Assembly: GCA_903813345.2 (NCBI GenBank)
Contig: CAIIXF020000003.1
Location: 3,624,109-3,688,108, forward strand
DNA length: 64,000 nt
DNA from: Owenia fusiformis
Lineage: Eukaryota > Annelida > Polychaeta > Sabellida > Oweniidae
Reading direction: 5' to 3'
The position numbers were made by a program, and so were the translations under genes. The notes under the pieces were generated by a model. The model was not told the DNA's origin. It saw only the letters and a program-made list of their open reading frames with translations, and searched no databases. This document shows positions 1 to 64,000 of the stretch, in pieces; position 1 is the first letter of the stretch, and each line of letters begins with the position of its first letter.

Positions 1-1503
1 GACATACATTTTAATTTATGATTTATTCAATTCTTGCATTACAATTCGACAATCATCTTGGATACCAAGGTGTTAAGTTTTCATACCTTGGAATCAGAGG
101 GTAAAATAAATGGACTGAAATGTGACTTTAAAAACTGTTCCATTTATAAGGTGTTACGCTTCAAGAGGTTTTTCTCTTAGCAGTGTACAGTGTACATATC
201 ATATTGTATTCAAACATAGACAGAATAACAAAATATACGCACACAGTGACCATTTAATCGAATGAATCAATGAACGGTGATGTACATGTTTATTTTAATT
301 TGGACATACATTTTGCATGAAACCCCATTTTTCTTCTCTTTAAAGCATATAGTGTATGATCTGCTGAAACGCACGCTATAGGCCGATCGATTTATTTCTG
401 TGTTAAAATATTTATTCCATGTTATTTAAGAGGAAACGTGAACTTTATCATGGTCAAATGGAAGCCCAAGACCCTACCTAAGTATAAAAAATTAAAGTGA
501 GTAAAAATCTTCTATTGTTTTTGATATTTTAAAGCTTTTTAAATAAAACAGCACATATTATATTGCATGTATATCTTTACATCGTAAAATCAATCACATA
601 TACGAAAAATGGTCAAAGTAGTATATATTTTTCAAAGCATATGGGTGTTCTTGTGCCTACAAAACCTTATTGAATCATCAGTAGCGTGTAATATAAACAC
701 AAATAAATCTTTTAAAAATAACCGTTACAAGATATTTGAATTTTGCGCATCTTGTTGAGTCTTTGATCACCCACTTTTAATACTAGGCGATCTCTGTACA
801 TACAGTGTTATAGAAGCTTTGAACTGAATTCACACTGCTTAATGCTGAAATTGATAGTTTATCCATATATTTCAAGGAAATAATGTAGGTATGTCAACGA
901 AGATGTTAAGCCAAATATTGACCTGATAGCTCAGAAAAAATAAAAAAATTCGAATTTTCTCTCTACAGTCTTTGTTGCCCCTTTAATTATAATGTCAATT
1001 TGATTCCAATATCATGGACATGTAAATGGGAGGGGGGGTATTTACGCACCTATTGTATGTTAACCTATCTCACTCAAATACTCCAAATAATATACTTTTG
1101 CCATTTTGGAAACAATTGTATTTTGTGTGCATGTTGGTTTAACTCAAAACATTATACGTATGCCGAGTTGTATAGGTTGTGTTAATTATCCCAACGAAAG
1201 AAGTTCGAGAGGGGTAGAGAAACCGTCCGTTTCACATGAGAGTTACCAGCCTGGGAAATAAACTACAATGTCAAGGCTACAGGAGCAACATACTAAATTC
1301 GTATACTAAGAAAGCTATAACAAGAAATAAATGGATATGTACTAAATACAATATGCAGGAGAATATCATCATGAAGGACTGGAAAATTAATGAGAGAAGA
1401 GAACATTAACAAATGAATATGAAACAGTATATTCTCCGCAAAGAGGGTAAACTAAGAGGACAAATCAACATAAGACCAACAGTAAGGGGAAGGGGAGAGT
1501 TTT
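1..1503. other. Intergenic; nothing recognised
   Basis: AT-rich sequence with no repeat shared within the window and no coding signal. Confidence 0.45.
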
Positions 1504-1676
1504 CCGGTGTAAAAGAAATTATGGTCCCCTGGGGATTATGGTCCCCTTTCCTTACGGCCCTTACTGGCCCTGGTTGTGTATAAATAATAAGGTTTAATAA
1601 TTGTAATTAGGTCACCATATAAATCAATAGAGAGTAGGACCAAAATTTGATAGGACCACCTACCCTTTTACACCGG
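1504..1676. mobile_element. 173-bp MITE, TIR CCGGTGTAAAAG (copy A)
   Basis: Starts CCGGTGTAAAAG and ends CTTTTACACCGG. The interior has a repeated ATTATGGTCCCC block. A second copy with nearly identical interior lies at 52175-52346, so it is a real mobile family. No coding capacity. Confidence 0.85.
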
Positions 1677-1797
1677 CCGGATCAAAACGTTTAACCCACC
1701 TATGCGCAGTCTCAAGTCTGTGGACCCTGAAGAAAGATAACTAACATCGCAATCAAATCAAGACAAAGAAAGAAGAAAATGAATGGAGAAACCAATG

Positions 1798-2330
1798 CAG
1801 CAACAACAAATGACGTCCGTTCGTCTGTCTGTCCTGGTGATAACTCAAATACCAGATGACGAATTTCATTCAAATTTTAGAGGCCTTATGCCATATGGGT
1901 GTAGGGCATCTGTTCGAAAAAGAATTTTCAATATGGCCGCTAAACTAAAATGGCTTACTTTTCATAACAATGAAATGCATTTAATAATTCAAACACCAGT
2001 AGACAGATTTGGCTCAAATTTCATATACTGATGCCTATGAACACAGGTGCTCAGCTTGAGAAGAAATTTTCAGCTGATTTTGGAAATGGCCGCCATTTCT
2101 CGTAATTAACGTTATCTTTGATAACTCAAATACTAGCGGGGGAATTTTGTTCAAATGTATCAGCTGATGTCTAACAACACATGAACACTGCTTGAGAAGG
2201 AATTTTCAAGAAGGCAGCTGAATTTTCAAAAAGGGTGCCATTTTTCGTAAAACAACGTAATCTTTGATAACTCAAATAGCAGTGGACGGATTTAGTTCAA
2301 ATTGTATCCAAGAAGAAAGGACTAGTATTA
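1798..2330. repeat. Degenerate tandem repeat, about 145 bp, headed by GTCC-like microsatellite
   Basis: The phrase GATAACTCAAAT or close variants recurs at 1839, 1985, 2120 and 2266, each followed by CAG..GACGAATTT..TTCAAAT. A GTCC/GTCT-rich tract sits at the head (about 1815-1835). Open frames here are by-products of the repeat. Confidence 0.65.
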
Positions 2331-2359
2331 ACATGGCAAGAGATTTTAGACAGCTGTAT

Positions 2360-2870
2360 TTTTGATCACGGGTATTTCCCGACCATACAATGAACATTTT
2401 ATATTAAAACAATATCTTGACTTCAACAAAAGTGCATGAAAAAAATAAAAATCTCATTTTAATAATGAGATAAGCCATGGATTAGTAACCCAACTTCAAT
2501 AATATTGACCTTATTACTGAAAAAGATGACCATGATTTTTCATATTTTTTTGCAATATTAGATTACACTGTAAGGTAGCATTCACTTCATATAAGGGCAT
2601 ATGGATTGAAAAGTTAATATGAAAGTTACATGGGAATGAGGATTATCCAATGGGAAATCCCATGTTATAGAGTTTGCCCTGTCCATCTTTGAAAGTTCTG
2701 TCTACCCATATGCCATCTTTGAGAAAATCGATGCATTAATGAAGGAACATTTGTAAATGTATGTATGTGTTGACACCTAATGAATGCATGACAGTTTGCT
2801 AGGTCATGGGGAACCAATGTAATCCATTATTTATGTGAGAGGATTTAATTCAATACCAGAGTATCCCTAT
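2360..2870 (-). repeat. Interspersed repeat copy, inverted relative to 10960-11690
   Basis: About 500 bp matches 11160-11690 in reverse complement with few differences, including the block with TGTCAACACATACATACATT. No TIRs or coding capacity seen. Confidence 0.8.
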
Positions 2871-3404
2871 GAGGCATGAATATAAAAACATTGACTGACT
2901 TATACTGGACTTGTGAAAAACTGATGTACAGTAAAGCTATGTATGAATGTGAAAATGTATGAAAAGGGGGTGGATTGTGAATTACAATACCACATTTGTT
3001 ACAATGCCACATGCATTTCTCTACATTGTAATATCACAAGAGCTACTCTGACATTGCAATAGCACATTACTTACTCTCACATTGTAATACCACAAGAGCT
3101 ACTTTGGGGAAAGTACAATTGAGTCTCATTAGGTACCAATGAAAAATAAAATGTCCCATTGAAATTTACTAGTATGTGATTCTGTTGTCCTATCGAAGTT
3201 TTCAAGACTCGGTCAGATTTTGGGTACTGAGACTCCACTGGCAAATATATACACTTACTAAAGTCCAACAGAAATATGGAGCATATTCCTTATTTCCATG
3301 GTTTTACTTTTCAATACGTTCACAAAAGTATTTTACATGTATGGCATGGTACATTGACATAACCATTGATCTTGTTATGTTGGTGATAATTGTAAATTGT
3401 ATGT

Positions 3405-4216
3405 ACAGGCCGGGTGAGTAAAAAAGGTAACCCTAACAAATATTAATAACTAAGGTTTAGTGTCACTTTGGAACAATTAGGCCTTGTCCAATATATTGTC
3501 ATTCTAGTTCTACCAAGTTTTAATGGTCTATCTTTAGTGGTTACGATGTTATGGCCATTTAACAAAACATGCCACAAAATATGAGAGTCATGTCTGGAGA
3601 CCAACGTTAATGTTTTGGGCTTAGTTGTTCATAACACGCTCATAAACATCTTGTGTTATGGCTCTTATCTTCCTTCTTATATCTTGTTTCGATGTTTCAA
3701 GGGTTGTTTGTGTATAAAATAGGCCCAAAGATAAATGTATGTATATTTGTTTATTAAAGTCTCACATGTCTCCTGGACATCAAGCCGTATAAGATAAAAC
3801 TCTGGTGGGATTTATGTCCAATCAGTGAGACACATTTCGGCATTTTGCCTATGTTTTGTAAATAACCATTAAATCTTGACTATTATAGATAGACCAATGC
3901 AGGAACATTGACCAAGGTTTTAAACCATTTTATTCTGATTTACTTTTCACCATTTAGTGAAGCAACCAGCTGGGGGTTTTGTAAGTATAAATGATTAAAT
4001 TAATTTGATCTATATTCGTTTCAAAACGCTAGCCCGTAATGCACTTTGCGCAAGGCATTAACCTATGTAATTTTTAACTGCAATATAATTGAATTGAATG
4101 TATAATGAACTGAAATTGAACAAGGTTTAATTGTGCCAAATATGATTTCAAACCTATGCTGAATGACTGAGTTAATAGCATACAATTTTTCGGTTACCTT
4201 TATTGGCTCGCCCTGT
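3405..4216. mobile_element. TA-flanked TIR element, about 810 bp, no transposase
   Basis: The left end TACAGGCCGGGTGAGTAAAA and the right end, whose reverse complement is TACAGGGCGAGCCAATAAAG, are inverted repeats about 25 bp long with TA at both borders, as in Tc1/mariner-type elements. A shorter relative at 56794-57144 shares AACCTATGCTGAATGACTGA near the right end. Confidence 0.75.
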
Positions 4217-4924
4217 ATCTTCGCCTCCAACACTGTTTCATCTAATTGTGTATAGTTTCAATTTATATTCTTTCAATTTATATTATTTACAGAAATGAAT
4301 CACAAACACCCTTTTAATTGTGATTTTGTATTTTGATTAGAAAATAAAAATAAAAAAGCTTATAAAATGTAATTAGTACAAAAATATGGCACCCCTGTGT
4401 CATTGGCTCTTGAATACTAATTCAGGTTTATTTAGATTATTTTTGTTCTTGATCCTCTAACTAAAGTTTTGTTTTTGGCACAGAGAGAATGGATCATTGC
4501 GTACGTCTGTAACTTCAGATTGACAAATGTTCATTCATGGCAAACTATGCCAAGAAAGATAATATAACTTTAGTAAGAGGCTCAAGAACAATGTTTGGAA
4601 GGGTAGACATTTGTAAGGACAATTATAATCTACATAAATATGCAAGAATTTGACTCGAAAAAGTGTTTTAGAGCCTACAGTATGGCATAGGGGGTGCCGA
4701 AGCCTATGTCATAGGGTGTACCTGTGCCATGACACGGTGCAATGTTTTGTACTAACCCATTTTGAATGGAATTGATAATTAGCAATTCTACCTCACCATA
4801 TATATAATTTTATGGAATAAGACTGGAGTAATAAAAACCTCGATATATCCCAACCAAATGAAAGTGTAATGAAGTTTGCCAGATTCTTGAATTTATACAC
4901 CACTCTTTTGGGATGGGTTACATA

Positions 4925-5415
4925 ACACCCCAGTCACATTTCCTACGGCGACCTTGCGGTCTATCATTTCTGCGGCCAGTAACATTTCTACGCTCGCCGC
5001 AGAATTTCTGCGCTCATACTTTTGCAGTCACATTTCCCACGGCAGCCGCACTGTGAATTTTAAATTTCTGTTGATAAATCAATACTTTTTTCATTTTATT
5101 TACATCAGGACAATTTATGAATGTAATTCATAGTGCTAGGATGTAATATCATATGAAAAGTGATCGTAAAACATTGACAAATAATGATTCAATCTTGTTG
5201 AGCCAGTTGATTTCTATGGGGACCTCAGAAATGAACAAATATTATAACTCCGAGTTATTATTTCTACGCCTTCCCTGCAGCCTGTAAAAATCTGCATTCG
5301 CCGTACGGAGGCCGCAAGGCGAGCGTAGTTTTTCTACGCTCGCCGCAGAAATTCACCGATTTAATTGATCTGCGGTCGACTTGCGGCCGCCGTGCGACAA
5401 ATGTGACTGGGGTGT
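4925..5415. mobile_element. 491-bp MITE with TIR ACACCCCAGTCACATTT
   Basis: It starts ACACCCCAGTCACATTT and ends AAATGTGACTGGGGTGT, a perfect 17-bp inverted repeat, with subterminal CGCCGC/CTGCGG-rich repeats that make it locally GC-rich against AT-rich flanks. No coding capacity. Confidence 0.85.
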
Positions 5416-6589
5416 AAAGGATATAAAGTATGTCTAGGCAATGTGAAATGCCGGAGAATAAAATATAAATTCAAACATCAGCCATTACTATGAGCATGAC
5501 TTTTATCAGCATGTTTCCTTCAAACATTTTCTTATACCTTCTATATAAATGCCGTTGGATATAATACTACTCAAGTTTTTGCAAGTCACAATGCCATATA
5601 ATCCTTATGTAGTAGCTGACACTATGAGTACAAACGTAAGTTCCAAATATAAAACCAGATATTATGACACTGTGTTGCCATCTATTTGTGTTGAATATAT
5701 TATAAACACCACATAGCAATTATTTCAGTGCTTCTTGGAGAGAGATCAAAATTCTTAAAAAACTAGGAATTCAATCCAATTTTCCTATATATGGGATTTT
5801 TGATAACTTATGTTTGTCACAATATTACACAAGTCCTTTAAGTCAGTGTAATATAATACACATATTTATTTATTTATTATTTATTTGACAGTCACTTTTA
5901 TAACAGTGGCACTCAAAGGTGCGTCAATATTACATATATGTAGTATACAAACAATACATTTTTTTACTAAAATCCGTAGAGGAATATGAAGCATAAGCTT
6001 TTAGTAAAATCATTAAAATAGGCTAAAATCACTCTGTGTTATGTTTCACATACGCCTTTTGCAGAAATCTTTTTGTACAAACATCAAAATTCCAGCCATT
6101 GTCGTGCCCCCAAATGTTAAACACATCATCCCCAAGAATCCACTTTAATTTCATTTTTGGGGGGAAAGGACCTTATACACCCTCCATTGGGATCTCCCCA
6201 TGGGAAAAAATAATTCATCCGATTTTTCAAAATGAGTATTCTGCTTCAATTATTACATTTATATGCACACTAGTATCTTGTTGACCTATATTCAGCACTG
6301 TATTGATGTATTGGCCACTTATTAGGGTCATAATTCAATCATGAAGTGTAGAGGCATAGATTTCAAACCAGGAAGTATTTTTGTGTCTGTCAAAATCCAT
6401 TTACATCCTATGCATCCCTGCATCTTATCCAAATATGTTACTACATAATGAAATATAATAGTATAATCTTTGGTTTTACAAACTTGTATGATATTTGATA
6501 AGTGTAAAAGTTGTTTTTGGAGCATTTTCCTATAGCCATTTTGTAGGGGAAAAAATGATGAAAAAATGTACAATCTTTTAATTTTAAGT
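5416..6589. other. Intergenic; nothing recognised
   Basis: AT-rich, with a short T/A microsatellite-like stretch (TTATTTATTTATTATTTATT) near 5864. No gene. Confidence 0.4.
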
Positions 6590-6690
6590 ATGACCTGAAT
6601 CGATTGCAAACTTCATATGTGCACATTTGATGAGATAAACCATTTGTGTCATATTGTGAAATTATTAAGTTTGCAATCGATTCAGGTCAT
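6590..6690. repeat. Perfect 24-bp inverted repeat with 53-bp spacer
   Basis: Arms at 6590-6613 and 6667-6690 are exact reverse complements (core CCTGAATCGATTGCAAAC). The spacer has no visible feature. It lies about 200 bp downstream of the LINE coding end. Confidence 0.85.
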
Positions 6691-6901
6691 AGTGTATTTT
6701 TGGTATTTCTGTGATAATCAATGGAAACCAATGGCCTCTATTGGGATCTGCTGATATCCTCATGTTAAGTCAATGGTGCACAGCCCCATGTAAGTCAATA
6801 CAACCTTACTGAACGAAATGATCCCTATCTCAGCTTATGTGTGTCTGAGCACTTTAATATTTTCCAAAGTATTATATAACATTTTATTCTTCATGTTACA
6901 C

Positions 6902-8674
6902 CTACGAATGATTCATTTTGACCATAGGGATATTTGCCAATAATTGCACCTTGTCCTTTAGGTACTGAGACACAACAGGAGCATCACATTTACTACTTAA
7001 ATCATGTATAAATTCAGTTCTTTGTTTCTGGAAATGAGGACAGAGGAGGAAACGATGGATGGGATCATCTATTACATTTAAGTTACATAATTTACAAAAA
7101 CCGTTACTTATTTTCCATCTTTTTCTGTCTTCCTCAAGGTTAAAGCAGCCTGTTCTGGCCAGAAACTTAAGTCGAGAGGTGTAAAAGTCTGTATGGTTCA
7201 TGAGGTACTTCTCTTTATTTGTATTAAATTTCAAATTTTTATAGAGGTTCAAAGACTTTTTATCATTGATTGCTTCAATAAATTCAGATTTTCTTTGATC
7301 ATTTGAGATTTTGAGAAATGAGTCGTACCAGTCTGCATTGTCGGATGAAATGCATCCGTCTAGACCATGGGCAGTTAATATCTTTGACACGGAATCAATA
7401 TATGGCCATACTGAGCTTTTCTTTGCTTTAAAGTTAGAGAACATATCACTGTAAATATCACCTAAGATCTTACAACTTTTAGCTTTATTTTTCAAATGAA
7501 TAAAATAATCTATTTTACGTTTATGTATAACATTCATAATTGGTCTCCAACCTAGGTCACCAAGTAGAGCGTCCCTAGCTGGTGTACTTTTTATATTAAA
7601 TATTGCTCTTCCTACATTATACTGATATGAGTTCATAGCATTTATTCTTGTATTATTGTCAAATGAAATAACTCCACATGCATGGAGAATTGCTGGTATG
7701 AAAACATTATTATGTAAAACATCCCCAAATTTGAATCTTTCTAGATTTGAGTGTTTATTAAGGGTGCTACAGATATAGAATCTGGTCTTTCGAGCTTTCT
7801 CTTTAATAAGTGTATTAAAGTGGTCTGAGTCTTTTAGAGTATTATTTAAAATAACACCTAGATACTTATATGTTTTGGTTTCTTTTAATGATAGTTGTCC
7901 AAGTTTCCATTGATTATTTGTATTAATTTTTCTACCAATTGGCATAATTTGAGATTTCTTAGGGTCAAATTTGAATCCCCAATATTTGGCAAATGAGTTA
8001 GAAACTTTCAGCATTTCAGTAAGTTGATCTTCAGATTCAGATATCAGAACTACATCATCAGCATATAAGAGTGCAGGGACTTTGTAGTTTTTAAATGGTA
8101 TTCCTAGATTATGTTCTTTAAGTCTTTCTGTCAAATCATTTATAATTAAGAGAAATAATGTTGGGGATAGAGCACAACCTTGTCTTATTCCAAACTCTGA
8201 ATCAAACATGTCACTTTCAAAGTTACCAAAAAGAACTTTATTCCTTATTCCCTCATAAAGTTTTCTCAAAATGCGCCATGGCTTACCCTTAATACCTTTT
8301 TCCCACAATTTCTTAAAAAGAAGGTCCCTACTTACTACATCAAAGGCTTTTGAAATATCAAGAAATGCTAGAAAAGTTTTCAATTTAATGTCTTTCCTTA
8401 ATGCGCAAAGTCCCTTCAGAGTAAATATACTATCTTCAAGGCGTTTACCTTTCATGAATGCTCCCTGGAAGTCATCAAAAATTCCTTGTTTCACACAAAA
8501 GTCCATTAGTGAGTCTTCCATGAGAGCAGCATAAAGTTTATACATATTTGAGGTTACAGCTATGCCCCTGTAGTTGTCTAAGATTTTCATTGAGTTTTTC
8601 TTGTGGATAGGTTTGAGGAGGCCATCTTTCCAATCAGAAGGAAAGTCTTCTCTGATCATAAAAAATTGAAACAT
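6902..8674 (-). pseudogene. LINE reverse transcriptase domain and C-terminal zinc-knuckle-like region
   Basis: About 590 open codons. The YADD catalytic motif is at residues 204-207 of this segment, LDISKAFD at 105-112 and GIRQGC at 162-167. The metal-binding aspartates are intact. The frame continues upstream past one TGA (8702-8704) into the next segment, so this is part of a longer broken ORF and the ATG is not a true start. Confidence 0.88.
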
Positions 8675-8701
8675 TCTAAAGATAGATTTTGAGACTGCTG
8701 G

Positions 8702-9025
8702 TCATCCATATTTGAGGAATTCATTTGGAATTCGGTCTATGCCACATGATTTGTTATTTTTCAGTAATTTAATCTTCTGTTGGATTTCGTCGGCTGTAAA
8801 GGTTATATATGAGAAGGATTCTGGTGGGAAAGATGTTTCATTTTCAAAATTTAGCATATCTTGTTCCAAATTGGGTTTTTTATGTTCTGGGTTTTGATTA
8901 CTTTGACCTACATTCTTCCAATAGTTTTTCAGGGTAATTGATATTTGCTTAGGGTCGGTTATGATCATATCAGGGTTCTCTGTGTCAATCAATTCTAAAG
9001 GGTATTTACTTCTAGCATTAAACAT
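8702..9025 (-). pseudogene. LINE linker and start of reverse transcriptase domain
   Basis: Same frame as both neighbours. It contains the usual RT-proximal block SCGIDRIPNEFLKYG, ended by TGA. The frame is also interrupted upstream by a small poly(A)-tailed insertion. Confidence 0.8.
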
Positions 9026-9029
9026 AGTT

Positions 9030-9116
9030 AAGGTATTCCAAGGTAAGGTATCTGCTTGTATGATGTATTATGAAATAAAGGAAATATAAAAATTAAAAAA
9101 AAAAAAGGTATTCCAA
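9030..9116 (+). mobile_element. Tiny poly(A)-tailed retro-insertion nested in the LINE
   Basis: A 63-bp insert (9042-9104) is flanked by a perfect 12-bp duplication AAGGTATTCCAA (9030-9041 and 9105-9116). It contains GAAATAAAGG, an AATAAA signal, and ends in an A-run. Removing one duplication plus insert (75 bp) keeps the LINE frame. This is the signature of LINE-mediated insertion of a 3' transcript end. Confidence 0.8.
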
Positions 9117-9133
9117 AATGATCTAGAGCTAGA

Positions 9134-9940
9134 TTATTTGGCAAAACAATTTTTCAACATGATATTTATATGATTTTGTGTATGACGCTCCTTAATGTAC
9201 TCAGATACCTTTCCTTTCCTTTCAAGATATATTTGCCATACTTCCTTTAACATATCAGAATTCACATCAGGGATTTTGGAAAGATATCTATGAAATTTAC
9301 ATGCCTCCTTTCGACTTTTTATCAGACCCTTCAATGTGTCATCCCAAAATGACCTACATTTTGAATCAATAATTGACTCCCCAATCGTGTTTTTACCAAT
9401 ACTAGTGATTTTACCTTTCCAGTCATTCCACGCTGCATCAGCATTTTCAAAGCTTTCAGGTTCCCAATCTTTCAAATATTCATGTGCCCTTAACTTAAAA
9501 GGTACCCAATCTGTATTCTCAGATATTTTCCACTTTGAATGTTTTGATGCAAGTGCAACATTAACTGGTTTCATGACCTTGGTATGATTAAGGTGCAGTT
9601 CAATTGATATCATCGAATGATCGCTTCCAATTGACATATTATGACATTCATCAATAAGCATAGTATGTACTGAGTTCAAACACATAGCATTAACCAGAAC
9701 ATAATCAATTGTGGAATGGAGATCATTTCTTTGCCACGTTATCTCACCAGTACATTTATCAGACAAGTTCAAAATACTCATGTCAGACACTTCACATAAG
9801 ATTTCTAATAGATCGCCATTTGGAGTCTTTGTTCTCGATTTTCTAAGTTGTTTAATTTTACCATTGAAGTCACCTAAGATTAATATATGTTCATCTTCAT
9901 TAAATTCTGATAAGTTACTTAATATTTCATCATTCATCAT
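9134..9940 (-). pseudogene. LINE AP-like endonuclease fragment
   Basis: Carries ILGDFNGKI (the GDFN block), STIDYVLVN and SDHSMISIEL (the terminal SDH). The N-terminal catalytic Asn and Glu blocks are absent, so it could not cut DNA. It ends at TAA 9134-9136, in frame with the segment that follows. Confidence 0.82.
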
Positions 9941-9968
9941 ATGTCCTTTAAATCTTTTTAATTGTTAG

Positions 9969-10959
9969 TTAATTACTTGTGTATTCGGTGTTGACCTTAG
10001 CCAATTATTGTTCAGTTTATTTCCTCATGCACACTTAGTTATATTACAGACTTGTGCTGGTGTAGATGTGGTTACAGGTGAATTTATGTCTAAGGTAAAC
10101 ATTTATTTAGATTTTATAAATTCAAACCTTTTAACTCTTCATTTTAATTTGTGTTTAGTTCACCTGGTTTACTATAATCAAATCTTCTAAACCGGTGTCT
10201 TAACTTTCTGTTCAGTTTTGTGATTTCTATTCTTCAATTGTTCTAAAGTTAGTTTTCTTTTAAATCCAGCGTTCTTGTGCAGTGATAGTGATGGTAGTGA
10301 AGCATAGTTAATCAAAGTGATGATGTGAAGCATTATACATCGAGAACGTGAATTGACTGTGTTTGTGAAGAGTGACTTTGAGAAATTAAAGAACATCTTA
10401 ATGGTGCTAAGAACATATAAAGTGAGCAGAGTAGTTTAAAGTCTTGACATTTGTGAACATTATTAGGACGTATGGTGTTAATGCTGAAGTGATAGATTTG
10501 TATAGAATACTCGGCATATAGTGAACATTAGTGATATCTCCAAAACAATATTATCAAAGTCTGAGAGACTTCTATATTGGTGACTGTGGTATCTTCTATT
10601 GCCGTAAACCCTACTCGTCTTCTACGATATATTACATGACAGCTAGCATACTAATATTCAAGACTGTTTCTCATACAGGGTGTCCATAAAGGACTTATCT
10701 ACAATAAGGACTCTTTCATTTATAGTGAATATCATATTATTTTGTTTATATTTTGTTTGTGTTTGTATTTATAATTTACTTGGTTAAGGTAGTTTGATAA
10801 GTAAGTTAGTGCAAATAATTAATATTTAGTTATTTTTGTGAATAAACCCTAGTAAATTAATATGTCAGTGTTGTTCTATCGTGGTATACTTTAAATAAGA
10901 ACCCGACCCTGTGACAATGTTGCAATCTAATTTTGCACAGAAACTTAGAAAATGACGGT
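9969..10959. other. Unassigned; possible remnant of a mobile element
   Basis: Lies between the LINE break and an interspersed repeat. ATACAGGGTGTCCATAAAGG at about 10674 looks like a lone transposon end, and GTGAATAAACCC (about 10838) is an AATAAA context. Neither has a matching partner. Confidence 0.3.
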
Positions 10960-11690
10960 CCTCTTTTTCAATATAAGGTCAACATTATTGAAAACGTGAG
11001 AAGGTGGGTTTCCAATCCATGGCTAATCTCATTATTAAAATGAGATTTTTATTTTTTTTCATGCACTTTTGTTGAAGTCAAGATATTGTTTTACTATAAA
11101 ATGTTCATTGTATGTTCGGGAAATACCCATGACCAAAATACAGCTGTCCAAAATCTCTTGCCATCTACTACTATACTCTGGTATTGAATTAAATCCCCTC
11201 ACATAAATAATGGATTACATTGGTTTCTCATGACCTAGCAAACTGTCATGCATTCATTAGGTGTCAACACACACATGCATTTACAAATGTTCCTTCATTA
11301 ATGCATCGATTTTCTCAAAGATGGCAGATGGGTAGACAGAACTTTCAAAGATGGACAGGGCAAACTGTATAACATGGGATTTTCCATTGAATAATCCTCA
11401 TTCCCATGTAACTTTCATATTAACTTTTCAATCCATATGCCCTTATATGAAGTGAATGCTACCTTACAGTGTAATCTAATATTGCAAAAAAATATGAAAA
11501 ATCATGGTCATCTTTTTCAGTAATACGGTCAATATTATTGAAATTGGGTTACTAATCCATGGCTAATCTTATTATTAAAATGAGATTTTTATTTTTTTCA
11601 TGCACTTTTGTTGAAGTCAAGATATTGTTTTAATATAAAATGTTCATTGTATGGTCGGGAAATACCCGTGACCAAATATACAATGTCCAA
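10960..11690 (+). repeat. Interspersed repeat with direct terminal duplication of about 190 bp
   Basis: Segment 10960-11150 recurs at 11505-11690 in direct orientation. The segment between matches the repeat at 2360-2870. The arrangement is either two tandem copies (unit about 540 bp) or LTR-like ends; no reverse transcriptase lies between. Confidence 0.75.
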
Positions 11691-11933
11691 AATGAAAACG
11701 AAACAGTAACTTATTTGATACACTTTCTGTGATACCTTACCATGTAAATAGTTATTGTATATATTTAGATTACTTTTATGATACTATAAGTTATTCAATG
11801 ATTCTCACGATGCGCAAGCAGAGTAAAATAGAGACGTTCAAGGGAAGAATATTTTCTGTATATCACGAGGAATCATTGAATAACGTTTTTATTCCACGAT
11901 TACTCAGAGTTTTCTTCGACTTGCTTCTGCCAT

Positions 11934-12453
11934 ATTCATTGGTGATCCTCTCGATTACGCTGGTTACCGAGACGGTTCGTTTTGGTAACAAAATGTCGGA
12001 ACATCGAAGGTACGATTTTTCTTTTTTTCCTTAGTTCATACATTGTAGGCAGAATTCCCACGACATTTTTAAGACAAACGTGTATCAGTATCATATGTTT
12101 AAGAAAATGTACATATTTGCGAACAAAAAGTTCAGAAGACAACAGAATCGTCGATTTAATTCCTCACTTAAGTTACATAAACGGGTTTTCGAAAAAAAGT
12201 TAAGATCTGCACTTTTAACCCAAACCGTTCATGTAACTTAAGCGAGGAATTAAATCGACGATTCTGTTGTCTTCTGAGCTATTTTTTCGCAAACATGTAC
12301 ATTTTCTAAATCATATGATGCTGATACACGTTTGTGAGAAAAAACGTCGTTGGGATTCTGCCTACAACGCGTGAAATAAGGAAAAAAGAAAAATCGTACC
12401 TTCGACGTTCCGACTGTTTCAGTAACCGGCGTAATCGAGCGGATCACCGGTGA
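11934..12453. mobile_element. Foldback element of about 520 bp, arms of about 240 bp
   Basis: The two halves are near reverse complements from GGTGATCC..TCGATTACG at the outside to CTTAAGTTACAT at the apex near 12200. The left arm has an extra stretch of about 20 bp. A shorter relative lies at 39385-39620. Several short open frames here are palindrome artefacts. Confidence 0.85.
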
Positions 12454-14050
12454 TATTGGATTTTTACTAGTTCATGAAAACAATGTGCTTCATATTGATT
12501 TATTATACGTATTTATAGATGCGTGTTTATATCCTAATATTATAAATTGTGATGATCACAGTATCATTTCCTGATATTTCAATTATTTCTAGCAAAATGC
12601 AAAGATTAGATCACGTTGGTGTAAACTAATCGGCATTGATCTTTTCAGTCATAGTCAAACCCTGGATCTAAGGCGTTAGGATACTATTCGAGTGAAATTC
12701 AAAAAAAAACATTTCTCCCGAGAAGGTTTGTATTTCACGATGCACTAGCAGACGTTCAAGTAACCAGACTCCTTATAATTTGATGCAGATCAATCGAACC
12801 CCTATATGAAGAGGTACATTTTGATATATGACACCATGGTGGGGGATAACCGTTTTATAGTCGGTCATGAATGCCATTTGTACAAAGTATTGTTCAGAAT
12901 TTTATGAATTTCATAACGTTCATTTACGGTTCTCACACCTTATTAGAGACAGACACCAGGAATCTCATACTGCAACTGTCGCATCAACATTTTTGAAGCT
13001 GTTTGTATAAACGTGTAAAAATTATGCCACAAACTGAAAGAATGTATAAATGCTCTCTTTGGCTTAAATTCTAAATTGCTGTAGCTAGTAGCTGGATCCT
13101 ATTTTCACTAATTTTGATAATAAAATGAACTGCTTTCGATATGAATGCCACTGTGTTCAACAAAAAGGTTCAACATGCATACATGTCCTCCTGTGAAGTT
13201 GTGTTTTCTTCACGAGCCCACCCTATCCTTTGAATCTGAACCCAAGCGCACCATATTCTTAAATGTACGTCGTGGTATTTTATTTTCTGTTATACTATCA
13301 ATTATTGTCCGCAATCGGGATCTCAATATTATGTTTGGATCTGTTCCCACATCACTCTACTATACCTTGCATTTGGTGTTCATGAGCAACCCATTTGGCT
13401 TATTCACTGTGGCTAGTCGATCTATGTGGATGCAGTCATTTATATGTAATGTATCGTGGGTACTCGCGTACATTATAAGGAATGGGATCATTGCAAAAAT
13501 ATGACAGCAAATCGAGGTAAGTGATCTCAGAGTTTCTACTTAACATTGTGACTTGAAATCTTGCACACATATTCAATATACATAGTATGACAATGTGTGA
13601 AAGTTTCAGCTACCATATTCCTGTTACAGGGAAGAAATTTGAAAAAACATTTCGTAAACGTCAACATATATGTATAAAATGGATGCACCTATGTATCATT
13701 TGGATTCAGAACGGTAACAAATGGATGCTTTAATAAATTATACTTTTATCATGATGATTTATTTACTGATGGACAACTGGCCAGATTTTCTTTGTGTCCA
13801 TTGTTTGGATAAACGTTCCTCATTCAGTAAAGTAATTAGCCACCCCATTACAAGTATGAGAAATTGAAAATACTATATATAAACCCATCAACTGGAAAAT
13901 GCAATTACAGATGAAATAAAGGACCCACGGTCCTGTGCTCACACAGTGTAGAACCTACAGAGGAATGTATATCCTGATTTACAAACAAAAGTATTGGTAA
14001 ATATGAGATCAATTAAAGATGAGTCCTTTGTTGTTGGTTCAGATATGATT
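12454..14050. other. No confident gene; unrecognised 119-codon open frame at 13145-13504 (+)
   Basis: The frame has mixed codon use and no domain I recognise. Its last 90 bp recur inverted near 16340-16433 with a stop, so at least that part is a repeat. The rest of the interval shows only AT-rich sequence. Confidence 0.3.
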
Positions 14051-14059
14051 TGTTGTAGT

Positions 14060-14910
14060 CAAAGGAAAAACTATGAATTTGACCGAGATTTTGACCTAGG
14101 CCATTTAGTGTTCAAATTTTGAAGGAAAGTTGATTCTGAGGACGGCTTCTATTGTAGATTCGTATTAAGTTGGCTGCATCCAAGCTGTATCTAGTGTTGT
14201 GTTGTTACAATTGATAATTTTCTCAAGCCCCATTGACTTAACATGGGATACCAAAATAGCGATTTTTGAGATTTCAAAATGCCATAACTTCCGAACCGGA
14301 AGTCGGAATCTGGTTTGCAGATTCGGATTCCTTGGACAATTCTTCTCATATTCCATAACTCATACATTGAATTCCAAGAACTTTTTTATTGTGACCTACT
14401 TTTCGGATGCCATATCTCAAAAACGGTAAAAGTGATCAAAACAACTTGCCTGTAGGATTAGCTTTTTTCCAAGGAACATGATTAAAAAACGGAGCAAAAA
14501 TATGAAAGGACGACTGAGAAAATTGAAAAAATGACAAAGTACTGGATTTGACCTAGTTCTTGACCTTTGACCTAGATTAAACCTGATTTGACCTAGATAT
14601 GGACTTGGGCCTGAACTTGACCTTGACTTGGACCTGGACTGGACTGGTATTTTTTCAATATTTTCTTCACTTCTCTTGACTTTCTATAAGGCTATCATCA
14701 GATCGATTTTTCTCGAAATTTGAAAATCAGCAATTTCTTGGAAACCGGCCGAACTTGGGAAATGGCAATGATAGGTCAAATAGACATTATGGATATGCAT
14801 AAAATGAATGTGGAAATGACTCAATCCAGATAGCAGTTTTAATTTGTGCAGCCAATGTTGACAGACGGACGGACCAACGGACGGACGGATGGACAAACGG
14901 ACGGACGCCT
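14060..14910 (-). repeat. Diverged relative of the 42-kb GGTCAAA-rich element, opposite orientation
   Basis: Shares, in reverse complement, the blocks AACTATGAATTTGACC, CATAACTTCCGAACCGGAAG and GACCTACTTTTCGGATGCC with 42400-43600. It ends near 14870-14905 in a (GGAC)n tract. Confidence 0.72.
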
Positions 14911-17333
14911 GGTCGATCCCATAGGCTAAAAAACTATGGTTTTATTGCTAATAATGTTAATTTGAAAAACGGGACCATATCATGTAATGATGACAATGAA
15001 AATGTTGAAATTAGGTACGCCAATGAAGTGAATTCAGAGCAAAAGACCCATCGACCCACTGGAATACCCACAAATCAAGTTTCATAGCCTTGCCCAAGTC
15101 AGTCTCTTTTACTTATCTTGATTTCTATTATGACCGCCTTGTACCCAAGAGAAAGCCACGTGCTTTACCAACCCAATGTTTTTGTCGGTAAAATTTGACA
15201 TATCAACGACGGCCCTACATTGTCGGACTAGGTCTTCGTGCATTTCCATCGCGAATTCAGTTTTGATTTGAATCAACATTGAATTGTATGATTTCATTTA
15301 GACGAGTATTAATGACTGCTTACATTCAAATGTACATTTAATAACATAATATATTGTAACTCTCAAGAAATACTCGATCAGATCATTGAATTTCAAGTCC
15401 TAGATGGGTAGTTTGCTTTTTTTATGCAGGTCAACCTGATAACGTTTTGATTAGTCAATCAGCCTGAAGTCACACGTTGTGTCCATGTCCATATTGTCAA
15501 TCAATATGGTTTTGGGATACCCTTAGGTAGCCTAGGTATTATGGGAATCTCGGAACCGCTGAGTAACTTAGCATAATATCAGCGATGATGCATTGGATTG
15601 TACAAGGTGGTAATAATTCAAGATCAGATAAGTAAATAAATACCGACTTGGGCAAGGCTACACGTTTCAGAGCCATTAACATTCCTTGAAAGTGACAATG
15701 AGCAGCCAACAGATGGACCATCCGTAAATCTTGATGATTTTGTCAGCTCAGCTGAACGAGCCTCCAGATTCCTTGAAACAAATGACCATAATTCAAGAAT
15801 AATATTATCTATTTACAATTTTTTGAAATCGTGGTAAGTGGAATCTTTCCAATTTCCAATATAGCATTATTATTGTTTTTGGACACTGTGGATTAAAATA
15901 TTAAAAATACACACATTCAAAATGATTCAATTGAAACCTAGCCAGTCTGTTCAATGAATCCAATCAGAACGTCTATTAATCCACATGATACATCATAATT
16001 AAATTGCTTTTTTAAAGCGGATATTTCATAACATAACCCCAAAAATATTATAGAACGCATTGTATTTGTATTTTACTTCACACAGACATATTTGTGTATG
16101 TGAAATAATTATATTACTTGAATTTTTTATTCCCTATTACAAGGTAAACCTATGGCAAATTATACATACCTTCTCACAGCTATGAGCGAGATGATAAAAC
16201 TGGTCGAGTGAACTCGTTTGAGTTATCTATTCTCCGTAAAAATATCAGAGAATGTGTGTTTATAACGTAGCTTTGGTTTTGTAAATCAATGAAGTATGAT
16301 ATACACGGATGAGTAAATATAGATTATTTAAACAGAAGTGCAAAATTCTTCCATTGAAAAGTACAGAGGCGGGTACTCACGAAACATTACATGTGCCTGA
16401 CTGCATCCACATAGATCGACTAGCCACAGTGTTATTAGTAACAATTATGTATTTGTTTTTATTTGTCTGTTCCTTATTAATGGTTTATGGGTTGAAAGTT
16501 AGATGTTAATAAGGTACTTTCAAAAATATACTAAACAATACAATTGGACAAATACAGTATCTTATGCATTTCTAGGTGTTAGGTATAGTAGTGTGACATA
16601 GCAGACAAGACATTTAACATGTTTTTTAATTAAAAGAACACTTTGTCTCTCCAAGACTTTCACAGTTTTGGCAAAGGTACCTGGTATATGTAAGTACTGC
16701 ATTGGAACATCAAAAGGAAAAAGAAAGCGTGCATTTTAAAGAACGGTATGTTAGCGCCATTTTTATTAGCCTTTACTACTTATATTCTTGGACTTACTAT
16801 TACTATTGCATGGAATGGGTTAATTTCCATGATATAACAATACACCTAAATTAATATGAAATATTCTTAGTATTTCTTCGAAATAATAGCTGACAGATTG
16901 TGCGATTCTGTGATTCTCTATAGAGATCATGGATGTAAATTCTATACTTTGCCGAGTATATAATGACTAACGTCTGATTTAACCAAGCAATATAGAGTAT
17001 CTTTTGAACACGATCGCCCACTTTTGCTGACGTCATCGGCGTAAGAGTGAGCCATGATTATTTAGTCACGTAGTCACAACATGCTATTTAGCCCATTCAC
17101 AATTGTCAATTAACCAATTTGGCAGACACTTGTACATAAATCAATTCTTATATAATCCATATATTATACTGTATACCTCAGCACAGTAGTTAGTTTGCAG
17201 ATAACTATTACTGTAATGTATAAGGGCATTTCAAGAATAAATTGTCTCAATTATTTTGCCAAAGGAAAAATACGCTCTGAAATAAATGTTAGTGTTTTTT
17301 CTAGTAGGCTTCTGCATAGTTTTTCCTGGTTTG
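14911..17333. other. Intergenic; no supported gene
   Basis: AT-rich sequence with short random frames. The only structure seen is the inverted copy (16340-16433) of 13413-13500. Confidence 0.5.
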
Positions 17334-17437
17334 TTATCCCCAAGGATCATCATAGTAACTTGGTTCGGATTTTTGAAGGGAAAATCCACGACTGCCAAAT
17401 TTCGGTGACCCGTACCTGGATGATTTTCCATTGTAAT
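17334..17437 (-). CDS. Exon 3 of IGFBP-domain protein (C-terminal tail and stop)
   Basis: The acceptor ends ATTGTTGTAG. In phase 1 the exon gives 34 residues rich in Ser, Tyr and Gly, then TAA at 17334-17336. The tail has no family homology I recognise, so this exon is less certain than the first two. The phase fit and strong acceptor favour it. Confidence 0.7.
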
Positions 17438-19916
17438 CTACAACAATAATTGTAAGAGTGTTAGTGTTAAGTCACTTTCAGGCATTTTGATCTGATATAT
17501 AGCTAAATGTTCAAAATATTCTCAAACTACTTATTGAACTGTCAATATACAGTATAACATTTGATTTAGATGAATCTTTTTCAATCAAGCGTCGATGAGA
17601 TGGCCCACTTTTAAAGTTAAGATGTTATCTTAACCAATATTAAAATATTGCATTTTGCATTTTTGGGAAACTACGGGCGCCATACAGTGGCAGTAGACCA
17701 ATCGGGAATAAGGCAGTATAGTAAAATTACTACATACTATTTTTCCATGGTACGTCGGTTCGTTTCTTGCACACTCCTCTACCCTGTAGCAAGGCAAATA
17801 ACGGCGATGGGTCATTCCAGTCTGGTAGACATTGTAGGCCATTCTCACAACGCTCTGTGTAAACCTATAAAAGGAAAATGAAACATTTGGTCCAGTGCTT
17901 AGGTTAAACACCGACTACATAGATCCAACCAAATGCCTTTCATCATTGAATAGTTTCGCCAGCCATACACGCTCCTCACGTAAACTTTTACATCTGCACA
18001 GCCGTAGTTTTACGTCTACACATGCAGTATAAGTGTCTGTCTTGAAAGGAACTCATCGAAGGTAGTGATGTCAACATGATATAGGCTTGATAAATTCGGT
18101 ATTACCACCATCTTGATTCACACGGTTTCGATTGTTTCTACCTCACCTTGATCAATCTACCCGATTTAACCGACCACTGTGTAAATAAACCCCAACTGAA
18201 TTCACTCTCAGTATTGCTCCTCCTGGCAGCTGCCCGCAGAGTTTTGTGAGAAGCCACAAAACCAAACGGCCAATCAACGATGCGATATTTATTCAGTCCG
18301 TATTGACATTTTCAATATTTTGTCACGTGACGAAGCAGAGCGTTCTGATTGGGCGCATGGACTTATCACCGAGCCATTAACCGCCACATATGAATGGTAG
18401 AAAAAATTGACTTTTTATGCCTCGGGGTCTCTAGACCCAGTTAAAAACGACGATGGATAACCACGTGATATCGTTAAAAGTTTCGATAAGATTAACTATA
18501 ACTGGTAAGGGCGTATAACACGTCATCCCGGGCACGTCATCTGACTAAACGTATGATGATGATTAATGGACCTGATATTTCCAATATAATGTTATTTGTT
18601 CTTGGAATAATAGCCTGATTATAATACTATACATTGTACAGGGTGACATAAAAGTGACAACCACTTATTTTGAAATAACGTTCTCAAAGTTAAGGAATCT
18701 TTGTGACTTTTCTTGTGCAGATAGAGTATTCAAACGAAAGAAGATTGGTGAACTTAAATAACATCAACAACTTTGAGATTTAGAGGTATCATCAGTTCCA
18801 TCCAGACTTTTCTCTTGGCAATCGTCAAAAATGCTAAAAAAGACAAAAATCTTAGTCTTAGCTATTATTCGAGTCATTTCTGAATTGCTTTCACATAACA
18901 CATACATCAACAAATGTCATATCTTCGCATTTTCTCTATTAATTTTGTCATTTGATAAACTGACTCACTTATTGAGTAATTTTGAGAACGATTCTCTAAT
19001 TTACACTTTTGAATGACTCCGTGGATGAGAGATATCTAATATATAATGAGATATCGCTCCAAAGTTAAACATACCAAGAGAAAGCCCATGAGCATACCAA
19101 TCTTTTCTCGATTGGACTCTCTATACACATAAAGAATCATGAAAATTCCCTTATTAAGAAAAGTTATTCCAAAATTAGCGGTTGGCATTTTTGTGTCACT
19201 CTGTCTCATCTGAACAATTAGATTAACATATCTACATGGCACACTCGGGTTCTATACAAAATCTAACTAAGGAGTTGATCCGTACAGCAATTAAATATGG
19301 AGTTCAATTCATACTATTTCGAGGAAAATGCACGGAAAGAAATATAACAGTGGACTCATAGGAAAGCCCATAATCAAAGTAGTTTAACTTTTCAAGTTCT
19401 TCGTCTTTTTTGTCAGATTATTGGATTCTTTATACGCCCCTTTACACCTATTTACGTTATTTATAGTATTATTACCAGATCATATAGTACTATACTAGAA
19501 CATTCTATACAGAGTAAATTTCAAAAATTGTATGCTAAAGAAAAAACGCCGACGATAAAAGTTGTTTTATCAAAAATACCGAATTTCACGAAGTACTAGT
19601 ATATTATCCTCTGACTGTGAAGTCATAATTATAAAATGTTTTCCTGAAAAGAAATGTTTTACTAATAGGTTACTTTATGTGTATTTTTAGTTTATCTTAC
19701 CCCGCATCGTTCTCCTTGAACTCGTGCGCATGTATAGCAACATCCGCATACGCCTGGTTCCCGTACGTAGGAATCACATCCCATAGGAATCGGGCAGGTA
19801 GCGGGCAAGCAAATCGGACAGCCGAATCTTTCTTTTAACTGCTGTTTGGTTATACTTCCCTCGTAGCAGCTAATAACTCCGATTATGCCAGAAATTACGA
19901 TGACTTTTAACAGCAT
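17334..19916 (-). CDS. Secreted single IGFBP-domain protein (perlustrin/SIBD-like), 3 exons, 148 aa
   Basis: Exons 19701-19916, 17738-17864 and 17334-17437 join in frame through GT-AG introns (phase 0, then phase 1) to give 148 residues. Residues 1 to about 17 form a hydrophobic signal peptide (MLLKVIVISGIIGVIS). The mature part holds a whole IGFBP N-terminal domain: nine cysteines from exon 1, including the diagnostic GVCGCCYTC cluster, and three from exon 2 in CENGLQC and QGRGVC, which makes the canonical twelve. A 35-residue tail rich in Ser, Tyr, Gly and Lys follows and ends DDPWG. Vertebrate IGFBPs add a linker and thyroglobulin domain, absent here. The layout matches short invertebrate proteins such as abalone perlustrin and spider SIBD-1, some of which bind insulin-like peptides or occur in shell or haemolymph. 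Role here (ligand binding, matrix or immunity) is inferred. The start is the only Met before the signal peptide. Intron 1 carries a TIR element. The domain call is secure; the function is not. Confidence 0.88.
17738..17864 (-). CDS. Exon 2 of IGFBP-domain protein (last three cysteines)
   Basis: The acceptor follows a pyrimidine-rich CCTTTTATAG and the donor is GTATGT. The exon adds 42 residues starting VYTERCENGLQC. This matches the IGFBP pattern CGVYTxRCxxGLxC across the exon junction, and is the strongest proof of the splice. Confidence 0.87.
18638..19204. mobile_element. TIR element of 567 bp within intron 1 of the IGFBP-domain gene
   Basis: The left end ACAGGGTGACATAAAAGTG and right end (reverse complement ACAGAGTGACACAAAAATG) remain alignable for about 45 bp. 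The terminal CAGGGTGA pattern resembles the 3405 and 56794 elements. No transposase. Confidence 0.7.
19701..19916 (-). CDS. Exon 1 of IGFBP-domain protein (signal peptide and nine cysteines)
   Basis: Encodes 72 residues from ATG (19914-19916) to a Gly codon followed on the minus strand by GTAAGA, a near-consensus donor. Reading through the donor would hit a stop two codons later, which supports splicing here. Confidence 0.88.
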
Positions 19917-20225
19917 TGTATTAGCGCGTAATTTGTCCAGTTCTAATGGAAAATTGTTCTGGATATTGCCTTTATGTATGAATGGTCACGGAAGGGGTCA
20001 GTTCAAGTGGCTGCATTAAATGCATTGTATTGACAACGGATACACCCCCTTAATAAGCTTGGCATCCGGAAATATTCATCGGATAGTATATCAAATCATG
20101 TCAATTTTTGTTCTTATTTTTGTTCCTTAATTACCATATATTTCACAAACTAATGACAAAGTCAACTTTTGAAATCGCCAACCATACGTTAAGAGGATTT
20201 TAGTGTCTTAACTATCTCATTATGT

Positions 20226-20349
20226 CAACAATGGATCAAATTTCCTTTCTCCCTCTCTTTCCTTCTACAGTAAAAACATAAATAACCTGTAAAATAATAT
20301 GTGAAAATAAAGATTTATTAAAAAAGGAAAACAACAACAATGGATCAAA
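20226..20349 (+). mobile_element. Short poly(A)-tailed retro-insertion with 15-bp target duplication
   Basis: CAACAATGGATCAAA occurs at 20226-20240 and 20335-20349. The 94 bp between starts with a pyrimidine tract and ends with AATAAA (20306-20311) followed by an A-rich tail. It looks like a truncated retrotransposed 3' end. The source is unknown. Confidence 0.7.
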
Positions 20350-21083
20350 ATTATCTACTTTTATTCAGAATATCATTGAATTTGATTGACTCAGCATATT
20401 TTTTAAAATTCCCATTTGAGCAAATTATCATTTATTTCTCCAAAATGTCAATCTGGAAGACAAAATTAGTCCAATGAGGTTTTTGAACGTCATTTTAAAC
20501 ACACTTGTATAACTTGCAATGGCCTTAAAGTTTAGTTCAGTTGCGTCTGGAAAAAAGCATATAATTACACTCCCCTCTCTGGCAACAGAATAGCATGTAT
20601 TTGGATTACGTATCAAAGTTGTCAGTGTTTAAATATCAATGCCTAATGTTCTTTCTGTTACTTACAATAGTTCAATATCTTGACTTTGTTAATTCTTTTC
20701 AAATTGCCAGACATAAGCAGAATTTGGTATGTGATCAAAAAGTGAACTTCCGATTGTCAAATTTATAAAGGGGGGTGTAGACATGATTCCGTAATTGAAT
20801 CTATTTTATTGCATAACAATGAGATCGCCCATACTGTGTTAATCGTTTGTCTATAATACACCCCCGTCGCACTGTGTATTACCATTACACTGAGTTGATT
20901 ATATGATATTTATGAATTATACCAATTAACCTCACGATCTCTTTGAATAGAGTAGCACTTGGTAGTAGCTATCTAACAGGTTCGTGTTATTAAAATGGTG
21001 TGTGTCCTCATAATAATTACAAGTTCTTTTTACATTAAACAATCGGACATTAAAGATGATAACCAGTGCAGATTAAACATTTT

Positions 21084-21656
21084 GGGAGGCAAATGTAAAT
21101 AGGTGAGGCAAATCAAATGTTGCTTCAGTTTTGACTTTTTACCTTAGAAAATCCTTGCAAAAAGGTTCCTCCCGAAAATAATCATTCATTAAGAGATACT
21201 GTACAAAAATCGTTTGCAATGTGTGAAAAGCATTGAAGCACAAAACTTAGATAAATTCCTCAAATAAATATATATCTGTTAAATTTTAGTGAGGCGTCTT
21301 GCTACACACGTACGTGTGCTCCGTATTACTCAGACGGAAATAGTACACTTGATTGACCAGCGTGTTCAAGTGACGTCCTGACCACCGCCATGCATTTATA
21401 AAAAATTTAAGCACAGTAATTAGTTGATTTAAACAACGTATAGTTATTGTTGTTTCCAGACTTTGAATGAATTCAAAGTTAAGGATAAAGATAACTTCAT
21501 CTGAGTTTTGTGCTTCAATGTTTTCACACATTGCAAAAGATTTTATAAAGTATCACTTTACTAGAATAATTATCGCGAGAAACATTTTTTGGAAGGATTT
21601 TGCAAGGCTGAAACGTCAAAACTGACCATTTTACATTTTGCCTACATCTGCCTCGG
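21084..21656. mobile_element. Foldback element of about 570 bp
   Basis: Left-arm blocks CAGTTTTGAC, AAAATCCTTGCAA and GCAATGTGTGAAAA with GCATTGAAGCACAAAAC recur in reverse complement in the right arm (TTTTGTGCTTCAATG, TTTTCACACATTGC, AAGGATTTTGCAAGG, GTCAAAACTG). The spacer is about 200 bp. Confidence 0.78.
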
Positions 21657-24489
21657 AGTCATGCCTATCTATATGTAGGATTAAATTTGAAAGATATAAA
21701 AATATCTAGTACATGATTAGTTATAATTATGATAATTCGTCTGAAACACAATAATTCAACAAGAGTAGGAAACAATGACCGACTTTGATTGTCATGGATT
21801 TAAGCCCTAGTTTCATGTGGAGAATGTGGAATGACAATTCATCGAAGGTGTTGCTTCCCAGCCAGGGATTTATGTTGTGTTTTAGAAATCTACATGGAAT
21901 TTTTCAAAGTTTGATACGATATATAATAGATATCAGCTCGTTTATTTTGTAGTAATATTGGAAGTTAAATAAATATTCCTATATTTACTGAACCTTTGGC
22001 GCTAGTGCTACAAAACGATCTATCCAGCATAATGCTGGAAATAGGGGCGTACTATAATTGTTGGAAATGGTTATCGGAATCTTCTGCATTTATAACACAT
22101 GCATAATAATAACAGTTGCATCATTGCCATGCGAGTGAAGTTGATCATACTATCTGAACTTTCGAAAGTGTCATCGAGATAATGGAGCATATTCCTACTC
22201 ATTTACTTTATTTACGTATTACTTATCGTCGGTAAGGTATTAGCGTCCGGGCTTGTATTCGATGGCACTTATACAGAAATATATGCCCCTATTGCACGAT
22301 ACTAAAAGCATTATGCAATGTCCCGAGTATAATCTATTTGTAGTAGCCAATTAAATCACTTCTTGAATACATGCATAATCGAGTGAACGAGTAAACGTAA
22401 GCACTTATTGGCATGACATCACAGATATTGATATCTGTAAATTGGCTTTAAAAGCTTTAATCATTATCAAACTTCCTTCCGACTTTAGATAATTCCAATG
22501 AAAACGCACTCTGTACCAATTTTTCATCTTCGCTCCATTCCTGAATAAAAATGAGTAGCCCTTCGAATGATCGAATGACGCCAATTTTTCTACACCAACA
22601 ACACTTTATCGGCAAGTCAATTTTGGAAAAAACTTCTACGTGAATAAAAAATTGATTAGAAATGAACTAGCAGCAACAAACAACGCGACAAATATAGTAG
22701 GTTCCCATTAACTCGAACAATATATACATCTATTTTTAAATAATAACCTTTTGTTTAGCTTCTAAATACGAGTTTGACAACCATATTATTAAATTTCAAA
22801 ATAGATAAACAACTTTTAATTTAAATAATACCAAAGGTATAAATTTCTTAAACACTAACGTTTAACCAATACTGTATCGTAAATGTACGTTTTCCATGTA
22901 ACTGTATTGTAATTGTATCTTGCATGTTTTTCTTCTCTGAAATAGAAAAAATTAAATAAAAAAAACAAACTTTTGAAACACCTTTGTATCACGTCTAATT
23001 ATTTTTTAATTTGTAATGATTACAATCATATCTAATAGAGTCATCTATTAATTAATACGCCAATGGGTATATGCAATATCATAAGCAGCGTCCTATACTA
23101 GTTTTAGACAGACTGATACGGATAAAAAATATACTAAATACTACAAATGACATTACAATCGCAATTGCAGCAAATGGACCAATAATTATGCACGATTAGA
23201 AACGAAATGCACGAAAGATGATATAGAAGTACTTTTAATTGATTAGATTATTGCTTTGGCTCCAATTGTATTGTAAAAAAGATAGCGATAGAAAAAGCTG
23301 ATTTTGGATTCGAGAACAAAAAATGAGGTACTTGTTTCATATTTTTCAAAAGGTAGTTGTAAATTTATAATAGATTTGATGTGAAACTGGACATAACATC
23401 TTCATGCGATTATTTAACTATTATTTGCTGTACGTATCTATTATAAATATAACCATTTTTATTTGCATTTAGGCTTTATAATGTTTTAGATATAATGATA
23501 GGACAGTAGTACAGATACGTATATATAATACAACTCATTTATAATCAATCGTGTATAAGTTTAAAGCGATGCCTCAGTCATATTTGATCTACGGCAACCG
23601 TATGGCGGCCGTAGCTTCCCGAAATTTAGAAAATTTAGAAAATCACGCAGCTTGAAATATATAGGAATGATAACTACAATGTAAATTTTCTATATCTATT
23701 TCGTGAAGCTATGGTCGCCGTACGCCCGCCAGATTTATCAAAATACATGTGCGAGGCTTAAGAGGCAAATCACCTAGTCTGCGGAATTACTTCTTTATGA
23801 CAAATCCATGATTACTATAGCGCTATATATATTTGAACCAAAGGAGTGGTATCGATGGTGAACTTTTTAAACACGCGTTTTTTACAGAATGTTTTCAATA
23901 ATTGGTTTAAGAGAAAAACATTGTTGAATTCAGTTCACCATATTGATACCTATCCTTTAAAATAGATTCATTTGTCTTGAATTAATGTTTCAATACTAAA
24001 AGCTTGAAAAATCCTAAGGCCTTTGCCTGGTATTACAAGGGGTGTGAGTGAATTAGTTTCATGCATTATAAATGGCACAATTAGTGAATCTAATTTAATA
24101 TACAACACTTAATTGTTATTATCTACAATCGGTTAATTTGCATTGTATAATTTTGATTTGTAATTGGTGTATTATATTAACTTTTGCTTCTGCTTTTGTT
24201 ACATATGAGGTCGAGTGACATCTATACATAGCATTATATCCGATTCAGAGCATCGCAGGTTAATGGTAAACTATTTTCACTACATGTTTTGGTTACAATC
24301 TAGACGAGTTTGTTTTATACACAGATATAATTAAACTTGATAACAAGCATTTCTAAATTATTGCCTCGAGGTATTGTTTATAATCTAATAACTTTACGAA
24401 ACGTAGTAATTCATTTTTGATAAATTACAAATATGCTGTTTAGTTATTTGTTTTTCAATTTATGTAATTAAAGAATGTGCTCATGTTAC
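21657..24489. other. AT-rich intergenic DNA; one small palindrome, no gene seen
   Basis: No open frame with coding character or recognisable motif. The palindrome at 23561-23760 is listed separately. Confidence 0.5.
23561..23760. mobile_element. Foldback MITE of about 200 bp
   Basis: The outer arms read TTAAAGCGATGCCTC and GCGAGGCTTAA, with inner CGGCGGCC-type and GTAGCTTC/GAAGCTATGG blocks inverted. It is locally GC-rich in AT-rich flanks. Confidence 0.6.
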
Positions 24490-24805
24490 AATTGAGATGA
24501 CAACGTCGCTGATTGGTCAAAAGTCTACAAACAAATGACGTCATCAATGGCGGTTTCAAAATTTTCGAAATACGCTTCGAATAATATATTATGTTCATTT
24601 CTTGCGTGTTAACCAATATCATAGCTTCTCATTTCACATCAAGATAAAGATAGGTGTTAGGAATATGCCAATATCAATTAAAACATCCCATCGAAGTGTA
24701 GCATTTGATAACTAGCCGATGAAAATTCGAACGGACGAAGGTGGTAAGCAAGAGACGTAATTATGTCTTAAACTCTGGGGCTTTCCCTCCTCTTGGCGAA
24801 ACGTG
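24490..24805 (+). repeat. Repeat of about 310 bp (copy 1), upstream of the glycosyltransferase-like gene
   Basis: Aligns in the same orientation with 59337-59645: shared GATTGGTC, AATGGCGG, ACGCTTCGAATAATAT, TTCACATCAAGATAAAG, CGAAGGTGGTA and CTCTGGGGCT..CCTCCTCTTGG. This copy also has a full CRE palindrome (TGACGTCA, about 24537). Confidence 0.75.
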
Positions 24806-25077
24806 ACTACATGCTTTTTTATGCTTATCATTTTGTGCGATCGTTTTATCGTAAAATATGTAAAATATTTGGCCTACAGAACTATAACCATTGCTATTTG
24901 CCCCCTCCCCTCCAAACGTGGATGGATAAGATTGTGTACTTGTATCTGTATGTATACAAGCACGATTATGATTATTATCAATAATGAGAGGCGTTTGTTT
25001 GGTTTATATTAGGCTACATTCACCCTTGGTCTATCCAGAGAACTGCCTTCATAATTACGCTGTAACGTTTTTTTCAG

Positions 25078-25190
25078 GCTGAATTGTATCGCTGTGATAT
25101 GTGTGCAAGTGGCTATTTTCTGCATGTCGGTGGCCTTGTACATGTACACACAATCAACTTACCGATCCAAACAACCGACTTCGACTAATG
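25078..25190 (+). CDS. Internal exon encoding signal-anchor segment of glycosyltransferase-like protein
   Basis: A T-rich tract with TTTTTTTCAG precedes the exon and GTATGT follows it. It gives 37 residues with one hydrophobic span of about 22 residues. Phase 2 at entry requires an upstream exon with the start codon. Confidence 0.68.
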
Positions 25191-27442
25191 GTATGTATAG
25201 GAATAACGATTTGATTTTTAGATTTACTGAATTGGCTGTTTGATATTTTCCGTCCCATTCTACTTTGTTAAAATGTTTGGATTAACTATCACGCCCGGTG
25301 ATCATGAATATGGGACGGAGGGGGGGGGGGGGGGGGGAGCAGGCAATTTCTGCTAGGAAATTCAACAAATCTGGAAGATTTATTTTTTCAAGAAAAAGTT
25401 TACTATTGAATTGCTAAATGGATAGGCGCTCGGTATGGTAGAATATGTTGGTTTTCTGGGATTTTTTCTGAAACGATACGCATCTAAGGTATGAGATCTA
25501 TTAAAAAAGGCGCAAGGCCATCAACAGGCACAAATCAACGTTTTTGCTATAAAGCAAACAACAATGGTCTGGACGACCTGTAATAAATACTTGTAAGTGA
25601 TGTTATAATAACTAAATTAATGTCATTGCTGAATTTATAAAATAAGTTTCCATATGTGAAATAAAAAATAATCGAAAATAATGAATTTGGGACGGAGGGG
25701 GGGGGGGAGGGGACGGAGGGGGGAGGGGACGAAGGGGGGGGGGAGCAATATGTATATAAGACATGATTAGAGATGTTTCGCGACTTTAAGTCCTTTTACT
25801 CCAAATGTCCCCATTTTTCAGTCTCCAGGGGTACATCATCCAGTTTCTTACTAAGTTAATGAGTTCATTTTTCAAATACAAGAATTCGTGTGAAGTTGTT
25901 TCACTTTATAGAATTATTACTCCCCCCTCCGTCCCCTCTCCCCCCCCCTTCCGTCCCATTTTAATTATTTTCGATTATTTTTTATTTTACGTATGGAAAC
26001 TTATTTTATAAATTCAGCAATGACATTAATTTAGTTATGATAACATCACTTACAAGTATTTATTACAGGTCGTGTAGTCCATCGTTGCTTGATTTATAGC
26101 AAAAACGTTGATTTGTGCCTGTTGATGGCCTTGCGCCTTTTTTTAATAGATCTCATACCTTAGATGCGTATCGTTTCAAAAAAATCCCAGAAAACCTAAC
26201 ATATTCTACCATACCGTGCGCCTATCCATTTAGCAATTCATTAGTAAACTTTTTCTTGAAAAAATAAATCTTCCAGATTTGTTGAATTTCCTAGCAGAAA
26301 TTGCCTGCTCCCCCCCCCTTTGTCCCATATTCACGATCACCGGGCGTGACTATAAGAAGTGTAAATTAATTTCGAAAGCTTATATAAAAGGAAGTCGTTT
26401 CAAGAGGATTGTCAGCTGAAATAATATTCATAAAATATCCAAACTTGAATATATTTTGACATTGGTCCATGATCGTTCAATGGCCCCTTTGTACTATTTG
26501 TTGCACCTTTAATAAGTCAAATGAATAAACGATCATTTATCCTTGTGTGTTGTAGGTAGCATCGGCCACGTGTCGAGCGGTTCAAACCTCGCACCTTCTG
26601 TTGGATTAGATACAACCGCTGTTGAACGCACTCTCGTTCTCTACGCGTACCATGAAGCCAGAGACAGAAAAGTCAACTTACAATTCTTCCTTGATTTTGC
26701 GATAAAGAAAGACAAGAACAACTCGAATATTGATTACGCCATCATAGTGAATGGGTTCAATTGCTCGGCTGATATTCCAGCAATGAGTAACGTACACGTG
26801 ATCAGAAGGGAAAACACTGGGTTTGATTCGTGTGCGTGGAAACATGGTTTACGTACGATGAAGAGTAAAAAGGGGGAAAAATGGTACAAATATGTATTTT
26901 TCATGAACACATCAGTACGTGGGCCTTTCCTACCTGTATACGCAGTAGACCAACACTGGACTTCAATATTCACCAAATACTTTTCAGATGATGTCAAATT
27001 AGTTGGAACAACTGTTTGGTGCCCACATCATACTCAACCAACCTTCAAGCTACATCTACAATCCATGTTTTTGGTGACTGACCTAACTGGACTTAAAATC
27101 CTTGAGCCCATGCTTCAATGTGACCACGAGAACAAACAGTCTGCAATTGATAATTTTGAAGTCAAACTGACGTATGCGTTTATCGAAAAGGGGTATAACG
27201 TCGCATCTATGTTAAAACGCTGGGAAGGCCATGATTTCAGAGACAAGGAAAAAACACACAAAAAGTGCCAACATGACGTCAGAGGAAAGCATAAAGGTGA
27301 TCCATATGTGCGCAACGGATACTATACGAACATCGAAATACATCCACTGGAAGTCGTGTTTTTCAAGACCAATAGGGGATTACAGGAAAACACCATCAAA
27401 GCATACACTGAAATGATGTATGAAAACAGACTAGATAAGTAA
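25078..27442 (+). CDS. Type II membrane glycosyltransferase-like protein (RgpF/rhamnan-synthesis-like), partial at 5' end
   Basis: Two exons, 25078-25190 and 26556-27442, join in phase 1 (G|GT) through GTATGT and TTGTAG sites. The first encodes a hydrophobic stretch (about CIAVICVQVAIFCMSVALYM) typical of a Golgi signal anchor, followed by a Ser/Thr-rich stem. The second encodes about 295 lumenal residues: YAIIVNG, then RRENTGFD, then YVFFMNTSVRGPF, LVGTTVWC, and near the end HPLEVVFFKTNR. The NTGFD and N(S/T)SVRGPF blocks are typical of a glycosyltransferase-like family related to bacterial rhamnan synthesis F, seen in algae, amphioxus and lophotrochozoans. A Golgi sugar transferase is inferred; donor and acceptor are unknown. 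The first exon starts mid-codon with a stop just upstream (25052), so an initiator exon must lie further 5' and was not found. No AATAAA was seen soon after the stop. Confidence 0.75.
25289..26349. mobile_element. 1.06-kb palindromic (foldback) element inside the glycosyltransferase-like gene intron
   Basis: It begins TCACGCCCGGTGATC and ends GATCACCGGGCGTGA, flanked on both sides by CTA, a possible 3-bp target duplication. Arms of about 430-455 bp are near reverse complements. The spacer of about 175 bp is 25745-25918. The arms hold G-runs (18 G at 25320-25337; GGGACGGAGG-type repeats at 25688-25743). No transposase. Confidence 0.88.
26556..27442 (+). CDS. Terminal exon with catalytic-like domain of glycosyltransferase-like protein
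   Basis: A long uninterrupted frame to TAA at 27440-27442. The acceptor is TGTGTTGTAG. Codon use is less AT-biased than the flanks. The NTGFD motif is encoded from 26813. No frameshift or internal stop. Confidence 0.85.
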
Positions 27443-28186
27443 CGTATGTTTATCCTGAGACATATGTATCTGAGTATGAAGTACACTACCTTCCATTTTG
27501 ACAACCGAACGTCTCATTTGATGACGATAATTTAAAACCTGATGATGTTTGAATATTTATTTTGTTTCCCAGTTGTAATTATGAAACGGGTAATACGAGG
27601 CTCGTACTACAGAATATGTATGCTTTTTCATATTTGATATGAATACATAATGAGCACAGTAAAATAAGTAAAATATATTCTTGATTAATATTTATTGTCG
27701 TATTGCATTGCATTGCATTAAAACGCATTCTGAATTGCTGCAGAATACATTGTTAACCAAATACTTTGTTAGACTTAGTAAATACCATGAAAACGTCTTT
27801 TGCTAAATTAGTGTGAACATTTTGGTGTCACGCGCACCGTGAGAGGTAAAAACTCTTTTTCTCAATCGTTTCAATATGTCATAAAATGGCATTAATAGCC
27901 CCATGAAGATTTTTAGGTCCTGCGACCCACAAACCCTTCAACTGGGCGTGGTGTATGAACTTATGACGCCAAATACAATACATACTAATAAAGATCTCAA
28001 TTGATCTTAAGCTTATTAGCCCGTAGAATCCCCAAGAAAGTATACGACGGTTTTGACATACGATGAAATTGTATACGATGGTGTCGTAGCTGAATCGTAA
28101 CCGTATATCTGTCTGGGGAAAGTGGATATTGGATGTGGTTCAGCAACATTTGGTAATGCTAATAAATCGACGCATACTGTTCATAT

Positions 28187-28383
28187 CTTAGCTTGTATTC
28201 GCGAGTGCAACTTTCGGCTGTCGGCTACCGGATTAAATGACTATTTTATGACCATCTCATTAAAATATGAATGAATACATATATACAGGTACTATATTCA
28301 TATTTGAATGAGATATCCATAATATAGTAGGTTGATCTAGAAGCCGATAGCCGAAAGTTGCATTCGCAAATACGAAGCCTAAT
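28187..28383. mobile_element. Foldback MITE of about 197 bp
   Basis: The outer arms TTAGCTTGTATTCGCGAG and GCGAATACG-like CGCAAATACGAAGCC are inverted, followed by GCAACTTTCGGCTGTCGGCT and its near complement AGCCGATAGCCGAAAGTTGC. Confidence 0.78.
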
Positions 28384-29058
28384 CGACCAACGTGTACTAC
28401 TAATATCTAGACTTTCTCTTTCTCGATCCAATGAAGTACTAATCGCCGTGTACGATGTATTATGTATATAGTTCGGAGAAGGGATACTGGCGGTTTTTGG
28501 TTTCCAAAAAAGCGTTTTCTCCTTTCAATCAAGGTTTATTCTCTATAGGGTAAGTACTAATCTATCTGGAAACATTTACAAGTTTGGTTAGAACGGAATT
28601 TTTAGAGATGGCGATGTGATTTTCGAGACTATGTAGAGCAGAATAAGTTTCTGAAACAGGTAGCTTTACAGTAGTAGCTCTCTCCAGATTCAGTTATCTC
28701 AAAAACGATGTGTTCACCGTATCATTACCTTGTAACGGCAAGCTAGACAAGACTCCGATGAACACTAGGCATTGTTTCGCTGAGCTAGATCTGTGCCCAT
28801 GAATATATTATGAAATGAAACGTTATAATGGTCCTAAATGGGATTTTTAACTACAATCTTGACCCGATACAACGTGCAGCAGTGACGGACATGTGGGGTG
28901 AAAATTTGGTTACATCCACCATAAGACCGTAAAATTATAAAAGTCCAATTTCCAAGGTCCAATCTATGATGCATATGTGACGGCGGTATCTTTGTGATGT
29001 TTCTGAAACAAACAAATTATGAGAATGTTGTTGCCATGACGTTGAAATAAATTCATTA

Positions 29059-29066
29059 TGACGTCA
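29059..29066. promoter_or_regulatory. CRE palindrome TGACGTCA upstream of decapeptide gene
   Basis: A perfect TGACGTCA lies 71 bp before the ATG, with an AT-rich GATAAATAA box about 39-31 bp before the ATG. Position fits a proximal promoter, but a single 8-mer is weak evidence. Confidence 0.3.
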
Positions 29067-29136
29067 TAGAGATCTTACCTGGATCCGAGTACAACGGGAT
29101 AAATAATGTAGTGATGGACGTTTGATTTTTAAATCC

Positions 29137-29211
29137 ATGCAAAATATGGGGACATTCAAATTTATTTCATGCATTCTAATCTGTCATCTGACAGTTGGAT
29201 TTCCATTGCCG
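29137..29211 (+). CDS. Exon 1 (signal peptide) of decapeptide-repeat protein
   Basis: ATG at 29137, with a second in-frame ATG at 29146 that could also start. A hydrophobic core (FISCILICHLTVG) precedes the donor GTGAGT. Confidence 0.82.
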
Positions 29212-32184
29212 GTGAGTAGAACTTCCTGGATTGTATAAATACTCTCAGAGATGAAAACAGCAAGTTTATCAAAATTGATCAAAGTTTTTTTAAGTTTGAT
29301 AAGGTTCAATCGGTTTCAACATTTCAGTTCAAGTTTTAAGAAACTACAACTATACAGGGATCCGTTTTTGAAACCGTCGTAACTTACGATTTGGTCGCAA
29401 TGTTCATCAAAACAGAGACACATGGTTTTCTCGGAATCGTAAGTTACGATCGTACGAAAAACGACTTCCAGTATAGCTATTCATTCTGAAGATTATGTTC
29501 TTGTTTTCTGTCTCTACTTGACTACTGGTAATTAATATAACTTACCTCTCGTGTAACCGCTGTTAATATGTCAAACATGTGTTGGACAGATGCCTAAGCG
29601 GACCATGACACGTAAATAAATATATGATTTGCATATTTCGTAGCATATTTTAAAGCGATGATTTGTACAAACAGGGTCCCCGACCAGCAACAAGGCCATG
29701 TGAAAAGAAAGAAGATTGTAAAGCTGGCAAGGAGTGTGTAAGGGACGATCGGCCGTTGGATGGAACGGATCCTTCTCTACCGATTAAGGGGTGGTGTGTA
29801 GAGAAAATGAAAATCGAGAAGCTTGTAAAACATGGAAAAGATACAGCTGGTCGGTCAAACTTACAAATATCTAAATCAGGTATTAGGTCTTTTATCAAAT
29901 ACTTCAACGTGAATCAGATATCAAGTGAAATGAAAACAAATCAAAGAATCTGCATGACTTTTTTCAATCAATTTTCAAAGGATGATACATTTGAATAGAC
30001 TTCAAAAGTATTGCATGTATAGACTTATAAAACAGCATAAAATATTCTATGATTATCACATAAGCTTGAAGGAACTGTAGAATGCAATTCAACTTTTTCG
30101 TGATTTTGAGGTCATGTCTGCACTTTACAGTTCAAAATATACTTCTGTAGTAATTTGATAACATCTTCTTGTTTGCCTCACTGACATCTTCTTGTTTCTC
30201 GAAACATGATATTCTCTCAAAATCAAGAAATAGAGTGATTGGCAGGACAATTTGTAAACTAAAAGAAAAGTGCATCTATTTTCAAACAAATTCCTGATTA
30301 TTTTTACAGAAGATGTGGACGTGAGAAGCATAAAAAATCCGCAGAAAGGACACTTGACCTCACATGAGATAATTCCGTATATAAAAAGTCAAATCACAAG
30401 TACAGTTGATACAAAATTACCAGGCAAACCTACAAAAGATGCGAAACGTCCAAACAAGAATACGATGGATGTTCACTTGCCAGCAATATATACAAGATAT
30501 CCCCATCGTACTAACAACTACACTAATAATAGAATGCGCCCAAACAAAAATGAATTAGACATAACTTTGCCAAAGAAATATGAAATCGTTAAACTGTCAA
30601 ACAAGAAAGGTATAAAAAGTCCGAAAAAAGCAATGTTCGACATAAAATTACCAAAGAAATATGCTTTAATTAAACGTCCTAACAAATATGAAAGATGCAG
30701 AAACAAATGTAAGAAAGACAAAACACGTTCAAGGGAACAGTCAAAAGTTAGAAAGTGCGCGAAGAAATTTCCAACAGGTAAGAAATATTCAAAGGATAGA
30801 AAACGTCCAAAAAAATATAAAAAAGATATGAAACGTACAAAGAAATATACAAAATATAGAAAACGTCCAAAGAAATATACAAAAGATGAAAAACGTCCAA
30901 AGAAATATACAACGGATAGAAAACGTCCAAAGAAATATACAAAAGATAGAAAACGTCCAAAGAAATATACGAAAGATAGAAAACGTCCAAAGAAATATAC
31001 AAAGGATAGAAAACGTCCAAAGAAATATACGAAAGATATGAAACGTACAAAGAAATATACAAAAGATAGAAAACGTCCAAAGAAATATGTAACGGATAGA
31101 AAACGTCCAAAGAAATATACAAAAGATAGAAAACGTCCAAAAAAATATACGATAGATAGAAAACGTCCAAAGAAATATACAAAGGATAGAAAACGTCCAA
31201 AGAAAAATACGAAAGATAGAAAATGTCCAAAAAAATATAAAAAGGATAGAAAACGTCCAAAGAAATATACGAAAGATAGAAAACGTCCAAAGAAATATAC
31301 AAAGGATATAAAACGTCCAAAGAAATATACGAAAGATATGATACGTCCAAAGAAATATACGAAAGATAGAAAACGTCCAAAGAAATATACAAAAGATAGA
31401 AAACGTCCAAAGAAATATACGAAAGATAGAAAACGTCCAAAGAAATATACGAAAGATAGAAAACGTCCAAAGAAATATACAAAGGATAGAAAACGTCCAA
31501 AGAAATATAGAAAAGATAGACAACGTCCAAAGAAATATACAATTGCGAAAGATAGAAAACGTCCAAAGAAATATACAAAAGATAGGAAACGTCTGAACAA
31601 ATATACAAAAGATAGAAAACGTCTGAAGAAATATACAAAAGATATAAAACGTCCAAAGAAATATACAAAAGATAGGACACGTCCAAAGAAATATACAAAA
31701 GATAGAAAACGTCTGAAGAAATATATAAAAGATAGAAAACGCCCAAAGAAATATGCAAAGGATAGAAAACGTCCAAAGAAGTTTAAAAAAGACAAAAAAC
31801 ATTCAAAGAAATATACTAAAGACCGAAAACCTCCCGGGAAATACACAAAAGAGAGGAAACGTACAAATAAATATACAAAAGATGGGAAACGGAACAAGAG
31901 AGACATGGTAAGTTATGAAAAATCAGTTATTATTCCATTTCAGTTTTTCATTGTCACAAAAAAATCAACATAAGGTGATCCTTCAAAGTCCTAATTTATC
32001 AAATCATATGTAGATTTTATGTACTGTTTATGTTAATGTAGTATCCAATATGATAAACGTGTCAAATAATAATTTCTATTCGTAAGCTGAGCAAGCCATG
32101 AATGATCAAGCTAACTTCTTGATGTTGCAGAATATGGTGGATGCAATACATGGAACCTTTATCGGACAAGAGTCGTACATTTAA
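29137..32184 (+). CDS. Secreted basic decapeptide-repeat protein (37 x KKYTKDRKRP-type), 4 exons, 643 aa
   Basis: Exons 29137-29211, 29675-29879, 30310-31907 and 32131-32184 join in phases 0, 1 and 0 with good GT-AG sites. Exon 1 is a signal peptide of 25 residues ending TVGFPLP. Exon 2 has four cysteines (C-x5-C-x5-C-x19-C) within CEKKEDCKAGKEC and GWCVEK, a small cysteine motif of unknown family. Exon 3 opens with degenerate longer repeats around DIxLPKKY and KRPNK, then 37 tandem decapeptides with consensus KKYTKDRKRP. Each consensus unit has four Lys, two Arg, one Asp and one Tyr (net +5). Exon 4 adds a short non-repetitive tail. The product is extremely basic and tyrosine-rich. Tyr/Lys decapeptide arrays are known from mussel foot protein 1, and Lys/Tyr-rich proteins from worm cements and mollusc shell matrix, so an adhesive, cuticle or matrix role is plausible but inferred. 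Pro after each KR makes furin-type processing unlikely. Homology is not recognised. Confidence 0.85.
29350..29477. mobile_element. Foldback MITE of about 128 bp in intron 1 of the decapeptide gene
   Basis: Arms start CTATACAGG and end CCAGTATAG. CGTAACTTACGAT near 29380 is exactly inverted as ATCGTAAGTTACG near 29440. Confidence 0.68.
29675..29879 (+). CDS. Exon 2 (four-cysteine module) of decapeptide-repeat protein
   Basis: The acceptor is ACAAACAG and the donor GTATTA. Encodes 68 residues plus one base, with the C-x5-C-x5-C-x19-C pattern. No stop in the chosen frame. Confidence 0.82.
30088..30240 (+). repeat. Repeat of about 150 bp in intron 2 of decapeptide gene, copy at 39225-39360
   Basis: Shares GTGATTTTGAGGTCATGTCTG, GCCTCACTGAC, TTGTTTCT and ATATTCTCTCAAAATC with 39225-39360 in the same orientation and order. 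Confidence 0.6.
30310..31907 (+). CDS. Exon 3 (repeat array) of decapeptide-repeat protein
   Basis: The acceptor is TTTTTACAG and the donor ATG|GTAAGT. It encodes 532 codons after a split Glu. The 30-bp units run 30780-31895. One unit has a two-codon insertion, giving a 12-residue KKYTIAKDRKRP. Confidence 0.88.
30780..31895 (+). repeat. Coding 30-bp tandem array, 37 units
   Basis: Units begin AAGAAATATAC and end CGTCCA. The period is exactly 30 bp apart from one 36-bp unit. Central copies are nearly identical, and the last four are the most divergent, as expected from unequal exchange homogenising the middle. No unit carries a stop or a frameshift, so the array is under coding constraint. 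Confidence 0.95.
32131..32184 (+). CDS. Exon 4 (C-terminal tail) of decapeptide-repeat protein
   Basis: The acceptor is TGATGTTGCAG, in phase 0. Encodes 17 residues ending GQESYI, then TAA. The only nearby AATAAA is at about 32716. Confidence 0.7.
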   Translation, partial: NMVDAIHGTFIGQESYI

Positions 32185-35100
32185 GACAAGGGATATATCG
32201 GACCAAGATACACCGAGAACATCGAATCCATGTCAACAACATACACTCCCCTTCATAAATTTGGTAACCGCGGGTTTTCATTCGATAACATATCAACACC
32301 TGCCTGTCAATGTTTGAAATTTTGACAATGGTACGGGATTTTTGTCGTCATTAAATGATGAATTTTTTGATCACCCATCATTATCCGTTTTTGAATTATC
32401 CAAAAGGAGATTGCCGGTTACCAAACTTTTAGAGAGGGTGTATATCTGAACTAATACACTCCCTGGACCAACTATTTTTGAAACCCCGTCTCACTCTTTA
32501 ATAACTATTTTAGACTCTTTATGTTTACATTTTTCCTCACTAGCACAAAAATGTTCGACTTTTGAAGAATCAACACTTAGCACGAGGTGTGTGTTGCCAA
32601 ACTTGTTTGTATATTTCGGGTAGTGTAAATGTTTGGATAAATTCTAGAAGGACAATTTCAAATGTAACATCTGGATTTTAACATTCATATTAAGTATGTA
32701 GTATTTACCGTTTAGTAATAAAAATATTCACGATGCAAAGATCGCTTACTGTATTTAAGAGGTCGGGCCCAAGCCTTTGGGGCGTTTTTCCAAAAGTAAG
32801 TAGTCATCATGCATGTCATGTTATCGTGTAGATTTTGAAAACTTACACCCTTGTCAAACCCTGCCTTGGGGCATAGGCACTTTGCGTATTTAAGTAAATG
32901 AAACACAAGAGGGCGCTGTTACTGGAACTGTTAGTTAAATACTGTACCAAGCTTCTTATGTGAACTTCCTGAGACAATATTAGCAAGACGTTACCCTTGT
33001 CCAAATCTGTATTTTTTTCCTCATCTGATCTTAAATCATTACGATAAGAGAAATCACGATAAGTAAAAGAGACCGACTCGTGGCAAAGCTAGCAAGAAGT
33101 GCACTCTTAACAGAAGGTATAGTCCATAGTTTGAAATCTCTAGGACGTCTGATAAAGGAGCTGGTAGCGCAGTGATATTTGACCTGACATTAGCATACCT
33201 ACATATGTTGCCTTATAATTTTTATTATAACCGTTCAATATACTTCCGGCTTTTAGGCTGAATTATGCCTGCCATTAACAGAGGTCAAAAATCACTAAAA
33301 AATAAAATCCCAATTTTTCACAATTTGGAGTATACAATGCAACAGAAAATAATACAAAATGATTTTAAATTTATGATTTAGGTTTCTAAGCTATAAGTTT
33401 GAGGTTAATTTTTTATCAATACCAAAAAATATGTAATCAGTGTATCGACGTTTTGTATTGTTTCTCAGGTATTAATAAGATAAATGCTACAAATGAATCA
33501 CTTTTATATTGGAATGACAAATGTTAGAGATTATGCTAGTTTTTCACAAAATGGGTCTTAATACGTTTTGAGATATGGACTTTTATTTAGCGGTGAAAGT
33601 TATCAATAAAGGAGGGCCTATTGCTCTTCCTTGACTAATTGGGACTACAGCTAAAATACTATTTCCCGTAGTTAGATATAGGTCAGTTGCTTGTTAAACA
33701 ACCATCAAGATTTGATCAAATTCATGAATAATTGAGAAAAATCGTTATCATTATCTTCTTAAAATTCGATTATATCCAGCATCGGTAAGGTCAAAGAAGA
33801 CACAACCATCAGAAAACTTGATGGTAGCCACAAGTAACGTCGAGGAAGAATTGTAAGGCGTTCGATTGCATATGACTCTAATTGATTATTAGACATGCCC
33901 TTGGAATATAGGAACATTCCAATACCTCTGTAACATTTAATTAGATATTAATCTTACCTATTTGTTATTGTATTATGTTTTATAAAACATGAACAATAAT
34001 TTGTTGTTAGACCCCTTGCGATTATATGGAAAAGTTCTGGTAATAAAATGTTCTAAATAGTAAGAAAACTAATATGTTCCCAATCATAAATTACCTAAAT
34101 ATTCCACATAATTTTGTTGAATCGGCTTGGCTCATATTTGAAAAATCAAACAAAATCTGAAAAACACACTTACACTAATTAAATACCAACATCTACGGTA
34201 GAATTAAATTGTATATATTTTAATTATGATAATCTATTTTTGTTCGTATGCTTAGAATGACGGTCTATGTCTTATAAAATGTATAAAAGTTCGAATCCAA
34301 ATATTTACGTTTTTTGACCCCCTGTGATGAAAGACATTTTTCGACCCGAAAGCCGGAAGTTTTTCAGCAAATGGTATTTTAAAAGAATCAAGACATATAC
34401 ACCTTCATAAATATTGCTTCAAATGTTGCTGCGCTATCGTGTGCTACATATCCTTCATATTCGGAAGCCATACCATGGACTAGTACTTGGTGTTTTTCAT
34501 TCGTTTTGAATTAATAGATGGCGTATACGGTAGACACCTTGCGGTGTTCCCTTTGTTTGAGCCGTCTTTGGTGACAGATACACGATCGAGTACTTACCTA
34601 TCCATTGAAAAAAAAAATGATGTTAAAAAGTAAGTATTCGTATCATTTTGGTGAAGAACTACTGAAAACTGCGGATAGAGCTAGAGACGCTTTCATTATC
34701 AAAATATGAAGAAAACGTGAAATACCCTAAAGGCCTCCTAACATATGAACAAATCCTCCCTTCCCAACGTCAACTTGCGTGTATTGGCGCATAGGACTTA
34801 AACGTAAACGTCATTCCCGTTATATTGTCAAAGAGTTTTGGAGAAAATCCTTCTTAAAATCCCCCTAAAACTTCTTTCAGTTCAAAACGAAGGCCTAATT
34901 CATGTAATTTTGATAATGATGCCCAAAACCTTACACTCCAAAAGGCAAATGTGTCAATTTGATTTATGCGGGATTTTTATTCACGAAGGGATATGGAATC
35001 TGATTTCTGACCGATCGGCCATTGCTACAATATCTGTCTCAGGTACCAAAAAATCAAAGAAAGATGGAATGTAAAGATCAGTATGATGTTGTTGAAATAC

Positions 35101-36129
35101 CTAAAAAATTATATATTAAAAAAGCATTTTCTTTTGAGCAACGACTTTGTATACGATCTTTTAAAGTGATACTTAGTATGACGTCATTGTATCCACGATT
35201 ACAAAGAACAATTATGAAATTACCTGCATTTTGTGCAGTTTACATTAATCACCCCAGAGAACTATATAAGAAAAGCTAAAAGTCACATCTGGATTACCCG
35301 CAAATGAAAGGAGTAAAAATAGGTATCTATTAATGTACAAATATTTTTTCGCGTCGACAGTGGGTATTTCTTGAGCAGTGTAAATAAGACCATAGGTGAA
35401 TATGTGGAATGGATTTTGTCAACTAACAAACCAAGTTAAGGATTATCATCCGTGTTTTTTTATTTTTTATAGACTGCTTCTTGCCTAGATAGGGCAAACC
35501 AGAGCGAAGCTCACGTTTTCTAAATAGATGTAGACCTTCAGGTAGAGGTAGGTTCAGGTAGAATAAACGCATTTTTTATTCATCTGCAAGGGCGTAGTCA
35601 GGATGTTAAATTAGACAAGGCAAACAAGAGGAGGTAGTTTCAGAATCAATGGCGTATATTACTACCTTTGAGGTTTCATTTCTACAATTTTAATTCCTCA
35701 ATTTCTTATAGTGAAAAAAGAAAATATTTCTGAAATATTTTGGCGAGGCTATTGCCTCAGTTGCCTCACGTTTGACTTCGTCCATGTCATGATCTCAATC
35801 TTCTTTACGTTCTCCCAACATCCACTGAAAAGAGATCTTCACATCTCCCACGCCCTTCTTCAAGAAGAAGGAAGAACACAGTTGTCTAGAGCCCCGCGTT
35901 CTTAGCAGAAGTACTCGAAGGCAAAACCGCTTTTACAAACTGACTCTCAAATGCCTATTAGTTATAATTCTGGTTGTAATCCATCCTATTATCATTGAAT
36001 GTATTTAATCACCGGTAAGGGTGATAAATTTGTGATATTTCATAACGACTGTATTCCCATTATCATGATAAATTGAAGGTTTATTACCCTAAGCTCTAGG
36101 CTTTAATTGCTATTTACTTTAATTAATGT
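32185..36129. other. Intergenic; no supported gene
   Basis: AT-rich with only short overlapping frames (for example 34838-35279) lacking domain or splice support. AATAAA at about 32716 could serve the decapeptide gene but is over 500 bp from its stop. Confidence 0.5.
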
Positions 36130-36455
36130 CTTGTATTTCAACCCCCCCCCCTCAATCAATCTCTGGTATTGTTTTTCTTTAATATGTCGGATAAAGAAAA
36201 ATATAACTTTTTGATGACTTCTGATGATTTTGAAATTGTTAACGAATTGATACATTTTATAAATAAACTTTTTAATCAGCGTCGGGAGCTATTTGAAAAA
36301 GGAAAGATTGTATGATGGTATTTGTGAAACAATGCATGTTTTTTTTTTTTTTAACTGTATAATTATATGTAAATGTCTTGTAATTGATTTTGTGAGGAAA
36401 CCAAGTGTTTGGTTTGAAACACAATAAAATCTTGAATCTTGAATCTTGAATCTTG
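36130..36455 (+). mobile_element. LINE 3' end with C-terminal ORF fragment and (TCTTGAA)n tail
   Basis: An open frame to TGA at 36313-36315 reads MSDKEKYNFLMTSDD, then FINKLFNQRRELFEKGKIV, like the C-terminus of a LINE polymerase. A 3' UTR of about 115 bp follows with ACAATAAAATCTTGAA and four copies of the 7-mer TCTTGAA. Tails made of short microsatellites are typical of CR1/L2-like LINEs. It is severely 5' truncated. Confidence 0.68.
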
Positions 36456-36766
36456 TTACCATAAGTTAATCAATCCTGTAAGTCCCTGGAATTGATATGC
36501 CAATCGTGTTCATGACGTATTTGAGTAGCAGGTATGCGACTTCAAAACCTATTTTATAAGTCGAAATGCGAAAATGACTGGACTGTAAGAATGTTAGTCA
36601 AGAATAAAGGGCGAAATAGTAAAATACACAATAGTACAATATAAGACAGGCGCATTCTTATGATTATTGTATACAATATCAACTTTAAGGCATTGACAAG
36701 ACCGAAGACCAAAAATCATAAAATTACGATTTCTGTTAAGATTTTAAATATTTCGAATTAAACATT

Positions 36767-36900
36767 GCTAAGTTCACATCAACGGCGCTTTAATGCGGCG
36801 TGCAAAGCATGCGGCGTGCAAAGCATGCGGCGTGGAAAGCGGCTTTGCAAGTCGCATTAAAGCGCCATTAAAGCGCCGTTAACGTTGGTGTGAACTTAGC
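36767..36900. mobile_element. 134-bp palindromic MITE with internal 16-bp tandem repeat
   Basis: Starts GCTAAGTTCACA and ends TGTGAACTTAGC. The inner arms GGCGCTTTAATG and CATTAAAGCGCC are inverted. The centre has GCGGCGTGCAAAGCAT about 2.7 times. Confidence 0.8.
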
Positions 36901-37593
36901 TTACCCGTAAGTAACCGGACCATTACATTTTTCATTTTTAGGACGAAAAAATCAATTAAGGTGCCAAACAACTCAATTACATCGATTCAGTTAGAAGCGG
37001 TTTTGTTTGTGTTGTCGTTCTAATTAAATCATTAGATGTCGCGTTTGAATGAATAATAATTTAATTATTTGAAATTGACCCTGTAAATCAAGTTATAAAC
37101 TACTCAAGACGAAGCTCTCTTTTAAGAAACGATGACGAACGAATGCAAAGGGTACGTTCGAGATAACACTCACACATGTAGAATGTAAAGCCAACAGACC
37201 TTTGTAAGGTAAAGGAGAAATTGCAATTGCTAGCTCGGGCTATATTGACGACATCCCCCAGGCATATATTCAATGATAGGGACATAATGGCTAATTAAGA
37301 CAAAATGATAGCGTTAATCTATTGTTACAATATATGACATTCCGAACGGCAAATGTGTATAATTCTAATAAGATAAAAACAACTCATTGATAAAATTAAG
37401 GCAAACAATCACCTTCGTTTCACGAAGAGTATAGATTAAAAGTAACAAATCTGTCTCTTCAATATGTTCTTTCACACACTGTAATTAATACGTCGCTGTT
37501 CATATATACATGGATTTGAAAAAGGGTATGGATCTTTCATTGTTTTAATTAAAGTGATTTTGGTCCAAAAACGTGTTTACACGCGGTTCCAAT

Positions 37594-38028
37594 TACCCAA
37601 ATGCGAGTAGGTAGTTACCAGTTTCACCACCAGGTGGCTGATTCGGGTCAATTAACATGGCAGGTATATAAGAAAGTTCCCCTAAACTTGAATATTATCA
37701 ATTTAAGTTGCTCAATTTTCATATAACCCTTATGCGTCTGATACTTATACTAATGAAAATATGTCCAGCAAAGCAAAATATTATCTGTCCACTAAAAGAA
37801 AAGATATTTCATTTTTTGTGATTTTATAGCATGGGGTCTATGGGGAATCTCCCCGAGCTAGAAGTCACATTTTCAAAGAAAATTAATTTTTCAAAGTTGA
37901 TAAACACTTTTTAAAACCACATTTCTAGATGTAATTTTACGTGTAGATTTCAAATATGATATTACTTTGACTGAATTTTGAATTTTTAATGACGTAAATC
38001 ACGATTATTTCTACTCGCATCTGGGTTA
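37594..38028. mobile_element. TIR element of about 435 bp
   Basis: TTACCCAAATGCGAGTAG at the left pairs with CTACTCGCATCTGGGTTA at the right, with one mismatch. The interior is AT-rich with no coding capacity. Confidence 0.6.
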
Positions 38029-38210
38029 TTACGACCATTTACTTGAATTTATAAACCTACCAGGTGTTTGAAAATCAGGATTGTGAGTCTCATACTGCAC
38101 TGTTTTTCTTCAAACTCATTCCATTAAAAGCACAACAAAATTGCCTTTCTGTTGGTACATTATACTGTTGTACAGAGTCCCTTCTTTTAGCAGAGTTCGG
38201 GTCCCCAGTT

Positions 38211-38230
38211 GTGAGAAGCGCTTCTCACAG
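38211..38230. repeat. Perfect 20-bp palindrome TGTGAGAAGCGCTTCTCACA
   Basis: Both half-sites are exact with no spacer. It could bind a dimeric factor or be a small foldback core. No other context supports either. Confidence 0.5.
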
Positions 38231-39224
38231 CTTGAGAGCTAAAGGAAATAAATCTTATAATTAACATGCAATTTTACGTCATTTGTTCAAGATCATGTTC
38301 ATTTGAGAGCTGCGTGATTTGATATTTTCAGAATAATTTTCGTGAGCCAATTGCTTCGCGTTTAATTACGCCCTTGATTGTATAGTATTTTTGATACTTT
38401 TGATGCTATTTTAATGAAAATTAAACATTGAATTTGTACTATTTATGAACGACGGTAACTGATATAACGATTAATTAATTAATAATCTATACGAAATAAC
38501 AACATATAACACAGTTACAAATAACAACTATCAATTATATCCAAATAAAATAATTTTACTGGGATTTTACATTGGTTATAATGGACTATTGGTGTTCTAT
38601 ATTTAATAGTGCGCATAATTAAATATAGCGTGTTACCTCTTTTTATTCAATGTACAGGGCCACTGCAATACCAATTATCTAATAATACTAACCAAAAGAT
38701 TCTTAAGAACTTCCGTTAAGGCTTTATGTCCTGTTGCAGAACCACTGTTTTCAATATTTTGAAACAGTATCATAGACAGTCTTTGAATTTTCACTTTAGC
38801 CAAATTCCAACAGATATTCTACCCATATATTTAAAGATAACCGCATACTTTAAAACAGCTAGGAAAAAGAAAAAAGAAAAAATGGTCATTTAACATGTTT
38901 AATAATTATTTTGGTAATAATCATGTCAAACGATTTGAGCCTATTAAAGTTATTGTGGATATAAACAAGGGTGTGTTTTATTTCTAATCAGGGAGCTGTA
39001 GTAGGGGGAGGTCTAAACGTCAACGGATTTGGTTGATTTTTTGTGCCGGCTTTCTTTTAAAATCAAAAGGCCCACTTGGCAAAACTCCATCTTGATTTGA
39101 AAAAAAATCGAAAAGTGAAACACCCTTAAACGTGTAACATACAGAGGCATTGTTTTGAAAGGCATTTGATGACATGCAAGTTACCTCATATTTAAAACAT
39201 GTTGTGGCCCAAGCTTGGGGGAAA

Positions 39225-39360
39225 TATAAAATGTATTTTGGTGATTTTGAAGTCATGTCTGTAATTAGACACCACATTCTAATTCGCCTCATTGACCTTA
39301 TTAATTGTTTCTTATAACATATTCTGTCAAAATTTAGGAAATAGGTGGTGAGCAGCGAAA
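39225..39360 (+). repeat. Second copy of the repeat at 30088-30240
   Basis: Collinear shared blocks (GATTTTGAAGTCATGTCTG, GCCTCATTGACC, TGTTTCTTATAACATATTCTG). Boundaries are approximate. Confidence 0.6.
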
Positions 39361-39384
39361 ATTCCAGAAACAAAAATAACGAGT

Positions 39385-39620
39385 GACAACGTGCTCTTCC
39401 TCTGAGAAAATGTACATGTTTGCGAACAGCTCGGAAAATCAGAATCGTAGATTTAATACCTCACTTAAGTTACGTAAAGATTTTAACTGTTTTTTTAAAG
39501 TTCTGTTTACGTAACTTAAGAGTGGAATTAAATCGACGATTCTGATGTCTTCTGGACTATTTTTTCGCAACATGCGCATGTTCTTAAACATATCATACTG
39601 ATATACGTTGCGTGTTCACC
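39385..39620. mobile_element. Shorter foldback related to 11934-12453
   Basis: It shares TCACTTAAGTTACGTAAA and the GTAACTTAAG, AATTAAATCGACGATTCTG arm with the 12-kb element, again folding on itself around 39485. Confidence 0.75.
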
Positions 39621-42061
39621 CTCGTGTTGTACCATACCCCTCGCGTTCAACTGTCTGGCCTAATATGGTACAGTCCCTGTGAAAATGAATTTCAAAGAAA
39701 ATATTCAAAACCTTAAAGGTCTTGGCTATTGTTTTTTAATGATATTGAGAAAATATGTAAAATCAATATACTTTTTGTAAAGTTCGTTGGAAGAATTTCC
39801 CACTAGAGAAAATTATAAAAAATAAATAATTGAACTACCATCTATACGAGTCCTGGCTCCAATTGGGTATGTAAGCTTAAAGCAATACAATATGTTAGAT
39901 GAACACAGCGGCAATGATTTTTTGTTTACAACTGAGGTTTATACTAGACCGACTACATTTGCATTCACATATGCTGGGTTCACTCCATATGTTCATTTAT
40001 TAAAAAATATTCCATACAGAGGTGTTGTCCAGATATAGACGAGGCAAAAATTGAAAAAAACGATGCAAAAAATATTATTTATGCATATTACAATCAACAA
40101 ATTACTTAGTAAGATATGCTTTGCTGTGTTTTAATTAGTGTGTGGTGTTCAGGTGTTAAAACTCCCTGTCTCTAGACATTAGCATGTCATCCACCTTTGG
40201 GGATGACGTCATAAATACCTGGATGGTGTTCAAAGGTCGCCATCTTGGATAAAAAATCATGTTCAGTCAATGAACTTCAGAGCATTTATCACAAACGTTT
40301 ACATATTGATATCTTATAATGCCAGAACACTACAAGGGGTTTGGGCTAAATTATTAGGCTTACACATATTCTGAACCATAGTTTGGGTAAATTGGATACT
40401 ATCTAGTAAATATTTAAGTTATTCGTCGACATTGTTTCGATCCGCCCTTCAAAGGGCTAACCAAACCAATTTTAGCAACATATACATCAATTTCAATTAC
40501 CGTAAGGACCCCCTTGTCGGACAATTGAAAGGGGATAGGTGAGTAAATTGATCTACAAAGTGAAAAATGTTAACAACTAACGCATTACTCAATCGTCGTA
40601 TTAAACAAGGCACATTGGTTGAAATAGCATTCTGAGCTGACATCGAGCTGACATCGAAAGTTGACATCGAGCTTTTGTCATAGATATAAAATATTGCATA
40701 TCGACACTTCCTGGAATGTTAACTGATAACAGAGTTATTTTATTGCCAAATATAAAGATAATGATTGGTATGCAATCGCGAGTGTAGATTACGAAGCTTA
40801 GATGTATCGAATATGCCTGCAGTACTTTTGCCACGGTATTGCCCTTTTTGGAAAAGTACAACTTTTGCATTGGTTGAAATATATATTAAAGTGCAAAGGC
40901 CAAAGGGGATACGTAATATCAATTTGATAGAAATTGACAGTTTAATATTCAAATTCCCAAATGATACATTCTCCTCCAAAAGTTTCAAGACGCCGTCTCC
41001 AAAATGTGTGCAAGTTCGAATTATGTTTTACAGATTTGTAAGAAACATATTAACATTATCTCTATAATTTTCAAGATGGCAACGTTTTCGTCTTCTCGAT
41101 AATAAACTAACATGACTAAGTTAAATTAAATTATATATTACTATTTTTTTGTGATTTTACAAGAATAAATAGTTTCCGGAAATAAAGCTCAGCTGGACTT
41201 AGCATCATGGGATACTATGACCCCCTCTTTTTGCATCATAGATCGCCATGGAATTTGGTATATGGAACATAGACATGTTTTTAGATCCTTTGTGTATCAG
41301 AGTGTGAACTTCGATTTCGTAGAACGATCAATTTGAATTTTCTAAATCAACACATTAGAATATAAAAATACTGTAACCGTAAGTTATAGGCATCTTCGTG
41401 GCGTGTTTAATTTTCCATTTATATGAGCAACAGTCATCATGCAATTTGCGCCTTTTAAATTCGCAATTCGCAGGATATTTGATTAATTGCTATACTTTAA
41501 TGTTTCCTGAGATTTTAATGGTCGTTAAAGATAGTCAGAGCAAAACACAAGTTTCCATTAGTGTTTTTCTTTCCACCTCCACGTTAAGTAATATTGAATG
41601 GAAATTGAATTAATCACGCAATCTCGTTCAATCTGTTGATTTTGAGGCAAATCAATTCATCCTATACGCTACATATTGGTTCAAATCATAAGACACGGGG
41701 TTATGTATACATCTCCCAGACGAGATTTTTCTCGATTTTAGTCATGTTAACCATTATATCAATCGAAATGGGTCTTTATACTCTAGAAACAGTATGGTGT
41801 TTATGTTTGCTTTTGTGATTTCAATCGAAGAACGTGTGAATACTTATATGCGTAGCTCCTGTGTTCGGATTACATATTTTGATTTAAACACAGTTTATAT
41901 TTTGTTGAACTGTAAAGATATTTTTGTGCAATATGTAATAGGACTGCGTCAAGTCTCTGGACCCCCTTTTCAAACAGATGGCAAACGTTATAAGCATTGA
42001 ATACGTTATGTAATATTTTTATTATACATTTTTACTCATCGAGGGTTAAATCATCGGTTAT
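39621..42061. other. Intergenic; no supported gene
   Basis: Only short open frames, several overlapping on opposite strands. No motif, repeat or splice-supported exon identified. Confidence 0.45.
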
Positions 42062-43835
42062 TAGACTCCAGATTGAAAATCTGGAGTCTATTGTTTTTGC
42101 CAGTTTTCTTTATTATTATTATTATTATTATTATTCTTTTTTCTTCCTCCTCGCCAAATTTCTCGTCAACTATAACAGCTTACTTAATCCAACTTACATG
42201 GTTAACTAAAGACTGAAACCGGCTTTCTGGGAAATTAGGTCAAATTTTTATCTAGGTCAAAGGTCAAGAACTAGGTCAAATCTTACATTTTCAACATTCT
42301 TCATCATATCTTCGTCAATATTCTTCGTAACTCCTTCATCTTTTTTTCATCGTGTAGCTTAGAAAAAGGCGAATCAAAGATATGACATCATAATTTTGAT
42401 TACTCTTACCGATTTTGAGATACGGCGTCCGAAATGTAGGTCACGCCTAAACATGCTCAAAATCGAATGTGTGAGCTATGAAAAAGATGTAGAATTTTCT
42501 CAGGAATCCAAATCTGCAAACCAAATTTGGATCGGACTTCCGGTTCGGAAGTTATGGCGTTTTGAAAGCTCAAAAATCGCTAAATTTGGTGCCTATGTTA
42601 AGTCAATGGGAAAAAAGACTTTTTCGAAGTGTAAAATACAGGATATTGACTGAGTACAGCTTAACATAATGAATGCTTATAAAAGAAGGGGACCTCAAAA
42701 GCTACATAGCTTCAAAATTTGGACACCAAAATGCCTAGGTCAAAATCAAGGTCAAATTCATAGTTTTTCCTTATTTTTACGATTCTGACACTACACTTTA
42801 ATAATTTACTTCAAAATTTTGTATACAGGTAGCAAAGAGTGTGCTAATAGTGTTAGCCTTTTGCCGTCAGAAAGTATTTTGACCCACTTTTGAGATATGG
42901 TGTCCGAAAAGTAGGTCAAAATAAGAAGTTCTCCAGATTCAACGTATGAGTTATGAATTAAGGGTGGAATCTTCTCAGGAATCCGAATCTGCAAACCAAA
43001 TTTCGATCCGACTACCGGTTCGGAAGTTATGGCGTGTCCAAAAAGTAGGTCAAAATAAAAAAATTCCAAATTTAACGTATGAGTTATGAATTAGGGGTAA
43101 AATTTTGTCAGGAATCCGAATCTGCAAACCAAATTACGATCCGACTTCCGGTTCGAAAGTTATGGGGTTTTGAAAGCTCAAAAATCGCTAAATTTGGTGC
43201 CCCATGTTATGTCAATGAGAAAAAGGATTTTTTGAAGTGTAAAATACCAGATAAAGACTGAGTACAGCTTAATATTCTGAAAGCCTATAAAAGGAGGGGA
43301 CCTCGAATGCTATCTAGCTTTAAAATTTGGACGCAAAAATGCCTTGGTCAAAATCTAGGTCAAATTCATAGTTTTTCCTTATTTTTGCGATTCTGACATT
43401 ACACTTTAAGGATTTGCTTCAAAATTTTGTATACAGGTAGCAAAGAGTGTGCTTATAGTGTAAGCCTTCTGCCGTCAGAAAGTTTTTTGACCCACTTTTG
43501 AGATATGGTGTCCGAAATATAGGTCAAAATAAAAAATTATCCAAATTTAACGTATGAGTTATGAATTAAGGGTAGAATTTTCTCAGGAATCAGAATCTTT
43601 AAACCAAATTTCGATCTAACTTCTGGTTAGATAGTTATAGCGGTTTGAAGTCTCGAAAAGTCGATATGATGATATCCCCATGTTAAGCTAATAGAGTCGA
43701 AGATAGCCTTCTTAAAAGTTGTCTAAATGTCTATATTCTAGCTGACTCAGCTTATTCTGAATGACTCAGCTTACAAGTTCTGGATGACTCAGCTTAAAAA
43801 AAATGTGAAATCTGGAGTCTTAAATTGAACTTGTT
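42062..43835 (+). repeat. 1.8-kb repeat-rich element with hairpin head and internal units of about 480-600 bp
   Basis: It starts with a tight hairpin AGACTCCAGATT..AATCTGGAGTCT (42062-42088), and the same ATCTGGAGTCTT occurs at the right end (about 43814). Units beginning TTTTGAGATA(T/C)GG(T/C)GTCCGAAA recur at about 42412, 42891 and 43497. Each carries CCGGTTCGGAAGTTATGG-like and GGTCAAAAT blocks. A TTA microsatellite lies at 42110-42136. TGACTCAGCTTA is repeated at 43741-43798. It encodes no recognisable protein. Confidence 0.72.
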
Positions 43836-44540
43836 CAATTTACATGTCTAGTTACACTTTGATTTGCTAAAGGACCACATTGCAATATCGCATTGGTTCT
43901 ACGAGGGATGAACATAAAGTTCTCGCAAAATGTATACTACATTGTTAAATATAGCCTATTCTAATGAAATTTCCACTGAATGTGCAACATTCAATGTTTT
44001 AATCCATCAGAAAATATTGTATAGCAGAAACATTTAATCAGAAATGATAAAGTAACCTAAATACTCAAAGAATAACAAACCTTCTTACGTTTAAACAGTT
44101 ATAACTTAAAAAATACATTTGAGCCAGGCCACAAGAGAAGGGGTCCTATCACAGATTTTTTCTATATTCTGATTTCTTGTTTATCTTAAAAAGCACAAAG
44201 AGACCTTTCAAATGAGCCACGGCTTGTGTCTTTACAATTTTCCCTTGCAGACAGTATATTGACAAACAAGTCGGATTTGAATTAACCCATGAACCTTATC
44301 TTCTTAATCTTGGGCACAATTTTGGTTCTGTAGCACAATTTAAATTTTTGTGATAAGTCCGGTTTTCCTATGGCCGGGCTCACTTAACTTACAAGTGATC
44401 CTAACTGCTTTTAGTCACATTTTTGTCAAGATCAGCAAACAACAGTAAAGCACTGATACATAATCACTCAGTCATGGTTTTCTGCAAACTACTAAAGTCC
44501 AAATGAGCATAAATAAATTCAATAAATTACAAGTGGACAT

Positions 44541-45175
44541 TTTATTGTACAGTTTTACTGAGGAGCTTTACTGTACAGCTTTACTGAGGAATTGTACTGC
44601 ACAGCTTTACTGAGGAATTTTACTGCACAGTTTTACTGGGGAACTTTACTGTACAGCTTAACTGAGGAACTTTACTGTACAACTTTGCTGAGGAACTTTA
44701 CTGTACAGCTTTGCTGAGGAACTTTACTGTACAGCGTTACTGAGGAACTTTACTGTACAGCGTTACTGAGGAACTTTACTGTACAGCTTTACTGAGGAAC
44801 TTTACTGTACAGCTTTACTGAGGAACTTTACTGTACAGCTTTACTGAGGAACTTTACTGTACAGCGTTACTGAGGAATTTTACTGCACAACTTTACAGGG
44901 GAACTTTACTGTACATCTTTACTGAGGAACTTTACTGTACACCTTAATACTGAGTAATTTTACTGCACAGCTTTACAGGGGAACTTTACTGTACAGCTTA
45001 ACTGAGGAAATTTACTGTACTGTTTTTCTGATGAACTTTACTGTACAGCTTTACTGATGGACTTTACTGTACAGCTTTACTGAGGAACTTTACTGTACAG
45101 CTTTACTGATGAACTTTACTGTACAGCTTTACTGCAGAGTTTAACTACACAGCTTTATTATAGAACTTAACTGCA
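44541..45175. repeat. 26-bp minisatellite, about 24 copies
   Basis: The unit is GAGGAACTTTACT plus GTACAGCTTTACT. Most copies are one or two bases from consensus. The two 13-bp halves are themselves alike (9 of 13), so the array grew from a 13-bp ancestor. It lies about 0.6 kb beyond the 3' end of the GPCR. Confidence 0.93.
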
Positions 45176-45540
45176 CATAATATCAACTATCTAAAAACGC
45201 ATGCTGTAACACACATACAGACCTTTATTTTCGTACTTTTTATTGCAAATTGAACCGTGATCACTTGATTTTAGCCATTATTATAACAAGCTTACTACTT
45301 CAACTGTACATTTTTACGATTCCGTATTTCCAAGTTATCAGTCGGTAGGTTAAACTACACATTAAAAATAAGCCTAACGTGAACGTGTAGTATAATATAA
45401 TGGCCCTGTAGAAATTCTTTCTTTTGTCGTATTATTTACTTGTTGATTGAGCATAAAGGAGTGAGGAAATGAGTTGTAACTAGGTCTCTGGAAAACTCAT
45501 TGAGAGAGGACAGTAATCCATGTCAATCGTATTAGCTCAG

Positions 45541-45750
45541 CAGGCCCGTAGCCATGCAGGGGGAATCGCAGGGTTCAGGCGACCCCCCCCCTTGCCAAAA
45601 ATTCTTTCAAAATCATGCAGTTTTTCACCAATTTGAGCACTTCTATAGTGGTTTTAGCCATATTTGGGCCAAAATTGACAAATGTGAACCCCCCCGGAAA
45701 TTTTTGAAAACTGACCCCCCCCCCCTTGGCAAATCCTGGCTACGGGCCTG
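45541..45750. mobile_element. 210-bp MITE with TIR CAGGCCCGTAGCCA, next to the GPCR stop codon
   Basis: Starts CAGGCCCGTAGCCA and ends TGGCTACGGGCCTG, with C-runs inside (45585-45592 and 45715-45725). This end sequence is common in metazoan MITEs. It ends 37 bp from the GPCR stop, so it probably lies in its 3' UTR. Confidence 0.85.
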
Positions 45751-45786
45751 CTCTGTATTAAAATTGTTGTCCTTTATATAGTTCAT

Positions 45787-47100
45787 TTATACATCATATA
45801 CTATATTTCCATTAGGCAAGGTTCTCTGCACATGTTTTTTCTCAAGTAAGGTAGAATGTCCCTCGTGGCCGTCGTCCATATTGGCTTGTCCATTTCTGTA
45901 TGGCTTACTTATAAACTTTCTCAGTGGGCCGAAGTTTTTCTGTGACACAATATTTCCGGTATAACTTTTATCTCTAATGGTGGTATTTGATTTAGAAACC
46001 ATACTTGCTTTTCGAAGAATGCTTACATTGGTGTAGTTCGTCTCCTCGAACCGAAAGATGTCGCTGTTAGGGCAGAATCGCCAACATTTGAACATCACCA
46101 GGAAAATACGACGGAACTTTTTACCAAAGACGCAATATAGTATGAAGTTGACAGCCGAGTTTAGAATGACCATATTGGTACAAATACTATAGAAAATGAT
46201 ATACCACCTTGAGTTTTGGATCTCGTTCGGTAAGAAGGCTGTTATAATATTGTCTATGAGGGCAGGGAATTGGCAAATGAGGAACACCATTATCACTGCA
46301 ATCAGCATCACTGTTAGATTATTCTCTCGTAGCGTTCGAGTATTCATTGTCGCCCGCGTCGCTCTGGAACGATTTACCGCTTTTATTAGTAGCGTATTCA
46401 GTATAGTCAGCAATAGGAATGGTATCAGAAAAATGACAAGAATATACGCTATAACCATATAAGTGACTTTATATATTTTATTCCAGTGTAGGTCCTTATA
46501 GACAATCCTCGGTACAGTGGCATTGGTGGCTTTATCTAATGTTTGGGTCACTCCGAATTCTAACATTCGTGGAATATTGAAAACGACAGCGCAGAATATG
46601 ACTGTCACTACAACTCGCTTCGCACGTGGAATTGTGCACATATTTGCAGCTTGTAATGGGTGGCATACTGCTATAAATCTCTCAACTGTGAACGCAACGG
46701 TAATATAAATCGTACACGTCTGAGATATGAGCGTCAACGGGTAGCCAATCGGATGAAGATTTGGGTAGAATTTCGAATACGTCATCAAGTTGCCTTGGAG
46801 ATACCCGGCCATTGCTGGAATGGCAAGAAAAAGCGCTGAACAAAGAAGGACTACAATATCAAGGATGGCGAGTGCCATAAGATAGATAGACGTTGATGAT
46901 CTCATCCGATGGTTGCTAAGCACAACAATGGATAACAAATTACAGATGACACCAAAGGCGCATATGATATTGGACACCAAACCGGATTGGAATTGTATAT
47001 AATAAAGTTCCAAGTCATCTCTGTAATCCTCTTGGCAACATGAAACATTATCCATTGTATCATTTGTTGAATTCATGACTGATGTACCCATATCAGCCAT
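45787..47100 (-). CDS. FMRFamide-receptor-like rhodopsin-family GPCR, single exon, 437 aa
   Basis: A complete intronless 7TM receptor for plasma-membrane neuropeptide signalling. The N-terminus has glycosylation sites NST, NDT and NVS. TM1 (about 40-63) has GVICNLL, TM2 (73-95) LALAILD-like LMALAILD, TM3 (120-142) ends ERF in place of DRY, TM4 (160-178) ends FNIPRMLEF, TM5 is 210-238, TM6 (262-288) has CQFP, TM7 (298-324) has NSAVNFILY in place of NPxxY, and FGKKFRR begins helix 8. ERFIAVCHPL and the NIPRxxE block after TM4 are typical of the FMRFamide/myosuppressin-type group expanded in lophotrochozoans. The tail has possible palmitoylated cysteines (CWRFC) and many Ser/Thr. Position 3.25 is His (H116) and extracellular loop 2 has no Cys, so the usual disulfide is missing. 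The ligand is unknown. The first Met gives a family-typical length. Confidence 0.92.
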   Translation of the reverse strand: MADMGTSVMNSTNDTMDNVSCCQEDYRDDLELYYIQFQSGLVSNIICAFGVICNLLSIVVLSNHRMRSSTSIYLMALAILDIVVLLCSALFLAIPAMAGYLQGNLMTYSKFYPNLHPIGYPLTLISQTCTIYITVAFTVERFIAVCHPLQAANMCTIPRAKRVVVTVIFCAVVFNIPRMLEFGVTQTLDKATNATVPRIVYKDLHWNKIYKVTYMVIAYILVIFLIPFLLLTILNTLLIKAVNRSRATRATMNTRTLRENNLTVMLIAVIMVFLICQFPALIDNIITAFLPNEIQNSRWYIIFYSICTNMVILNSAVNFILYCVFGKKFRRIFLVMFKCWRFCPNSDIFRFEETNYTNVSILRKASMVSKSNTTIRDKSYTGNIVSQKNFGPLRKFISKPYRNGQANMDDGHEGHSTLLEKKHVQRTLPNGNIVYDV

Positions 47101-48749
47101 AATCGCCTCAATGTGTATACTGTTGAATGGAGATATGCCTTTCCAAATAATCCCTCAACTTATTTGTTTAGATACATCTGCAGCAGAAAGTCGATGTTCA
47201 TGTTGATTACGGTAATAAGATAGTTATACTTTACTAATAGGGTTGACAATACTTTTGTACAGATATGTTCCCAACCAAAAAATTATCCAAATCAATAACA
47301 TATACGTTAATATTGTTGATAACTTTTGCACAAATATGTTCCCAAAAAATTATTCAAATTGTTTTTCAAGACATCCGTCACACAGCTATCCAAATTACTC
47401 ATATATTCCAAATTGTGGCGTCTCGATTTTGTGTCTTTATCAAACGCATTCAAATGTCGAAAGTCGCCATCATCTAATGCAGTAGAACATAAGAAACTCT
47501 ACGGCAAACTCAGTTATTCTCAACACATCTTCAGGGAATTGTCATATGAAGCTTCAATCTATTTTCTATTCATAAAATGATATTGTGTTAACTCCTTGTA
47601 TATCATGTCGAATAAGATTAAATGAATACTTGATCGCTTTGATCTATTATCCTCCATACAATGATCTCCCACTTTTTGTAATAACGTCACGTATAACCTC
47701 GTATCACCTCTTATTCTTTTAATAATTTTCTTGACTTGTTTTGACACTTTCTTATTTTGTTTGTAGCTTTTTTCCGTTATAATTATAAATCAATTAATCC
47801 AATGCCACCAGGCACATGCATCGAATATATGAATTGATATAATGTGTCCGATTGAAGATTCTATAATATACAAACAGATCGTTAGCTATTTATCGTACGT
47901 GTTGTGTGAAATAAGTAAACTAAAAACTTATAATTCATGCCCGCAATCTACATGTGACATTAAGCGCCGCACCAAGCGAATGGAAACGACCCAATTACTG
48001 GTAAAACGTGGAATCCTATTTAAAAGGTCTTGAGAATTCCATTCGTTTATATCAACGTCTCTGGTCGTTTTTATACCACCAAACAACTCGCAGTGGATTG
48101 TATTCGTTGCTGCAATAGAGTCTCATCAAGTTCCGAACAAAGTCAAATCACATCAAGAATGCGTAATACTTCCAGTCCAATTTAGAATATCTCTCGAACT
48201 ATAGACTAGAATGGGTTATGATCGCTGTTGTACTAGAACGCTCTAGAGTCGCATCGAGTTCCGAACAAAGTCAACCACTGCAGAGCCAGAATTCCAATTT
48301 AGATGATCAATGTCATTATTTTGTTTCCATGTTTAGTGATTCGATTAGCGCAATTATGTGCCTTCTATTTCTGAATAACCGGTTCGATTTGTAATTAAAC
48401 CAAGGCGATTAGCTCCATTCACGGGTCAGATTTACATTTTATCACGATCTGCTGTGTGGTTTGAATAGTTTGCGGATAAAGCTTCGTAGATATGTTTGGA
48501 TAGCTGCACCATCTGAAATGAAAGAACAATTGCATTTAGAAACGTTCCGTTGACTAAACCACAGTGAAACAATTTACCCTGGAATTAAAGGTCTGGATAA
48601 GCGTTTGGGATTTTAACGACATCCATTTGCTCGATCGGCCAAGCACCGTATCCAAATATGCATTGCGCATGCGCTACCGTAAAGCACGTGCCAAACACGT
48701 TCAGAAAGTAGACGTTCGTTTTAAATTTTGAAAGGTATCACAAAATACC
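47101..48749. other. Region upstream of GPCR; no coding feature
   Basis: Probably holds the receptor's promoter and 5' UTR. No upstream coding exon is needed because the ORF has a natural start. A repeated phrase GTTCCGAACAAAGTCAA occurs at about 48130 and 48259. Confidence 0.4.
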
Positions 48750-49052
48750 AAGGAGGATTGGCTCCCAGGATCGAAACTCGATATTTTCCAACAATGAAAA
48801 CGTCGAAATGTCGTTATTTTCTGAAATTAAAACCGACTATAAATTCAAAATAAACAGTTCAAAAGATTCGAACCAATATCTCGATCATTTCTTGTGAGTT
48901 TTGGAATTTTTCGTTTGGAAATAAGACCAAAATTCACGATTTAAATGTTGAAGTGAACAAAATGGCGGCTGTTTGAATTCGAATTTTGTATTACGACATA
49001 CCCATATATGGGACAGAATATCGGTGGTGCACTCTGGGAGCCAATCCTCCTT
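48750..49052. mobile_element. 303-bp TIR element, perfect 19-bp ends
   Basis: AAGGAGGATTGGCTCCCAG (48750-48768) is exactly inverted at 49034-49052. The flanks are also weakly inverted (CAAAATA and GTATTTTG). Confidence 0.78.
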
Positions 49053-49989
49053 GACAAAATACGTTAAAGTAACAGAAACCTTGTGAATCAAGATTAAGAC
49101 ATTCCACTGTCTCGAAAACATCATTTTTCAACATGTACAATCTCATTTACATTATCCAGCTACGATCTTTGCCCATGTTCCCGTTGTTTACATTTCCAAT
49201 TAGGCCTATACAAGTTAACTATCTGATTAGCAGGGTTTCATCAATGACCTGTGTTTTTCAGAAGATCGAATAATAAACAAAGATTAATTTGCAAGAGCCT
49301 AACTTTATATACTTTTCTCAACCGTTTCTAGTATAGATCATCGATTGGGGATGCCAATTGAGCCAAGACCTCCTCAACGGTAACGAACTTCATTTCACAT
49401 AATAGCCACCTAAATAAGAACATCGACCGTTACCAATTCACCGTTACCAAAAATGATGAGTTTAAGGCAAATTAAAAGTGCAGAGAAGGTTATCAGTAAG
49501 TTCAACGCTCAAATAATCTCATTTGATGGCAGAGTCCAAAAATTGGAACATCAATTCGTCTTGGCTGTCTTAACTGGTTTACTTTCACTAATTGATGAAA
49601 TCGTTTCGTGAACTTGAAAAAGTGAATTATATTAATCTCAGCAGTGTCAAGTGTAAACATTATTTTCCCCCTTCTGTGTTTATTTTTACTCGCTTGGTTT
49701 TGGATAATATAGGTTCGGTTGAACTGATTTCACACGATTATCACAGTGCTTATCGTACGCCACCTATTGATTAAGTTGTCAATGCCAAAATATAAGGCAA
49801 AGCATGACAATTCAAATTAATGAAAAACAAGAAAGCAAGATATAAAACATATTAAGGCAAGAAAAATGCAAAGTGGTGCAATGGACTGGCATTGCAGAAT
49901 TGCAGAGAATGGTAAAGTAATAAACACAATGTGCTCATGCGTCTCGACTTCGAACATGTACTATAAGATACAGTACATGTGGACACTGG

Positions 49990-50125
49990 AAGTTGTATAA
50001 AGACCTTTTTGATCCGTTACGAGGTTTTTTGCCCGTCCTCGCCCTCAATATAGATACTGAGAGTGAGGACGGGCAAAAAACCGTTAAGGACCCAAAAATT
50101 GGGACCAAAAAGGACTTGATACAAG
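49990..50125. mobile_element. Small hairpin MITE with 17-bp perfect inner stem
   Basis: GTTTTTTGCCCGTCCTC (50024-50040) pairs exactly with 50065-50081. The outer ends TTGTATAAAGACCTTTTT and AAAAAGGACTTGATACAA also pair. Confidence 0.72.
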
Positions 50126-52174
50126 TTCCTGCACATATAGACAATAAATAATGTTTCTCTTTATACTAGATGGCTCAGACAAGATTCAGGGGGGGGGGAT
50201 CTTCGATGATTTTGTCTCGCCCATAAATCGACCTGTGTACGTTAATAGATGTGCATGGGCGACAGCATTGTGTCAGTAATGATGTAATTAACTTAAACTT
50301 GCCCCGGACTGAATTAAATTAATTCATTTTATTCAGATTTAATGAGTTCATTATCCATCGACATGCTATTACAGAATTAACATTACAAGAACTAACAAAA
50401 TAGAAATATAGTAAGATTGATTTTGATTGATGTACGAATCACCGCCATATTGTATCACGTGACTTCACTTCATGCTGATGTTCTTTGCTTTTCGGAATCA
50501 AAACAGGTAATTGTATTATTAGTTTCCATTAAATATAAATCTTAATTGTATTGAACTGACTAACGGAATCGTTCCAGGATCTTATGTGCTTTCATATTCG
50601 TTAGTTCATCTGTAATATAGATAGACTGTATTCTACACGTATTCTACAACACTTATAGTGGTTTTTACTCTTGATCGACGCGTAAACAAGGAAATCTCAT
50701 ACCAGGAGCGTATCCGGCCAACTACAGATGATACGGAAAATATGCAATCTCTGAAATTCTAATTTCAACAGCAAAGGTGTAATATGGTCGCATTTGAGAA
50801 TTGAGTTGTTCAATAGACGCTTTTCTAAATAGCTTTGAAATCCCGCTGAAGTCTCGTTTTAAGAGAGGTTTTAGGAGATCTGCAATTTCAACAATTAAAG
50901 ACTAAAATGTTCTTCTATTTGATGCATTATTTGTATTCTTTAATGTGTACTTACCTACACACATTCGATTTGCACTGTTATTTACCTTTATTTAGCCTTC
51001 AAAGCTATTTAAAGATTTTCAAGTTTTCTCATGTTTTCTCGTAACTCGTATATTCATCATAATATTAAATGGCTCTAAAATAGACCTCTCAAGGTACAAA
51101 AATGACAATTTATGCACTAAAACAACGAACACGATGTTCTGGCTGTTACAAAATTTAGCGCCGAAATTTAAAGAATATCGAAAAATTAACCGGAGAAAAT
51201 TCTGAATCCAATGTTGGGCACATTACCACATCAAAACTATATGCCTTCAATTTTATGTATCGTATATTATTTCACTGTAGATTTAATAGATACGCACATT
51301 ACAATGATAATATGTAATATGAGCGTAAACGGATAAACACTTTTCCATAGAATCTGAATGAAAGGAAACTTAATAGATCATCAAATGATACGATTAAGCT
51401 CATTTTGTTAAGCCAGTCAGCGTCCTAAACAAAAATAGTTGATTTGAAAAGCTTATACTACCTACTGTTTTGCCCACGTAAGCCGATCATATTATCATTA
51501 AATATATGGTTGCCGTAGTTAACGATGAATGCGGGTGTTTATTTACGCCTATATATACGTTAATAATGCCTAATTACGTCAATGTGGACGTGAATTACGT
51601 TGTTTAGACGACTGTGTTAAATTCCACAGGTATAAACAACATATTAACATGTATAAACAAACTCCTGTATGCATTTTAGATCTTCGTTAATCATATTCAA
51701 AGGCGTAATTTTACGTCTACATAGACGTAAAAAGACAGTAATAGCGCCTGCGTTCATTAGGTATCTTGGCCAACCATCTAAAGTAGTTCTGTTTATCACG
51801 TCCATTTTTGAGAAAGTCATTATATGCTCAAAGATTATGTTGCATATCCTGTTATTACATTTGGAATACGCCCTCGCTGTCCATTTGATCGGCGTCATCC
51901 TGTTGTTTTCGTTCGTAAATGATATACGGCTTCTTTGAAATTTCACGCTTACCACTGATACAAAGAAAACAAGTCTATGCGTTTACAAAAATAGAGATGG
52001 ATTCAAGGACATATTTCAATTTGCATCGGATTTCCAAATAAGGCCATATAAAAGAGTATATACAGGTACGATTGTAAATTAGTATTATTCAGTTACATAT
52101 ATATAGAGTGACATATGGACCAAAGGTTTCTACGTAGCCAATCTCTAACAGTACAATGCGGTAGTGTACCGAGG
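50126..52174. other. Intergenic; no supported gene
   Basis: AT-rich; a G9-10 run at about 50190. Open frames near 51640-51955 overlap on both strands with no recognisable domain. Confidence 0.45.
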
Positions 52175-52346
52175 CCGGCGTAAAAGAAAGTATGGTCCCT
52201 AGGGGATTATGGTCCCCTTTCCTTACGGCCCTTACTGGCCCTGACTGTGTATAAATAATAAGGAAAAAAATTGTAATTAGGTCACCATATAAATCAATAG
52301 AGAGTAGGACCAAAATTTGATAGGACCACCTACCCTTTTACAACGG
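52175..52346. mobile_element. 172-bp MITE, same family as 1504-1676 (copy B)
   Basis: The interior matches copy A almost base for base, in the same orientation. Its ends are slightly decayed (CCGGCGTAAAAG and CTTTTACAACGG). Confidence 0.85.
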
Positions 52347-53399
52347 TACTGTCCAGTACCGTGAAATATATGCGGAGGCATTAAAAGTTCAGTGTCTGAT
52401 AGGTAACGAAATAAATCTAGTTTTTAGTTTGAACCCCCCCCCCAAGCTAGATACCATTAAAGTTGACCGCGGAGTTTTCGTGCACTCAGTCTTTCGTGGA
52501 CATTGGATTTTCGCGGTGACATTACCATATAAAGTCATTGCGAATTCTTAAAAATGTCACAACAGTAGGCATTCTATTTTATGTTGCATGCATCTTGACG
52601 AAGACAGCATCAGGTAAAATCAACCATTCCAAGGCAAATGAGTCAAAATTGCAAAAAATCAAATGTTAAATTTGTCGGATAGCAAGCTGAAATGGGTTTG
52701 CCTCTCCCCGAAATTGGCGTTTCTTTAGTTTCCCATTAGATATTGAACTTCCGATGCCCCCCTCCCCTTAAGGAACCGGAGACAAAAACAATTCGACACG
52801 GCATCGTGTCACCTACTCTAACGGCATCATATGCTTCCATGATTTCAGAGTACTTGATATTATATATAATTAAATACCTTTGTGTAGTATTCTAAGAAAA
52901 GCCCATCACTTTATTCTAAAAGAAAACGTTCACCATATATCAGTCAGAATAATCTCATACAATATCACAAGATACCCGGGGTTGCATTTCCGATTCCTTC
53001 CGTCTTTCTTAGAAAGAAAAGTGATTGAATTCAAAGAAACGAAGACCTACTTGGAATTCGTTCTGTTCACGGCGTTCGTTATTAAGTGCTGTTTAGAAAA
53101 ATTGAACAGTGTTCTTCGCGTCAATTATCTTAACTAAAGTACTGGATGAAAATAAATAAAATCAATTATACAATCTTGAGCCTAAAATATCATCTCTTCA
53201 TGTTGTAATACTGTGTGGTTTCACAAGACCAACGTCTTCGCATATTGGGTTTCTTAAATACATTATATCAAATGATTATATCCACGGTCGTCAGATCAGA
53301 TTATTTAGTTATATTCTGGGACCAATACCAGTTTAACAGACAACTCAAGCATAGGATTATTCAGTTATATTCAGTTATATTCTCTGACCGATGTTAATT

Positions 53400-53575
53400 A
53401 AACATACAGCTCAACCTCTAGACGAATGAAGCCTTAGACAAATACTCTCCTTGACAACCCATCTCCCGGACAACTCATCCCAAGACAATTCAATTTCTAG
53501 ACAACTCATCCTTAGACAAATACACTCCTAGAAAACCCAAAATGTAGAAAATTCATCTCCTGGACTACTCATCCA
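53400..53575. repeat. Degenerate short tandem repeat around (T)AGACAACTCATC
   Basis: Variants of TAGACAA(C/A)TCATCC or GGACAACTCATC recur about every 15-20 bp (for example near 53419, 53437, 53453, 53467, 53497 and 53512). Copies are diverged. Confidence 0.5.
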
Positions 53576-53640
53576 GGTCAGCGGTAGCGCGTGTGTACCT
53601 GTTACACAATAGGTCCCGAATTCGATCCTCGGTTCAGTCA
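53575..53640 (+). repeat. tRNA-derived SINE-like segment (Val-like)
   Basis: GGTCAGCGGTAGCGCG resembles an A box, and GAATTCGATCCTCGG, about 35 bp later, resembles a B box. The anticodon-like arm ACCTGTTACACAATAGGT is off-size, so it is not a working tRNA. Confidence 0.5.
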
Positions 53641-53644
53641 AGAC

Positions 53645-54037
53645 TAAGGGTGCATTTTCGTATGCCAGCGGGCGCAATCCACCCACACAGCACTTAATGA
53701 GCCTTGTCAGCAGGTATCACGAAAAGGAAAAAAAGCTCCGCGATGCAAATTACATGCTCACATGTTTTCAAAAATAACAGCTCATTCAAGCGCAATTAAA
53801 TCTTTTAATACCCCTATGCCAACTTTGTTAGTTGCACTCGTTCTGGTCAATCGCTGGAGTACCACAGGGATGCCATTGACACAAACGTTGGTCTGTGTGC
53901 GCTTGAATGAGTTGTTTTTGTTAAAAACATGCAAGCAAGCAATTCACACCGTGAGGTCCATTGATCGTTTTCATGATAAGGCTCATTAACTGGTGTGCGG
54001 GTGTATTGCACCCGCGTGTATACGAAAATACAGCCTT
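53645..54037. mobile_element. Foldback element of about 390 bp (copy 1)
   Basis: The arms (TAAGGGTGCATTTTCGTATG, TTAATGAGCCTT, ACATGTTTTC and CTCATTCAAGCGC) recur inverted in the right half (CGCTTGAATGAG, AAAACATG, AAGGCTCATTAA, ATACGAAAATACAGCCTTA). Arms of about 180 bp. A diverged copy lies at 56126-56510. Confidence 0.8.
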
Positions 54038-54099
54038 AATTTGCTTGTTTGCATAACGTTCTTCAGGGTGTTTGACTGAGTGATCACAACTCGAAGGTA

Positions 54100-54197
54100 T
54101 GTACTTGTATGACTATGTATGAGTGCACATTGTGTACTTGTATGACTATGTATGAGTGCACATTGTGTACTTGTGTGGCTATGTATGAATGCACATA
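54100..54197. repeat. 33-bp tandem repeat, three copies
   Basis: The unit begins GTACTTGTATGACTATGTAT and ends GAGTGCACATTGT. The first two copies are identical and the third has a few changes. Confidence 0.88.
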
Positions 54198-54995
54198 AAA
54201 GAACACAGAGCTCCGTCAAGGAGGAGTTCCTTGGTCTGCCTTTCATGATTCCCTAAGTTAATTACGACTGTACATATACGGGATATACCCAAGAGGTATT
54301 GCTCACCTTCATTGGTGGTAAACAAACTGCAAAAATAGACAATAAACCCCTGGACATCCTTTACATCATAACATTATGGTCTTATTTGCACTCCTGGATA
54401 TTTTGTGTTTGATTTCACCAATTCGAGAATTCCAGAGATTGAATATTTTGTGTAAACTAGGTAGCACGGAATCATTAATCAAAAACCTGATTTGTTTAGG
54501 ACGAATAAGTTAACTAAATTATGCAACTGTAGAATCATTAATTGCAAGTACTTACCTCAATTAAAAGATTCAATATTTTCATAAAATCTGAAATCTGATA
54601 TTCTTGACAATGCGAAATATATGTTTGCCACAATTACGGGTGTATGTTAACCAATATTTGAAGTTACTATTGATTGAATTATTTATTAACGGTAACTTTA
54701 TTTGTCATTTGTCTTATGAATTGTATTTATTCAACAATTTTTGACACTCAAAACCATATTATTAGAAATAAAAATCAATTAGGCACTGAATGAAGATAAA
54801 TATAGAAACGAACATAGAGATAAATCAATAAAAGTTGAATTAACGCGATACTAGAAAATAATAACTGACATTCAAAGTATCTTGTATCGAAATTACATTT
54901 TCTCAAATCCCCTTATAAACTACTCATACTCTTAATGTTCACTTCCCTCCAAAAGTTTAGCAAACGGAAAATTTAACTTGATGGATTATTAGAAA

Positions 54996-55100
54996 AAAGG
55001 TTGTCGAGTTGGCCGAGAGGGCTTCAGCGCCAGCACGCTCAAACTAGGTGAGTAGGTGCCGTAGCCACGAGGTTGCGAGTTCGTGACGCGTGTGCTCCTT
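54996..55100 (+). repeat. tRNA-derived sequence (Leu/Ser-like), degenerate
   Basis: GTTGGCCGAGAGGG fits an A box. After a long variable-arm-like stretch, GAGGTTGCGAGTTCGTGAC resembles a B box. The acceptor stem does not pair cleanly, so I read it as a SINE head or tRNA pseudogene. Confidence 0.5.
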
Positions 55101-55844
55101 GTGTTTATTCACATTTGAATCTTAATCTTTTTTCTTATATATTACAATTGTTCAGAAATGTATGACAAATTTGATGAATTGTTTCAAATCACAAAACATA
55201 TAAGGCTTTGATAAGTGATCTAAAGGGGGAATTCTGGTTTCCAAATTTATGAAGGGGAGTGTATATCTGTCCTTTTAGAAACATATCTTATTTTGTTGAA
55301 TAACAGTAATTATAACGTGAAACGTCGACCCATCAAGAGGGCGCTAATTTATTATCAACGGTAAAGGCAGAAAAACGTAATGTATAATTGTGTTACATTT
55401 TGTGTTATATTTAACATCGCAATAATGACTTTTTATCTATATGATTATTTCAAAAAATGTCTTAAAATGTTTTCAAAAATTATGGCATTTTTTGCTATTA
55501 TTTTGCTTTTATCATTTAATATATAATGTTTTTTAAATAAATGATATTGAATGATCAGATCATTCTTAATGTCGTGGTCACATTTACCCCGATCTTCAAC
55601 ACCTGCTCCCGGTTGAGAAATATTTTTAAACTGAATGCAATTTTTTAACAAAATGTCCATTGCTAGGCGCCGGTACTGTAATCGGACCAAATTTGACCAC
55701 GAAGACATTTTCCCAATTTCGGAGTTGAAACCCCCATAGTTTAAGCTAATGACAGCCTCCTATAGGATCGGCGGCACTCCCTGGCTATCTTTCTTTCTGA
55801 CAGGGTACAATGAAAATAGTAAAATTACAACGCCACAAAAGAAG

Positions 55845-56125
55845 CCAACAATCGTGCATGATTGATTGAATACACAAAACAAAGAAAAACAAACCCCAAC
55901 CATTGCGAATGATTGATTGAAAAAAGCACAAAACATCAAACAACTACTCAAACCTCTGCTCACGAAAATCGAATACTCAAGACATCAAGATAGTATTCAG
56001 GCAATTATGCATGGCTGCTTGAATAGCACTCTATCAATGAACTACTCAAACCTCTGCGCATGTTTGATTGGATATACAGAATATCATGAAACTGTACTAA
56101 GACCATTGCGCATGGTTGATTGACA
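55845..56125. repeat. Degenerate ~50-bp tandem repeat, about six units
   Basis: Variants of CCATTGCGCATGGTTGATTGA occur near 55852, 55899, 55960, 56004, 56054 and 56103, at roughly 50-bp spacing. Confidence 0.62.
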
Positions 56126-56510
56126 CTGTATTTGTGTATGCCCGCGGTCCTAGTGAACTGCGCAATGACATTCATCCCCAATATCACTAAAAAGACCAAT
56201 AAGCCTGGTAGTGCTTATTCAATACTCATGTGTTTTCAACAAATAAAGCTTATTCAAGCGTACATAATTCTTTTGAAAGACATCACGGTTTATTGCAATC
56301 GAACTCCTGTGGTGCACTAGCAACGAGGTGACGCGGTTGACACACGCAATCAGCCGACAAGGTTGCCACTGCGTAATTAGCGGTTTAAATGCGCTTGGAT
56401 GAACTATTTTTGTTGAAAATGTGTGAGTGCGTAATTTGCAACGCATGGGCTCATTATTTTTTCGTGATACCTAGGTGGAATACTTATTACATAAATGCAA
56501 TGCACAAGCC
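56126..56510. mobile_element. Foldback element, diverged copy of 53645-54037 (copy 2)
   Basis: Shares CATGTGTTTTCAACAAATAAAG with TTATTCAAGCG on the left, and GCGCTTGGATGA, TTTTTGTTGAAAATGTG, GCGTAATTTGC and TTTTTCGTGATACCT on the right, in foldback arrangement. Confidence 0.7.
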
Positions 56511-56793
56511 AGCGGACAGCTCAAAAACAGCCTCTAGATCATTCTATTTTACTTCAACGGCCTTGAATTAAATTTCTTAATTCACATAAAATAACTCACG
56601 GGATATGATTTACTGCAAGCGATTCAAAGGAATGGAAAGATAACAATTTATCTCTAGAAAATATGTTACTCGGGATCTCAAAATTGCATATTTATTACAT
56701 TCTACTGGTGCTAAAGGCGGAAACACAATTGGACAGAAGAGTTCATTATTTTTAAGTGCCATCCAGAAAAATGGACTTCTAGTGGTTTATGTA

Positions 56794-57144
56794 CAGGGTG
56801 AGCCAAAAAGGAAAACCCGAACAAATGTTGACAACTCGGTCATGTATCATGGGTTTGAAATTGAATTTGCAATGTGTAGTTACACTCAATTTACTTTCTC
56901 TTGTATAAATATTATCTCTTATTTTAATGTTATGGGTTATGTCCAGTTGGTGTGACATGTTTCATCAATTATAGGATGGTTTGTAAAATGACCATGGAAT
57001 CGTGACTATATAGGATAGACCAATAAAACTTAGTAGAATGAAAGAACATTGAAAAAGGTTCAATTTTGACAAATCTGATTTAAACCTATGCTGAATGACT
57101 GAGTTATCAACATCTGTTTGGGTTACATTTCTTGGCTCAGCCTA
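56794..57144. mobile_element. MITE of about 350 bp, same family as 3405-4216
   Basis: The left end is TACAGGGTGAGCCAAAAAGG. The right end reverse-complements to a similar AGGCTGAGCCAAGAAATG with one decayed border. It shares the sub-terminal AACCTATGCTGAATGACTGA block with the longer copy. Confidence 0.75.
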
Positions 57145-57261
57145 TGGAAAGAATGATTTGTTTTCCAGGAGGCAAAATTGATCAGTAATTAAGTATAAAT
57201 TGAGTATACCAATACTAATAGTTCTTGACAACAGCGCTTCCGTTTAGGTATCCAGTCTCTC

Positions 57262-57755
57262 GCCTTAAAGCCCCACTATGCGTATTTTCAACTTTTTGGG
57301 CATAATGAAGACTTACTTTTAAATTTCAAAGTTTTCCCAATATATTTACAATTACTTTTAATCTTTCATTAGGCATCAAAAACAGCTCAAACGGGCCACA
57401 TCAAGAAATTATTAAATACATTTTTGATCTGTCAAATTTTTATATATCAAGTTTTTACCAATGTCAATGAAAGATGGCGAAGATGTTTGTAGTACACGAT
57501 TCATTCATTTTTATATAAGTGTCGCCATCTTTTAAATTAAAAATTATTTTAAAACATGCACTTTGTCAAAAATGTGCATACACTACTAAAGATCTCTTAA
57601 TGTCAAATGATGGTTTCTACGTGAGTTATTTCTTTCTCAGTTCAATATTAATGCATATCACACTTTCAATCATACTCGATTGAGTGTGTAAATAACATGT
57701 TTCAATGACTATTTTTTCTTTTTTCCTGCTTAATTAAGTATAGTGGGCCTTTAAG
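57262..57755. mobile_element. TIR/foldback element of about 490 bp
   Basis: CCTTAAAGCCCCACTATGCG at the left pairs with TATAGTGGGCCTTTAAGG at the right. Near the centre AAAGATGGCGA is inverted as TCGCCATCTTTT. Confidence 0.68.
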
Positions 57756-59336
57756 GTAAACATATTCGAAAGCGCGTGACCAGATTGGTCTCTCATAAAT
57801 AAATGACCTATGAAAGATTGTGGGGCTTGCAACTTGTTTTTGGCCTGAATGGTCCGATAGAATTGCAGGAATTCACTTTTGCATTTCGACTCAAATCAAA
57901 TAAAATCATTTTAAGATGCTCTCTGGTGCATTCCTTTCCAATTTTTAGAAACAGCCCGAAGGACAAAACAAACATATAAGTCAAGCCAGTCAATAGCTTA
58001 CAGTAATCTAAGAAGATGTGAAATATAATTATACCAATCCTGCAATTGATTGGTGGATTCTCGAATGGCCATGTATAACCAAGTAAAATAACACTCCGTA
58101 GGGACTTTTAAATCATTATCTAAAAGTGTTGATTCGATTTCCGTTCTAAAGTATTTTTGGCATTTGAACCTAAGATTGCCAAAATAAATTGCTTTCATAA
58201 AAAAGGTGTGCGAGTGTAAGTGTAGGTTTTCTTGCACCACCAAATGAATATTTTGTATTCAAACTATTTTTTTTATTATTTATCGGCCGATGATTTACCG
58301 ATGAATTGGTGCAAATGTGACCTAAGCATTGTAAGGTAAGTGAGACACCTGGTTCTATAAAGCAATCAAGACTAACGAAATAACACCTTCGTTTGGAATT
58401 GGAATTCATAGTAAAGATTACATTTGATAACATTCCAAGATGGAGTGTAAAGTATCAAATGCCCAACTGCAATGCAAGAAACAGAAAGACGCCAAAAGAC
58501 ACAAAGTCACAGAAAAACAACATCTGAAAGCTCAACAGATATAAGATAAACAACGCTCCAATATCCAAATACCCCAAAGGAATTTGAAAAGGAATAGCTC
58601 AGTTTAAACAATGTTTGAGTTGAGTTCTCTTATAATGTGTTTTGCACTTAAAGTCACCCCACTTAGGGCTTTCCTTTTAAAATACCTTGGGAACAATTAA
58701 ATGCATACCGACTGACATAGTATAATATCGATTTATCTGGAAATATAAGAGTTCGTTACATTGATCAAGAAGTTTAAGCTTTACGAATATCAGTCATTTT
58801 AATGGGTTTTTGTTGTTGTGTTTTTCACAGAAAGTTTTAATAAAAGCAATTGTGTATTTTAGATCATTTTCTCATTCATATAAATGTCAACGTCCTCGCC
58901 CGGCGTCCTCGGAGGCATTAAGTGAATAGAGGTAAATCCCAAGGTAAGTATGATCACTGTTAAGTTTTTTAAATGTCCTTTCAAATCATTTTCTCAGCAT
59001 CGGAATTGACATTTTCAGATGTTTCCACAGTGTAACTTCGAAATCATATGAATAAATTATATGAGCTTTAATTGCTAGACCTATTTCAAATGTAATATTT
59101 AATTGCTAAAATATGTACGGGTAAACATTGCAGTGTCAAAGAGTAGGTCAAAATGTATCCCTTTGGTTTAGAATAACCTCCAAATATACGAGTGATTGAA
59201 TTGAATGTGAATTGTCTTGTGTATTGTTGTTCAAATAATGATATAATTTTAAAGCAACGGCGCCTTTGGGATATAGCAAGAGGGAGATTAAACCCAGAGT
59301 TCAAAGATGACATACGCTTATAATGTAAACCTGTAT
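57756..59336. other. Intergenic; no supported gene
   Basis: No repeat, motif or splice-supported exon identified; short frames only. Confidence 0.45.
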
Positions 59337-59645
59337 TGAGATGACATACACCTCTGATTGGTCCAAATCGATAAACAAAAATGGCGGATTCAAAATTTCC
59401 TAATAACGCTTCGAATAATATTATGTTGATTCCTGGCGTATTAACCAATACCATAGCTTGGTATTTCACATCAAGATAAAGGAATATGCTTATATCGATT
59501 AAAACATCACGACGACGCGCTATGTTCGAAAATTAACTGGTGAGAATTTGCGCAAACGAAGGTGGTACGCAACAGACATATTATGTCAGACATCGCTAAA
59601 GCTCTGGGGCTATTTGCCTCCTCTTGGATATAGCAAGGTAACGTT
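59337..59645 (+). repeat. Repeat of about 310 bp (copy 2)
   Basis: Diverged copy of 24490-24805, collinear over its length, with the CCAAT-like GATTGG and AAAATGGCGG blocks kept but the CRE lost. No TIR or poly(A) tail seen. Confidence 0.75.
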
Positions 59646-61230
59646 TCTTGTCAGAGAACCTTACATACAAATTAGTCAAAAACCGTTGACGTTGATTTGC
59701 ATTGGATTTGTTGACCTATGTAGTTGAGAATTTGATAAATGAAACCGAAATTCATATATCTAAAGTCACTCGCTTTTGTTATAATGACTACCAAACTATC
59801 CAGTGTGAAAAGATGAAACGACACCGTCGTTTAGTTGCGGAGATACATCTTGTTATAAATTAATCCCTACTCTCCCATAGGGAGGGACAATATGTATCAA
59901 CTTTTTCTAGCCCTAAATAAGTAAAAAGGTGAATTCTATATTTTTCTTTGACTCCCAGAATAATAATGTGATGCTTAAACGTTGTCTAAGTTTTGATTCT
60001 AGGAACCAGTCACCTGAACCTAAGTAACGTCTAGGCATTAAACGCAAATTCAAACATGACCGTGCTCTATTCGAATTTCTCAACCAATCAGAATGCAGCA
60101 TAGCCAATATAGAACGTTCTCTAATTCTCCATAGATGCACGACCATGCTCTATTCAATCTGCAATTTGCATTGTTTTGAGTGACGTCACATCTCAGCTGC
60201 ACATCTGGGGCTCTGTCCGGGGATAGCTGTTCTTTTTTACTCCCTCCTCCCTCTATATTTATTTTTATTTTATCAACACCCCATGTTTGCATACACCGTA
60301 TAAAATCTAAAACGCGGAGTAAAATAGAACAGCCCAAACAAATTCTAAAATTCTTCCAGCCGACTTCTTGACAGCATGCGTATTCTTCCTCCATGCCCGT
60401 TCCACACGGCTTTTACTAATTTTTATGTTTGAATCGGAATAAATAATGATATTCGGTGAGTGCATTTGTACTAACATTCTGTCCAACGAGTGCTGAATTT
60501 CACCATATTGAATGGCCTATCATTATTTATTCCTTAAATATATGATTTTCAAAGCATTCTTGTTATCATCGTGTAAGTCTATAAGAATGCCGCATCAAAT
60601 GCAGCCCTGGAGTCATTGCCTCAAATGTTTGAACACATCTAGCTAACAGATTGCCTTAACAAGGGATTGTGTTGCATCACACGGGTGAGTAGTTTCATAT
60701 GTCACATTGGTGTAGTGGGACCGATGAAGAGGGAGCTATAGTGGATTCAGATACGCCTATTCGTATAAAATTACGTAATCCACACTGCACTGCAATAAAT
60801 TCCTTGTTTGAAGGCAGAATTAAATTGCAATATGGCATTGCCCTTTTAACGGACGGCTTTTATGATCTATATGTCCTATAAAGTCAGAACGAACTACCCT
60901 TTTCCTCGATAAGAGATATCACTCGCAATTATAAGCCTAAAACTAGGAATTTAATTCAAAATCGTCGGAAAAGTATGAATGCATTTTATAAAGGTTTTCT
61001 TCAAAGTGAGCACAATTTATAAAACACCTGATCAAAGATCGTGTTGAATGTTTATACTTTGCTCGGCTTCTTCACGAGGATATCAATGTATATTTGTAAA
61101 TCGGAGTAGCAGATCAGAGTGTGTTAGACCAAACAACCATATTGAAAAACAGAAAATGTACTTTTAACCTTTTCACTTTTAGCACTCAAATTTCCTTTGA
61201 AAGAAGAATGGATGGGTATTCTACCCATAT

Positions 61231-61515
61231 TCATGATCGCTTTATAGCACTGTGTCTTAAACATGTTAAACCTGCCTTGAAGATGTGCGATACATCAGCG
61301 ATGATGCGCCAAGCAGCGATTCTCTGACACTTTGGGATAGAGTTAACGTTACTAATGGGTGTAGCCCCCTGGGTTGCTCTTAACATCACCAGAAGAGCAT
61401 CGACTATCATGGAAATGTGTACGCACCAAATGCCAGAAATGAAAAGACCAAAGTGTATAACATACCAGGAGGAAAATGAGACATTCAACGCCAAATGCAC
61501 CATGTTCTAGCGCAC
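61231..61515 (-). CDS. Possible membrane-protein exon, unrecognised
   Basis: An open frame of about 90 residues follows a possible acceptor (TGCGCTAG before 61503). It has two hydrophobic stretches (WYVIHFGLFISGIW and MIVDALLVML) and codon use less AT-biased than the flanks. It could join in phase 0 to the candidate exon at 62217-62337. No family is recognised, and chance is a real alternative. Confidence 0.22.
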
Positions 61516-62216
61516 AAAATAAACTCTAATAGCCTCTCGATCCACTACTCCTTCTGAAGCTTTTATTAATTATTTTGAAAACAATCAAACATTTGTCAGG
61601 GAAATATCGACAAAAGTAAATCATGCACTGTTAAAAATAAATGTATTTTTGTCACTAAATCTAATATTTCAAGTATATTTCCGTTTAATTAGATGAATTA
61701 AAGATTGAACTAAATAAGAAGAAAATGCTATGCAGAATATCGAAATTCACAATCGTGGAGTTACTTTCTTAAGAACACTGAAATAAAACCGTTGATTTGA
61801 AGAGCAATTTTCTCAGAAATTATTGATCTACTTAGGAAATCGACTAAGAATAGATAATTGTAATGCTTTAGTATATTTCTGAAACTCATAATTTTGGTAT
61901 TAGTGAACAGCGTGTTCCATAATTATGTATACTATTTTACTTGCTGTAATTCAAAAACATAATTACCATTACGTTGTGGTTGCTAGAGTAAAGTATTAAA
62001 GAGACAATATACTGGGCAAGTCTGAATGAATTAATGAGATATTTTTCCCGTTTCAATGTGATAAAATCATTCTTATATGATGTCCTGCTAAATTAAGTTG
62101 GTCTAAGTTATCTAAGTTATTTAAGTTGTTAGGTACATAGATGAATGTATCAACTCGGTAGTGCCATTCGAGTAAAGAGCACATGCGCAATCTAAAATTT
62201 TTACTTTTTACCTGAA

Positions 62217-62337
62217 AAATGCAATTCCCGAGAGAAGTTATTTTGATGCGACGGATTTGATCTTGCTGACAGTATACAAATCCAAAAAGAAAAACCGTTC
62301 CCCAGCCAGTCATTAAACTTTTAAGTGCATTGTGCAT
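62217..62337 (-). CDS. Possible first exon with hydrophobic segment, unrecognised
   Basis: Starts MHNALKSLMTG with a hydrophobic run (GTVFLFGFVYC) and ends TTTTTCAG before GTAAAA, an acceptable donor. The only support is the donor and the compatible phase with the exon near 61.5 kb. Confidence 0.2.
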
Positions 62338-64000
62338 TCCATCTCAGCACCTCATTCTTTTCAACGCCGGATACTGTACAGGCGCATATTGCTCCCTTAT
62401 GATGTGTTCCCCATCAGGATGGTCGTCTGTTCACCATATATTAAATGAAAGTTAGATAATGCCCCGATATTGCCCAGATGATGCCAAATTGGAAATCTCA
62501 ATTGAGGCTAATCTATTCATACCTTGAAGGGTGATTGATGATACGCACCTGTGTCATGACAGTATTTTATCAATTTATTTATATCTCATCTAGCTCATCA
62601 TAGGGTAAACAGACTATACGCAGAGAAATGTAAATCTTAACAGATATTAAAATAATGTAGGTTTTTTTGCCAAGAATTTTTTGCTAAGAATTTGCAGAGT
62701 TTTGACATGGCTGTTCTATACAAATACTATTTCTAAAAGAAACTATAAATTATGTCCAATAAGAGTAAATAGCTATCGTTTAATTAATCTTCGGACGCCC
62801 TGTATTTACATAGACTACTGTCAGTTCAATGATTGCGCTAATAACCTTAAACAAATACCTTCACATGGGAAATCATTAACGAGGCATATAATAAGACGCA
62901 AGTTAAAAAGCTCCCGAATTAATGATTTGATTAGATTTGAAAGACGATAATTATTTGATCTCATCAAATATTAAAGGATTTCAAAGAAGGGCGGTTATCT
63001 GTATCAAGTGTGATTTTGATTATTGCTCGTTTTCAAATATATCATATATTTTTCTTTTTTTGTATTCATCATTTGGCTACTTTTATTGGCTTCTGTTTCG
63101 ATCGTGAGTAGCTTGTTTCTTGTCAAAGAAATTTCTCTTATCAACCCGATTATGTTGGCCTTTCTCCTTTCCCTATCTCAGAGGTCACACTTTTTTTTAT
63201 CTAGCAGCTGTTATGATAAGTGATCTCAGTTCATATGTCATAACAAATTTCCTCACAATATAATGATTATTATAAACAACTTTATTACATCACAATATAT
63301 TTTTTATTGCTTTATTGCAGTGTATGTTTTTTGGGATAAAGAAGCAATTAATAATATTTTAGATTTTAAGTACAAACCCAAAATCGCTGCGAATCATTTG
63401 AAAATTGAACCTTCTAAGGCCTAAAAATTAACGTGCTATTCATTTCTTATTTCTTTTCTTGCAAATTGATTGAGTTCCAACTATTTATGCTCAAAAGTTT
63501 CTTAGCACGAATAAATGCCATATCACTCTCGAATCAATTTAGGATGATAATCAAGTGATATCATTTGACATCAAAATCCAATTACCTTTGATTGCTATCT
63601 TTCTATATTCATATTCTTTGATATCAGTCCAAGCGAGCGAGACGAATTTTGATTACAAGTAGTAGATCACAATTAAATTAATCAGATATCAAATGGAATG
63701 CATCGAATTCATTTGTATAGTATTAAAACAATTGATGTCACACAGATGTGCTTGATAAGAAATGATCAAATATTAAAAATGTAATTCATTTTATCATCAA
63801 CAATACAAGATATTAATGTGCGAGTATGCAACAACATACAAGATGAGTTTCATTCATAAAACATTGATTGAGATGCTTACCTATTATAACCTTAGCCACA
63901 ATACAGACCACGTTAATCCATGATGTGTTCCTTTGATTTAGAGAAAATAAACATCTCCGAGAAATCATTACCACATTCCATTGGAATATCTCTTACGAAT

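Follow-up and report, generated by a model that had tools for sequence, protein, structure and literature searches.

Paralogous decapeptide-repeat genes encoding candidate secreted polycations in the tube-building annelid Owenia fusiformis

The decapeptides of the mussel protein fp-1 contain Lys, Tyr and Pro, with Tyr making up 20% of the residues. Oweniids stand near the base of the annelids and are distant from the sabellariids within this group. As outlined in PMC4275877, fp-1 is a decapeptide-repeat protein with DOPA, and in section 8 of that article the cement of the sandcastle worm is described to contain repetitive basic proteins, an acidic protein and a sulphated macromolecule, with the Tyr of Pc-1 and Pc-2 being present as DOPA. 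In the gland cells of the sandcastle worm, the basic repeat proteins are reported to be packed together with acidic proteins or sulphated macromolecules (PMC4275877, PMC11277488). Polychaete tube secretions were classed as glues and plastics, and oweniids are named among the tube builders choosing sediment grains (PMC4375521). Here, a decapeptide-repeat gene of O. fusiformis is described, which lies in a stretch of 64,000 nucleotides (the window; its contig is called C3), and it is compared with a paralogue on another chromosome (contig C7) and with these systems.

Structure of the window gene and its product

The window gene consists of four exons on the plus strand (75, 205, 1598 and 54 nt; Table 1), which join in consistent phase, as the first-pass annotation had proposed, and its three introns are all of the GT...AG type. 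Translation of the joined exons, which comprise 1932 nt without an internal stop, yields a chain of 643 residues. The signal peptide, the four-cysteine module, the 37 units of consensus KKYTKDRKRP and the short tail named in that annotation are all present in this chain, and a degenerate stretch of 157 residues, absent from its description, is located between module and array. The chain has a computed pI of 10.7 and a net charge of +203, Lys and Arg together account for 42% and Tyr for 6.8% of the residues.

Table 1. Features of the window gene and its immediate surroundings, in window coordinates
Feature	Position	Strand	Basis
Upstream block (promoter/5' UTR) common with the C7 paralogue	29007..29128	+	local alignment
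Exon 1, signal peptide	29137..29211	+	translation, GT donor, alignment with C7 exon 1
Exon 2, four-cysteine module C-x5-C-x5-C-x19-C, GWCVEK at its end	29675..29879	+	translation, C7 counterpart
Interspersed repeat copy in intron 2, outside the protein	30061..30256	.	genome matches
Exon 3, whole	30310..31907	+	
Exon 3 first part, degenerate stretch, four FDIKLP-like motifs, three cysteines	30310..30779	+	translation
Decapeptide array, 37 units	30780..31895	+	unit listing, Tandem Repeats Finder
Exon 3 end, KRDM; donor GTAAGT from 31908	31896..31907	+	translation
Exon 4, tail NMVDAIHGTFIGQESYI and stop	32131..32184	+	translation

Exon 1 encodes the hydrophobic core FISCILICHLTV. The second in-frame ATG, at 29146, is the likelier start compared to the upstream ATG at 29137, since the start codon of the C7 paralogue aligns with 29146, and cleavage of the signal peptide is predicted by eye to occur after ...LTVG. 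The mature chain contains four further cysteines outside the module (residues 223, 227, 243 and 399), and the FDIKLP-like motifs of the degenerate stretch read VDTKLP, MDVHLP, LDITLP and FDIKLP. Poly(A)-type hexamers are found downstream of exon 4 at 32350 and 32717. The repeat copy in intron 2 (~190 bp) has at least 39 further scored matches in the genome with 77-84% identity.

The array is built from 37 units of 30 nt (AAGAAATATACAAAAGATAGAAAACGTCCA) plus one in-frame insertion of 6 nt, and Tandem Repeats Finder reports it at 30780-31891 with 36.9 copies. Its charge had been put at about +185, as would apply to 37 units that all match the consensus, whereas the net charge counted over its 371 residues (K143, R64, D35, E2) is +170. 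The fixed place of Tyr that had been noted holds for position 3 in 35 of the 37 units, the exceptions being Asn in unit 15 and Phe in unit 34. Per codon position of the unit, the array has 4, 0, 2, 9, 3, 2, 9, 3, 3 and 9 non-synonymous hits, i.e., none at K2, three each at K5, K8 and R9, and nine each at T4, R7 and P10. The kept positions of the array are the basic ones.

The paralogue on contig C7 and the extent of the family

The genome searched consists of 525 contigs that add up to 498,259,871 bases. When the beginning of exon 3 of the window gene was used as query, weak repeat matches were obtained on contig C7. At this locus, C7:21994110-21994184 is exon 1, 21994758-21994944 is exon 2 and 21995122 to ~21997476 is exon 3; a counterpart of exon 4 was not recognised there. 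The C7 chain has at least 872 residues and a net charge of +195. Both genes have intron phases 0 and 1. The C7 module follows the pattern C-x5-C-x6-C-x24-C, it has GWCV[DE]K in common with the window module, and its four cysteines are the only ones of the mature C7 chain. Alignment of exons 1 and 2 of both genes gives a score of 93 against a maximum of 45 in 2000 shuffles, alignment of exon 2 only a score of 49 against a maximum of likewise 45 in 2000 shuffles, and the exon 3 DNA is 66% identical over an alignment of 1.5 kb. The similarity extends upstream of the coding region, where the 140 bp of the two genes align with a score of 45 and the next best among 639 window stretches reaches 23. 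The shared block contains in both genes the CRE-like palindrome TGACGTCA (29059-29066 in the window). Each chain has four FDIKLP-like motifs compared to shuffle means of 0.01 and 0.04 and shuffle maxima of 1 and 2, a contrast that is flattering as the motif was defined after viewing both chains. Signal peptide, four-cysteine GWCV[DE]K module, FDIKLP-like motif and KxxKxxKRP decapeptides are shared by both genes, and their common design thus reaches beyond the array to the four-cysteine head and the FDIKLP-like motifs.

Searches for further members returned the same two genes. The exact sequence GGNTGGTGYGTNGANAAR matches the genome twice, in the window gene and in the C7 paralogue, and GWCV[DE]K has two matches in the genome DNA, both in these genes, while the backward control has five. 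The looser WCV[DE]K gives 32 genome matches (control 43), and on reading by eye the module is absent from the 30 matches besides the two genes, one of which is presumably thyroglobulin-like. A protein search with each exon 2, in which a single candidate per query passed the first step, recovered the query itself and did not link even the two paralogues to each other, so that this negative carries little weight, and the C7 upstream DNA likewise found only itself in the genome. The search for relatives of the repeat gave 74 rows, 68 of which lie outside the two genes; 16 of these 68 (eight regions, one row being partly covered) are unrelated tandem arrays, and many of the remaining 52 contain stop codons. 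A match of the exon 3 query on contig C520 was judged by eye to be an unrelated protein. The family would therefore comprise at least two genes, which is a lower bound as a member with an altered motif would escape the search.

No named family had been recognised in the first-pass annotation, and this agrees with the searches: neither chain reaches the cut-off of any Pfam or NCBIfam family, and the PDB yielded no convincing match. No Pfam family matches the window module, and the C7 module matches DX (PF01666) with an E of 0.01 and 16.7 bits, below the cut-off of 25. The fold predicted for the exon 2 module from the single sequence is a poor model (pLDDT 59.8); with this model as query, Foldseek returned no PDB match with an E below 1, the best being an IGFBP (E 1.5) and a Dkk1 complex (E 6.8). 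DX, the IGFBP N-terminal domain and Dickkopf are alike to the family module in a cysteine pattern of the C-x5-DC-x2-G kind, but every profile or fold match remains below cut-off, and these resemblances are leads and not membership. Matches to a ribosomal L14e PDB profile (E 0.14-0.2), to Pertus-S4-tox (E 0.89) and to SspH2 (34.8 bits against a cut-off of 1243) were attributed to chance or composition.

The O. fusiformis genome is described with 505.8 Mb and 12 chromosomes, and its Fox genes are placed on chromosomes 1, 2, 3, 5, 6, 7, 8, 11 and 12; foxQ2 forms tandem groups on chromosomes 5 and 7, while foxC and foxL1 are close neighbours on chromosome 11 (PMC9977687, PMC9539403). Forkhead matches were found here on C1, C3, C4, C5, C6, C8, C9, C10 and C11. 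Four of them are clustered in 17 kb of C8 and three in 21 kb of C10, and on C3 two are separated by 30 kb. If the contigs were in alphabetical order of their names (1, 10, 11, 12, 2, 3 ... 9), C1, C5-C12, C2 and C3 would be chromosomes 1, 2-9, 10 and 11, whose lengths would then decrease steadily from 62.2 to 34.9 Mb. The forkhead contigs would correspond to chromosomes 1, 2, 3, 5, 6, 7, 8, 11 and 12, the two clusters would fall on chromosomes 5 and 7 and the pair on chromosome 11, which would also carry the window, and the paralogue would be on chromosome 4.

Further elements were observed in the window and elsewhere. At 6902-9964 (minus strand) the window has frames of a non-LTR retrotransposon (RVT_1, E 2.5e-35; Exo_endo_phos_2, E 4.9e-10), at 26525-27442 (plus strand) an RgpF-like (rhamnan synthesis F) domain in an open frame (E 1e-11), and at 45787-47154 (minus strand) a rhodopsin-type seven-transmembrane receptor in a single open frame (7tm_1, E 3.4e-25), which is adjoined by a 26-bp tandem array of 22.8 copies at 44541-45134. 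These recognised neighbours, i.e., RgpF-like frame, receptor and LINE, suggest no functional cluster. Similar short frames (ACCQ...ICLGCSILL...) at ~60080-60412 (minus strand) of the window and at another C3 locus are probably an interspersed repeat. At C3:2722500-2723200 (minus strand) a cysteine-containing start is followed in one frame by a mucin-like Thr/Gly/Pro/Ser repeat. Seven regions of the genome carry 30- or 60-bp tandem arrays in which several long frames are open, and constitute a trap for repeat-protein calls.

Coding status and conserved positions of the repeat

On the minus strand across the array one frame is wholly open and two are mostly open, and the openness of the annotated frame is therefore weak evidence of coding. 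Long open frames also occur in unrelated 30- or 60-bp tandem arrays elsewhere in the genome (eight regions read), whose period is unsurprising as these regions surfaced via the decapeptide query. Both observations fit a non-coding 30-bp minisatellite that is open by chance, a reading that can nevertheless be given very little credence. The distinct changes between units were pooled from the window array and two groups of C7 units (22 and 15, anchored cut); of the 110 changes, 39 are synonymous when read in the annotated frame, compared to 27.9 expected (p 0.012). In the other five frames p is 0.07, 0.69, 0.77, 0.94 and 0.98, so that of the six the excess has a p below 0.05 in the annotated frame only. 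The test is modest, as the frame with p 0.07 is an antisense frame and each of the three unit sets alone gives a non-significant excess (p 0.10-0.16). The paralogue, which shares exon phases, module and upstream block with the window gene, is by sequence comparison the stronger and decisive line of evidence. On the basis of the synonymous excess in the annotated frame and of the paralogue the window array is taken as coding, and the gene is a real protein-coding gene, which confirms the original observation.

For a comparison of positions, the C7 units were recut at a fixed ten-residue step over two regular runs (34 units), where Pro sets the register only; the anchored cut (37 units) demands Arg at position 9, so that its R9 in 37 of 37 units, as well as the lack of changes at R9 in these units, is true by construction. 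In the recut units K5 is kept in 34/34, R9 in 33/34, K8 in 31/34, P10 in 28/34, K2 in 27/34 and T4 in 26/34. Tyr is found at position 3 in 10 and at position 6 in 11 of the 34 units and is missing in 14. As these 14 are devoid of Tyr and the others have it at either of two positions, Tyr is not a shared constraint, and what both genes have in common is the pattern KxxKxxKRP, in which the basic residues keep their spacing. The retention of Tyr within the window array is left unexplained by a pure charge role.

Proposed function and comparison with known systems

The window gene belongs, somewhat more probably than not, to a group of two or more O. fusiformis paralogues that encode secreted structural polycations condensing with an acidic polymer. 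By its signal peptide the chain would enter the secretory pathway and be secreted. The four-cysteine head is probably folded, as a small disulphide-bonded knob, and the long tail may behave as a flexible copolymer, which comprises cationic KxxKxxKRP decapeptides and FDIKLP-like stretches, the latter possibly serving as stickers. In analogy to the gland cells of the sandcastle worm, on which both the pairing and the condensation are modelled, the polycation would share its packaging with an acidic polymer, i.e., a sulphated polysaccharide or an acidic or phosphorylated protein, and upon release polycation and polyanion would condense to a material outside the cell, for example a tube lining, a cement, mucus or cuticle. 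Cross-links may be contributed by Tyr. The first-pass annotation had interpreted the product as a DOPA-type adhesive, cuticle or matrix polycation or as partner of an acidic polymer. A protein that is repetitive, strongly basic and, judged by its signal peptide, secreted is retained from this interpretation, while its emphasis on Tyr and DOPA is weakened by the Tyr-less C7 units. The partner option is the preferred one, as the basic spacing is kept in both genes, with the pairing itself proposed by analogy.

The distribution of Tyr and of the kept positions favours this structural polycation with an acidic polymer over a glue centred on Tyr and DOPA. A DOPA-type adhesive like fp-1 or Pc-1 and Pc-2, in which hydroxylated Tyr would bind minerals and cross-link and lysine would aid at the surface, is rather unlikely: 14 of 34 C7 units are without Tyr, which elsewhere occupies position 3 or 6, and the Tyr share of the window chain is 6.8% compared to 20% in the fp-1 decapeptide. 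In its favour are the fixed Tyr in 35 of 37 window units, the selection of sediment grains for oweniid tubes (PMC4375521), the DOPA of Pc-1 and Pc-2 (PMC4275877, section 8) and 14 tyrosinase-domain matches in the genome, counted exon by exon. None of these 14 matches lies on C3 or C7. Signal peptide, four-cysteine head and a Lys and Arg content of 42% would also suit a defence polycation, which as chain or fragments would bind to the surfaces of microbes in body fluid or mucus and disrupt them; this is improbable, as past the signal peptide the window chain has no comparable hydrophobic stretch (best 12-residue hydropathy 0.86) and no family above cut-off was found in Pfam or NCBIfam.

A multi-copy, neuropeptide-like precursor cleaved at dibasic sites is very improbable, although a signal peptide followed by many near-identical short units bearing KK and KR is what such a precursor would show. 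Pro after KR hinders convertases, and such a Pro is found at 26 of the 34 KR sites of the window gene and at 37 of the 48 of the C7 paralogue. The KK-Tyr site occurs 34 times in the window gene and a single time in the paralogue; R-x-[KR]-R is present just once and three times, respectively, the consensus unit has no Gly amidation signal, and dibasic sites that frame each peptide and are kept among the paralogues were not found. Scarcely any weight can be given to a basic nuclear protein of sperm or chromatin whose start was predicted wrongly, for which the Lys and Arg content of 42% would speak, since both genes keep the signal peptide and the cysteine module.

The structural polycation thus preferred can be extended to a more tentative, rather doubtful proposal, in which an oweniid tube or mucus polycation evolved independently of sabellariid cement and mussel byssus and combines a disulphide head, KxxKxxKRP spacers and FDIKLP stickers, would condense with a sulphated or acidic polymer and has Tyr as a dispensable component. 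If true, it would represent a Tyr-light path to underwater assembly. The two genes are concrete candidates for oweniid secretion in a species for which developmental data and a chromosome-scale genome exist, and the Tyr-rich and the Tyr-poor paralogue offer a natural contrast for the roles of charge and tyrosine in repetitive extracellular polycations. In the literature searched no candidate genes for oweniid secretion were found, and the decapeptide unit was not found in print apart from one unrelated chance match to a fragment. In the same limited collection neither Owenia together with mucus, tube and sulfated nor both reference decapeptides together gave a result.

In comparison with described systems, the window gene resembles mussel fp-1 in its long array of tandem decapeptides in a chain that is predicted to be secreted. 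By eye, it differs in that the window unit has a charge of +5 per ten residues with one Tyr and one Pro, and in that the family has a four-cysteine head and FDIKLP-like motifs, with Tyr not being kept across the family members. The sabellariid proteins Pc-1, Pc-2, Pc-4 and Pc-5 are also repetitive basic secreted proteins of tube-building annelids (PMC4275877). A repetitive basic chain is likewise found here, with a net charge of +203 and 37 repeats. The repeats of Pc-1 and Pc-2 are Gly-rich, whereas the window chain is rich in Lys, Arg, Asp and Thr.
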